In this document: positions 1 to 44,153 of the stretch, piece after piece
Position numbering within the stretch: position 1 is the first letter of the stretch
Layout: every line of letters begins with the position of its first letter
Source: Candidatus Hydrogenedens sp.
GTDB lineage: Bacteria; Hydrogenedentota; Hydrogenedentia; Hydrogenedentales; CAITNO01
Assembly: GCA_012522755.1 (NCBI GenBank)
Contig: JAAYJV010000107.1
Location: 1-44,153, forward strand
DNA: 44,153 nt
Direction: 5' to 3'
The notes under the pieces: generated by a model
Told to the model about the DNA's origin: nothing
Seen by the model: only the letters and a program-made list of their open reading frames with translations
Databases searched by the model: none
Made by a program: the position numbers and the translations under genes

Positions 1-7
1 GGTATGG

Positions 8-2431
8 CTATTTTGCGGCGGGCGCTTCCTGCATGCGCAGGGTGAGCCCGGTATTGTTCTCGATCATGGCCTTATAGCCTTCAGGCAGGCCCAGGGACAG
101 TTCCAGATCACCGTCTTCTTTCTTCCAGGCCACGTGGATGAACTCATCGGCCACGGGCAGTGAGGCTTTGCAATGATCCAGACTTATATCCCGGATATTC
201 ATATGAATGATTTTTTCTTTTGTGTTCACAGTACGGAGACCGAGGACATCACGGAAAAGGGTCACTGTAATATGAGAGGCGAAGCCGTGGTTCAGACTGG
301 CGGCGTCCTGAATATTTTCCCAGAGTGTGCCTGTCCGTTCCACCATATACATGAGATAGTCAGCTGTTTCTTTGACGAGTTGTTCGGCAAAGCCCGCCTG
401 GGAGAGGAGTTCAAAGCGCAGCATATTTCCTATAAATGCGTTGGCCGGGTGAATTTCCGGATAGAGTCCTTTTTCCATCCGATCGGCACCGAATTCGCTT
501 TGCAGTATCCGCCAGAGTTCTGCATTGTTTTCAGGTGTTGCGATACCGAAATAAAAGGCGAAGTACTGGCAAACCTCTGTGCGGTTATCCGTAATGACCA
601 GGCGGCCGTCTTCGCCACGCATTGCATTGTCCACGAAAAAGAGTCCCTGACCGGACTGCTCACGGATACGCTGCTTGATGGCCTCTGATTTTTCTTTCCA
701 GGCCGGCACATCAAAAAGCCTTGCCGCTGTTTCCAGTGCGCCGGCATAAAGCATATTGGAGGGATAGTTGAGGTCCTGCACAAACTTGTTGGCTGCACTC
801 CATTCCACAAAGACCCAGCTTTCAAGTTTTTCCAGGAGTCCCTCTTCATTTTCAAATTGCTCAAAATACTTGAAGAGTGCTTCCACCCGCGGCTGGAAGC
901 GTGCGATAAAGGCGGGATCATCGCTGCGATTGGCGAATTCACCCAGTTCCATGACAAACCACATGGCCCAGTTGGGAATGAAGACCTCATCATAGTGATC
1001 GGCGGGATAGCACATGGGCAGCATGCCTTCAGGCAGACAGGGGAAGCTTTCCGCCAGCAGATAGTTTTCCAGGAAGCAGCGTTCCACTTCATGGTTGCCG
1101 CACAGGAGTTGGGCGGCTCTTGCCGTAAAATAGGAATCACAAAGCCAGCCCGCTCTCTCACGATGGGGACAGTCCATGAAAATGTCCACGGCATTCTGTG
1201 CGAAGGTGGTCCGGCCCGCTTCAAAGATCTGGTTCAAACGCTCATCTGAACAGGTGAATTGGGCTCTGGTCGCCTCAGGATTTTCATAGAGTCGCATTCC
1301 CGTATGACTGATGGTTGCGCGGCCTTTTGCCAGAAAGACTTTCATGTAGCGCAGTGTATGAGGTTCAAAGGCTTCCAGATTGTAAGAGCCGGGAGCCAGA
1401 TCCCAGGTCAGAGCATTGACACAGCCCAGCCGTCGCCAGTTCACATCCAGCCCGTCCAGTTGCTCATCAAACGTGATATAAAGGCGGCATGCTTCCGCCA
1501 CATCCACATGCAAATACACAAATCCGCTCAAATTACAGCCCAGATCCAGAACACGAAATTCGCCGGTTTCCAGAGCGAAAAGACCGGGTTTGGAGGCATC
1601 CTCAGCCACAGGAACACAATTTTTCGGATGCCAGTGACATAATTCCTCGGAGATTTCCACAGCCAGATCTTCACGGACAAAGCCTTTCAGTTTTGGACCG
1701 ATATTCATCAGACTGCGATCAAGATAGGGATTCTCATTTTCTCCCTGTATCATAGTCCCTTCAGAAATTACTTTCTGTGAAACCTGCAGAGGGAAGAGGG
1801 GATAGGGGACACCCCGGGGAAGAAGCGCTTTGGATTCCACCACTTTCAGATTGACGCGGGGCATGCTTTTGTTGGCATCAGCAAGCCAGGCATTGAAATC
1901 CTCTTTCAGCGAATAGACTTCAATAAAGGGTCGTTGAAAGCTGTAGCGTTGCACCTTCTGCAATCGTTCAGAGAGGATGTGGGCTTTGAATTGATTGTCT
2001 CCGGCACCTGTGGCGGCCAATACCTCATTGGAGGAAATAACCTCCGCCTGCAGGAAGCTGGGTTGATCCAGAACGTAATAACTGTTGGAGTTGTACCCGG
2101 CCACCTCCACGGCCACCACATTCTTTCCCGCACGGAGCAGAGGGGTGATATCCCATTCATCTACACGGTAGAAGCCTCTGGGTCCCCGGGCGGGACCATG
2201 ACCGGCAAAGGCACCGTTGACATAGAGTCTGTACAAGGTGGAGGCGGTGATGCGCACCTGTACAGGACCATTTCCGGGAGAGTCGAAGCTGCTTCGAAAG
2301 CCGAGACAGAGATTCATTTCCTCTTCCCGTCCTTCAATCCATACAGGCTGGGCCTCGTCGAAAGAAACGACGGCCTCCACAGAGCTCAGATGCACTGTTG
2401 TCATGAACAGTAAAGAAGCGAGAGTCAGCAT
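8..2431 (-). CDS. Alpha-L-rhamnosidase-like glycoside hydrolase (GH78-type)
   Basis: An 807-residue protein resembling bacterial alpha-L-rhamnosidases, which release terminal L-rhamnose from glycans and glycosides. The N-terminal third has the jelly-roll carbohydrate-binding pattern of the family (RITASTLYRLYVNGAFAGHG, then a YRVDEWDITPLLRAGKN stretch near residues 60-110). The (alpha/alpha)6 catalytic part starts near residue 385 and carries the family hallmark DCPHRERAGWLCDSY and later SWVFVEWS, with several acidic residues that could be catalytic. The ATG at 2431 has an AAGGAG site eight bases upstream. The first 20 residues are hydrophobic and end in SSVEA, so export is possible, but there is no basic N-terminus. 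It lies 41 bp behind hemL on the same strand and may be co-transcribed. The family assignment is fairly firm; the substrate is not known. Confidence 0.8.
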   Translation of the reverse strand: MLTLASLLFMTTVHLSSVEAVVSFDEAQPVWIEGREEEMNLCLGFRSSFDSPGNGPVQVRITASTLYRLYVNGAFAGHGPARGPRGFYRVDEWDITPLLRAGKNVVAVEVAGYNSNSYYVLDQPSFLQAEVISSNEVLAATGAGDNQFKAHILSERLQKVQRYSFQRPFIEVYSLKEDFNAWLADANKSMPRVNLKVVESKALLPRGVPYPLFPLQVSQKVISEGTMIQGENENPYLDRSLMNIGPKLKGFVREDLAVEISEELCHWHPKNCVPVAEDASKPGLFALETGEFRVLDLGCNLSGFVYLHVDVAEACRLYITFDEQLDGLDVNWRRLGCVNALTWDLAPGSYNLEAFEPHTLRYMKVFLAKGRATISHTGMRLYENPEATRAQFTCSDERLNQIFEAGRTTFAQNAVDIFMDCPHRERAGWLCDSYFTARAAQLLCGNHEVERCFLENYLLAESFPCLPEGMLPMCYPADHYDEVFIPNWAMWFVMELGEFANRSDDPAFIARFQPRVEALFKYFEQFENEEGLLEKLESWVFVEWSAANKFVQDLNYPSNMLYAGALETAARLFDVPAWKEKSEAIKQRIREQSGQGLFFVDNAMRGEDGRLVITDNRTEVCQYFAFYFGIATPENNAELWRILQSEFGADRMEKGLYPEIHPANAFIGNMLRFELLSQAGFAEQLVKETADYLMYMVERTGTLWENIQDAASLNHGFASHITVTLFRDVLGLRTVNTKEKIIHMNIRDISLDHCKASLPVADEFIHVAWKKEDGDLELSLGLPEGYKAMIENNTGLTLRMQEAPAAK

Positions 2432-2472
2432 AATTTATTCTCCTTGTGATTGGATGGATTCGCAAATCATTG

Positions 2473-3780
2473 TCAGACGTCAAGACCCCGGGAAAGCACT
2501 TTTTCCGCTGCGTCCAGGGTACGTTCTATCACGGTCGTATCGTGGGCTTTGCTGATGAAAGCCGCTTCAAATTGTGAGGGTGCCCAATAGACCCCTTCTT
2601 CCATCATGGCGTGGAACCAGCGAGCATAGAAGGTCGTGTTCGACTTCTTGGCATCCTCATAATTCCTGACGGGTTCTTCCGTGAAAAAAGTACAGGCCAT
2701 GGTGCCCGCCCGGTTCTGCTGATAAGAAATTCCTTTTTGCTTCAACAGCTCGCCCAGCTCCGTACAGAGGGAAGTCAGCCTGTCGCACATCTTTTCAAAG
2801 ACCCCGGATTCGCCCAGAAGTTCCAATGTTTTCAAGCCTGCTGTCATGGCCACGGGATTTCCGGAAAGGGTGCCCGCCTGATAAACAGGGCCTTGCGGAG
2901 CAAGATGATCCATGATGGCTTTGCGACCTCCATAAGCGCCTACAGGCAACCCGCCGCCGATGACTTTGCCGAGAACGGTCAGATCAGGTGTTATGCCGAA
3001 GAGTCCCTGAGCACCTTCCAGAGCCACCCGGAAGCCGGTCATGACCTCATCAAAAATAAGCAGACAGCCCTCAGAGCGGGTGAGCTGTCGCAGAGCCTCC
3101 AGATAGCCCGGTTCAGGCGGAACAACGCCCATATTGCCCGCTACAGGCTCCAGAATGACCGCTGCAATTTCTCCCGGATAACGGGCGAAGATCTCCCGCA
3201 GATTTTCAATATTGTTGAAAGCTGCGATAATCGTGCTGGCCGTCACGGCTTCCGGTACTCCCGGCGAGTCGGGGAGTGCCAGAGTAGCCACTCCGCTGCC
3301 GGCCTTCGCCAGAAGGCCATCTGCATGACCGTGATAACAGCCATCCATTTTAATGATGAGATCACGGCCGGTATAACCCCGGGCCAGCCGTATGGCACTC
3401 ATGGTCGCTTCCGTGCCGCTGCTGACAAAACGCATCTGCTCCAGAGAAGGGATGAACGACTGGATTTTCCGTGCCAGCAGCGTTTCCGCTTCCGTGGGAG
3501 CGCCGAAGCCGAAGCCCCGGGCCGCCGCCTCACACACCGCCTGCACCACCTCTTCGCAGGCATGACCCAGAGCCAGCGGGCCCCAGGAAAGGACATAGTC
3601 CACATATTGGTTGCCATCCACGTCAATGAGAAAAGCACCTTTGCCTTCCTTGACGAAAAAGGGCGTGCCCCCTACGGATTTGAAGGAACGCACTGGGCTG
3701 TTCACACCACCGGGGAAGACTTCCCGTGCTTCAGTCCACAAGCTTTGAGAATGATCATGATTCATGGAAGACACTTTCAT
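2473..3780 (-). CDS. hemL: Glutamate-1-semialdehyde 2,1-aminomutase
   Basis: A PLP enzyme of the class III aminotransferase fold that converts glutamate-1-semialdehyde to 5-aminolevulinate in C5-pathway tetrapyrrole synthesis. Diagnostic stretches are FPGGVNSPVRSF near the N-terminus, SSGTEATMSAIRLARG for phosphate binding, YHGHADGLL, IFDEVMTGFR, and the PLP lysine in TVLGKVIGGGLPVGA (about K272). I chose the ATG at 3780 because it overlaps the hemB stop as ATGA, which implies translational coupling. An in-frame ATG twelve bases upstream and one at 3765 are alternatives. The gene follows hemB, the next enzyme of the pathway. Length and motifs are those of a complete, functional enzyme. Confidence 0.95.
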   Translation of the reverse strand: MKVSSMNHDHSQSLWTEAREVFPGGVNSPVRSFKSVGGTPFFVKEGKGAFLIDVDGNQYVDYVLSWGPLALGHACEEVVQAVCEAAARGFGFGAPTEAETLLARKIQSFIPSLEQMRFVSSGTEATMSAIRLARGYTGRDLIIKMDGCYHGHADGLLAKAGSGVATLALPDSPGVPEAVTASTIIAAFNNIENLREIFARYPGEIAAVILEPVAGNMGVVPPEPGYLEALRQLTRSEGCLLIFDEVMTGFRVALEGAQGLFGITPDLTVLGKVIGGGLPVGAYGGRKAIMDHLAPQGPVYQAGTLSGNPVAMTAGLKTLELLGESGVFEKMCDRLTSLCTELGELLKQKGISYQQNRAGTMACTFFTEEPVRNYEDAKKSNTTFYARWFHAMMEEGVYWAPSQFEAAFISKAHDTTVIERTLDAAEKVLSRGLDV

Positions 3781-4766
3781 CGCTGCAGCCATTTCGCCGC
3801 ATCCTGTGCAAAATAACTGATAATCAGCGAGGCACCGGCACGGTGTATGGCCGTTAAAATTTCGAGTACAGTCTGTTTTTCATCGAGCCAGCCCTGAGCC
3901 GCCGCCGCCTTTATCATGGCATATTCGCCGGAAACATTATAGGCCGCAATGGGTACTGAAAAGGTGTCGGCTGTCTGTCGGATGATATCCAGATAGGCGA
4001 GGGCGGGTTTGACCATGACGATATCCGCTCCTTCCTCCAGGTCCAGAGTGATTTCCCGCAAGGCTTCATTGGCATTGGCCGGATCCATCTGATAACTGCG
4101 CCGGTCACCGAAAGAGGGGGGAGACTCGGCCGCATCCCGGAAAGGCCCATAAAACGAGGAGGCATATTTGGCACTGTAGGCCATGATGGCGACCTCTTCG
4201 AAAGCCTCGGCATCCAGAGCGTCGCGGATGGCGCCGATGCGTCCATCCATCATGTCCGAGGGAGCGACCATATCAGCACCGGCCCGGGCATGAGCCAGAG
4301 CTTCACGGATCAACACTTCCACCGTCGCATCATTGTCCACGTCCCGTGTGCCCCGTCGCGTGTCTGCAATGATCCCGCAATGGCCATGGCTGGTATATTC
4401 GCAGAGGCATACATCGGTGATGACGCAGAGGTCGGGACAGCATTTTTTGATACGCTCGATACTTTTGCAGATGACCCCTTCCGGATCCCAGGCGGAAGAA
4501 CCTTCAGCATCCTTCTTTGAGGGGATACCGAAGAGCAGCACAGCCGGAATCCCCAGATCCTGAATCTTCCGGACTTCTTCTTCCAGTTCATAAAAACCCA
4601 GTTGATACTGTCCGGGCATGGAAGCGATGGGATGCCGTGCCTTTTCTTCTTCACGGACAAAGAGAGGGCTGATGAATTGATCAGCCGACAGCCGGGTTTC
4701 CCGGACCATCCGGCGAATGGCGGGGCTTTGCCGCAGTCTTCGCGGACGTTCAGGTAAAATCATCAT
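3777..4766 (-). CDS. hemB: Delta-aminolevulinic acid dehydratase (porphobilinogen synthase)
   Basis: Condenses two molecules of 5-aminolevulinate into porphobilinogen in the cytoplasm. Numbered from a TTG two codons upstream, the Schiff-base lysines sit in MAYSAKYASSFYGP (about K202) and VMVKPA (about K255). The zinc-type cysteine triad is visible as DVCLCEYTSHGHC (about C122, C124, C132), so this is the zinc-dependent class and not the magnesium-only type. The ATG at 4766 has GAAGG seven bases upstream, so I prefer it to the TTG at 4772. It lies 44 bp behind the amidase gene and overlaps hemL by four bases, so the two haem genes are coupled. Confidence 0.95.
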   Translation of the reverse strand: MMILPERPRRLRQSPAIRRMVRETRLSADQFISPLFVREEEKARHPIASMPGQYQLGFYELEEEVRKIQDLGIPAVLLFGIPSKKDAEGSSAWDPEGVICKSIERIKKCCPDLCVITDVCLCEYTSHGHCGIIADTRRGTRDVDNDATVEVLIREALAHARAGADMVAPSDMMDGRIGAIRDALDAEAFEEVAIMAYSAKYASSFYGPFRDAAESPPSFGDRRSYQMDPANANEALREITLDLEEGADIVMVKPALAYLDIIRQTADTFSVPIAAYNVSGEYAMIKAAAAQGWLDEKQTVLEILTAIHRAGASLIISYFAQDAAKWLQR

Positions 4767-4810
4767 GCTCAACCCTTCTATGGATGCAGGCTCCGGTTGC
4801 GGGAGTCACC

Positions 4811-6721
4811 TCACTTATTATAGTGACTTCGGAGGGCATCCACAAAAGACTCGGCAAACCACTGACGCCAGTCGGGATTGGAGAGGTGCTGGCGATCCCG
4901 GGAATTGTTCATATTGGCCACCTCAATGAGTACCTTTGTGGGGATGGCTGTGTTGCGCAAGACTGTGGGCAGATAGGATTTACCACCGGATCGCCGGATT
5001 TCACTGCGTATGGGATTACCGATGCTGTGTACCTTCAAGGGCGGATTGTGTGCGCGGAGCGAACGGGTCAGTGTCTCTGCAAAAGTGCGGGAGAGGGCTT
5101 CATCCTGTACACGTTGAGAGGCCGTACTCGATGCGACAGGGTTTTTTCTCACTTCTTCAAACTGAGCGTAAACGCCCGTTGTGTGGCTTTCCTGGTTTTT
5201 GCGATGGGCCGTGCCGGGCACATAGACCATCATGCCCCGTACGGTCTCATCATAGATGTAGTCGCAGTGGATGCTGGCAAAGATCATTTTCTGCGGATCG
5301 GCACCCTGCTTGCGTGCTTCGGAATAAATGCTGTTAGCCAGATACCACCGGAGATTGTTCGCCACATCTTTATTCGTAATGAGGTATTTCGGGGTTGTAA
5401 GTATACGCTCATCCTTGTCATGAACAAAGCGTGTGTTGTTGGAAGGACGGAAACCCTGGCTGGGATCTTCCAGAGTCATGTATACCTGTGCCCGGGTCGT
5501 TGTTTCAAGAATCCCCTTGATACGGCAGGCAATGTCATAATTGATCTCATCTTCATAGAGTCCGTCCGATTCGCGGATAGCGCCGGGATCAATGCCTCCG
5601 TGACCGGGATCCAGAACAACGACCACTCCTTCAAGATCACGGGTCCCCGTGCGTATGGCCTGCAGGCGCCGACCTTCCTCGCGAATGTTCTCATAACTTT
5701 CACGTTGCGTTGTGCCCCGCGCCTGATATTGATCGGAGAGCAGATCCGCCGGAATTTTGATACGCTGACCGACAGTCACATGATGCATGTTCTTGATGCC
5801 TGTCCGTGCAGCCACCTTCTCGCAGGCAAGCAAGACATCGGCATTGTGCGTATAGTCCGTAAAGCGAACGACAACAGCGGAGTACAGACTTTCACCGGGC
5901 TTCAAGCGGTAAATGGCATATGGGCCTTCCCGGTCTTCCCCATATTCCAGATCTTTATGATAGTCCGTGCGGTAGGGTTCAGCGGAAGCCCCATTTGCCT
6001 CATCTGGAACAGGTGTTTTCCCGGGCTGGGGAAGAGCTTCAACGACACGCGCCTCTGTGGAAGGAAGCAGAGGAGAGACAGCCGTCGGAATGGGATCTTT
6101 GACCGGCGTCTTGGGAGGAGTCAGCGGCGTCGTCGGAACTGGAGGGGACAGAGGCGTGCGGGACGCCAGAGACTGACAATGCTCTTTCATGACAGGTCGC
6201 AGAAAAGGCTGGGGAAAGAGAATGCGATCACCCCGTTGAAGGGGTTCTCGTATGTGCCGGTTCGCATCAGTTCCCAGTATGAGCGGTGCATTGTCGGGCG
6301 AGCCCGTAAGCCAGTAACACAGAGCTTTCATCGTTTCAGGATATCGGGTATTGGATATCCGGACAAAGTGGTGCCAGCCGGAAGCATCCACATAATCCAA
6401 AGGGAAGAGCTTCAATACAGCCTGACGCTGTACATCGTTGGTGAGGCGGTCAAAGGGGATCAGTGCCGCATTGCCCCGCACATAATTGCGCCAGGTTCCG
6501 GGAGCAGCCAGATAAGGTGCCAGAGCGGACTGGCCTTGAGCTGCAGAACCCAGAGTGACTTCCAGAGTGATTGTCTGGCCCTGTTGCAGCAGTACAGAGC
6601 TGTTATTGTTCAGAGATTGCCTCAAGCGATCCTGGGCAAAGGAAGAGGGGGAGGCCACAATGAGCCCGAGAACGATACTGTACAACCAGTGCTTGACACG
6701 TAAGAACCGACCGTTTCGCAC
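4811..6721 (-). CDS. N-acetylmuramoyl-L-alanine amidase (Amidase_3) with LysM-like segment
   Basis: A secreted peptidoglycan amidase of 636 residues that would cut the bond between MurNAc and the stem peptide. A signal peptide covers about residues 1-29 and ends in SSFA. A unique N-terminal region follows, then a proline-rich linker (about 190-240), a LysM-like segment (about 270-325: YRLKPGESLY ... VTVGQRIKIP), and the catalytic domain. Probable zinc ligands are H374 in DPGHGG, E390 in YEDEINYDIA, and H485 in ASIHCD; the catalytic glutamate is in LIEVANMNN. The GTG start at 6721 is supported by GGAGG five bases upstream. It heads the run amidase-hemB-hemL. The C-terminal domain is longer than in minimal amidases, with inserts between motifs. 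Confidence 0.9.
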   Translation of the reverse strand: MRNGRFLRVKHWLYSIVLGLIVASPSSFAQDRLRQSLNNNSSVLLQQGQTITLEVTLGSAAQGQSALAPYLAAPGTWRNYVRGNAALIPFDRLTNDVQRQAVLKLFPLDYVDASGWHHFVRISNTRYPETMKALCYWLTGSPDNAPLILGTDANRHIREPLQRGDRILFPQPFLRPVMKEHCQSLASRTPLSPPVPTTPLTPPKTPVKDPIPTAVSPLLPSTEARVVEALPQPGKTPVPDEANGASAEPYRTDYHKDLEYGEDREGPYAIYRLKPGESLYSAVVVRFTDYTHNADVLLACEKVAARTGIKNMHHVTVGQRIKIPADLLSDQYQARGTTQRESYENIREEGRRLQAIRTGTRDLEGVVVVLDPGHGGIDPGAIRESDGLYEDEINYDIACRIKGILETTTRAQVYMTLEDPSQGFRPSNNTRFVHDKDERILTTPKYLITNKDVANNLRWYLANSIYSEARKQGADPQKMIFASIHCDYIYDETVRGMMVYVPGTAHRKNQESHTTGVYAQFEEVRKNPVASSTASQRVQDEALSRTFAETLTRSLRAHNPPLKVHSIGNPIRSEIRRSGGKSYLPTVLRNTAIPTKVLIEVANMNNSRDRQHLSNPDWRQWFAESFVDALRSHYNK

Positions 6722-6785
6722 TGTATCCTCCTGTCAGAATTTGTCGGCCTGAAACCAATAAGTTCACACACTTACCAGATCCGAC

Positions 6786-6814
6786 ATTGTAGCAAAGCTG
6801 GCGGAGGAATACAA
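6786..6814 (-). promoter_or_regulatory. Candidate sigma-70 promoter of the amidase-hemB-hemL run
   Basis: On the minus strand TTGTAT, a 17-base spacer and TACAAT lie about 65 bases upstream of the GTG of the amidase gene. The -10 matches consensus at five of six positions, the -35 only at three. No better match was seen in the 197 bp between this gene and its upstream neighbour. Confidence 0.4.
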
Positions 6815-6918
6815 GATATTGTTGTTTTTACAGTTCCAGAGAGTGGAAACCACAACCTGTGGCATAAAAGACTGTTCAAAGGCTTTTACTGTGTCAGAAG
6901 ATCAATGGCATTTGAGAA

Positions 6919-7632
6919 TCAGTCGTCCTCTTCATCATCATCGTCAGCCGCAGCTGTAACTGATTTGGTCTCAAGGATTTTATTGATTTTTCCCATATGA
7001 AAAGGAAGGAAGGGAACGTTCTCTATTGTGACAAGCCTCTGACTGCTGTTTGCCGTATACACTTCAATGTTTCCTGACAGGCAGATCAAAAGCTCCAGCA
7101 CATCGGGATAAACAGCCACTACCCGCTTGGCTCCGCGGCCATAAGAATCATCGCGACGACCCAGGGAGCGATGTTCAATTTCATTGTTGGTAATACGCCA
7201 GCGGTCGTTCAGTCTGGCCAGGAAGAACATGAGGATGTAAATAAAAAGCAGGATTGTACTGATACTGGTCAGCATGGACGAACTGATTGTCGGCTGAAGC
7301 TCGCGTATATAGGTCCCGATTTTTGCAAAGATCATTACATCTTTTGTGGCCTGTAACCAGAGTATGCCCAACCAGACGGCTGCAAAAGAAACCAGACAGA
7401 AGACGCTGGCATTGCGACCCAGATCAACCCCCAATGTGAGCATGACCAGAGCAACCAGAAAAATATAAGTCCAGGCGATGCCTGGATATTCGACCCCGCC
7501 CAATTGCTGAATACCGGCAAAAAGATAGCCGAAGAGAATCAAAGGCCAGGAATAGACGAATGTGGGATAGGCAAAGACAACTACTTCATTGGGTTTATTG
7601 CCTTTGAAAAGACGTTTGAATAATTTGAACAT
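6919..7632 (-). CDS. Unknown membrane protein with acidic C-terminal tail
   Basis: I do not recognise this protein. From the ATG at 7632, which follows AAAGGGA, it is 237 residues. It opens with a basic segment (MFKLFKRLFKGNK), then has about four hydrophobic helices between residues 20 and 140 (for example WPLILFGYLFAG, YIFLVALVMLTLG, VSFAAVWLGILWL, ILLFIYILMFFLARL). A soluble domain of about 95 residues follows, beginning NDRWRITNNEIEHRSLGRRDD, whose alternating pattern resembles a small beta-rich, PH-like fold. It ends in ADDDDEEDD. It stands alone, with its 3' end facing the amidase gene upstream region. The fold suggestion is an inference only. Confidence 0.65.
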   Translation of the reverse strand: MFKLFKRLFKGNKPNEVVVFAYPTFVYSWPLILFGYLFAGIQQLGGVEYPGIAWTYIFLVALVMLTLGVDLGRNASVFCLVSFAAVWLGILWLQATKDVMIFAKIGTYIRELQPTISSSMLTSISTILLFIYILMFFLARLNDRWRITNNEIEHRSLGRRDDSYGRGAKRVVAVYPDVLELLICLSGNIEVYTANSSQRLVTIENVPFLPFHMGKINKILETKSVTAAADDDDEEDD

Positions 7633-7839
7633 TTGATTTCCCTTTCCACTCGTTATGGTTGCCAAAAGAAGAACGCTGTGTTCAGACTAACATAATTTAT
7701 TATAAAAAAGCCAAAAACACACTCAGTGCGCTTTCAAGAACGACCTGACGGCTGGGAAAAGATGTTGACTTGATCACAGCATAGGGTCTTTTTCGCGTTG
7801 TTATGGCCGAATACTTCGAAGCGAGTGCCGGGTCGCAAA

Positions 7840-8270
7840 AAACCGGAATGACGGCGGGGGAGTATAGGTGATAGGTGATAGGGCATTCGTAATTGTAGAA
7901 AGAGACATCATGTCGTGGCTAAGTCAATAGATTGTTGATGTCATCATGGGTGTCCTGCCAATGTGGAAATTGACGTTCCCAGGCTGCGCAACCCAAGGTC
8001 TTTAATTTATCAGTGTTCATCTGTGGTTCTAAGGAAGGTCGTGTCAGTGTCATCTTTTCGGTTAAGATGTGTTTTTCCGTGTGTTCCGTTATTTTCGTGG
8101 TTCAATTAGAAAAGTTCATTTGATTCTGGCTGTGCTGCGCTGTGCCCTCTGTGGTAAAAAAGAACAGTCCAATTGGTTGCGGATGCATTTTCTTGTGTCT
8201 GCTCAGCCCTCTCCCTTCGCTGCTTTCTCTGATCTTCTTGGAGAATAGCTTTGAGTTGTGGTTTAATACA
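7840..8270. repeat. Intergenic cluster of degenerate repeats
   Basis: The 690 bp between the membrane protein and the NahK-like gene holds no convincing gene but is full of decayed repeat units. Four segments end alike: GTGTTCATCTGTGGTTCT at about 8012, CCGTGTGTTCCG...TTCGTGGTTC at about 8077-8103, GCCCTCTGTGGTAAAAAAG at about 8143, and GAGTTGTGGTTTAAT at about 8252. There is also a short tandem ATAGGTG array near 7864-7880, and a GTTCCCAGGCTGCGCAACCC segment near 7975. Phrases like these recur in intergenic DNA of many environmental bacteria in my recollection. A 60-codon reading frame on the minus strand here is probably noise. Confidence 0.5.
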
Positions 8271-8322
8271 CGGGAAATGATCATTCCGGATAGAAAATAC
8301 TTACAGTGAAAGTGCCAGAATC

Positions 8323-9474
8323 ATGAAATCGGCAAGAGAAAGCATCCCAGTGAAAACACACCATATAGCACAGAAATTCGATGTGGCTGGTCGCGCTGTC
8401 ACCTTGGTACATACAGGCGAAGGAAACGTCAACGACACATATCTGGCCATCTTCAGGACAGTTTTCTCTGAAGAGCGTTTTATCTTGCAGAAGATCAATA
8501 AATGGGTTTTCCCTCATCCCGAACAGATCATGGAGAATATGCGTGTTGTGACCGAACACGTTCACAAGCGTATAGAAGAAGAGTCGGAAACAGCTGATCG
8601 TATCTGGCAACTTCCCCGTGTGATCCCCGCAAAAGACGGCAAAGATTATGTCATTGATGAAGATGGTGAATACTGGCGTGCCATAACGCTCATCGCTTCG
8701 GCCCATTCCTATGGCTGTGTTCAACATATTGAGCATGCCCATGAGGCCGGTTATGTTCTCGGCCATTTTCAGCGGCTCATCAGTGATATTGACTGCGCCC
8801 GGCTGCACGATACCCTTGTGGGCTTTCATATCACTCCGGATTATTTGAAGAAGTACGATGAAGCTGTGGCCACAAAGGAAGGACTCGCCCGGATCCAGGT
8901 CTCTGCGGAAGCGCAGCGTTGCATGCGCTTTGTGGAAGAACGAAGAGAGTGGTGTTCCATCCTGGAAGACGCCAAAGAGGCCGGCGAATTGAAAATCAGA
9001 CCGGTACATGGCGATCCGAAAATCTCCAATATCATGATTGACGACGCAACGGGCAAAGGTACCTGTATCATCGATCTGGACACGGTGAAACCCGGGCTGA
9101 TTCATTATGACTTCGGCGATTGTCTGCGTTCCTGCTGTAATCCTGCCGGTGAAGAGGTGCAGGATCTTGGCAAAGTCTTTTTCGATACGGACTGGTGCGA
9201 GGCCATTGTCAAAGGCTATATGGTGAATGCGCGATCTTTCCTTACGGATGCGGACATCCATTATCTCTACGACAGTATCCGCCTTATCGCCTTTGAACTG
9301 GGATTGCGTTTCTTTGCGGATCATGTGGCTGGCAATGTATATTTCAATACACGTTATGATGGGCAGAATCTGAATCGTGCACGGGTACAGTTCAAACTTG
9401 TGGAAAGTATTCAGACTCGGGAAAAGCAGATCCGTTCCATTCTTGACAAAGCCTCAGAGCTTTCTCCGGGTTAA
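8323..9474 (+). CDS. APH-fold sugar kinase, N-acetylhexosamine 1-kinase-like
   Basis: A 383-residue phosphotransferase of the aminoglycoside-phosphotransferase fold, closest in style to N-acetylhexosamine 1-kinase (NahK), which makes GlcNAc/GalNAc 1-phosphate in hexosamine salvage. The N-lobe has GEGNVNDTYLA and RFILQKINKWVFPHPEQIMENM. The catalytic loop is HGDPKISN (H229, D231, N236) and the metal-binding segment IIDLDTVKPGL (D251, D253) followed by YDFGDCLR, all typical of the NahK group. The first ATG is at 8323 with only a weak ribosome site. Its stop shares the bases TTAA with the stop of the convergent propeller gene. The specific sugar cannot be told from sequence, and no lacto-N-biose phosphorylase partner is nearby. 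Confidence 0.8.
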   Translation: MKSARESIPVKTHHIAQKFDVAGRAVTLVHTGEGNVNDTYLAIFRTVFSEERFILQKINKWVFPHPEQIMENMRVVTEHVHKRIEEESETADRIWQLPRVIPAKDGKDYVIDEDGEYWRAITLIASAHSYGCVQHIEHAHEAGYVLGHFQRLISDIDCARLHDTLVGFHITPDYLKKYDEAVATKEGLARIQVSAEAQRCMRFVEERREWCSILEDAKEAGELKIRPVHGDPKISNIMIDDATGKGTCIIDLDTVKPGLIHYDFGDCLRSCCNPAGEEVQDLGKVFFDTDWCEAIVKGYMVNARSFLTDADIHYLYDSIRLIAFELGLRFFADHVAGNVYFNTRYDGQNLNRARVQFKLVESIQTREKQIRSILDKASELSPG

Positions 9475-10799
9475 TCGCCCGTCTCTATGCGATACAAATG
9501 GGTCTTCGTGCGCAGGTACAGGGCTGAACCCACCACCACGGGAGAAGCCAGCATTCCTTCATCCAGTTCGTTTACAGCCAGCTTCTCAAAGCGTCGGCCT
9601 TCCTGCAGAACGGTGGTTTTCTTGCGTACCCCTGCACAATAGATCCGGCCGTCTGCATAGATGGGGGAAGCCATGTAATTGCCTCCGATCCGTTCACTCC
9701 AATATTCTTCCCCTGTGGCGGCGTCCAGACAAGTGACTATGCCGTCGTTGCTCAGCAGATAAAACAGCCCGTTCACCAGCAGGGGAGAAGGCTCAGCAGG
9801 CACCTGCTTCCCGGCAATGGTCCAGACGGCTTCCTCTTCCACAGGCTTGTCCGAGTCGGAGAGTTTCATGGCCCGGATCTCCTGAGCACCGCGGCCCAGA
9901 GGGATATAAACCAGATTGTTGCCGGATACAGCACAGGGTGCCGGAGAATAGGCGCCATGAGCCACCTTCCAGAGTTCCTTCCCTGTGCGGGCATCATAGG
10001 CAAAGGCCCCATAAGAACCCTGGCTGAAAAGAAGGGTACGTTCTTTCTGAACAACGAGATGAGGCGTTGTGAAGGCTTTTCGAAAATCACCTTCCCGCAA
10101 TACTTCCCCGTGTTCATCCACATCCGGCCATTCTGTTGAACGATCGGTTTTCCAGACTGTCTCGCCCGTGTTTTTATCCAGTGCCGCCAGATACTGCAGA
10201 TCAGCACCGTCGAAGGTCAGAAGGAGCAGGTCTTCAAAGAGCACCACAGATGAGCCCGGTCCGCGGTAATGCCGACAGGGGAGATCTTCCCGTTTCCAGA
10301 GGATATCCCCTGTATGGGTATCCAGACAGGCTGTGCCATAGCTCCCGAAATGGACGTAGACCCGTCCTTTTTCAATGGTTGCGGAGGGAGAAGCATAGGA
10401 ATTGACATCATTGCCCAGCGCTTCGGGATTATCCGAATGGAAGAGCATCTCGTTCCTCAGGATCTGTCCGCTTTCCTGATCCAGGGTAAGCACATAAAAG
10501 TCATGCCCTTCTTCCGTGGCCGTGGTCAACCAGATCTGACCGTCCAGAATAATGGGGGTGGACCAGCCCTGAAGAGGAATTTCCGTCTTCCAGACAATAT
10601 TTTCCTTTTCACTCCAGGTCAGAGGCACTCCGGCCGTCTCAGCGGGTGACACTGCGATTCCATTTCCCTGAGGCCCGCGAAACTCCGGCCAGCTCTCGGG
10701 GCCGGCCGCCTGGCTTGTCAAAGAACAGGCCAACAGTATGCCGAAGAGGCGGCATGCCAACTTCAAAGAACATCTTTGTGATCCAAACTTTGTAATCAT
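9471..10799 (-). CDS. Secreted PQQ-type beta-propeller protein
   Basis: An exported WD/PQQ-like propeller of about 442 residues. After a signal peptide (LFGILLACSLTSQA) the mature part begins with WPEFRGPQGNG, the opening seen in many planctomycete and verrucomicrobial propellers. Blade motifs recur: LDTHTGDILWKRE, LDKNTGETVWKT, YDARTGKELWKV, LDAATGEEYWSE. The true PQQ-ligand set of a quinoprotein dehydrogenase is not evident, so a binding or structural role is as likely as catalysis. I chose the ATG at 10799, since the longer reading (to 10877) would overlap purF and bury the signal peptide. It lies 46 bp behind the PurF-like gene. Function unknown. Confidence 0.8.
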   Translation of the reverse strand: MITKFGSQRCSLKLACRLFGILLACSLTSQAAGPESWPEFRGPQGNGIAVSPAETAGVPLTWSEKENIVWKTEIPLQGWSTPIILDGQIWLTTATEEGHDFYVLTLDQESGQILRNEMLFHSDNPEALGNDVNSYASPSATIEKGRVYVHFGSYGTACLDTHTGDILWKREDLPCRHYRGPGSSVVLFEDLLLLTFDGADLQYLAALDKNTGETVWKTDRSTEWPDVDEHGEVLREGDFRKAFTTPHLVVQKERTLLFSQGSYGAFAYDARTGKELWKVAHGAYSPAPCAVSGNNLVYIPLGRGAQEIRAMKLSDSDKPVEEEAVWTIAGKQVPAEPSPLLVNGLFYLLSNDGIVTCLDAATGEEYWSERIGGNYMASPIYADGRIYCAGVRKKTTVLQEGRRFEKLAVNELDEGMLASPVVVGSALYLRTKTHLYRIETGD

Positions 10800-10845
10800 A
10801 GGCGATCCTGATGTTTTAGGAATGAAGAAAGGGGAGAGGAGACTC

Positions 10846-12300
10846 CTATTTTTCCTTCTCACGGTGGCCATTATCAAAAGTCATCTGTTTTCCGCAATGT
10901 CCTTCACAGCCATCCCAGCAGTAGGTGCAGAGGTCTTCTTTGGGAAGTCCGATGGCTGCAATCAAATCATCCAGCCGCTGGTAAGTGAGTGTGGTCAGAC
11001 AAAGGCGCTGTCTGATTCTGTCCACCATGGCTTTGTATTTTTCTGACTCCGGATTGATATATTCTTCCATATTTGTATCATTACCGCCTTCCAGTTCACG
11101 GAGTGTCCGGCGGGCGATAAGATCCATTTCCGACTTGGAGCGGGAGAAATTCAGATATTTACAGCCATAGAGCAGGGGAGGGCAGGCCGGACGCATATGT
11201 ACTTCCCGGGCACCGGCCTCGTAAAGGCGCTTGATCGTGTCCGCCAGCTGTGTGCCCCGGACAATGGAGTCGTCACAGAAAAGAAGGCGTTTGTTCTGCA
11301 CGAGAGCCGGAACAGGAATAAGTTTCATGCGAGCCATAAGCTTGCGCATGGTCTGGCCTTGAGGCAGGAAGCTGCGGGGCCAGGTAGTTGTATATTTTGT
11401 GAAAGGCCTTCCGAAAGGAATAGTCTTCACGTTGGCATAGCCGATGGCATGCCCGCTTCCGGACTCAGGGATTCCCGCCGTCATATCAGCTTCTACAGAG
11501 TCCCGGGCGGCCAGAGCTTCGCCGCAACGGTAGCGACAGGCCTCCACATTGATGTTCTCGTAGGTGGAGGCGGGAAATCCATAATAGACCCACAGAAAAG
11601 CGCAGACCTGCTTGTAGGCATTGGGTGGCCGCAACTGCTCCGCACCTTCCGGCGTGATACGCATAATTTCGCCTGGCCCCAGAAAATACTCATCCTTATA
11701 ATCCATATTGGGGAAAACGGCTGTCTCAAAGGTGGCGGCCATAGTACCCTTTTTCCGGGCTGTAATGATGGGTGTCCGACCATAACGGTCCCGGGCCACA
11801 TAAATACAATTATTTGTCAGGAGCAGGATGGAACAGGATCCCTCAATCCGTTCCTGAGCATAAGTGATCCCTTCGGCGAATGAGGTCTTTTCATTGATCA
11901 GCGTCGCAATGAGTTCCGTGGGATTGATACCGTCACTGCCCGTCTCGGAAAAGTGCGCAACCCGTCTATTGAAAGCATCCTGGACCAGAGCGTCCAGATT
12001 GCACACACGGGAAACTGTGGCAATGGCATAGCGTCCCAGATGAGAGGAAATAATGAGGGGTTGCGGTTCCATGTCACTGATCACTCCGATGCCGGAGTTG
12101 CCGCTCATGGTCATAATATCTCTTTCAAATTTCGTGCGAAATGGTGTATTGGAGATATCATGAATATGGCGACGGAAATCGTTTCCATCATAAACAGCCA
12201 GACCGCCCCTACTGGTGCCCAGATGAGAATGGTAGTCCGTTCCATAAAAAAGATCGAAAACACAGTCTTTATCGGAGGTTACGGCAAAAAAACCGCCCAT
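10846..12300 (-). CDS. PurF-like amidophosphoribosyltransferase lacking the N-terminal cysteine
   Basis: A 484-residue protein with the full PurF layout: an Ntn glutaminase-like half (about 1-225) and a phosphoribosyltransferase half with the PRPP loop LLFCDDSIVRGTQL (339-352). PurF makes 5-phosphoribosylamine, the first step of purine synthesis. The usual mature N-terminus is Cys-Gly, the cysteine being the glutaminase nucleophile; here the protein starts Met-Gly-Gly-Phe-Phe, and no cysteine precedes it in frame. Cysteines matching the Fe-S set of Bacillus PurF remain (C233, C380, C458, C461), plus C465 and C469. The ATG at 12300 has AAAGGA upstream. I recall a clostridial and Bacteroides branch with the same MGGFF start. 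Either it uses free ammonia or has another role. Confidence 0.85.
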   Translation of the reverse strand: MGGFFAVTSDKDCVFDLFYGTDYHSHLGTSRGGLAVYDGNDFRRHIHDISNTPFRTKFERDIMTMSGNSGIGVISDMEPQPLIISSHLGRYAIATVSRVCNLDALVQDAFNRRVAHFSETGSDGINPTELIATLINEKTSFAEGITYAQERIEGSCSILLLTNNCIYVARDRYGRTPIITARKKGTMAATFETAVFPNMDYKDEYFLGPGEIMRITPEGAEQLRPPNAYKQVCAFLWVYYGFPASTYENINVEACRYRCGEALAARDSVEADMTAGIPESGSGHAIGYANVKTIPFGRPFTKYTTTWPRSFLPQGQTMRKLMARMKLIPVPALVQNKRLLFCDDSIVRGTQLADTIKRLYEAGAREVHMRPACPPLLYGCKYLNFSRSKSEMDLIARRTLRELEGGNDTNMEEYINPESEKYKAMVDRIRQRLCLTTLTYQRLDDLIAAIGLPKEDLCTYCWDGCEGHCGKQMTFDNGHREKEK

Positions 12301-12352
12301 GGTATGCTTATCCTTTTGTAATTCTGTAAAGAGTTGATGATTCTATGAGAAC

Positions 12353-12380
12353 AACTGCAGCCATCATAAAGAACTGCAGC
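12353..12380. repeat. Direct repeat AACTGCAGC, two copies 19 bp apart
   Basis: Identical nonamers at 12353-12361 and 12372-12380, start to start 19 bp, lie 50-80 bp upstream of the PurF-like start codon. The centre CTGCAG is itself palindromic. The phase is close to two helical turns, which would suit a dimeric regulator. No clear -35/-10 pair was found around it. Confidence 0.3.
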
Positions 12381-12396
12381 TTAAAATTCCAGTAGA

Positions 12397-12424
12397 AGCG
12401 GTCACTTTTTTGCGACCGGCTTTT
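12397..12424. terminator. Hairpin with short T run between the MerR and PurF-like genes
   Basis: AGCGGTCAC, a TTTTTT loop and GCGACCGGCT can pair over nine positions with one bulged base and one G-T pair, followed on the plus strand by TTTT. It is 75 bp past the MerR stop, so it could end that transcript, but the T run is on the other strand. Confidence 0.3.
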
Positions 12425-12498
12425 CGTGGTCTGGTAAATTAAAGAGATTGGAACCCTTTTTATGGCTCTATTCTTCGCGTATTCACTGAAGGAAAAGT

Positions 12499-12870
12499 TT
12501 ATTCTGAACGGCCTGACTCCGCTTGGTCAGGATCATAAAGAGTGATGATGGCCCGGGCTGCATCAGCGATTGCGTCAATGGTATAGGATAATTCCTGCAC
12601 GTTACGCAGCCCGCCTGATTCATAACGTTCTGCTTCCAGTCGAAGACGGGCGCCGTCGAGTTGCAACTTTTCGTGATACACAAGATATTTGATACGGCGC
12701 AGAACCTGAATATCCTCCTCCGTGTAGCGCCGATGGTTGGAAGAACTGCGCCGGGGCTGAAGATCTTTCGGGAAATCTTTCTCCCACTGGCGGAGCACAT
12801 GCTCTTTCAGGCCTAACTGTTGCGCCGCTTCGCCAATGGAACAGTATTTTTTCTTCGGTTCATCGTTCAT
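12499..12870 (-). CDS. MerR-family transcriptional regulator
   Basis: A 123-residue regulator with a winged-helix MerR domain at the N-terminus: YCSIGEAAQQLGLKEHVLRQWEKDFP (about 9-34) is the helix-turn-helix, and NHRRYTEEDIQVLRRIKYLVYHE the wing and following helix. The C-terminal part is a short amphipathic helix region with no cysteines, so metal or oxidant sensing of the classic kind is unlikely. This domain plan is common in small house-keeping MerR-like proteins. It sits between a glycosyltransferase (30 bp upstream, same strand) and the PurF-like gene. The ATG at 12870 has no good ribosome site, which suggests coupling to the gene before it. Confidence 0.85.
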   Translation of the reverse strand: MNDEPKKKYCSIGEAAQQLGLKEHVLRQWEKDFPKDLQPRRSSSNHRRYTEEDIQVLRRIKYLVYHEKLQLDGARLRLEAERYESGGLRNVQELSYTIDAIADAARAIITLYDPDQAESGRSE

Positions 12871-12900
12871 AAGATGGATGGTTGCTGATACGCGAGAAAG

Positions 12901-13668
12901 CTACGCCTTCTTTTGCTCGGCATCTGATTGAATCTTCCATAGCTTGGCATATTTGGTAAAGACGGAGCATGCCGAAAGTCCGCAAAGAACAGCGCCATGA
13001 TAGCCGTCAAGAAATCCGCGATCCCAGAAGTACATTTTCAAAAAACGGTGAACAGGTCGCAAAATAATATCACGCAATGCAGCACGTTTGCCCCGTTCAT
13101 AGGCATCCTGAGCGCCCCAGGTGGTAAATCGCTGGAAAGTATCGAAATATTCTTCAAAGCTGCGGTAGGTATTATGATACATGACATCCTTGATTTTGTC
13201 TACACGACCTTCTATCACAACTTTTGAATGAACACGCTTGTCAAGATATTTGCCTTTGGCTGTTCTGAAAAGCCGCAGATTATAATCACGGTGCCACCCG
13301 CAATAGCGGATCAGTTTTCCCAGAAAATAGGAGTGGCGCAGTATGTTGTAGCCGTCGGCACTGGCCGGATCCTGGATGATTTCCCGGATACGCGCCGCAA
13401 GAGCCTCGGAAACCCACTCGTCAGCATCAAGAACAAGAGTCCATTCTGTTTGAATCTGAGGAAGAGCCCAGTTCCTTTGAGAGGCTGCATTCACATATTC
13501 GTGCACAGGTGCCTGGTCCGTATATTGATGCACAAGATCTATGGTTTCCTGAGAAGCCCGGGAGTCAATCACGCAAAAAAGTACATCGGCCCAGGAAACA
13601 CTCTCCAGTGCCTTGGGAAGGCGGTCACTGTCGCTGGGAACCAAAGTCAATACAGTCAAGGTACTCAA
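12901..13668 (-). CDS. Family 2 glycosyltransferase, WaaE/KdtX-like
   Basis: A 255-residue GT-A enzyme. LVPSDSDRLPKALESVSWADVLFCVIDSRASQETIDL is the nucleotide-binding opening, SQRNWALPQIQTEWTLVLDADEW contains the LDADE metal site, and the C-terminal part (YCGWHRDYNLRLFRTAKGKY ... HSKVVIEG) matches the lipopolysaccharide-core glucosyltransferase group. It would add a sugar to a surface glycan at the inner membrane. The start is TTG at 13668 with GGGAGA seven to eight bases upstream; no ATG is available in the right place. It leads the glycosyltransferase-MerR pair. The acceptor is unknown. Confidence 0.82.
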   Translation of the reverse strand: MSTLTVLTLVPSDSDRLPKALESVSWADVLFCVIDSRASQETIDLVHQYTDQAPVHEYVNAASQRNWALPQIQTEWTLVLDADEWVSEALAARIREIIQDPASADGYNILRHSYFLGKLIRYCGWHRDYNLRLFRTAKGKYLDKRVHSKVVIEGRVDKIKDVMYHNTYRSFEEYFDTFQRFTTWGAQDAYERGKRAALRDIILRPVHRFLKMYFWDRGFLDGYHGAVLCGLSACSVFTKYAKLWKIQSDAEQKKA

Positions 13669-14125
13669 TCACGGATCTCCCGTTAAAAGCCGTTGTCAAA
13701 AATACAGAAAAAGGGCTCGAATATGATTCCATCTGAATGGCAGCTGAAAACATGGAAAATTCAGGGGAATCCATACTAATATAACAGAAGAGCCTTGTTA
13801 TGGTAAATGGTCGGGCATGGAATGCCTGTTTCTCTCAAAATTTCTTTGAGTGAAGAACCGGTGACCAGCCGAAACAAATTGTGGCCTCAAGGCATGCAAC
13901 CGGGCATCCCCATTCCTCTGGTTTGAAAGAAAATTTGCGGAATCCATAAATTTTAAGATATTCTATAAAGAAGAGAGTATAATGACACTGGAAAGCCTTT
14001 GTCGTAATATAACGGCCAGATAATGAAAGAATGATCTTGCTGCAGGAAGAGGAAAAGAGCTTTCCCCGGAAAATTCTGTCAAGAGTTTTCAACCTGCCGG
14101 CAACAACTAAGGATATGAACGCAGC
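13669..14125. other. Divergent intergenic region without a convincing gene
   Basis: 457 bp separate the start of the glycosyltransferase and the start of the kinase, so both promoters should lie here. The DNA is rather A+T-rich (for example 13770-13800 and 13925-14030). I found no clear -35/-10 pair. An 85-codon frame on the minus strand (13835-14092) has no family features and no ribosome site and I regard it as chance. Confidence 0.4.
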
Positions 14126-15130
14126 GTGAACGAAAAGGATAGATTATTGGCGGCTCTGCATGCAGCCATATCGGAAGAATATGATCTGGGCCTGATCAGA
14201 CCCTTGCGCTATCTGGAAACCACCCACCAGCGGCGGCATAAAAAAATCGTTGTGGAGACGGAAAAGGGCGTTTTCCTGGCCAAAACCTATACAGACGATC
14301 TCGTTACTGTCGACTCCCTTTATTTTCAGCACAACCTTTCCGAATATCTCTTGAGCAACGGATTGCCCGTGGCACGCATACAGCGCACCCGTAATCAACA
14401 CAGTTTCATCAAACTCGCTGGGCTCGCCGTGGAATTGCAGCAATTTCTGCAGGGCCATCAAATGCCTGTAACACCGAAAACACTGCATATTTCAGGAATG
14501 TGTCTGGGGAAATTTCATCAGGTCTGTCAGGGCCGGCCTGCACCACCCAGAGATGCACGGAAATGGCGCTTCAGCGAAGTGCCCCGGGAAATTTTTCAAA
14601 ATTTTTATCAGCGCGCGCTGCAGGAAAGAAACGACCGGTTTATGCAGGAGAACTGTGACAAAATAGTCTCCTTTCTCGGAGAAGCCACCCAGGAACTGGC
14701 GGAAAACAAAAGAAACACCTTCGAAAGTGGAATTATCCACGGAGACTGGCACGGCGGCAACCTGCTCTTCACAGGAGAAGAGATTCAGGGTATTATTGAT
14801 CTTGAATATACCGGTGACGGTTGCTATCTCGAAGACCTCAGTTACGGGATTTCAAACTTGGGTATTCGTACTTCAACAAAAGAAGAAATTCTCGAATTTC
14901 GATGTGATACAATCCTGAATGCCTATGAGCAGTTTCGGACGCTTTCCTGGGGAGAAAATGTCGCCCTTTACTATGCGGCGGGAATCAAGCACATCACAAC
15001 GGTCGCTTTTCAACAGCCTTCACCGGAAGGAAAAATTGCCGGTTATACGCCCGCCCAGTGGCTGGAAATTTTAGTCGAACAGACCCGTTGGCTCGCCGAG
15101 CAGGCAAGAAGATCACGCTGGGGAAGCTAG
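14126..15130 (+). CDS. APH-fold small-molecule kinase (CotS/homoserine-kinase-II-like)
   Basis: A 334-residue phosphotransferase. The catalytic loop is HGDWHGGNLLF (H205, D207, N212), and the metal site is GIIDLEYTG (D225, E227) followed by YLEDLSYGISNLG. The N-lobe KKIVVETEKGVFLAKTY supplies the ATP lysine. This arrangement is shared by spore-coat CotS-type, choline and type-II homoserine kinases; I cannot choose among them. The GTG at 14126 is preceded by AAGGAT about twelve bases away; a nearby ATG at 14115 is out of frame. The gene stands alone, with an 860-bp gap after it. It is the second APH-type kinase in the window and is not closely similar to the first. Confidence 0.75.
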   Translation: MNEKDRLLAALHAAISEEYDLGLIRPLRYLETTHQRRHKKIVVETEKGVFLAKTYTDDLVTVDSLYFQHNLSEYLLSNGLPVARIQRTRNQHSFIKLAGLAVELQQFLQGHQMPVTPKTLHISGMCLGKFHQVCQGRPAPPRDARKWRFSEVPREIFQNFYQRALQERNDRFMQENCDKIVSFLGEATQELAENKRNTFESGIIHGDWHGGNLLFTGEEIQGIIDLEYTGDGCYLEDLSYGISNLGIRTSTKEEILEFRCDTILNAYEQFRTLSWGENVALYYAAGIKHITTVAFQQPSPEGKIAGYTPAQWLEILVEQTRWLAEQARRSRWGS

Positions 15131-15989
15131 TCCGGAATTCATTCTCCAGCCCATAGAGCTCTTCAAAAAAATCCCGCCCTGACAACCAGATCCCGGCGAA
15201 AACAACAGGAGAGATCTTTCTCGGGTAATTTTCCTCCTCTCAAAAACGCACACCCTCTTTCCCAATGAACCTGTCTGAAGCAGGAAGCAGACGGGAAATC
15301 GTGAAAAAAATCTTCCTTTCTGTCAGGGGAAAACCACTGATCATGATCAAGAGACTCTCTGGCTCTCTTTGACCACAACAGGGCCTCTCAGCGTGGGGGA
15401 TGATATCAAGCTTGAATATAGATCACTTAAAAACCCTGATTCCTGGAATGTTCTAAAATGGTACTATTTTGCCATCCATGAGAATACTCTTCTTTAAAAG
15501 ATCTTGATCATAATTTTTCTTTTAAAAAATCCCAACGATCTATATTACTACATCTCTTTCTCATACCTGAAAAAACAGAAGTTAAAACTTATTTCAAAAG
15601 AAAATAAAGTTGCAATATGACTGTGACTATAGGACAGAATGAGCTATACTTAAGAAATTAAATAAGGTATCTAATTGCGTTCAGTAAGTCTGTTTGTGCT
15701 TGGAAGGGGTGCTCTAAAAAAGATCAGGCGGGCTATGCTCTAAAATAAGACACGTTTTATAATAAATCAATAACTGTTTTGTGACAGTTATAACAGGTTA
15801 GCGACCGGATATAATGAGTATTCGGCCAGGGATGAGTTCTTTCTATCCTCCCAAACCAAACATAATATATATTATCAGACATTAGAGAGTGTGGCCGGTA
15901 AGCAGCGTTTATATCAGGGAAGGGCAAGAAAAGCCCGTAGAGGCCATTTAAGAGCCTCCCGGAAATTGAATCTTCTACACTGTGCGTGT
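15131..15989. other. Long AT-rich gap between convergent genes
   Basis: 859 bp lie between the ends of two genes that face each other, so no promoter for either is needed here. 15131-15400 has ordinary composition; a 71-codon minus-strand frame (15163-15378) shows no family features. 15420-15900 is strongly A+T-rich. It contains an inverted repeat TTTAAAAGA/TCTTTTAAA (15493-15501 and 15518-15526), a repeated TGCTCTAAAA (about 15710 and 15739), and near the xylB end a weak stem GAGGC/GCCTC (15940-15958). No tRNA-like fold or protein gene was recognised. Confidence 0.5.
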
Positions 15990-17534
15990 TTAAGAGTTTG
16001 TGCGGGCTACCAGAGCATTCATTCGCTTAAAATGCTCTTGCAGTGATTGGTACACCGCCTGGAATTCTCTATGATAGTCGTCATAGATTACAGACTCTGC
16101 TTCCCGGGGATGGAGGACATCTTTTTCTTTGATCAGGGTATCGCAGGCCTCTTCCACGGATGAGAAGCATCCCGCCCCCACTCCCGCAAGAATGGCGGCG
16201 CCCAAAGCAGGACCCTCATCCACTTCCAGGCGCGCGATGGATACCCGGCCTGTGTCAGCCAGAATCTGACGCCAGAGGGTGCTTTGGGCACCGCCTCCGG
16301 AAGCTCTGGACAAGTTCAAGGGGACTCCCATATCCCGCATGATATCCAGGCTGTCACGCATGCCGTATGCCACGCCTTCCATCACGGCCCGAGCCATATG
16401 TCCTTTCGAGTGTCGAAGTGAGAATCCTGCAAATACTCCTTTTGCATCCGGGTCTTTGTGAGGAGTCCTTTCTCCTGTTAAATAGGGCAGGAAAAGCAGA
16501 CCTTCAGCACCGGGCCCCACTTCAGCCGCCGCTGCGGTGATGAGTTCATAAGGATCAATCCCTTTTTTTCTGGCCTCTTCCATTTCTTGCTGGCAGAAGA
16601 GTTTTCGGAACCATTGCAATGCTCCTCCTGCGCTGAGCATGACCCCCATGAGATGCCATTTCCCGGGTACGGCGTGACAGAAGGTATGCACCCTGCCCTT
16701 GGGATCTACCGTCACGGTATCGGCAAAGGCGAAGACAACGCCGCTGGTGCCCAGAGCCGAAGAAAGAGTTCCCGGCCGGACAATACCGCAGCCCACGCCA
16801 CCGGCCGCCTGGTCTCCCCCACCGGCCACAACTGGAATCCCAGCCGGCAACCCTGTTTTTTCAGCCATCGCTAAGGTCAAGGTGCCTGTTACTTCCGGAC
16901 CTTCAAAAGCGTCAGGCATCAAAGAATTGTCCAAGTCGAGTTTGGACATGAGGCCTTTATGCCAGCATCGGTTTTTTACATCAAACAAGAGGGTTCCTGA
17001 AGCATCGGAAACATCCGTGGCAAATTCACCTGTCAATACATACCGGATGTAATCCTTCGGAAGTAGCACTTTATCCAGACGCTCATATAAGTCCGGCTCT
17101 TCATCCCGGAACCATAGAATCTTCGGAGCGGTGAATCCTGTAAGTGCCGGATTGGACACCATTTCCACCAGAGCCGCCTCTCCCCCGGCTTTTTCTGTAA
17201 TACTTTCACATTGTGCAGCCGTGCGCTGATCACACCATAGCAAGGCCGGTCGCAGTACCCGGGCCTCTTTATCCAGAAATACACTGCCATGCATTTGTCC
17301 TGTGAGACCAATTGCTTTCACGGACAATCCGGAAGGAACGGCTGCAGCGAGGGCTGTCAAGGCGTCCAGGGAAGCATTTACCCAGTCCTGAGGATTCTGC
17401 TCGGCCCAGTTTGGCCTGGGGCTGGAAAGTGGATAAGAACGAAGCTCTCTTCCCACTACTGTCCCTGTTGCGTCAATTAAAAGGGCTTTGACACCGCTTG
17501 TACCGATATCCAGTCCGATGAGTAGGTCAGTCAT
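15990..17534 (-). CDS. xylB: Xylulokinase
   Basis: A 514-residue FGGY-family kinase that phosphorylates D-xylulose to xylulose 5-phosphate. The N-terminal ATPase motif is LLIGLDIGTSGVKALLID. GLTGQMHGSVFLD is the sugar-contact loop typical of xylulokinase, WCDQRT follows, and the catalytic aspartate is in VVAGGGDQAAGGVG. The second half has TSGVVFAF and LPYLTGERTPHKDP, and ASGGGAQSTLWRQILAD. The ATG at 17534 has AAAAGG upstream. The gene runs away from the SCP2-transketolase operon, from which it is split by 233 bp, and its product is the standard ketol donor for transketolase. No xylose isomerase or xylose transporter is beside it. Confidence 0.93.
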   Translation of the reverse strand: MTDLLIGLDIGTSGVKALLIDATGTVVGRELRSYPLSSPRPNWAEQNPQDWVNASLDALTALAAAVPSGLSVKAIGLTGQMHGSVFLDKEARVLRPALLWCDQRTAAQCESITEKAGGEAALVEMVSNPALTGFTAPKILWFRDEEPDLYERLDKVLLPKDYIRYVLTGEFATDVSDASGTLLFDVKNRCWHKGLMSKLDLDNSLMPDAFEGPEVTGTLTLAMAEKTGLPAGIPVVAGGGDQAAGGVGCGIVRPGTLSSALGTSGVVFAFADTVTVDPKGRVHTFCHAVPGKWHLMGVMLSAGGALQWFRKLFCQQEMEEARKKGIDPYELITAAAAEVGPGAEGLLFLPYLTGERTPHKDPDAKGVFAGFSLRHSKGHMARAVMEGVAYGMRDSLDIMRDMGVPLNLSRASGGGAQSTLWRQILADTGRVSIARLEVDEGPALGAAILAGVGAGCFSSVEEACDTLIKEKDVLHPREAESVIYDDYHREFQAVYQSLQEHFKRMNALVARTNS

Positions 17535-17587
17535 GGCATAAACCTTTTTGTGAGCTCATAGAAAAATAGTAAAAGCAATTCTCTTGC

Positions 17588-17615
17588 ATTATAGCAGCAG
17601 CCCGAGCCGTGTTAA
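17588..17615 (-). promoter_or_regulatory. Candidate promoter of xylB
   Basis: On the minus strand TTAACA, a 16-base spacer and a perfect TATAAT, about 55 bp before the ATG of xylB. Five of six and six of six positions match the sigma-70 consensus. This is one of the best promoter matches in the window. Confidence 0.6.
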
Positions 17616-17687
17616 AATAACAGGATCCTTTTCTTCCCATGAGTGTATAGGCACTGAAAGCCTCCCTTTTCTAACAGTGTTCATAAG

Positions 17688-17716
17688 TTGCACCCGTCCT
17701 GTGATTGTGGTACTCT
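17688..17716 (+). promoter_or_regulatory. Candidate promoter of the SCP2-transketolase operon
   Basis: TTGCAC, a 17-base spacer and TACTCT, with TG one base before the -10 as in extended -10 promoters. Hexamer matches are weak. It is about 50 bp before the first ATG of the operon and diverges from the xylB promoter about 75 bp away. Confidence 0.35.
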
Positions 17717-17767
17717 TGAAACAGCGTTCAGTATGGTGATTTGTCCGGTCAATGGTGGAGCATTCTC

Positions 17768-18529
17768 ATGATAGATCAGTTGAAATCCCGACTAAATCTC
17801 AAAGCCGTGTTACGTAATCTGGAGGTATTGCCAGCTCTGGATCCTGTCAGTGCGGAGCTTATTTCCGATTGGAATATTTCTCTTCGATTTTCCGTATGGC
17901 GGGATACACAGGTTGTTCTTGATTTTCACGATGGCCGCTGTGTTTTTCATTCCGACTCAAAAGAGAGCACTTCAGTGAACCTTTTTTTCTCTTCGCCTGC
18001 TCACCTGAACAACATGTTTGAGAATCAAGCCTCCCCCCTGCCCCTCAAAGGATTTACGAAGCTGGGTTTTCTCAAGAAAGAGTTTTCACAGTTGATTGGA
18101 CGCCTAGAATATTTTCTGAAACCCGCCGCCGAGACAGTGCAGGACGAAGCCTTCAAAAAGGTCAATCTGGCTCTTTCCCTGAATACAGCCGTATTTGCCA
18201 TTCCTGAACTGATGAAGCTTGATCCTGTGTCCCGCCGTATCGCTCCACAGTTTTCAGCGGGCAGCCTTCAGTTCTCAGTGGATCCCGACGGCCCCCATGC
18301 CCATATCATTTTTGATGGCCAGAGCAGGGCCGTTGCTTTTCCAGGCCCGGCTGTCAATCCCACAGCCATGACTGTTTTCAAAAACTCTGAAGTGGCCCAG
18401 GCGCTTGTCGCCGGTACTTTGGACAGTTTCGCAGCCGTGGCAACAGCAGATATTCAGCTTCGCGGCATGATTCCCCTCATTGACCACAGTAATGTGATTC
18501 TTGACCGACTTCCCTTATATTTACAGTAA
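17768..18529 (+). CDS. Tandem SCP2-like lipid-binding protein (first gene of operon)
   Basis: A 253-residue soluble protein that looks like two SCP2-type (sterol carrier protein 2) modules in a row. Module one spans about residues 30-120: ISLRFSVWRDTQVVLDFHDGR, then SVNLFFSSPAHLNNMFENQ. Module two spans about 150-250: AGSLQFSVDPDGPHAHIIFDG, TAMTVFKNSEVAQALVAGTLDSFAAVATADIQLRGMIPLIDHSN. Such folds bind lipids or acyl chains in a hydrophobic cavity. There is no signal peptide. The ATG at 17768 follows GGTGGAG by seven bases; a TTG nine codons upstream is less likely. It opens a five-gene run with 3-25 bp gaps. The ligand is unknown. Confidence 0.72.
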   Translation: MIDQLKSRLNLKAVLRNLEVLPALDPVSAELISDWNISLRFSVWRDTQVVLDFHDGRCVFHSDSKESTSVNLFFSSPAHLNNMFENQASPLPLKGFTKLGFLKKEFSQLIGRLEYFLKPAAETVQDEAFKKVNLALSLNTAVFAIPELMKLDPVSRRIAPQFSAGSLQFSVDPDGPHAHIIFDGQSRAVAFPGPAVNPTAMTVFKNSEVAQALVAGTLDSFAAVATADIQLRGMIPLIDHSNVILDRLPLYLQ

Positions 18530-18550
18530 GCATAATCCGGAGGAGTGCAG

Positions 18551-19795
18551 GTGAATATCTATCAGTATGATAAATCCAAGGAATGGTTTCAACGTGCCGT
18601 CAAGGTGATTCCCTGTGGGGTTTATGGACATTTCAGTCCCGCACCCTATGCACCTGTAGAGGCCTATCCTTTTTTCTCTGACAAAGCGGAGGGCGCTCGT
18701 TTCTGGGATGTGGATGGTAACGAGTTCATCGATTATATGTGCGCCTACGGTCCCATGGTACTCGGGTACCATCATCCTGAAGTTGAGGCCGCCTTTCAGA
18801 AACAGATCAGCATTTCCGATGCAAATACTGTCGCCTCCCCCCGCATGGTGGAACTGGCGGAATTCCTTTGCGAGATGATCCCGGTTGCTGACTGGGCTTT
18901 CTTCGCCCGTAATGGTGCTGACGTGACCAACATGGCGGTCATGGTGGCCCGTGCCGCGACGGGTCGGGACAAAATCATCGCGATCAAAGGCGGATATCAC
19001 GGCACGAGTCCCTGGATGCAGGCACCGGGACATCACGGAACCATAGCCGACGATCACGATCATCTTTTCCGTATTCCCTGGAATGATCTGGAGGCTTTGG
19101 ATCGTATCCTGGCTGAACATGGCTCTCAAATTGCCGCTTTCATGGCAAGTCCTTTCCATCACCCTATTTTTGAAGATAACGCTCTGCCCGCCGATGGATA
19201 CTGGCAACAGGTCGTGGATAAAATGCATGAAAACGGCAGTGTCGTCATTGTGGACGATGTCCGTGCCGGATTCAGGCTTCATATGGGCGGATCGAATGAA
19301 CATTATGGATTCAAGCCCGATATGATCGCCTTTTCCAAAGCCATCGCCAATGGCCATGCCCTTTCAGCCCTGGTGGGAACAGATGATTTGAAAGTGGATG
19401 CAGCCAAAGTCTTCCACACGGGAAGTTTCTGGTATTGTGCCGGCTCGTTTGCAGCTGCTCTGGCCTGTCTGAATATATTGAAAGCCGAGGATGGGCCCGC
19501 ACGCATGCGGATGCTGGGCGAAAAACTGACCGGAGGCCTGCGGGACCTGGCTTCGAGCCATGGCTATACCATGATTGTCTCCGGTGAACCAGCCTTGCCC
19601 TATCTGCGCCTTGCCGACGACGAGACACTCATGCTGCAACAGGCCTGGTGTGGCGAGTGTACCCGCCGGGGTGCTTTTTTCACCTCTCACCACAACTGGT
19701 TTTTGTCCACGGCTCATACAGAAGATGATATAGAAAAGACCCTGCAAATTGCCGATGAGGCTTTCAAAGCGGTTAAAAAACAGTTTGGAAGTTAA
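18551..19795 (+). CDS. Class III PLP aminotransferase (glutamate-1-semialdehyde aminomutase-like)
   Basis: A 414-residue fold-type I enzyme of the ornithine/GSA aminotransferase class. Seen in order: FWDVDGNEFIDYMCAYGPMVLGYHHPEV, FFARNGADVTNMAVMVARAATGR, GGYHGTSPWM, VVIVDDVRAGFRL (the aspartate that pairs with the PLP ring) and the Schiff-base lysine K263 in AFSKAIANGHALSALVG. It is clearly different from the true hemL of this window: the HemL PVRSF and GKVIGGGLPVGA signatures are replaced. Of two in-frame GTG codons I chose 18551, which has GGAGG seven bases upstream. It lies 21 bp after the SCP2-like gene and 25 bp before transketolase, so its keto substrate may come from transketolase. Substrate unknown. 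Confidence 0.85.
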   Translation: MNIYQYDKSKEWFQRAVKVIPCGVYGHFSPAPYAPVEAYPFFSDKAEGARFWDVDGNEFIDYMCAYGPMVLGYHHPEVEAAFQKQISISDANTVASPRMVELAEFLCEMIPVADWAFFARNGADVTNMAVMVARAATGRDKIIAIKGGYHGTSPWMQAPGHHGTIADDHDHLFRIPWNDLEALDRILAEHGSQIAAFMASPFHHPIFEDNALPADGYWQQVVDKMHENGSVVIVDDVRAGFRLHMGGSNEHYGFKPDMIAFSKAIANGHALSALVGTDDLKVDAAKVFHTGSFWYCAGSFAAALACLNILKAEDGPARMRMLGEKLTGGLRDLASSHGYTMIVSGEPALPYLRLADDETLMLQQAWCGECTRRGAFFTSHHNWFLSTAHTEDDIEKTLQIADEAFKAVKKQFGS

Positions 19796-19820
19796 ACAAT
19801 AACCTACGAGGAAGTTCATT

Positions 19821-20654
19821 ATGCCACTGACGGATCAGGAATTTGCTGAACTCACAGAGCGGGCCGCGTCCATTCGCTGCCAGATTGCCGATGTGACGGG
19901 ATGGTCAGGAGGTGCTCATATCGGCGGCTCCTTGAGTATGACCGATATCATTACGCTCCTTTACTGGAAATATCTGCGTATTGATCCGGCCCGGCCCGAC
20001 TGGGAAGATCGGGACCGCTTTGTATTGAGTAAAGGTCATGGCGGTGTGGGACATGCCGTGGTGCTTGCCGAACGCGGGTATTTTGACCGGGAAGCGCTCC
20101 GTTCATTCAACGAAACCGATTCCATGCTCGGCATGCATCTGGACAGCAACAAAGTGCCCGGATGCGACGCTTCCACCGGTTCCATGGGACATGGCCTTTC
20201 ACAGGCTGTGGGCATGGCGCTGGGTGCCCGGGTCCTGAAAAAAGAGTGGCGTGTCTTCTGTATCATCGGCGACGGTGAAAGCAATGAAGGTTCCATCTGG
20301 GAGGCGGCCATGTCAGCAGCCCATTACAAGCTGGACAATCTCATTGTCTTCCAGGATCGCAACCATCTCATGATCGACGGACCCACTGAAGATGTCATGA
20401 GCCTGGAGCCCCTGGCCGATAAGTGGCGTGCCTTCGGATTTGAAACAAGAGAAGTAAATGGCCATGATCTGCATGCCTTGTCCGAAGCCATTGAATTCGC
20501 CATTGATCATAAAGGATCACCTGTCATGCTGCTATGCGATACGATCAAAGGCAAGGGTGTCGAATTCATGGAAGGCAAGCCGGAGTGGCATTATGGCGGA
20601 TTGAATGCTGATCAAATCGCAAAAGCCAAAGCATCCATCAGAAGTGAGGACTAA
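19821..20654 (+). CDS. Transketolase, N-terminal (thiamine diphosphate) subunit
   Basis: The 277-residue half of a split transketolase. It carries the thiamine diphosphate motif GDGESNEGSIWEAA (G150-D151-G152, with N155) and the substrate-side histidines in SGGAHIGGSLSMTDI and SKGHGGVGHAV. ASTGSMGHGLSQAVGMALGARV and IKGKGVEFMEGKPEWHYG complete the family pattern. GAGGA lies nine bases before the ATG. Two-subunit transketolases are common in archaea and many bacteria and work as heterotetramers. Here the pair is embedded between an aminotransferase and an SCP2-like protein and not among pentose-phosphate genes, so a dedicated biosynthetic substrate is possible. Confidence 0.93.
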   Translation: MPLTDQEFAELTERAASIRCQIADVTGWSGGAHIGGSLSMTDIITLLYWKYLRIDPARPDWEDRDRFVLSKGHGGVGHAVVLAERGYFDREALRSFNETDSMLGMHLDSNKVPGCDASTGSMGHGLSQAVGMALGARVLKKEWRVFCIIGDGESNEGSIWEAAMSAAHYKLDNLIVFQDRNHLMIDGPTEDVMSLEPLADKWRAFGFETREVNGHDLHALSEAIEFAIDHKGSPVMLLCDTIKGKGVEFMEGKPEWHYGGLNADQIAKAKASIRSED

Positions 20655-20658
20655 AAAT

Positions 20659-21675
20659 ATGGAAACAGCCAGTACACTTACGTGGACCATTTATGACGCG
20701 GATAAAATGACGCAGCGCGAAATTTACGGAATCGTTCTGACGGACCTGGGCAAGCAGCATCCGGAGATTGTAGGGCTTTCGGCTGATCTGGCCAAGTCCA
20801 CAAAAATAGGGACTTTCGGAGATGCCTATCCCGACCGGTTTTTCAACTTCGGCATTGCGGAGCAGAACATGTTCGGTGCGGCCGCGGGACTGGCCAAGGC
20901 CGGATTGACTCCTTTTGTATCCACCATGTCCGCCTTTGCTTCCATGCGAGCCTGCGAATTCGTACGCACCGATATCTGTTATCAGAACCTCAATGTGAAA
21001 ATAATCGCCACTCATGGAGGCATGTCTTTCGGATCCGGAGGGGCCACCCACCATGCCAATGAAGACCTGTCCATCATCCGCGCCTTTCCCAATCTTACCG
21101 TGATCTGTCCGGCCGATACCATCGAGACAGCGATGGCTGTGAAAAAGTGCATGGAGATCACAGGGCCTGTCTATATCCGCATTGGCCGGGGATTTGAACC
21201 GCGGATCTATGAGTCCGAGGACTACGGCTTTGAAGTGGGCAAAGCCCACGAACTGCGTTCAGGTACGGATCTCACCATCCTGGCCACAGGCAACACCGTA
21301 TTCCACGCTGTCCAGGCTGCGGACATCATGCAGGAGCGGGACGGTCTCAGCGTCCGTGTGCTGAACATGCACACCTTGAAGCCTCTCGACGAAGAAGCCG
21401 TGATCCAGGCGCTTCTGGACACACGCCGTCTTCTTACAGTGGAAGATCACAGCGTCATTGGCGGTCTGGGCAGTGCTGTGGCTGATGTGATTGCCGCCAG
21501 TGGGAAAGGCTGCGCATTCAACAAGCTCGGTATTCCTGATACCTTCTGTCCCCATGGCAATCCCGAGGACCTCATGCATTTGTACAAAATAGATACAGAC
21601 GGTATCATCGAAAAAGTTGGCGAACTGATGCAACGCGACTTTGAAGAAGATGAAGACTGGGAAGATGAGGTGTAA
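20659..21675 (+). CDS. Transketolase, C-terminal subunit
   Basis: The partner half of the split transketolase, 338 residues. It contains the pyrimidine-binding domain with the catalytic glutamate E68 in FNFGIAEQNMFGAAAGLA, ATHGGMSFGSGGATHHANEDLSIIRAFPNLTVICPAD, and a C-terminal domain (ILATGNTVFHAVQAAD ... TVEDHSVIGGLGSAVADVIA). The ATG at 20659 is four bases past the stop of the N-subunit gene and has GTGAGGA in front. A longer in-frame reading back to 20605 would overlap the N-subunit and is unlikely. The tail ends in an acidic run (DFEEDEDWEDEV). It is tightly coupled to its partner on one side and the second SCP2-like gene on the other. Confidence 0.93.
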   Translation: METASTLTWTIYDADKMTQREIYGIVLTDLGKQHPEIVGLSADLAKSTKIGTFGDAYPDRFFNFGIAEQNMFGAAAGLAKAGLTPFVSTMSAFASMRACEFVRTDICYQNLNVKIIATHGGMSFGSGGATHHANEDLSIIRAFPNLTVICPADTIETAMAVKKCMEITGPVYIRIGRGFEPRIYESEDYGFEVGKAHELRSGTDLTILATGNTVFHAVQAADIMQERDGLSVRVLNMHTLKPLDEEAVIQALLDTRRLLTVEDHSVIGGLGSAVADVIAASGKGCAFNKLGIPDTFCPHGNPEDLMHLYKIDTDGIIEKVGELMQRDFEEDEDWEDEV

Positions 21676-21678
21676 TTC

Positions 21679-22470
21679 ATGACACTGACAAAAGAAGAAC
21701 TCACCAGCCGTCTGGTTTTCAATGCCGTACTGCCGGTAATCCGGGTCATGCTGGAAGATGATCCGGCCATGAAAAAACGTTTTGAGAAGACAACAGCCCA
21801 GGTTCAGTTTCAGGCAAAAGGCAAAGAAGGCCTGGTTGGCGCCAGCCTCTGCTTTGATCAGGGGACCTTTGCAGTCAATCAGGGCTTTGTCGAGAAACCC
21901 GACCTTGTTTTCTCCTTCAAGTCGCTCAAGGCCATGAATGACATGTTCCGAGGCAAGCCCGTGCTCCCGAGTCCGGGTCCCCTCCTCCCCGCCATGTTCA
22001 CGAAGCCGAGGCTGCTGAAAAATGTCTTCGCTGTACTTCTGGGCATGAAAATTCTGATGCCTGCATCCAAACCCAAAACGCCTGAAAAGGCTCATCTCAA
22101 GGTGAAGATGACCTTGTATATGGTTTCAACAGCCTTGAGCCAGATGAACAAAGCCGGTGATCCGGATATGCAGGCCTGGACGGAGAAACAGCCGGAACGT
22201 GTCTATCAATGGAGTGTTGACGGAACGGACATTGCCTGTTATCTGAGAGTCAAAGCGGGAAAAAGCAAAGCCGGCCGTGGTGTGTATAAGGGTCGCAAAC
22301 CCTTTGTACACATGATTTTCAAAAGTGTTGACGCGGCCCTTCCCGTCTTGGGCAATACCATCGACACCGTATCCGCCATCGGTCAGGGACTTGTGTTCAG
22401 CGATGGATCACCGGAATATGGAGGTCGACTGGGTGATTTCATGATGAAGGTGGCCAATCTGCTTTCTTGA
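21679..22470 (+). CDS. Second tandem SCP2-like lipid-binding protein (last gene of operon)
   Basis: 263 residues, again with two SCP2-like modules. Module one (about 35-105): VQFQAKGKEGLVGASLCFDQG and PDLVFSFKSLKAMNDMFRGKPVLPSPGP. Module two (about 165-260): YQWSVDGTDIACYLRVKAGKSK and KPFVHMIFKSVDAALPVLG, closing with FSDGSPEYGGRLGDFMMKVANLL. The pattern 'acidic residue - aromatic - K/N-S - A - small-helix' recurs in both modules and in the first gene of the operon. No signal peptide. GAGGTG seven bases upstream lies inside the end of the transketolase gene, so translation is coupled. Which lipid it binds cannot be told. Confidence 0.72.
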   Translation: MTLTKEELTSRLVFNAVLPVIRVMLEDDPAMKKRFEKTTAQVQFQAKGKEGLVGASLCFDQGTFAVNQGFVEKPDLVFSFKSLKAMNDMFRGKPVLPSPGPLLPAMFTKPRLLKNVFAVLLGMKILMPASKPKTPEKAHLKVKMTLYMVSTALSQMNKAGDPDMQAWTEKQPERVYQWSVDGTDIACYLRVKAGKSKAGRGVYKGRKPFVHMIFKSVDAALPVLGNTIDTVSAIGQGLVFSDGSPEYGGRLGDFMMKVANLLS

Positions 22471-22591
22471 GGGTGTCGTGTACGAGAAAAAGCGACAGTG
22501 CTTCCTCACCAGCGTTCTGTTCAACAACCAGTTCGGCATCTCTATCGTGGTGCCGGAGGCTTCCTGTATTTCCAACTTCCTCATCATTAAT

Positions 22592-23479
22592 TCATGGATC
22601 CACTACATAATCAGCATAGCTATAAGAAGGTATGCCTCTGTATTTAAGGAAATCCTGAATTTCACTTGTGTCACGGAAATCATTCTCTTTAAGCAATGGC
22701 AAGTATTGCTCAAGCAATTCAGCCAAATCAGATGTTGGATGTTCCTGCACAATTTGTTGATATGCTTCAAGCACTTTTTGCAAGTCTTCTCTATCATAAT
22801 CATCAAGTATGTATGACTCAGAATGCAGGACTCTTGATTGTGAAAGCCCTACAAGAAATGTGCTTAAATATATTTTTTGAAGTTCCCTTATTTCACTCAA
22901 CAATGGGGTCTTTGGAAAACGCTTGTTATGGTTCTCCCAATCAAGGCATCTTTTTCCCAGTTCCTCCCAGGTAATTTTTAGACTGCGATCATGTTGGAAT
23001 TGTTTTCTTTGTTCTTTTGCACGAATAGACAAAAAATCCAAAATGCACGGTGAGACATAATCTGTAAAATGTTTTTCAAGAAATGCACAGGATACTGTAG
23101 CGATGTCACCCCACTCGGCGGAAACTGTCTTCAGTCCGTATTCATATTCTGATTGTAATAGATATTGATTTGTTTCATCATTAATGCAATATTCGTTATA
23201 TAAGTTTATCGTATCAACAAAATAACGATAAAACACTGCGAACTGCTTGTCCCGTATGTTCTGTTCCAAGTTCGAAGAATTTGTTTTAAATGTCCCTATC
23301 ATTAACTGAATATCTAAAATAGAATTCAGAATACGCTCACATATCATTTCATCCATGTTTGAAACTGATTTTGGATCACTTGATATATCTGTTTTTTCTT
23401 CTGGAAAGCACCCGTATTGATAAAGCAAACAATAGCCTGTCAATATAAGAGTGAAAAATTTAGATCTGACTTTCATCAT
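22592..23479 (-). CDS. Putative lipoprotein of unknown function
   Basis: I do not recognise this 295-residue protein. The ATG at 23479 is preceded by GAGG with five bases between. The N-terminus MMKVRSKFFTLILTGYCLLYQYGC looks like a lipoprotein signal with a cysteine at about 24, though QYGC is a poor lipobox. The rest is acidic and mostly helical, with scattered cysteines and no repeat or catalytic motif I can name. Base composition is much richer in A+T than that of the neighbours and codon choice differs (many AAA, ATA, TTT), suggesting acquisition. It faces the SCP2 operon, with 121 bp between the ends. Confidence 0.6.
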   Translation of the reverse strand: MMKVRSKFFTLILTGYCLLYQYGCFPEEKTDISSDPKSVSNMDEMICERILNSILDIQLMIGTFKTNSSNLEQNIRDKQFAVFYRYFVDTINLYNEYCINDETNQYLLQSEYEYGLKTVSAEWGDIATVSCAFLEKHFTDYVSPCILDFLSIRAKEQRKQFQHDRSLKITWEELGKRCLDWENHNKRFPKTPLLSEIRELQKIYLSTFLVGLSQSRVLHSESYILDDYDREDLQKVLEAYQQIVQEHPTSDLAELLEQYLPLLKENDFRDTSEIQDFLKYRGIPSYSYADYVVDP

Positions 23480-23543
23480 AATAACCTCATTGGTATTGGC
23501 TGTCACAATCACATTCATCGCTCGGTATTTGCTTTGCCAAGTA

Positions 23544-23613
23544 GGGAAAATAGAGGGACAGACTAAAAAACAGCAAAAATAATTTATTCTGAAGTCTCTT
23601 CCTCTATTTTCCC
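23544..23613. repeat. 70-bp imperfect palindrome
   Basis: GGGAAAATAGAGG (23544-23556) is perfectly inverted at 23601-23613. Inside it AGACT (23560-23564) pairs with AGTCT (23593-23597) across a symmetrical 3/3 loop. The remaining loop is A+T-rich. The stop codon of the small membrane protein lies in the right arm. No T run follows on either strand. It could be a REP-like or small mobile palindrome, or an RNA-stabilising hairpin. Confidence 0.6.
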
Positions 23614-23918
23614 GAAACGCTAAACCATAAAAGGATTGTTATGATCATTATTACAAAGACAACGAAAGTAACTTCAAAAGTACTTACGACCTGTTTTCTT
23701 CGATTTGTCAGACCTTTCTCTATGCCAAGAGCACAAACCAAAAGTGCGCCTAGCCAAGCCGAAATCGTGGTATAGTCTTTTAGAAATATTTCTCTATATA
23801 TAACACCGAAAAAAACAATGACAAATAATCCAAAAGCATAGAATAAGCCAGAAAGAATAAAGAACATGCTCTTTGCTTTCTGTTTCTTAGAGGTCTCTTT
23901 CTTCAATTCATTGCTCAT
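23604..23918 (-). CDS. Small membrane protein, three transmembrane helices
   Basis: A 104-residue protein that I cannot assign. After a charged start (MSNELKKETSKKQKAKS) it has helices at about residues 17-40 (MFFILSGLFYAFGLFVIVFFGVIY), 51-67 (ISAWLGALLVCALGIEKG) and 78-100 (FEVTFVVFVIMIITILLWF), joined by a basic loop NRRKQ. The ATG at 23918 has AAAGGAG six to seven bases upstream, so it is very likely translated. It is A+T-rich like the lipoprotein gene next to it and is on the same strand, with the long palindrome between them. Confidence 0.6.
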   Translation of the reverse strand: MSNELKKETSKKQKAKSMFFILSGLFYAFGLFVIVFFGVIYREIFLKDYTTISAWLGALLVCALGIEKGLTNRRKQVVSTFEVTFVVFVIMIITILLWFSVSGK

Positions 23919-23987
23919 ATCTGATCTCCTTTGACACATAGATTATCATAAATGTGTGTCCAAGAAAATCGGGGCCAAGTCAAAAAA

Positions 23988-24017
23988 TTGACTGAACAGG
24001 CTGGCACTCCTTATCAT
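23988..24017 (+). promoter_or_regulatory. Candidate promoter of pyrFE, with long leader
   Basis: TTGACT, an 18-base spacer and TATCAT match sigma-70 at five of six positions each. The pyrF start is about 260 bp further on. The leader contains the long palindrome described separately and no convincing gene. A 118-codon plus-strand frame from 24016 that runs into pyrF has no ribosome site and reads as chance. Confidence 0.4.
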
Positions 24018-24020
24018 GGT

Positions 24021-24090
24021 ATCGTCCTCCGTTTTGATGTTGGGTTGTTGTTTCTCGATAAAACTATTTTCCAACATCTGCGGAGGACAT
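24021..24090. repeat. Long imperfect palindrome in the pyrF leader
   Basis: GTCCTCCG (24024-24031) pairs with CGGAGGAC (24081-24088), and GATGTTGG (24036-24043) pairs with CCAACATC (24071-24078), with a 4/2 internal loop between and a 27-base terminal loop. AT on each outer side extends the stem past one bulged base. The sixteen pairs are perfect. There is no T run after it, so it is not an intrinsic terminator. Confidence 0.6.
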
Positions 24091-24280
24091 TCAAGTCATC
24101 ACAAATCAAAACCTGATTTGGATAAAAGTGAGGGCAGGTGCTCATTTACAGAAAATTGTACTCTCCTCCCCAACGCTTGTTATGATGTTCTTATACCAGC
24201 TCCGTGGTACCTTCATCACGGAGACTGGTCATTTTCTGACAAGCCATTCACTCTATTAACTTTCATGGAAAATAGCTACA

Positions 24281-24967
24281 ATGACAACAGAACTTATCGT
24301 CGTACTCGACATGGACAGCCGTGCCGAAGCACTTGCGGCCGTAAATGCAAGCGGCCCATGCCAGTGGTTTAAAATCGGAGCACAACTTTTCACCCGACTG
24401 GGGCCTGAGATAGTGAAAGAAGTGCAGGGACTCGGAAAAAAAGTCTTCCTGGACCTGAAATATCACGATATCCCCAATACGGTGGCTCATGCGGCCCGTG
24501 CCGCAGCCGATCTGGGCGCCGGGTTGATCACGATCCATGCCTCCGGTGGATGCGCCATGATAGAAGCAGCCCGAAAGGCCGTGGAAGGTACGGCAACACG
24601 CATTCTGGCCGTCACGGTACTTACAAGCATCAGCCATCAGGTTTTGAATGAAGAGATCGGTTTTTCAGGAACTCCCGAAGAAACGGTCAAACGGCTGGCG
24701 GCCCAGGCGGTCAATGCCGGTGCTCACGGAATTGTCTGCTCACCTCTTGAACTGAATATTACCCGACAGGTACTGGGGCCTGAACCGCTGATTGTCACTC
24801 CGGGGGTGCGTCCAGAGTGGGCTTCCCGTGACGACCAGGCCCGGGTCATGACGCCCCGTGAGGCGGCCCGGGCGGGTGCCTCCATGGTCGTTGTAGGCCG
24901 CCCCATTCTCAAGCACCCTTTCCCGGCTGAAGCCGTATCATTAATTTTAGAGGAACTGAATTCATGA
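24281..24967 (+). CDS. pyrF: Orotidine 5'-phosphate decarboxylase
   Basis: Last step of UMP synthesis. 228 residues, the usual length for the short (group I) bacterial form. Substrate and catalytic residues are D10 in VVLDMDS, K31 in WFKIGAQLF, and the D58-K60-D63 set in VFLDLKYHDIPNTV. The phosphate loop is TPGVRPEW and VVVGRPI. No ribosome site is clear just before the ATG. The stop overlaps the pyrE start as ATGA, so the last two UMP enzymes are translationally coupled. Complete and ordinary. Confidence 0.95.
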   Translation: MTTELIVVLDMDSRAEALAAVNASGPCQWFKIGAQLFTRLGPEIVKEVQGLGKKVFLDLKYHDIPNTVAHAARAAADLGAGLITIHASGGCAMIEAARKAVEGTATRILAVTVLTSISHQVLNEEIGFSGTPEETVKRLAAQAVNAGAHGIVCSPLELNITRQVLGPEPLIVTPGVRPEWASRDDQARVMTPREAARAGASMVVVGRPILKHPFPAEAVSLILEELNS

Positions 24968-25539
24968 ACCCCGAAACCATCATTCGTATTTTCAAAGAAT
25001 CCGGTGCCCTGCTGGAAGGGCATTTCATTTATGCGAGCGGACGTCATGGCCGGCAATTTCTGCAGGCGGCCCGTGTCTTTCAATATCCCGGACACGGAGA
25101 AGCCTTCGGAAAAGCGCTGGCGGCGCCTTATCAGGACAAAGGGATTGATCTCGTTGTCGGTCCCGCCACTGGCGGTATTGTCATCGCTTATGAAACAGCG
25201 CGCCAGTTGCAATGCCGGGCGGCCTATACGGAGAAAGACGGTGCAGAGGGCATGGCACTCAAGAGAGGATTCAAACTCAGCCCCGGCGAAAAAGTCCTCG
25301 TTGTGGAAGATATCGTGACCACCGGCGGTTCAGTACAAAAGACCATTGATCATCTGCGTTCCCGCGGTGCTGAGATTGCCGGTGTTGCAGTACTGATTGA
25401 CCGGAGCAACGGCCTGGCGGCTTTTGATTGCCCCTTCTCCCCTCTTGCTCTTTTGCCTATGGAGAGCTGGCCGGCGGATGAACTGCCCGACGATCTGCTG
25501 GCCCTGGAGCCCATGGATCCTGATGACATCATACTTTGA
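24964..25539 (+). CDS. pyrE: Orotate phosphoribosyltransferase
   Basis: Joins orotate to PRPP to give OMP, the substrate of the PyrF encoded just upstream. 191 residues. The PRPP-binding motif is VLVVEDIVTTGGS (111-123), and the N-terminal SGRHGRQFLQAARVF and DLVVGPATGGIVIAYETAR stretches belong to the family. It starts inside the pyrF stop codon (ATGA). The 5'-nucleotidase gene follows by 39 bp on the same strand. Complete. Confidence 0.95.
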   Translation: MNPETIIRIFKESGALLEGHFIYASGRHGRQFLQAARVFQYPGHGEAFGKALAAPYQDKGIDLVVGPATGGIVIAYETARQLQCRAAYTEKDGAEGMALKRGFKLSPGEKVLVVEDIVTTGGSVQKTIDHLRSRGAEIAGVAVLIDRSNGLAAFDCPFSPLALLPMESWPADELPDDLLALEPMDPDDIIL

Positions 25540-25578
25540 GTTTCTGATTTGATTGACTTTGGAAAGGAATGACCCTTC

Positions 25579-27018
25579 ATGCCGAAATATTTTCTGACCC
25601 TTCTTTTTTTGTTTTCGTTGATCATTTCCATGGCCTCAGCCGATACGGACACGCTGCTGATTTTGCATACCAATGACATCCACGGCCATATCAAAGCGGA
25701 TCCCCACGGCCAGGGCGGAATGCCCTATGTGGCCGCCTGGGTGGCCGGAGTGCGTCAGGAACGGGACGATGTCCTGCTCTTTGATGGCGGTGACGTGATG
25801 CGTAAAGGGGATCTTGTCGCTGAAAAGACACAGCACCGTATCATGTATGAAGCCATGAACAAAATCGGGTATACCGCAGGAGCCATCGGCAACCATGATG
25901 ATTTCCATGGTTTTGATGTTCTTCACGAATGCGCTGACTTATCCGGCATGCACCTTTTGTGTCTCAACCACCTCGATGATGAAGGTCAGCCACGCTTTGA
26001 ACCCTCGGCCATTGTGGAGAAGAAGGGTCTGAAAGTCGGTATTATCGGCCTCACAACCATTTCCGGCGGTGCCTACAAGTCTGTGGACAGCTGTGGCGAG
26101 CAACTCCGTCTGGAAGCGGAGAAACTGGAAAGTGAGGTTGATCTCACTGTTGCCGTCGTGCATATCGGGAGCAAAGAATGTGCCCTCCTCTCCGCACTGG
26201 CTCCTACCGTGGATGTTTTTGTTTCCGGCCATACCCATGAGGCCATTCAGGAAGCCATTGTTGTTCCTGAAACAGGAGCGCTCATTGTGCAGGCGGGTCA
26301 ATATGCCCAGAATGTGGGCGTTCTGGATCTGGTAGTGGATAAGGAAACGAAAAGTGTCAAGAGCTCTCAAAGTCGTCTTGTGCCCATGGAACCAGAAACA
26401 GTGACCCCTGATGCTGAAATGATCGCCTGGATTGCCGCTGAAGAACAGAAATATTGTCCTGATGCGATGGAAGTGGTAGGTGAAACTGATTCGATCATTC
26501 AGATCCCGGATCTTATACGCATTGCGTCGGCTGCTCTGCAATGGAAATCAGGAGCTGATGTGGCCTTTTGCCATAGCTTCGTCATGCGCAGCAACCAGCA
26601 GGCGGGAGAGATTACAGCCAACTCTGTGTTCCAGGCTGCAGGACAGCGCGGTGATGAAGTAGTGTGGACAGAGCTTACGGGGGCGCAGATTCATGCCTAC
26701 ATGGATTGTCTGAGCGGCGAGCGTCGCGGAAAAACAGCCTGGCACGGTTTTGAAGGCAAGATGGAGAAAAATGGCGATGGCAATGTATTGACTCTGGTAA
26801 GTGATCTGGAAGAAGAAAAGATCTACCAGGTGGCCCTTCCCCTGTATCAGTGGGAACAACACATGAAACACTGTGGTGAAGGCGTTGCGCTTCTGGAGTC
26901 CTTGCCCAAAACGATGCCCGTGACGGGATATTCCGTGGCCGATGCCATGACCGAATATCTGAGAGCAATCAGGGAAACGGGCACCTCTGTCGAAAAGCTG
27001 CTTGCTGTTTTGAACTGA
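25579..27018 (+). CDS. Secreted 5'-nucleotidase (UshA-like metallophosphatase)
   Basis: 479 residues with a signal peptide ending in SMASA (about 1-21). The two-metal site shows TNDIHGH (D33, H35), DGGD (D72), GNHD (N105, H106) and GHTHE (about 214-218). The C-terminal 5'-nucleotidase domain (about 300-479) provides nucleotide recognition; EITANSVFQAAGQRGDEVVWTELTGAQIHAYMD lies in it. It would release nucleosides and phosphate outside the cytoplasmic membrane. GGAAAGG lies ten bases before the ATG. Being 39 bp behind pyrE, it may be co-transcribed with UMP synthesis. Substrate range cannot be read from sequence. Confidence 0.88.
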   Translation: MPKYFLTLLFLFSLIISMASADTDTLLILHTNDIHGHIKADPHGQGGMPYVAAWVAGVRQERDDVLLFDGGDVMRKGDLVAEKTQHRIMYEAMNKIGYTAGAIGNHDDFHGFDVLHECADLSGMHLLCLNHLDDEGQPRFEPSAIVEKKGLKVGIIGLTTISGGAYKSVDSCGEQLRLEAEKLESEVDLTVAVVHIGSKECALLSALAPTVDVFVSGHTHEAIQEAIVVPETGALIVQAGQYAQNVGVLDLVVDKETKSVKSSQSRLVPMEPETVTPDAEMIAWIAAEEQKYCPDAMEVVGETDSIIQIPDLIRIASAALQWKSGADVAFCHSFVMRSNQQAGEITANSVFQAAGQRGDEVVWTELTGAQIHAYMDCLSGERRGKTAWHGFEGKMEKNGDGNVLTLVSDLEEEKIYQVALPLYQWEQHMKHCGEGVALLESLPKTMPVTGYSVADAMTEYLRAIRETGTSVEKLLAVLN

Positions 27019-27032
27019 TTTCCGGAAGGGCG

Positions 27033-28325
27033 TCAGTCCAAGCCGGCCGCCTCCAGCATCTCTTGCAGACTCAAAAAACATTCCCGTGTTTTTTCGGGAC
27101 TCGGTGAGCGCAGGCGTTCGGCTTTGTCAATACGTTGCCAGGCCTCAAGATCGATCACCCTTTCAGGCAGTGGTGGAAGCCCTGTGTTCTGAAGCTGAAG
27201 CAGGGCCCTGTCATCTATAATGGATTGCACTGTTTCCCGGCAATCGGGTTTGTTGCGTCCAATGACACCGACACCGCTGCGCTTGGCCCATCCGGCTGTA
27301 TAGAGTCCGGGAACAATCTCGCCGTGCTGTGTCACTCTCCCCTCCTGATGAGGGATGATCCCCCGCTCACTGTCGAGAACCAAACCCTCGATGGGAGTGG
27401 CCGTCTGTCCGATGGCTGTGATTACCAGACTGGTACTAATGACGGAGGCCTCTCCCCCGCTTTCCAGTTCCACGGCTGCTATTTTTTCCAGCCCGATGAA
27501 GGCCGTGGCTCGGCTATGGAAATGAAGATGAGCCCGTCTGGCTTCTTGTACAGGGCGGATCTCTTTGTAGAGAGCCAGCTGTTCTTTTTCTTCCTCTGTT
27601 ACCGCTGTGAGCTTCTCCAGACATCCGGCGGGATGCAATACAATCTCCAAATCAGGAAGACGACACAGTTCCTCCAATTCATCCAGTGAAAAGCGAACAT
27701 CCAGGGGACCTCGCCTGGCGATGAGATGAATGTCTTTCAATTGGCTGTTTCTCAGTGCATACTGGACAGCTTCAGGTATTTCCGTTTTCTGCAGGAGCTC
27801 TGGAGACAAAGAGAGTATACGGAGGGCGTCCAGAGCGGCATTACCGGCTCCGATAATGACAGCATTGGCCTGATTCAGATCAGGTGCCAGAGAAACCGCA
27901 TCGAGCCTGCCATTGTACCAGCCGGCAAATTTGTTGATGGAGCACAATCCTTCCTTCCCTTCCCCCGGAATCTGAAGACGCCGTGGCTGGTCAGCGCCGG
28001 TAGTGAGAATAACGGCGTGATAATGCCGGCGCAGCATCTCAAGAGAGAGATCTGCGCCAATAGATACATTGCCGAAGAATTTAAAATCAGGTCGGGTCGC
28101 TGTCCGATCGAAAGCCGCTGTTACAGCGCGGATACGCTGACGATCCGGAGCGATTGCATGGCGCACGGAACCATAGGGCACGGGCCAGCGCTCAAACATA
28201 TGGACCTGACAGGGCTGTGCCAGCCGCAAGAGATAGTCGGCACAAAAGAACCCGGCCGGCCCACTGCCCACAATGGCAATTTGCAGCATTGGCATCGGGG
28301 TGCCTGCATTTGTTTTCTTTGACAT
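27033..28325 (-). CDS. Adrenodoxin-reductase-type ferredoxin-NADP reductase (FprA-like)
   Basis: A 430-residue flavoprotein. The FAD motif is IAIVGSGPAGFFCADYLLR, followed by the family signature PVPYGSVRHAIAPDRQRIRAV. The NADPH motif is AVIIGAGNAALDALRIL. LDVRFSLDELEEL and ITAIGQTATPIEG, then YTAGWAKRSGVGVIGRNKPD, all match this reductase class. It passes electrons between NADPH and a ferredoxin; no ferredoxin gene is near. The start may be 28325 or one of two ATGs at 28295 and 28289, since none has a strong ribosome site. It converges on the 5'-nucleotidase, with 14 bp between stops. A perfect palindrome lies just upstream. Confidence 0.87.
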   Translation of the reverse strand: MSKKTNAGTPMPMLQIAIVGSGPAGFFCADYLLRLAQPCQVHMFERWPVPYGSVRHAIAPDRQRIRAVTAAFDRTATRPDFKFFGNVSIGADLSLEMLRRHYHAVILTTGADQPRRLQIPGEGKEGLCSINKFAGWYNGRLDAVSLAPDLNQANAVIIGAGNAALDALRILSLSPELLQKTEIPEAVQYALRNSQLKDIHLIARRGPLDVRFSLDELEELCRLPDLEIVLHPAGCLEKLTAVTEEEKEQLALYKEIRPVQEARRAHLHFHSRATAFIGLEKIAAVELESGGEASVISTSLVITAIGQTATPIEGLVLDSERGIIPHQEGRVTQHGEIVPGLYTAGWAKRSGVGVIGRNKPDCRETVQSIIDDRALLQLQNTGLPPLPERVIDLEAWQRIDKAERLRSPSPEKTRECFLSLQEMLEAAGLD

Positions 28326-28341
28326 AAAAGGTAGGACTCAA

Positions 28342-28358
28342 GGTATAGGAGATATACC
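28342..28358. promoter_or_regulatory. Palindrome GGTATA-N5-TATACC, candidate operator
   Basis: A perfect 6-bp inverted repeat with a five-base centre, 17-33 bp before the reductase start codon in a 53-bp intergenic gap. Spacing and size suit a dimeric regulator; it could also form a small hairpin at the ribosome site. Confidence 0.35.
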
Positions 28359-28378
28359 GGATCGGGGCACTGCGCATA

Positions 28379-28780
28379 TCACAGAGGCGGTTTTCTAAGA
28401 AAGCGGAGGATAAAGCCGACTGTTGTCAGAATGAATCCGATAACCACACAGGCCACACCACCGAAATAAGCACCCACAGCCCATTGACTTTTGCCGATAA
28501 GAGCATACACAACCACAAAGAACAGGCCGATCATGGCCAGATAAAGCCCTGTAACAGTAATGTCCGTCTTGGGCGTCTGAATGGAGGGGGCCGGGATCTC
28601 TTCCAGCAGCTCGCTCAATTCTTCGTAGGAAATGGAAAATCCCGGCTTCTTTTCCGCCCATTCCAAAAGCAACATCCGCAGACGATGATGCAGCCAGGCC
28701 CGCGCCATCTCACGCAGGGTCAGATAGACCAGTGTGGCCACAGCCGCTACAAGCGGAATTGCAAGAAGGTAAATGCGCAT
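28379..28780 (-). CDS. Unknown membrane protein, three helices
   Basis: 133 residues from the ATG at 28780, which I prefer to an earlier one because it places the first helix at the N-terminus (MRIYLLAIPLVAAVATLVYL). A cytoplasmic stretch of about 55 residues follows (MARAWLHHRLRMLLLEWAEKKPGFSISYEELSELLEE), then two helices (ITVTGLYLAMIGLFFVVVYALIG and WAVGAYFGGVACVVIGFILTTVGFILRFL). No family is recognised. It lies 53 bp before the reductase gene on the same strand. Confidence 0.6.
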   Translation of the reverse strand: MRIYLLAIPLVAAVATLVYLTLREMARAWLHHRLRMLLLEWAEKKPGFSISYEELSELLEEIPAPSIQTPKTDITVTGLYLAMIGLFFVVVYALIGKSQWAVGAYFGGVACVVIGFILTTVGFILRFLRKPPL

Positions 28781-28806
28781 GCCTTGAACAGCCTTCTCCG
28801 GGATAA

Positions 28807-28838
28807 GGTGACCGGGCGCGGTAATTCGCCCGGTCACC
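28807..28838 (-). terminator. Perfect 12-bp hairpin after the sugar isomerase gene
   Basis: GGTGACCGGGCG and CGCCCGGTCACC, separated by eight bases, form a G+C-rich stem 28 bp past the stop of the isomerase gene. It is followed on the minus strand by TTAT only, so it is a weak intrinsic terminator or a 3'-end stabiliser. Confidence 0.55.
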
Positions 28839-28865
28839 CGAAGATAACAAGAGAATGTTCCGGAC

Positions 28866-29828
28866 TTATGCCCAGGTCATGGCTGTGGGAGCTTCGAAGA
28901 TAATGCTCTGTTTCAGGAAATGAACCGCTTTGCTCAGTCCTTCCCAGTTGGACATGAGGCTGTCTTCATGCTCGATGCTGATGGGACCGTCATAGCCCAC
29001 CATGCGCAGGGTGGAGAAGAAATCATTCCACCATTTCATGTCATGGCCATAACCGCAGGTGCGGAAAATCCAAGAACGGTTGATTTCATCGTCATAGGGT
29101 TTGTAGTCATTGACCCCGTTGATCTTCGCATTCGCATCATGGACGATGGAGTCTTTGGCGTGAACGTGATAAATGCAGTCGCCCAGTGCTTTCACGCATT
29201 CCACAGGCTCCATGCCCTGCCAGAAGAGATGGCTGGGATCAAAGTTCGCGCCGATATTGTCGCCACATTCACGACGGACGCGCAGCATGGTATCCGTGTT
29301 ATACACGACGAAGCCCGGATGCAGTTCAAAGCCGAATTTCAGACCGGCATTACCCAGCTCTGTATTCATCTTGGACCAATAGGGCAGCACCACTTCGTTC
29401 CACTGCCAATCCAGAATTTCCAGATAATCAGGCGGCCAGGCACAGGTAACCCAGTTGGGACGTTTGTCGCCGGGGCCGGATCCGGGGCAGCCCGAGAAAC
29501 CGTTGATGACTTTTACACCCAGAAGGTTTGCCAGTTTGATGGTCTCCATGGTGACTTCATGGTTGGCTTTGGCATAGTCTTCATCGGGATGGATGGGGTT
29601 GCCGTGGCAGCTCAGCGCACTGATTTCAAGACCTTCGCCAGCCAGCATGGCAAGCAGCTCGTCACGTTTGGGCTTGGATTCAAGCAGCTCCTTGCGAGGG
29701 CAGTGAGGATCACCGGGATAGTTGCCCGTGCCCAGTTCCACTGTCTGCAGTTCGAGAGGACGAATAAGCTCCAATACCTCTTTAAGCGGTTTGTCGCTGA
29801 ATAAAGCAGTTAACACACCGAGTTTCAT
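28866..29828 (-). CDS. Sugar phosphate isomerase/epimerase (xylose-isomerase-like TIM barrel)
   Basis: 320 residues of the AP-endonuclease-2/xylose-isomerase-like barrel family. Metal ligands and barrel motifs can be seen at the strand ends: ALSCHGNPIHPD, GFELHPGFVVY, NFDPSHLFWQG, YHVHAKD and ISIEHEDSLM. The reaction is usually keto-sugar or inositol-derivative isomerisation or epimerisation. AAAGGAG precedes the ATG by six to seven bases. It is 59 bp behind the dehydrogenase on the same strand; such pairs are typical of carbohydrate catabolism in PVC-type bacteria. The substrate is not known. Confidence 0.85.
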   Translation of the reverse strand: MKLGVLTALFSDKPLKEVLELIRPLELQTVELGTGNYPGDPHCPRKELLESKPKRDELLAMLAGEGLEISALSCHGNPIHPDEDYAKANHEVTMETIKLANLLGVKVINGFSGCPGSGPGDKRPNWVTCAWPPDYLEILDWQWNEVVLPYWSKMNTELGNAGLKFGFELHPGFVVYNTDTMLRVRRECGDNIGANFDPSHLFWQGMEPVECVKALGDCIYHVHAKDSIVHDANAKINGVNDYKPYDDEINRSWIFRTCGYGHDMKWWNDFFSTLRMVGYDGPISIEHEDSLMSNWEGLSKAVHFLKQSIIFEAPTAMTWA

Positions 29829-29887
29829 GGAAAATCTCCTTTACGGTTAATGCACCCCGCTGATGAGATGCGATCAGGGTTGATGGT

Positions 29888-31051
29888 TCAAACTTTTTCC
29901 CACTTCCGCGTGCCGGCGGCTTTCTCAACCGCTTCCAGCACAGCCTGACAATTCACGGCATCCTGGAAGGTCGGGTAATTGACTTTCTTTCTGCGCAGGC
30001 CGCAGAGGAATTCATAAATCTCATGGACGAAGAGATGCTCATAGCCGATGATGTGTCCCGGAGGCCACCAGGAATTCACATAGGGGTGTCCGCCGTCACA
30101 GGCAAGCACTTTGCGGAAGCCCTGCAAGGTATCAGGATCGGCCCGGTTGAAATACTGGAATTCATTCATGTCTTCCTGATTCCAGATGAGCGAGCCTTTG
30201 CTGCCATAGACTTCGATGCAGTTGTAGTTGCGACGGCCGGGAGCAAAACGTGTGACTTCAAAAGATGCCAGTGTATTCTGGCCTTTGATATGACCGATGA
30301 AAATAGCGGCGTCGTCCACGTCAACGGTGTCATATTTCTTTGTCTTCTTGCTTCCCTTCGCTTCCCAGGCGCCTACGTCGGAATCGGCAACCACGCGTTT
30401 TTTAATGAAGGTTTCCATGGCACTGGTGACTTCACTGACCTGTCCCACCAGAAAATGGCAGAGGTCGGTGATATGTGCGCCAATGTCACCCAGAGCGCCG
30501 GAACCTGTATGTTTTTTCTTGAGACGCCATACCATGGGGAAATCCGGATCCACGATCCAGTCCTGCTGATAGGCGGCACGGAAATGATAGATCTCTCCCA
30601 AAGCACCGGAAGCGATCATTTTTTTCATGGACTGGACAGCAGGAGCAAAACGATAGGAGAAGCCGCACATGTGCTTCACGCCGGCCTTTTCAGCCGCTTT
30701 CAACATATCCTTCGCCTCTTTGAGTGTATTCGCCAGCGGCTTTTCACAAACAATATGTTTGCCTGCTTTGGCGGCCTCAATGGCAATAACGGGGTGCAGA
30801 AAATTGGGTGTGCAAATGTCGATGATATCGATATCAGGGCGATTCACCACTTCTTTCCAATCCAGAGAAGTCTCTTCCCAACCCCAGCGTTCCGCTGTTT
30901 CCAGTTCTTCAGGAAATTTGCCGCACATGACTTTCATGACTGGCTTCACAGGAGCATCAAAAAACATGTCCACTTTACGCCAGGCGTTACTGTGCGCTTT
31001 TCCCATGAAACTGGCGCCGATCATTGCCACATTTACTGTCTTTTTGGCCAT
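29888..31051 (-). CDS. Gfo/Idh/MocA-family dehydrogenase
   Basis: 387 residues. An N-terminal Rossmann fold (VNVAMIGASFMGKAHSNAW) is followed by the family signature CEKPLA (E103-K104-P105) and, in the C-terminal beta domain, GSGALGDIGAHITDLCHFLVG, which has the catalytic aspartate and histidine. It would oxidise or reduce a sugar or inositol with NAD(P). The GATG start at 31051 has GGAGGG eight bases upstream; the longer reading to 31102 lacks one. It leads the pair with the isomerase, and long branched leader structure lies upstream. Substrate unknown. Confidence 0.9.
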   Translation of the reverse strand: MAKKTVNVAMIGASFMGKAHSNAWRKVDMFFDAPVKPVMKVMCGKFPEELETAERWGWEETSLDWKEVVNRPDIDIIDICTPNFLHPVIAIEAAKAGKHIVCEKPLANTLKEAKDMLKAAEKAGVKHMCGFSYRFAPAVQSMKKMIASGALGEIYHFRAAYQQDWIVDPDFPMVWRLKKKHTGSGALGDIGAHITDLCHFLVGQVSEVTSAMETFIKKRVVADSDVGAWEAKGSKKTKKYDTVDVDDAAIFIGHIKGQNTLASFEVTRFAPGRRNYNCIEVYGSKGSLIWNQEDMNEFQYFNRADPDTLQGFRKVLACDGGHPYVNSWWPPGHIIGYEHLFVHEIYEFLCGLRRKKVNYPTFQDAVNCQAVLEAVEKAAGTRKWEKV

Positions 31052-31164
31052 CGCTATTCCCTCCGAAGAAGTTGTAACAGTGCTTTCATACCGGTATCTC
31101 ACACGACACCGGCAAACATTTAAAGGGGGTGTTGCCCGGGATTTCCTCCACGGGCATCTATAAA

Positions 31165-31193
31165 AGAGTACCTGTTTATCCGTCTTAATTCAA
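31165..31193 (-). promoter_or_regulatory. Candidate promoter of the dehydrogenase-isomerase pair
   Basis: TTGAAT, 17 bases and TACTCT on the minus strand. The 114-base leader to the ATG holds two small hairpins: TGCCCG/CGGGCA and CCGGT/ACCGG. The -10 is identical to the one proposed for the SCP2 operon. The rest of the 348-bp divergent gap, up to YjbQ, shows nothing else I can name. Confidence 0.35.
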
Positions 31194-31399
31194 CTTGAAG
31201 CATGGCAACGCACTTTTTCTCACCCATCCGCAGGATTTATCAGGGTTGAAGCAGCGCTTCTCGGGACTCAAAATTGCCTTTCCTTTCTTCTCAGTGAATC
31301 AATTTGCGAAGAGATAATGTGATACACTCCGGAGAACAGCTCAGTCGAAGTTGATCCGTACCTGAATGAAAGACTCAAGATGCAACAAAGGGAATCAGC

Positions 31400-31813
31400 A
31401 TGAAATTTGAAACAGAATATCTGGTCTTCCAGACAAAAAAGCAACGTGAATACATCAACATCACTTCCGAAGTTGAAGCCGTCCTGCGACGCAGCGGTAT
31501 TCAGGAAGGGATGATTCTTGTGTCGGCCATGCACATTACGGCCGGTGTCTATGTGAATGATGCGGAATCAGGGCTCATTGCCGACATTGATGAGTGGCTT
31601 GAACATCTGGCTCCCTTCAAAGCGGATTACCGTCATCATCGCACGGGCGAAACCAATGGTGACGCCCACTTGAAAAGTCTTCTGGTTCATCATGAAGTGA
31701 TTGTGCCGGTTACGAAGGGCCAGCTTGATCTGGGGCCATGGCAGCAGATTTATTATGCGGAATTTGACGGGAAACGTCCCAAGCGGCTCATCATCAAGGC
31801 CATGGGTGAATAA
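31400..31813 (+). CDS. YjbQ-family protein (UPF0047)
   Basis: 137 residues, full length for the family, with its near-universal stretches: [41 protein letters not shown], and [16 protein letters not shown]. Members are cytoplasmic trimers; some have been reported to have weak thiamine-phosphate synthase activity, but the physiological role is open. AAAGGGA lies eight bases before the ATG. It is divergent from the dehydrogenase and convergent with the recombinase gene, 18 bp from its stop. Confidence 0.93.
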
Positions 31814-31831
31814 GGACTTCACAGAATAAAA

Positions 31832-32764
31832 TCATGCGTGGGGATGTGCATTGCTGTATACTTCTTTCAGCCTGTCGATGCTCACCTGGGTGTAGATCTG
31901 TGTGCTGGAAAGACTTTCGTGACCCAGAATTTCCTGAACAACTCGCAAGTCTGCACCGGCATCCAGCATATGCGTTGCAAAACTGTGGCGCAAGCTGTGA
32001 GGCGATATGCCCCGTCGTCCGGGCAGACTTTTTCTGACCTGATTCTCGACGATGCGCTGAATACTTCTGGTCGTGAGCGGACCACCGCGATGATTGACAA
32101 AGAAGGTGCTGTGCTCCGGTCGACCCAACTCGTGACGCCGTTGCAGGTAAGAGCGTGATGCCCGAAGTGCCGGTGCGCCAATGGGAACAATACGTTCTTT
32201 TTTTCTTTTCCCGAAGACACGCAGTGTGCCGCTCTCCCAGAAGATATCCGGAAGACATAAAGAGGCCAATTCTGCAGCACGGAGGCCGCAGGAATACAAC
32301 ACCTCCAGAACAGCCAGATCACGCCGGCCCAATGCTGTGGACAAATCCACGGACTCAAGCAGAACCGTCATCTCAGAAATGGAAAGTATTTCCGGCAATG
32401 CGTGGCTCTTCTTTGGCGAACGGAGGCCCAGAGTGGGGTTCTCCGTAATTTCCCCTGTCTTTTGAAAGAAGAGATAGACTGATCGCAGAGCGGCCAGTTT
32501 ACGGGAAGCAGTGCGGGCTGTTGCGCCCGAGGTTTGCAGATGCGCCAGAAAGGCACGAATCGCATTCCGATCTGCTTTCTGCAATGCGGCAAGTGTCGCC
32601 GGTGGATGTTTTTCCTCTGGAGGCCGACTCAAAGCGTCATTCCCGTTTTCAATGAAATCACAAAAAGAATTCAGATCGTGTGTATAGGCTCGCAAGGTGT
32701 GGTCAGAAAAATTACGTTCCACACGAAGATAATGCAAATAACGGAGCAGCTCAGAGGAGGACAC
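31832..32764 (-). CDS. xerC: Tyrosine recombinase, XerC/XerD type
   Basis: 310 residues with the SAM-like N-terminal core-binding domain (about 1-105) and a complete catalytic domain: R162 in GLRAAEL, K186 in VFGKRKKER, H256 and R259 in SPHSLRHSFATHML, H282 in LGHESL and nucleophile Y291 in TQIYTQVS. These fit a chromosomal XerC/D that resolves dimers at dif, and no integrase-like extra domain is present. The start is a GTG at 32764, with no strong ribosome site. It lies 28 bp behind the HNH gene. XerC versus XerD cannot be settled from sequence alone. Confidence 0.9.
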   Translation of the reverse strand: MSSSELLRYLHYLRVERNFSDHTLRAYTHDLNSFCDFIENGNDALSRPPEEKHPPATLAALQKADRNAIRAFLAHLQTSGATARTASRKLAALRSVYLFFQKTGEITENPTLGLRSPKKSHALPEILSISEMTVLLESVDLSTALGRRDLAVLEVLYSCGLRAAELASLCLPDIFWESGTLRVFGKRKKERIVPIGAPALRASRSYLQRRHELGRPEHSTFFVNHRGGPLTTRSIQRIVENQVRKSLPGRRGISPHSLRHSFATHMLDAGADLRVVQEILGHESLSSTQIYTQVSIDRLKEVYSNAHPHA

Positions 32765-32792
32765 AGGCCGTACTTTCCCTATTGGTCAGATG

Positions 32793-33434
32793 TCAATGGG
32801 GGGACTGAAAAAGTTTCTTTTCTTCTTTCCTGAAAATACCACCGTCGGAACCCCAGTAGGCAAGATCAACAAAACGTCGCCACGCCATCAGTTCTTCTCT
32901 GGGGAAAGTCGTTTTGAAACGGGGCAGCCAGCGCGGTTCAAGAGGCTTGCGAAGAAGAGGCATCCGCGCCTCTTCAGGCGTGCGGTCACGTTTTTTCAGA
33001 TTACAGGCCGGACAGGCGACAACAAGATTCTGCCAGGTGTCTCCCCCGCCCCGCGATTTGGGGATCACATGATCGACGGTCATGGTGGAGCGCATTCCCG
33101 TCTTCCCGCAATACTGGCAGGTATCACGATCACGGGCGAAGAGGTTGCGTCGTGACAATCTCACTTCCGGCGTATAGAATCCGTTGAAGGCATTGAGCAC
33201 AACCACTTCCGGCAAGCGGATCCGTTGAGACGTGGTGTGCACATAACGATCAGCCGGCGCACCATCCGCATACATGGAATATTCCATCCAGGAGGGGAGG
33301 TCATAAAGCATATAGTCATTGGGATGTACTGCACAGGCTCGTCCCTGCACCAGAAGACGCATGGCTCTTCTGGCGGAAGTGACCTGAATGGCCACCCAGG
33401 ATCGATTGAGCACAAGTACATAGCTGTTCTGCAC
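32793..33434 (-). CDS. HNH endonuclease family protein
   Basis: 213 residues. The zinc-bound HNH fold is complete: C106-x2-C109, then the DHVIPKSRGGGDTWQNL core (D121, H122, N136) and C141-x2-C144 with N145. The N-terminal hundred residues (VLVLNRSWVAIQVTSARRAMRLL ... VVVLNAFNGFY) belong to a widespread stand-alone HNH group of unknown role, not to restriction systems. The GTG at 33434 has GGAGG seven bases upstream. It precedes the Xer gene, but this need not be functional. Confidence 0.9.
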   Translation of the reverse strand: MQNSYVLVLNRSWVAIQVTSARRAMRLLVQGRACAVHPNDYMLYDLPSWMEYSMYADGAPADRYVHTTSQRIRLPEVVVLNAFNGFYTPEVRLSRRNLFARDRDTCQYCGKTGMRSTMTVDHVIPKSRGGGDTWQNLVVACPACNLKKRDRTPEEARMPLLRKPLEPRWLPRFKTTFPREELMAWRRFVDLAYWGSDGGIFRKEEKKLFQSPH

Positions 33435-33708
33435 CTGAAAACCTCCATTCGGTGGTATGAGTACAGACTCCAGTATAACGATTTTTCTCCGCTGTCACAA
33501 AAACTCTTTCCCTTAAGTCTCTCGAAGGCCTCAAAGTTACCCAGATTATGGTCAAATCTGAGGGATCTGGTGACAGGTTGAACAAAGTGAAGAAAAAGAA
33601 TATCCCCTTTGAACAGTTGCAATGTCGTAAAAAACATCGATCGAATCTTATTCCCCTTGCAATCCCTTTTACACCAAAGGGCACTCGTATTAAGAAAAAA
33701 GTGAATTG

Positions 33709-33737
33709 TTGCCTTTTGTTTGCAAATTCTCTATACT
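33709..33737 (+). promoter_or_regulatory. Candidate promoter of the DUF/TPR gene
   Basis: TTGCCT, a 17-base spacer and TATACT, about 55 bp before the ATG at 33792. Matches are four and five of six. The rest of the 357-bp divergent gap to the HNH gene is A+T-rich with nothing else recognised. Confidence 0.45.
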
Positions 33738-33791
33738 GGTGTTCAGCAGTGTTTCTCAGGGAAAGAGTGATTACGACGGAGTATAGCTTCC

Positions 33792-34631
33792 ATGTTTGAT
33801 CGCTTTTCGTCCAGATCCAAAAAGAAAGCCGGCGACGACAGCAGCACACCGGCTCCTTATAAAAAGGAACGGCAAAAAACTGTTGTCCGCATGAAATCCG
33901 GCGAAGTTCATTATGGGGTTACCTTTTCGCTGAACCGGCAGGCTACGGGCTTTCATCTGGAAATGCTCACCAAAGATGGCGTCTCACTGAACAAGACCAT
34001 GCAGATCGCCTTTAAAGATGTGAAGGGCGTCTTTTATGTCAAAAGCTTTGATGGACACTTCGATCCCGGCGCTGTTTTTCATCAGGACCTGCCTCAAACC
34101 AAAGCGCTGGCTGTAGAATTTACCGATGGAGAGGTCATTGTCGGCCGACCCATCAACCCGCGATGGAATGAAGAGGAACGTTTTCAACTCATCCCCGAAG
34201 ACCAATCCGGAAACAATCTCTTCATTCTTGTGGAACGCAGTGCCGTCAGCTCTGTACGGGATGCCGATACCTATGCCCGCGAACAGGAGAAAGCCTATCA
34301 GAAGTTCAAGGCCGCCAACATGAAGACCGATATGACCGAGGAGGAATGTCAGGGCGACTATCTGTTCCGATCCGGAAAATATGGCGATGCCTTCAGACTC
34401 TACCGTGATCTGTTCAGAGATGATCCGGAGAATAAACGGCTGAAAAAGAAAGTCTGTGCAGCGCGTTACAATCTTGCAGTACGCTTCATCCGGCAGAAAA
34501 ACTATGTGAAGGCTCTGCAGTTCATGGAAGCTGTTCTTGCTGTGGACCCCAACCATTCACAGGCTGCACAACGGGTGGAACAATTACGTTCGCACATTCT
34601 TAAAAAACAGTCCAAATCCTCTTCACGATAG
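33792..34631 (+). CDS. Unknown cytoplasmic protein with a C-terminal TPR-like pair
   Basis: 279 residues. Two copies of a small beta module can be seen: RMKSGEVHYGVTFSLNRQATGFHLEML (about 34-60), with MQIAFKDVKGVFYVKSFDG, and EFTDGEVIVGRPINPRWNEEERFQLIPEDQ (about 112-140). The pattern resembles an uncharacterised domain (DUF6982-type in my memory) often found with PilZ or FHA proteins. The C-terminal part (about 195-270) has two TPR-like helix pairs: GDYLFRSGKYGDAFRLYRDLFRDDP and NLAVRFIRQKNYVKALQFMEAVLAVDP. Very basic tail. CGGAG lies about 12 bases upstream of the ATG. A binding or signalling role is likely; no catalytic motif. Confidence 0.65.
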   Translation: MFDRFSSRSKKKAGDDSSTPAPYKKERQKTVVRMKSGEVHYGVTFSLNRQATGFHLEMLTKDGVSLNKTMQIAFKDVKGVFYVKSFDGHFDPGAVFHQDLPQTKALAVEFTDGEVIVGRPINPRWNEEERFQLIPEDQSGNNLFILVERSAVSSVRDADTYAREQEKAYQKFKAANMKTDMTEEECQGDYLFRSGKYGDAFRLYRDLFRDDPENKRLKKKVCAARYNLAVRFIRQKNYVKALQFMEAVLAVDPNHSQAAQRVEQLRSHILKKQSKSSSR

Positions 34632-34718
34632 GGGAATTGACAAAAGGGGTCAAACCACCGGAATAAAAGGGGAGGAATGTATTGTTCTTTTGCAAAAATA
34701 GAAACAGGAGATCTATAC

Positions 34719-35321
34719 ATGAATTTGAAACAAGCTTTGGAAGAACGTCGTGCTTTCAAACATTTTGATAAAGAGCACAGTCTCGCAGAAGAAGAGATCC
34801 AGGAGCTCTTTTCAGCAGTCCAACTTGCTCCCACAGCTTTCAATATCCAGCATTGTCGTTTTGTGTTGGTTACTGATCCTGAATTGCGTCAGAAGCTGCG
34901 CGCTGTCGCCTGGAATCAGGCGCAGGTGACTGACTCTTCCCTGCTGGTCATTCTGTGTGGCGACATCAAAGCCTGGGAGAAAGATCCGATACGGTACTGG
35001 CGTAACAGCAGCCCTGAGTATCAGGAGATTGTCCTGCCCTCCATTGATGCCTATTATCGTGGGAGAGATCAGGTGCAGCGAGACGAAGTCATGCGTTCCT
35101 GCGGTATGGCTGCGCAAACGCTCATGCTCACAGCCAAATCAATGGATCTGGGAAGTTGTCCCATGGTCGGCTTTGATTTTGATGCCGTCGGAAAGCTGAT
35201 CAACCTTCCAGATGACCATGTGGTCGCCATGATGGTCGCTGTAGGAAAAACGACAGCACCGGCCAATCCCAGAGGAGGGTTTCTGCCTCTGGATGAAGTG
35301 TTAATCCGAAACCACTTCTGA
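34719..35321 (+). CDS. Nitroreductase-family FMN oxidoreductase
   Basis: 200 residues, with the family opening LKQALEERRAFKHFDKEHSL and LAPTAFNIQHCRFVLVTD (FMN contacts) and closing SMDLGSCPMVGFDFDAVGKLINLP and MMVAVGKTTAPANPRGG. These dimeric FMN enzymes reduce nitroaromatics, quinones or other electrophiles with NAD(P)H. The ATG at 34719 has AGGAG about eight bases ahead; an earlier ATG at 34677 has no such site. Its last 21 bases overlap the 3' end of murG on the other strand. Confidence 0.9.
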   Translation: MNLKQALEERRAFKHFDKEHSLAEEEIQELFSAVQLAPTAFNIQHCRFVLVTDPELRQKLRAVAWNQAQVTDSSLLVILCGDIKAWEKDPIRYWRNSSPEYQEIVLPSIDAYYRGRDQVQRDEVMRSCGMAAQTLMLTAKSMDLGSCPMVGFDFDAVGKLINLPDDHVVAMMVAVGKTTAPANPRGGFLPLDEVLIRNHF

Positions 35322-36425
35322 GACAAGAGCGGCCGGGAGACAGGCACTTTCCATAATAGCCTCTACAATATCATTTGCAGCTGAAGGCTTGGACAGTGTC
35401 AAGGCTTCTTTGCCCATGGATTCCAGAAGCTCCGGGTTCTGCAGGATCTCTTTGAGCAGGGAGCCCAGTGTTTCGCCTGTGCATTCGCTGTCAAGAAGCA
35501 CACGGGCCGCCCCTGCTGTTTCAAAGGCCCGTGCGTTGTGTTCCTGATGGTTGTCCGTGGCATGGGGATAAGGCACCAGTATGGACGCCTTGCCCAGTAT
35601 GGCGATCTCCGCTGTTGTGGAGGCTCCCGCCCGGGATACGATAATATCCGCTGCAGCACAGGCCTTAGCCATCTCTTCAATATAGGCCTGTACAAGAACG
35701 GTGCAACGGGCCTTTGCAGCCTCTTCGTGACACTTTTCCAATTCCGCAGTTCCCGTTGACCAGATGAACTGTGCCTCTTCTTCTTCAAACTGCGGGAGCA
35801 GTTCGGCCGTGGCCTGATTCACTTTTTGAGCGCCCTGACTCCCTCCCACGACCAGAATCAGAGGCACCGCTTCTTTGAGCTCCAGATCTTTACGGGCTTC
35901 CTCAGGGTCAGCGGAAGTATAAAATGCAGCACGCACCGGATTGCCGGTGACTTTGTGCTGTACGCCTTCAGGCTGTCCGAGAGTATCCTCATAACTCAGA
36001 AATAAGGTGGTCAATCCTGGAGCACAAAGACGATTGGCCAGGCCGAGCCGTTTGTTTTGCTCATGGGAGAAAGTGGGAATGCCCATCCGCTGTGCAACCC
36101 ACAAGGCCGGCAAGCTCACATAGCCCCCCACTCCGAAGACGGCATCAGGCTGAAATACGCGGATATACATCCATACGCGGATCATGGAGTACAGTACTTT
36201 GATACCGAGACGAATCATGCGAAGGGATATTTTTCGTGTCCACCCTTCCATGGGTAAAGACCGGAACGGAATACCTTCCCGACGGGCAACTCTTTCTTCA
36301 ATGCTTCCTTTTTTGCCGACCCATTGCAAAAGCAGCCGGGGATCACGGTTGCGCAGTTCCTCAATAACAGCAAGGGCCGGCGAAGTATGACCGCCTGTTC
36401 CGCCACCTGTAATCATAATTTTCAC
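35301..36425 (-). CDS. murG: UDP-GlcNAc:undecaprenyl-PP-MurNAc-pentapeptide GlcNAc transferase
   Basis: Makes lipid II at the inner face of the membrane by adding GlcNAc to lipid I. 374 residues. The G-loops are ITGGGTGGHTSPALAV and VVGGSQGAQKVNQ; GVGGYVSLPALWVAQRMGIPTFSHEQN and SRAGASTTAEIAILGKASILVPYPHATDNHQEHNA are hallmarks of MurG. A GTG at 36425 is the start, with AAGGA seven bases upstream. Unusually it is away from a division/cell-wall cluster, downstream of a histidine kinase by 18 bp on the same strand. Confidence 0.95.
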   Translation of the reverse strand: MKIMITGGGTGGHTSPALAVIEELRNRDPRLLLQWVGKKGSIEERVARREGIPFRSLPMEGWTRKISLRMIRLGIKVLYSMIRVWMYIRVFQPDAVFGVGGYVSLPALWVAQRMGIPTFSHEQNKRLGLANRLCAPGLTTLFLSYEDTLGQPEGVQHKVTGNPVRAAFYTSADPEEARKDLELKEAVPLILVVGGSQGAQKVNQATAELLPQFEEEEAQFIWSTGTAELEKCHEEAAKARCTVLVQAYIEEMAKACAAADIIVSRAGASTTAEIAILGKASILVPYPHATDNHQEHNARAFETAGAARVLLDSECTGETLGSLLKEILQNPELLESMGKEALTLSKPSAANDIVEAIMESACLPAALVSEVVSD

Positions 36426-36443
36426 TTAAAGTTCCTTTTGATT

Positions 36444-38861
36444 TTATGAGGATGAATCCTGTTTATTCTTTGCCCTTTTCAAGACCTTCTGAATCACAAC
36501 CAATAGCTTACTTACGTTTATCGGCTTTCGGAGGACTGGAAGAGTATCCGATTTCTTCCAATACATTGCAGACAAATCCGGGCTGAAACCCGTGAATAAA
36601 ACCACAGGCAAATGCGGGTTTTCCGCATGAATAAGTTTTGCAAGATCTGTTCCTGACATGCCCGGCATAATCTGATCTGTAATCACGAGATCGAAGTGCT
36701 TCTCCCCTGATTTCAGGACTTTCAGAGCCTCTTCGGCATTGTTGCACAGGGTAATTTTAAAACCATGTCTGGGCAAAGCTGAGGAGGCGAATCGGAGTAC
36801 AGCCTCATCATCATCCACAAAGAGGATATGAGTGAGTTCCGACTCTGAATCTTCAGAAAGTATTCTCTCTTCAGGGCTCTCCTCATCAGCTATACGGGGA
36901 AAGTAAGCATCGAAAGTGGAGCCCTTTTTCAGCTCACTTCTGGCGAGAATAGTGCCTCCATGATCAGTCACTATACCATGGGCAACCGATAAGCCCATAC
37001 CTGTCCCCTCTCCCGGTCCCTTGGTTGTGAAAAAAGGATCAAAAACACGGGAAAGAATGGAGGGAGCCATGCCATGACCGGTATCCGTAACAGAAATTTT
37101 CACATAGGATCCCGGACTGAGTTTCGGATTTTCTTGAGAAAACTTTTCGTCAATTTCAACATTGCTGACCTGAAATTCAATTTTGCCCACGCCATCTTCG
37201 ATTGACTGAGCCGCATTGGTACTGAAATTGGTGATGACCTGATGCAATTGGGCCGCATTGGCCATTACAGCTCCGGACTGAAGATCCATATTTGCGACGA
37301 TTTCTATGGTGGGCGGCAGGGAAGCCCGTAAAAGCCGGATGACTTCACGAGTAATCATGTGCGGGTAAATCAGATTGCGTTCCCGTCCCCCCTGTCGGCT
37401 GAAGGCAAGAATCTGTTGAACAAGTTCTTTGGCGCGATAGGCGGCACGCAGCACTTCATTCAAATCTTCAAAAGCAAAGGAATCAGAGGGAAGTTCTCTC
37501 AAGGCGAGATCTGTGAGGCCGATTATGCCAGCCAGAATATTATTGAAATCATGGGCGATCCCTCCAGCCAGCACCCCGAGACTTTCCAATCGCTGCGTGT
37601 GTTGCAGTTCCCTTTCCATACGCTGACGTGCTTCCTCCCGCATCCGCTTTTCGGTAATATCTTTAATGGTGCCCATGATCCGATGCCCTGAAGCGGTGTG
37701 ATCGGGAAGTACCACGCCATGATCTTCCAAATAACGGATCTCACCTGATTCATGGAGGAAACCATATTCAACATCATAGGACGAGAGACGGTGAATGGCA
37801 TGATTGATGGCATCCATGACCTTGGGATAGTCGTCGTGAACAATGCGCTGACGCCAGCCGCGCATGCCCTCTTCCGACAGTGTCTTAATCGAAAAGCCCG
37901 TGATCTGCTCGGCTGCACCGCTCCAGATCATATGCTGCTTGTCAAGATTTCCATCATACATCAGCTGTCCCGTTTTAGATACGAGCCATTGATATTCATC
38001 TTCCGGATCACCACCCTTTTCTCTGAAATCAGAAGGAAGGCTTCTTCGGGCAACAGCCAACATGTGCAGCCCTGTTTCACTTTCAAAGGCTCGAACAACC
38101 ACATCCAGAAAGAGTTTTTCACCGGTACGGGCTTTAACAATCAGATCAAAGCGAAATTCCTGAGGTTCCATGGTTTGGAGCAGAAGTTGCTTAACTTCAC
38201 CAATGGCGGCCGGTTCCAGAAATTGAGAAAAAGGAAGCTTCAGTATCTCTTCTTCTGTATAGCCCAGCCAGATGCAAGCCGTATGGTTGACACGGACGAA
38301 GGTGCTGGTTCCCGTTGAATGGTCTTTCTCCACTTCAAAAATAGCATCGCTGCAGAATTCAGATAAGAAACGAACTCTCTCACTTGATTCATGGAGTGTT
38401 TTAGACCGTTCTTCGATCAATTGGGCCAGAAGAGTATTCATCTGCCGCAGTTTCTGCTCCGCATGGCAATCCCGCATGACCGACTCCACAGCCGTGATCA
38501 TATTGTCCGGATTGTTCTGGAGAACATAGAAGGCGGAGGTCTGATGAATGGCGAGAGCCTGGCGGACGATGGAACACTCTTCCAGCGGTACAGCCATGAG
38601 GGCCGAAGGTGCCGCCTGCGGGTCCAGCTCTGTGTAGATTGCATTGAGTGCCTCGGCTTCTTCTTTGTCAGCCGCTGACATGAGCAGACAATCCACCGTT
38701 GAGTGATTCAATATATGGATCAAGTCCTCTGCTGTCGATACACTCCGGACAGACCAGCCCGGGCGCTGTTTCGATATCTGTGAAACGACCGATTTGCCCT
38801 GATCCCGATTTGTTGTAAATATAATGACACAGGGAATCTCTTTGATAGCTTTTGTATTCAT
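36444..38861 (-). CDS. Hybrid sensor histidine kinase with two PAS domains
   Basis: 805 residues, soluble. Order: a degenerate receiver-like domain (about 10-130), a coiled linker (135-160), PAS (about 165-275), PAS/PAC (about 290-405), HisKA with H437 in GGIAHDFNN, HATPase_c with N545/N549, D593 in VTDTGHGM and the GEGTGMGLSV lid, then a C-terminal receiver with phosphoacceptor D729 in LVITDQIMPGMSG and K at the end (VLRKPINV). The PAS domains would sense a cytoplasmic ligand or redox state. There is no neighbouring response regulator, so phosphotransfer must go to a distant partner. It lies upstream of murG. Confidence 0.9.
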   Translation of the reverse strand: MNTKAIKEIPCVIIFTTNRDQGKSVVSQISKQRPGWSVRSVSTAEDLIHILNHSTVDCLLMSAADKEEAEALNAIYTELDPQAAPSALMAVPLEECSIVRQALAIHQTSAFYVLQNNPDNMITAVESVMRDCHAEQKLRQMNTLLAQLIEERSKTLHESSERVRFLSEFCSDAIFEVEKDHSTGTSTFVRVNHTACIWLGYTEEEILKLPFSQFLEPAAIGEVKQLLLQTMEPQEFRFDLIVKARTGEKLFLDVVVRAFESETGLHMLAVARRSLPSDFREKGGDPEDEYQWLVSKTGQLMYDGNLDKQHMIWSGAAEQITGFSIKTLSEEGMRGWRQRIVHDDYPKVMDAINHAIHRLSSYDVEYGFLHESGEIRYLEDHGVVLPDHTASGHRIMGTIKDITEKRMREEARQRMERELQHTQRLESLGVLAGGIAHDFNNILAGIIGLTDLALRELPSDSFAFEDLNEVLRAAYRAKELVQQILAFSRQGGRERNLIYPHMITREVIRLLRASLPPTIEIVANMDLQSGAVMANAAQLHQVITNFSTNAAQSIEDGVGKIEFQVSNVEIDEKFSQENPKLSPGSYVKISVTDTGHGMAPSILSRVFDPFFTTKGPGEGTGMGLSVAHGIVTDHGGTILARSELKKGSTFDAYFPRIADEESPEERILSEDSESELTHILFVDDDEAVLRFASSALPRHGFKITLCNNAEEALKVLKSGEKHFDLVITDQIMPGMSGTDLAKLIHAENPHLPVVLFTGFSPDLSAMYWKKSDTLPVLRKPINVSKLLVVIQKVLKRAKNKQDSSS

Positions 38862-38900
38862 GGTGCTGAATATTTCCTGACCATTGTTGGGCTTTCAAAT

Positions 38901-38931
38901 AAAAAACAGCCAGTCACAGGAAAGACCGGCT
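38901..38931 (-). terminator. Intrinsic-terminator-shaped hairpin in front of the histidine kinase
   Basis: On the minus strand AGCCGGTC, eight bases and GACTGGCT (one G-T pair) form a stem followed by G and TTTTTT. It lies 40-70 bp before the kinase ATG. No minus-strand gene ends nearby, so it would act as a leader attenuator or as insulation. The divergent gap 38862-39203 otherwise holds the lipoprotein promoter. Confidence 0.5.
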
Positions 38932-39017
38932 TCTATCATACCTGATTTTCAGTGTTCAAGACAGATTTCTGTACAAAGACGGCCCGGAAAACTTGAACGC
39001 TTCTTTGTGGCATATAT

Positions 39018-39047
39018 TTGACAATCAACTTGTTATACGGGGATAAT
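39018..39047 (+). promoter_or_regulatory. Candidate promoter of the lipoprotein-threonine aldolase genes
   Basis: A perfect TTGACA, an 18-base spacer and GATAAT. This is the strongest -35 in the window. It leaves a leader of about 150 bases before the lipoprotein ATG, which has AAGGA seven bases upstream. Confidence 0.55.
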
Positions 39048-39203
39048 GCGTTATAGTGGGAGTGTTGAAAAAACTACCGGTATCCCATGAGTCTCATGTT
39101 ACATTGATATCTAATCAAGTTCTCCATATCCTCTTTCATCCAAAATTTCCGGATTTATTCATAAGGGTGCGCCCATACCCCCGAACCGCTTAAGGATTGT
39201 ACA

Positions 39204-39758
39204 ATGAAAACAACCCCATATCTGATGATTGCACTGCTGCTGACCCTGACGGCTTGTGCCCGAATCACCAGTCCTTTCACCACAATGCGTCCTGATTACA
39301 GCAATGTTCCTGAAGCGGAACTCAGTGCTTTCGCACTGGCTGTCGAAAAGTCTGTGCTGGAAGGTGACCGCAATGCTGTTTTTGAGGGTTATGCCGGGGT
39401 TGTCACAGATAATGAGGAGATTTTACAAGCCATACATACCCGTGCAGTTCGCTCTGAGCTGGTGCAGGCTCTCCTGGATTCCGGGCATGCCTATGAGCAG
39501 GCTCAGGGAACCATTTGTATTATACGATCCAGAGAGTATAAAAACCAGACCAGCAGACGTGAACGGGATCAGAATGCACTGGTCGTCATGAGTGAAAATG
39601 CCAATCGCTGGACCTTGTATGAGGGATTGTGCAAGGCATCCAACTGGCAGAGGAAATCACTGGGTGCCGTGCAAGAGAGCTTTTTCCAGGCCCGTGTACA
39701 GTCCATGCCTTCGGGGCAGAAATATGAAAATGCCGATGGCAAAATTGCACTGCGTTAG
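39204..39758 (+). CDS. Lipoprotein, possibly YdbL/DUF1318-like
   Basis: 184 residues with a lipoprotein signal: MKTTPYLMIALLLTLTAC, an LTAC lipobox with the cysteine at 18. The mature part is about 166 residues. Its second half (NALVVMSENANRWTLYEGLC ... SGQKYENADGKIALR) resembles the C-terminus of YdbL/DUF1318 proteins, which ends in a G-x-Y-x-x-x-D-G-K pattern, but the first half is not typical. It would sit in the outer membrane or face the periplasm. Role unknown. It is 21 bp before the threonine aldolase gene. Confidence 0.65.
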   Translation: MKTTPYLMIALLLTLTACARITSPFTTMRPDYSNVPEAELSAFALAVEKSVLEGDRNAVFEGYAGVVTDNEEILQAIHTRAVRSELVQALLDSGHAYEQAQGTICIIRSREYKNQTSRRERDQNALVVMSENANRWTLYEGLCKASNWQRKSLGAVQESFFQARVQSMPSGQKYENADGKIALR

Positions 39759-39779
39759 TCGGGAAATACCTTTCATAAA

Positions 39780-40796
39780 ATGATTGAACTTCGCAGTGAT
39801 ACCTTTACCCAGCCTTCAGCAGGCATGCGTCAGGCAATGGCCGAAGCTGAAGTGGGTGATGACGTTTACGGTGAAGATCCCACAGTCCGGGCTCTGGAAG
39901 CAAAAGCCGCTCAATTAATGGGTAAAGAGTCGGCTCTCTTTCTTCCGACAGGTACCATGGCGAATCTCGTTGCTTTTCTGGCACAGACACGTCCCGGCGA
40001 CAGCATAATCTTGAGTGAAACGGCCCATCCATTTTTATATGAAAACGCCAATCTTGCCATGGTGGCCGGGCTCTTGACGCGAACCATCGCTGACTCTCTC
40101 GGAAAGTTTAATACAGATCAGCTCCGTGAGCGGATCGTGCGTAAAAATGATCCACACCTTTCTCAGACAACGCTGGTATCCATCGAAAACACGACCAACT
40201 GTGGCGGAGGAGCTTGTTGGGAATATCACGAATGTGAAGCCATTGCCGCCCTGTGCAGAGATCAGGGCATGAAGCTCCATTGTGATGGTGCCCGGCTTTT
40301 CCACGCCTGCGCAGTGACCAATATTCAACCGCATATCTATGCACGTTGTTGCGATACGCTTTCTTTTTGTCTGTCCAAAGGCCTGGGGGCTCCGGCGGGT
40401 TCCCTGCTCACCGGTGACAGTGAGACAATCAAAAAAGCCCTTCGCTTTCGTAAAATGCTCGGTGGTGGCATGCGCCAGTCAGGTATCCTGGCTGCAGCAG
40501 GCTTGTATGCACTGGAACATCATCTCCCCCATCTGGCGGAAGATCATCGCCGTGCTCGCGAATTCCGCCGTGCCCTGGAAGAAGCCGGAGTGAAATTCGC
40601 ATTGCCTTCGCCTACAAACATCCTTTATCTTCAGTGTGATGATGCCCCGACAAAAGTCAGGATGCTTGCGGAAAAAGGGATCCGCGTTCTCGCCCGGGAC
40701 TCGGATCTCATGCGTATTGTCTTTCACAGAGATATAACAGATGAAATGCTTGCCGAGGCCATCGAAGGCTTCAAGCAGGTATTGATTCCGACGTGA
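39780..40796 (+). CDS. ltaE: Low-specificity L-threonine aldolase
   Basis: 338 residues of PLP fold-type I. RSDTFTQPSAGMRQAMAEAEVGDDVYGEDPTV is the family opening; H83 (TAHPF) stacks on PLP, D169 (LHCDGARLFHA) contacts the ring nitrogen and K200 (FCLSKGLGAPAG) is the Schiff-base lysine. It would split threonine or allo-threonine into glycine and acetaldehyde. The ATG at 39780 has no clear ribosome site, so it is probably coupled to the lipoprotein gene before it. Complete. Confidence 0.93.
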   Translation: MIELRSDTFTQPSAGMRQAMAEAEVGDDVYGEDPTVRALEAKAAQLMGKESALFLPTGTMANLVAFLAQTRPGDSIILSETAHPFLYENANLAMVAGLLTRTIADSLGKFNTDQLRERIVRKNDPHLSQTTLVSIENTTNCGGGACWEYHECEAIAALCRDQGMKLHCDGARLFHACAVTNIQPHIYARCCDTLSFCLSKGLGAPAGSLLTGDSETIKKALRFRKMLGGGMRQSGILAAAGLYALEHHLPHLAEDHRRAREFRRALEEAGVKFALPSPTNILYLQCDDAPTKVRMLAEKGIRVLARDSDLMRIVFHRDITDEMLAEAIEGFKQVLIPT

Positions 40797-40868
40797 GATC
40801 AGCCGTCCTTCTCTGATTGTCCGTCCTCCTTCTTTGATATCCTTTTGCAACAAGTTTCGGAAAAAAAC

Positions 40869-41633
40869 ATGAATGAACCCAAAAACTATCTCATAGACAT
40901 GGATGGCGTTCTGGTGAGAGGGCGTATGCCTGTTCCCGGCGCCCAGAATTTTATCAATGCTCTGAAAGAGAAAAAAGCGAAATTTCTCGTTGTCACGAAC
41001 AACCCCATGTTTTCTCAAGCCGATCTGGCCTATCGTCTCCGTTCCGTAGGGCTGGACATTCCCCCGGAGAATATTTTTACTTCCGCCATGGCAACAGCCC
41101 AATTCCTGCACAGCCAGCTTCCCGGGGGAACAGCTTTTGTCATTGGCGAGAGCGGGCTTACAAGCGCCCTCCACGGGATCGGATATATCATCACCGATCA
41201 CAATCCTGATTATGTGGTGCTGGGCGAGACCATGGCTTATCACCTGGAACAGATCACCCAGGCTGTGCGGCTGGTAGCCGGTGGCGCCCGGTTCATTGCC
41301 ACCAATCCCGATGCCTCCGGTCCCACGGAAAGCGGGATTGTGCCGGCCTGTGGAGCTCTGGCCGCCCTCATCGAAAAAGCAACAGACCGTTCTCCTTTCT
41401 TTGTCGGAAAACCGGCGCCACTCATGATGCGTTATGCCATGAATTACCTCGAAGTGCATTCACAAAATACTGTCATGGTGGGAGATCGCATGGATACGGA
41501 TATCATCGCCGGGATGCAGGCCGGGATGGAAACCATACTGGTTCTCAGCGGTGTTACCCGCCGAGAAGATCTGAGTGCTTTTCCTTTCAGACCCAGCCGG
41601 GTTCTCGAAAGTGTCGCTGATATCGAAGTTTGA
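40869..41633 (+). CDS. NagD-like HAD phosphatase (HAD-IIA)
   Basis: 254 residues. The nucleophile motif is DMDGVLVRG (D10, D12), motif II is VVTNNP, motif III lysine is in [13 protein letters not shown], and motif IV is [14 protein letters not shown]. The class IIA cap lies between ([14 protein letters not shown] ... [29 protein letters not shown]). The family hydrolyses small phosphomonoesters such as UMP, GMP or pyridoxal phosphate. The ATG at 40869 is preferred to an upstream TTG. It follows the threonine aldolase by 72 bp, same strand. Confidence 0.9.
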
Positions 41634-41742
41634 TCGCAGACAGCTTTCCCTCTGAGACTGTCTTCAATCCTTTTTCTCAAAGTATCTTGGAAACTTTAAG
41701 GACAATGGGACCTGTGCCCCGGAGTCCGGCTGAGTTGCATTC

Positions 41743-43107
41743 ATGCAGTTACCACTGATTTCAGATATGAACAAACTCGACAAGGCGCAACAGCGCTTTC
41801 TCATGTTTGTCGCCATCAATGTTGTTTCCTGGCAGAACATTATCGGGCCTGTCATGATTCTTTTCGGGCGCAAAATACATATGCCCGAAACACTCATCGG
41901 TCTGCTCATTTCTTTCATGCCTTTTACCAGTCTCCTGCTGCTTTTTACCCTCCCCATGCTTATCCGCATCGGACCCAAAAAAGTCATGATGACCGCCTGG
42001 TTCCTCAGAAATATTATCACCTGCATTGTCTTTCTCATGCCCTTTGCTCTCAGAACAGGTATCCAATGGCTCTCCTGGGCCGTCTTGCTCGTTTCCATTC
42101 TGGGCTTCTGTATCATGCGTGCTCTGGGAGCAGGTGGATGGTTGCCCTGGCTTCATGAAATTGTGTCCCCTGAAAAAAGATCCACCTATTTCAGTACTGA
42201 AACAGCCATGACCCAGCTGATCAATGTGGTGGTGCTCTTTGTTCAGGCGCGACTTCTGGCCGGAAATCCTGATATCCCCCGCTTTCTGCTGATTTTCGGA
42301 ATAGGCATTGTCATGGGCATCGTCAGTCTGATCACCATGGGCCGCATTCCCGGTGGTGAAGGTACGGCCGGGATCACAGCCCATACAGGCTTTGGCGCCT
42401 ACAAAAAGGCGGCCTGCGACCCGGTATTCCGCCGTTTCCTTCTCATCTCCACCTTCGCATTCTCCGGTCTCGTATGGTTCAGCGCTTCCTATGTCCTCTA
42501 CTTGCGCGACGTTATCGGTCTGACAGACAGCATGAACATGACCCTTACAGCCTGCAGCGGTCTTGGTATCCTTCTGACCGTGGGACCCTGGGGACGTTTC
42601 ACCGATAAAAACGGAAGCGGTCTTTCCATGGCGAAGACCATGTTCGCCCACAGCTTCGCACCATTGATCCTGCTCTTTCTTTACCCGGGCATGCACCACG
42701 GAGTGGCCGCGGCTTTGGCTGCGGTGGTCATGGCCGGGATTTTCAATGCACCCTTCAATGTGGCTGCAAACCGTGCCATGCTGAATCTTGTGCCTGATGA
42801 ACTGCGCATCGGCTACACATCACTCTGGACCATTTGCACGGCTCTGGCTTTGGGTATCACGCCGCTGGCAGCGGGATTTCTCATTGAACATTTCGGGCTC
42901 TTGGGCTTCCGGCTCTGCTTTGTTTTCTCAGCCCTTTCCACCTTTGCAGCTTCTCTGCTTTGTCATATCTTTATTCATGGTCAGGCGGGAGATCGCAGCT
43001 GGCTGAATACCTTGTTCTATACAGTGTCTTTGCCCATGCTGGGGAGAGTGGTTCTGATCACCCTGGGCTTTGACAAAAGCAACAGGAAAAGAACAGAGGA
43101 CGAATGA
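41743..43107 (+). CDS. MFS transporter
   Basis: 454 residues with about twelve hydrophobic helices, for example LMFVAINVVSWQNIIGPVMIL, LLISFMPFTSLLLLFTLPML, WAVLLVSILGFCIMRAL, FLLIFGIGIVMGIVSLI and FRLCFVFSALSTFAASLL. Loop 2-3 has IRIGPKKVMM in the place of the MFS signature and GRFTDKNGSGLSM matches the equivalent loop in the second half. The pattern fits the loose group of uncharacterised bacterial MFS proteins, not a sugar or drug pump I can name. The start may be 41743 or the ATG at 41767. It converges on the TPR gene. Confidence 0.83.
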   Translation: MQLPLISDMNKLDKAQQRFLMFVAINVVSWQNIIGPVMILFGRKIHMPETLIGLLISFMPFTSLLLLFTLPMLIRIGPKKVMMTAWFLRNIITCIVFLMPFALRTGIQWLSWAVLLVSILGFCIMRALGAGGWLPWLHEIVSPEKRSTYFSTETAMTQLINVVVLFVQARLLAGNPDIPRFLLIFGIGIVMGIVSLITMGRIPGGEGTAGITAHTGFGAYKKAACDPVFRRFLLISTFAFSGLVWFSASYVLYLRDVIGLTDSMNMTLTACSGLGILLTVGPWGRFTDKNGSGLSMAKTMFAHSFAPLILLFLYPGMHHGVAAALAAVVMAGIFNAPFNVAANRAMLNLVPDELRIGYTSLWTICTALALGITPLAAGFLIEHFGLLGFRLCFVFSALSTFAASLLCHIFIHGQAGDRSWLNTLFYTVSLPMLGRVVLITLGFDKSNRKRTEDE

Positions 43108-43126
43108 GAATTCCAGTCTGATCGTG

Positions 43127-44153
43127 CTATTCTTTCAGAGCTTGAATCCAATGGGAGAGTGAAAGTCCTGTATTGCTTTCGTCCGACAGCCGGCAACGCA
43201 TCTTCTCATGCAAAAAGTCAGCAAGTTCTTCATGCCCTGCTTTTTCACTTTCATCAGCACAATATTGAAGTTTCTCCAGAATCAAAGTCACGCCCTTTTC
43301 AGCGGCTGTGTCCACTGTATATTCTGTTCTGACTGCAGGACTTTTTTTTCTGAACTGAAAGAATTCCTCAAGAAGATGAATAGCCTGGTCCGTTTGATCT
43401 CTGTCAAACAAGGCACAGGCATAATGCAGGACGGGAATCAGGGCTTCTTTTTGCTCTTCGTGAAGTGATTCCCACTCTTGCAACTGCTGCAATGGCTCAA
43501 CATGTTCCAATAACAATTGATCAAGCTGATGAGCGGCCACAGGAAATTCAGGCGCTTTTTCCAAAATTGTTTTATAGAGAGAAAGAGCCTCTTCAATCAT
43601 CCCGACTTTGAGCGAAGCCTCGGCTTGATGCAGAAGATACCAGAGCATCTCCGGGGCATGAAGATAGGCCTTCTCATACCAATGACAGGCTTCCTCTTAA
43701 TTCCCGGCTTCAAAAGCATTTTCACCCACAGTCGCCAGGAGTTCTCCGGCCTCAAATTCCAAAGAAGCATCTGCTTCCAGGGCCGTCCCCATGTCCTTTT
43801 CACCCTGTGCATGATTTCCAAGTGCAAGCTGTGCAGCCCCTTTATAAAGCAGTATGCGGGCATTGTTTCGAGAAAGGGTCATACCCTTCGTGAATGCCCC
43901 AAGGGCTTTTTCGAAATCCGAGTTTTCAAAAAGTGCTTTTCCCCAGTAAAAAGAAGGGATAGTTTTCGCTTCGGCCTGGTCATGTATCTGCTGCCAGATG
44001 CTGATGCGGTCCAAGGCATCCTTTTGGGCAATAAGCAGTCTGTCCAACTTGTCTGCTGTATAAGGAGAATCGCCGGCCCGACACAAGACAGCCCTGTAGA
44101 GAGTCAAAGCCTCTTCCGGTTGCTTCAGAGCTTCCAGACACTCCCCTTGTCGA
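43127..44153 (-). pseudogene. TPR protein, cut by an in-frame TAA and by the window edge
   Basis: The minus-strand frame is open from the right end of the window to 43127 except for a TAA at 43697-43699. On both sides of it the protein is the same helical-repeat type: LALGNHAQGEKDMGTALEAD and ENAFEAGN before, EEACHWYEKAYLHAPEMLWYLLHQAEASLKVGMIEEALSLYKTILEKAP after. AGN-stop-EEA sits exactly where TPR units have G-N-Y-E-E-A, so a single change of a tyrosine codon to TAA explains it. The downstream part has no ribosome site at its first ATG (43648). About 340 codons are visible and the 5' end lies outside. It may be a pseudogene or a sequencing error. Confidence 0.7.

What the first reader, a model, noticed from the sequence alone, without database searches (positions are those of the whole stretch)
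17768..22470. SCP2-aminotransferase-split transketolase-SCP2 operon: possible new amino-lipid or amino-polyol pathway
Five genes on one strand, with gaps of only 3-25 bp, pair two tandem SCP2-like proteins with a GSA-type aminotransferase and a two-subunit transketolase. Seen in the sequence: intact PLP lysine K263, intact TPP motif and catalytic E68. Known: transketolase puts a C2 ketol on an aldehyde, giving a 1,3-dihydroxy-2-ketone; class III aminotransferases aminate ketones or aldehydes; SCP2 folds carry lipids. Inference: with a lipid-borne aldehyde as acceptor, the product after amination would be a 2-amino-1,3-diol, the head of a sphingoid base, reached without serine palmitoyltransferase. 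Alternatives are an aminated hopanoid-like side chain or an amino-ketose for a surface glycan.
Basis: partly seen in the sequence, partly recalled or inferred. Interest (0 to 1): 0.8.

Follow-up and report, generated by a model that had tools for sequence, protein, structure and literature searches.

The report
Conserved transketolase–aminotransferase lipid operon
A five-gene bacterial operon, kept in the same order in several phyla, pairs two lipid-carrier-fold proteins with an altered transketolase and an aminotransferase related to a fumonisin-degrading enzyme; this suggests a new way to take apart (or make) sphingolipid-like long-chain amino alcohols, but no biochemistry has been done.

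Summary
In detail: five + strand genes (17768-22470, gaps 3-25 bp) in a Candidatus Hydrogenedentota genome. Of the 80 best relatives of the aminotransferase, 50 carry all five genes in the same order, in Hydrogenedentota, Desulfobacterota, Spirochaetota, Myxococcota, Bacteroidota, Thermoleophilia and Bacillota. Three independent clues point at long-chain 2-amino-1,3-diols. (1) The aminotransferase is not GSA-type: its closest solved relative is FumI, which deaminates the sphinganine analogue hydrolysed fumonisin B1 (profile 383 bits; next, GSA aminomutase, 211). (2) In every operon transketolase the Asp that E. coli keeps at 469 is Ala or Gly, and in nearly all its partner Arg91 is Asn, while catalytic and most phosphate residues stay; D469 changes, D469A included, improve E. 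coli transketolase on aliphatic aldehydes. (3) Both flanking proteins are tandem SCP2 folds (AlphaFold pLDDT 93). Neighbours in some phyla (alanine dehydrogenase, fatty-aldehyde-type dehydrogenase, FadL-like porin, TetR) favour degradation: deaminate with pyruvate, cleave to fatty aldehyde plus a C2 unit. Function is inferred, not shown.

The parts
17768..18529 (+). SCPa: tandem SCP2-fold protein, paired with the aminotransferase (module 1)
   Evidence: SCP2 19.2 bits, below cut-off 21.3; AlphaFold pLDDT 93.2, pTM 0.90; Foldseek best hits are SCP2 proteins; family found once per genome, other hits are SCPb
18551..19795 (+). AT: class III PLP aminotransferase, FumI (aminopentol aminotransferase) kin; catalytic Lys is K263 with the GTG 18551 start (an upstream GTG at 18545 is possible)
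   Evidence: best PDB profile hit 6hbs at 383 bits, next 211
19821..20654 (+). TkN: ThDP-binding half of the split transketolase; Asn at the place of E. coli R91 (codon 20109-20111)
   Evidence: (best hit Carboxydothermus split transketolase 6yak)
20659..21675 (+). TkC: pyrimidine-binding and C-terminal half of the split transketolase; Gly at the place of E. coli D469 (codon 21037-21039); catalytic Glu is E68
21640..21672 (+). Acidic C-terminal tail of TkC, FEEDEDWEDEV; possible docking motif (inferred)
   Evidence: Present in related form in all 52 TkC orthologues listed, absent from 10 other split transketolases and from the Carboxydothermus chain
21679..22470 (+). SCPb: tandem SCP2-fold protein, paired with the transketolase (module 2); strongly conserved basic stretch (LRVKAGKTKAGRG.Y.RRRPFVHMKF)
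   Evidence: 21.8 bits; AlphaFold pLDDT 92.8; Foldseek SCP2; alignment A5; stays with TkN-TkC where the operon is split
15990..17534 (-). Xylulokinase, divergent neighbour; possible supplier of xylulose 5-phosphate, association weak
   Evidence: TIGR01312 576 bits against cut-off 380; also adjacent in L055 and downstream of SCPb in L056, only in the window's family

Best explanation
The operon encodes a two-step pathway that interconverts a long-chain 2-amino-1,3-diol (a sphingoid base such as sphinganine) with a long-chain aldehyde, most likely in the breakdown direction. Step 1 (AT, served by SCPa): the 2-amino group is passed to pyruvate, giving alanine and a 1,3-dihydroxy-2-ketone. Step 2 (TkN+TkC, served by SCPb): ThDP attacks the ketone, releases the fatty aldehyde and hands the two-carbon ketol to a sugar-phosphate aldehyde. 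Where the neighbours exist, alanine dehydrogenase regenerates pyruvate and an ALDH3-type dehydrogenase oxidises the aldehyde to a fatty acid. Shown here: gene content, conservation, folds, family kinships, residue losses, neighbours. Inferred: substrate chain, direction, lipid carriage by the SCP2 proteins, docking by the TkC tail.
For: Order SCPa-AT-TkN-TkC-SCPb in 50 of 80 best AT relatives, several phyla; strict co-occurrence of TkC with AT in the phylum. AT profile: FumI 383 bits, next 211; FumI moves the C2 amino group of hydrolysed fumonisin B1 to pyruvate, making alanine (PMC2933618). E. coli D469 is replaced by Ala (49) or Gly (3) in 52 of 52 TkC, R91 by Asn in 55 of 56 TkN; E411, H473, S385, H461, R520 kept in all; 12 of 12 full-length transketolases from genomes of operon carriers keep R91 and D469. 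D469A and D469T improved E. coli transketolase on propionaldehyde, and several D469 mutants took linear aliphatic aldehydes (PMC3657141); D469 bonds R91. Tandem SCP2 folds, exclusive to the operon in 21 genomes. Neighbours: alanine dehydrogenase in six Desulfobacterota loci (directly before SCPa on the same strand in L096), ALDH3/FALDH-type dehydrogenase in L112, L092, L109 (about 60 bp after SCPb in L112), FadL-like porin after SCPb in L098, TetR regulator in 17 loci. Modules SCPa-AT and TkN-TkC-SCPb separate intact in Spirochaetota.
Against: No substrate, product or phenotype is known. FumI's nearest relatives sit beside peptide-type ABC transporters or dehydrogenases, so the FumI family is not exclusively lipid-directed. 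D469/R91 are also lost in 6 of 10 other split transketolases of unknown substrate. The catabolic neighbours occur in a minority of loci, and in Hydrogenedentota none recurs beyond close genera. Within several Hydrogenedentota families nearly every genome has the operon, which also fits a core biosynthetic role. The xylulokinase neighbour would fit synthesis. Ceramidase distribution gives no support.
Confidence: 0.42

Rival explanations
1. Same chemistry in the synthetic direction: a fatty aldehyde takes a C2 ketol from xylulose 5-phosphate (or hydroxypyruvate), and AT aminates the 1,3-dihydroxy-2-ketone with alanine, giving sphinganine-like bases without serine palmitoyltransferase.
For: Both reactions are reversible in principle. 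No match to the serine palmitoyltransferase superfamily model in the window's genome, in most operon-bearing genomes of the phylum or in Desulfatibacillum alkenivorans. Xylulokinase next door in two genera of the window's family. Near-universal within several families of the phylum. Alanine dehydrogenase can also supply alanine.
Against: No recurrent acyl reductase, N-acyltransferase or head-group gene beside the operon. ALDH3-type dehydrogenase and FadL neighbours point the other way. A true serine palmitoyltransferase coexists with the operon in G050.
Confidence: 0.2
2. The pair handles another non-hydroxylated aldehyde or ketone attached to a lipid, such as a polyol or amino lipid that is not a sphingoid base; the SCP2 proteins present the lipid to each enzyme.
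For: Loss of D469/R91 says only that the usual alpha-hydroxy aldehyde recognition is gone; tandem SCP2 folds; FumI kinship does not fix the chain.
Against: The hopanoid version is disfavoured: cyclase hits in the phylum fall only in genomes without the operon.
Confidence: 0.2
3. A small-molecule amino-sugar or aminopolyol pathway; the SCP2-fold proteins are scaffolds that bind no lipid.
For: Most phosphate-site residues of transketolase are kept; SCP2 sequence match is weak; other split transketolases lie near aminotransferases on plasmids.
Against: No nucleotide-sugar, glycosyltransferase or sugar-modifying gene recurs beside the operon; the full-length transketolases of the same genomes keep D469/R91, so this one has changed its aldehyde; FumI is the nearest solved kin.
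Confidence: 0.13
4. An ordinary pentose-phosphate transketolase that merely sits in an operon with unrelated genes.
For: In Hydrogenedentota no canonical full-length transketolase was found beside it, and R358 is mostly kept there.
Against: Gene order fixed across phyla; separate full-length transketolase with intact R91/D469 in 12 genomes of other phyla; TkC absent from every genome of the phylum without AT.
Confidence: 0.05

Closest known systems
FumI, aminopentol aminotransferase of Sphingopyxis (PDB 6hbs, 6hbv)
   Same: Best solved relative of AT over its whole length (383 bits, 41% identity); class III fold; acts on a long-chain 2-amino-3-ol with pyruvate
   Different: FumI belongs to a fumonisin catabolic cluster, acts on a 1-deoxy compound, and its known reaction involves no transketolase or SCP2 protein (own knowledge for the cluster)
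Split transketolase of Carboxydothermus hydrogenoformans (PDB 6yak, 6yaj)
   Same: Two-chain architecture, best solved relative of both halves; already accepts bulky aldehydes
   Different: Keeps R91/D469 and lacks the acidic tail
Engineered transketolase (D469 variants) followed by a transaminase, used to make 2-amino-1,3-diols
   Same: Same two reactions and the same residue altered
   Different: A laboratory cascade on short or aromatic aldehydes; here both enzymes are encoded together in nature with lipid-carrier folds (cascade recalled from own knowledge, residue work read)
Serine palmitoyltransferase pathway (synthesis) and sphingosine-1-phosphate lyase pathway (breakdown)
   Same: Would share the sphingoid-base product or substrate and the fatty aldehyde
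   Different: Neither uses transketolase or a class III aminotransferase (own knowledge); no family member of the former in the window's genome
Pseudomonas aeruginosa sphBCD
   Same: Bacterial sphingoid-base metabolism
   Different: Periplasmic cytochrome c and oxidase with a predicted PLP aldolase; no shared family (PMC11893366)
UbiJ/UbiT-type SCP2 proteins
   Same: SCP2 fold (UbiJ is among the structural hits)
   Different: Single SCP2 domain and a quinone pathway (own knowledge); here tandem domains, each tied to one enzyme

Membership tests
FumI (aminopentol aminotransferase) family | Full-length sequence kinship closer than to any other class III aminotransferase of known structure | tested here: met
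   383 bits against 211 for the next; 41% against 28% to HemL
FumI (aminopentol aminotransferase) family | Deaminates a long-chain 2-amino-3-ol with pyruvate | not testable with these tools
   Needs an assay; alanine dehydrogenase neighbours are suggestive only
Glutamate-1-semialdehyde aminomutase (HemL) | Scores above the curated HemL cut-off | tested here: not met
   TIGR00713 204.6 bits against 527.3; NF000818 218.6 against 398
GntE guanitoxin transaminase | Scores above curated cut-off | tested here: not met
   235 against 525 bits
Transketolase (split form) | ThDP-binding and pyrimidine/C-terminal domains with catalytic His set and Glu | tested here: met
   Pfam domains over cut-off; H26, H66, H100, E411, H473 equivalents in all, H261 in 55 of 56 with one gap
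Canonical pentose-phosphate transketolase | Asp469 and Arg91 (alpha-hydroxy aldehyde recognition, E. coli numbering) | tested here: not met
   A/G in 52 of 52 and N in 55 of 56; kept in 12 of 12 full-length transketolases of operon carriers; other split transketolases vary
SCP2 sterol-carrier family | SCP2 fold | tested here: met
   AlphaFold pLDDT 93, Foldseek hits to SCP2 proteins with probability 1.00
SCP2 sterol-carrier family | Pfam PF02036 above gathering score | tested here: inconclusive
   SCPb 21.8 (met), SCPa 19.2 (not met), cut-off 21.3
SCP2 sterol-carrier family | Binds lipid | not testable with these tools
   No coordinates available for cavity analysis; needs a binding assay
Serine palmitoyltransferase route to sphingolipids | Alpha-oxoamine synthase in the genome | tested here: not met
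   No match in G000 at E 1e-10, control genomes ring
Hopanoid amine synthesis | Squalene-hopene cyclase in the carrier genome | tested here: not met
   Eight phylum genomes ring, none of them an operon carrier

The most novel reading that the evidence does not exclude
A natural transketolase-transaminase pathway that makes sphingoid bases without serine palmitoyltransferase, with each enzyme fed by its own tandem SCP2 carrier, in several phyla of mostly uncultured bacteria.
Probability: 0.15. Interest if true: 0.92.

Novelty: new variant of a known kind. Interest (0 to 1): 0.72.

Why it matters
Every protein belongs to a known family, but the combination was not found in the literature held (open-access papers only). 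If the explanation is right, bacteria of several phyla process sphingoid bases by a route that uses neither serine palmitoyltransferase nor sphingosine-1-phosphate lyase, and nature has evolved the transketolase-transaminase pairing and the D469 change that enzyme engineers introduced by hand. How bacteria metabolise sphingoid bases is poorly known: the authors of a 2025 study of P. aeruginosa sphBC leave open whether those proteins act on sphingosine itself. The operon also supplies natural transketolases to test on long-chain aldehydes.

Tried and rejected
GSA aminomutase identity of AT: rejected by curated cut-offs. Hopanoid amine: rejected in this phylum. Housekeeping transketolase: disfavoured, though Hydrogenedentota lack a canonical full-length one; the window's genome has a divergent 640-aa transketolase-like protein on C77. 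Complementary distribution with serine palmitoyltransferase: not seen; the superfamily hits in the phylum are few, one is a true serine palmitoyltransferase beside an operon in the same genome (G050), and Draconibacterium's second hit is closest to a cysteate acyltransferase of sulfonolipid synthesis. Ceramidase co-occurrence: uninformative, weak hits in nearly every genome. D469/R91 loss as a unique mark of this operon: not unique. Plasmid relatives of AT: no transketolase or SCP2 beside the three examined, and SCPb has no match in the plasmid collection. Coordinates of the AlphaFold models were not available to scripts, so cavities and surface charge were not computed.
Full report
Observation. 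Five intact genes lie on the + strand between 17768 and 22470 with gaps of 21, 25, 4 and 3 bp. Pfam names the middle three as class III aminotransferase and the two halves of a transketolase; the flanking pair match SCP2 only marginally by sequence. The genome is a Candidatus Hydrogenedentota assembly of 4.0 Mb; this follows from the titles of the nearest named relatives and from the kinship table.

Conservation. An alignment of AT orthologues found 320 relatives in the named genome collection, of which the best 80 were kept. Of these, 50 carry SCPa-AT-TkN-TkC-SCPb in that order (49 with exactly these five, and L098 with an extra transketolase fragment in front); most of the rest are cut by contig ends. 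Titles place them in Hydrogenedentota, Desulfobacterota (Desulfatibacillum, Desulfoluna), Spirochaetota, Myxococcota, Bacteroidota (Draconibacterium, Carboxylicivirga), Thermoleophilia and Bacillota (Lutispora). In the window's phylum TkC orthologues occur in 30 of 68 genomes, all with AT; no genome without AT has one. In four Spirochaetota genomes SCPa-AT and TkN-TkC-SCPb sit apart, each intact. So the operon is two modules, each an enzyme with its own tandem SCP2 protein. Tandem-SCP2 proteins were found only at this operon in 21 carrier genomes.

The aminotransferase. Curated models reject HemL and GntE. The profile's best solved match is 6hbs, aminopentol aminotransferase, at 383 bits; the next is GSA aminomutase at 211. 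Identity is 41% to this enzyme and 28% to E. coli HemL. FumI moves the C2 amino group of hydrolysed fumonisin B1 to pyruvate, making alanine (PMC2933618). That hydrolysed fumonisin B1 is a sphinganine analogue is own knowledge (PMC7711896, listed, names the class). A sister clade in Pseudomonadales/Pseudohongiella and in L108 has neither transketolase nor SCP2 beside it, and those genomes hold no TkC orthologue.

The transketolase. Both halves are nearest to the split transketolase of Carboxydothermus. On a common alignment with E. coli TktA, D469 is Ala in 49 and Gly in 3 of 52 TkC (Gly in the window), and R91 is Asn in 55 of 56 TkN; L466 is Phe in all; R358 is Ala in 32 and Arg in 15; the catalytic Glu411 and His473 and the phosphate residues S385, H461 and R520 are unchanged in all. 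Twelve full-length transketolases found elsewhere in genomes of operon carriers keep both residues. In E. coli, D469 hydrogen-bonds H26 and R91; D469A and D469T improved activity on propionaldehyde, and several D469 mutants accepted linear aliphatic aldehydes (PMC3657141, PMC5073344). The natural change is therefore the one engineers made to move transketolase towards aliphatic aldehydes. Caution: 6 of 10 other split transketolases also lack the pair, so the change marks a shifted aldehyde, not this substrate in particular. TkC ends in a conserved acidic tail (FEEDEDWEDEV here; a related form in all 52 listed), absent from the ten controls.

The SCP2 proteins. AlphaFold models have mean pLDDT 93.2 and 92.8, and Foldseek finds SCP2 proteins as best matches for both. 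Each chain shows the fold twice by its secondary structure. SCPb carries a strongly conserved basic stretch that could receive the TkC tail; this is inference.

Neighbours and direction. TetR regulators lie beside 17 loci (cluster c4). Alanine dehydrogenase lies beside six Desulfobacterota loci: over the curated cut-off in the three scanned (L096, L087, L080) and in the same sequence cluster in L079, L093 and L099. An aldehyde dehydrogenase whose best solved relatives include human fatty aldehyde dehydrogenase lies about 60 bp after SCPb in Draconibacterium, with cluster members beside L092 and L109. A FadL/TodX-type porin follows SCPb in L098. These fit uptake and breakdown of a long-chain amino alcohol. 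For synthesis speak the xylulokinase neighbour, the near-universal presence in several families and the lack of serine-palmitoyltransferase-family enzymes in most carriers of the phylum. A true serine palmitoyltransferase coexists in G050. I commit to breakdown as more likely, at modest confidence.

Alternatives tested. Hopanoid amination: squalene-hopene cyclase hits in the phylum fall only in genomes without the operon. Ceramidase distribution does not discriminate. No paper in the held library was found that describes this operon; that library is open-access only.

Conclusion. A real, widespread, apparently undescribed operon with three independent pointers to long-chain 2-amino-1,3-diol chemistry. 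Substrate and direction remain to be shown by assay.

Noticed in passing
window 2473-3792 (-): A second class III aminotransferase gene (Aminotran_3, 246 bits) lies 14 kb upstream.
   Followed up: no
window 14126-15130 (+): An APH-type kinase with weak homoserine-kinase-like similarity lies near the operon; also present beside it in the sister genome L055.
   Followed up: partly
window 22592-23518 (-): A 308-aa ORF directly after the operon with no Pfam or NCBIfam match.
   Followed up: no
window 39780-40796 (+): Beta-eliminating lyase / threonine-aldolase-type PLP enzyme.
   Followed up: no
L138 916-2835 (-), genome contig C77: A divergent full-length transketolase-like protein (213.5 bits against a cut-off of 575), perhaps the housekeeping transketolase of this genome.
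   Followed up: partly
L080 7265-9652: Desulfococcus MAG with SCPa-AT and a shortened SCPb but no transketolase between them; no TkC orthologue in the genome.
   Followed up: partly
L132 12284-12799, L114 12118, L121 9380: A small glyoxalase-fold (VOC) gene follows the operon in Lutispora and two Spirochaetota.
   Followed up: partly
L116, L125, L126, L128, L133, L134: A sister clade of AT in Pseudomonadales/Pseudohongiella stands without transketolase or SCP2; in L125 it follows what reads as a POT-type peptide transporter, and the same ORF cluster precedes it in several of these loci.
   Followed up: partly
L171 1501-2646: Draconibacterium carries a close relative of cysteate C-fatty acyltransferase, an enzyme of sulfonolipid synthesis.
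   Followed up: no
L242 1536-5888: Phaeobacter plasmid with a different split transketolase near two aminotransferases and an SDR; Tyr at the D469 position.
   Followed up: no
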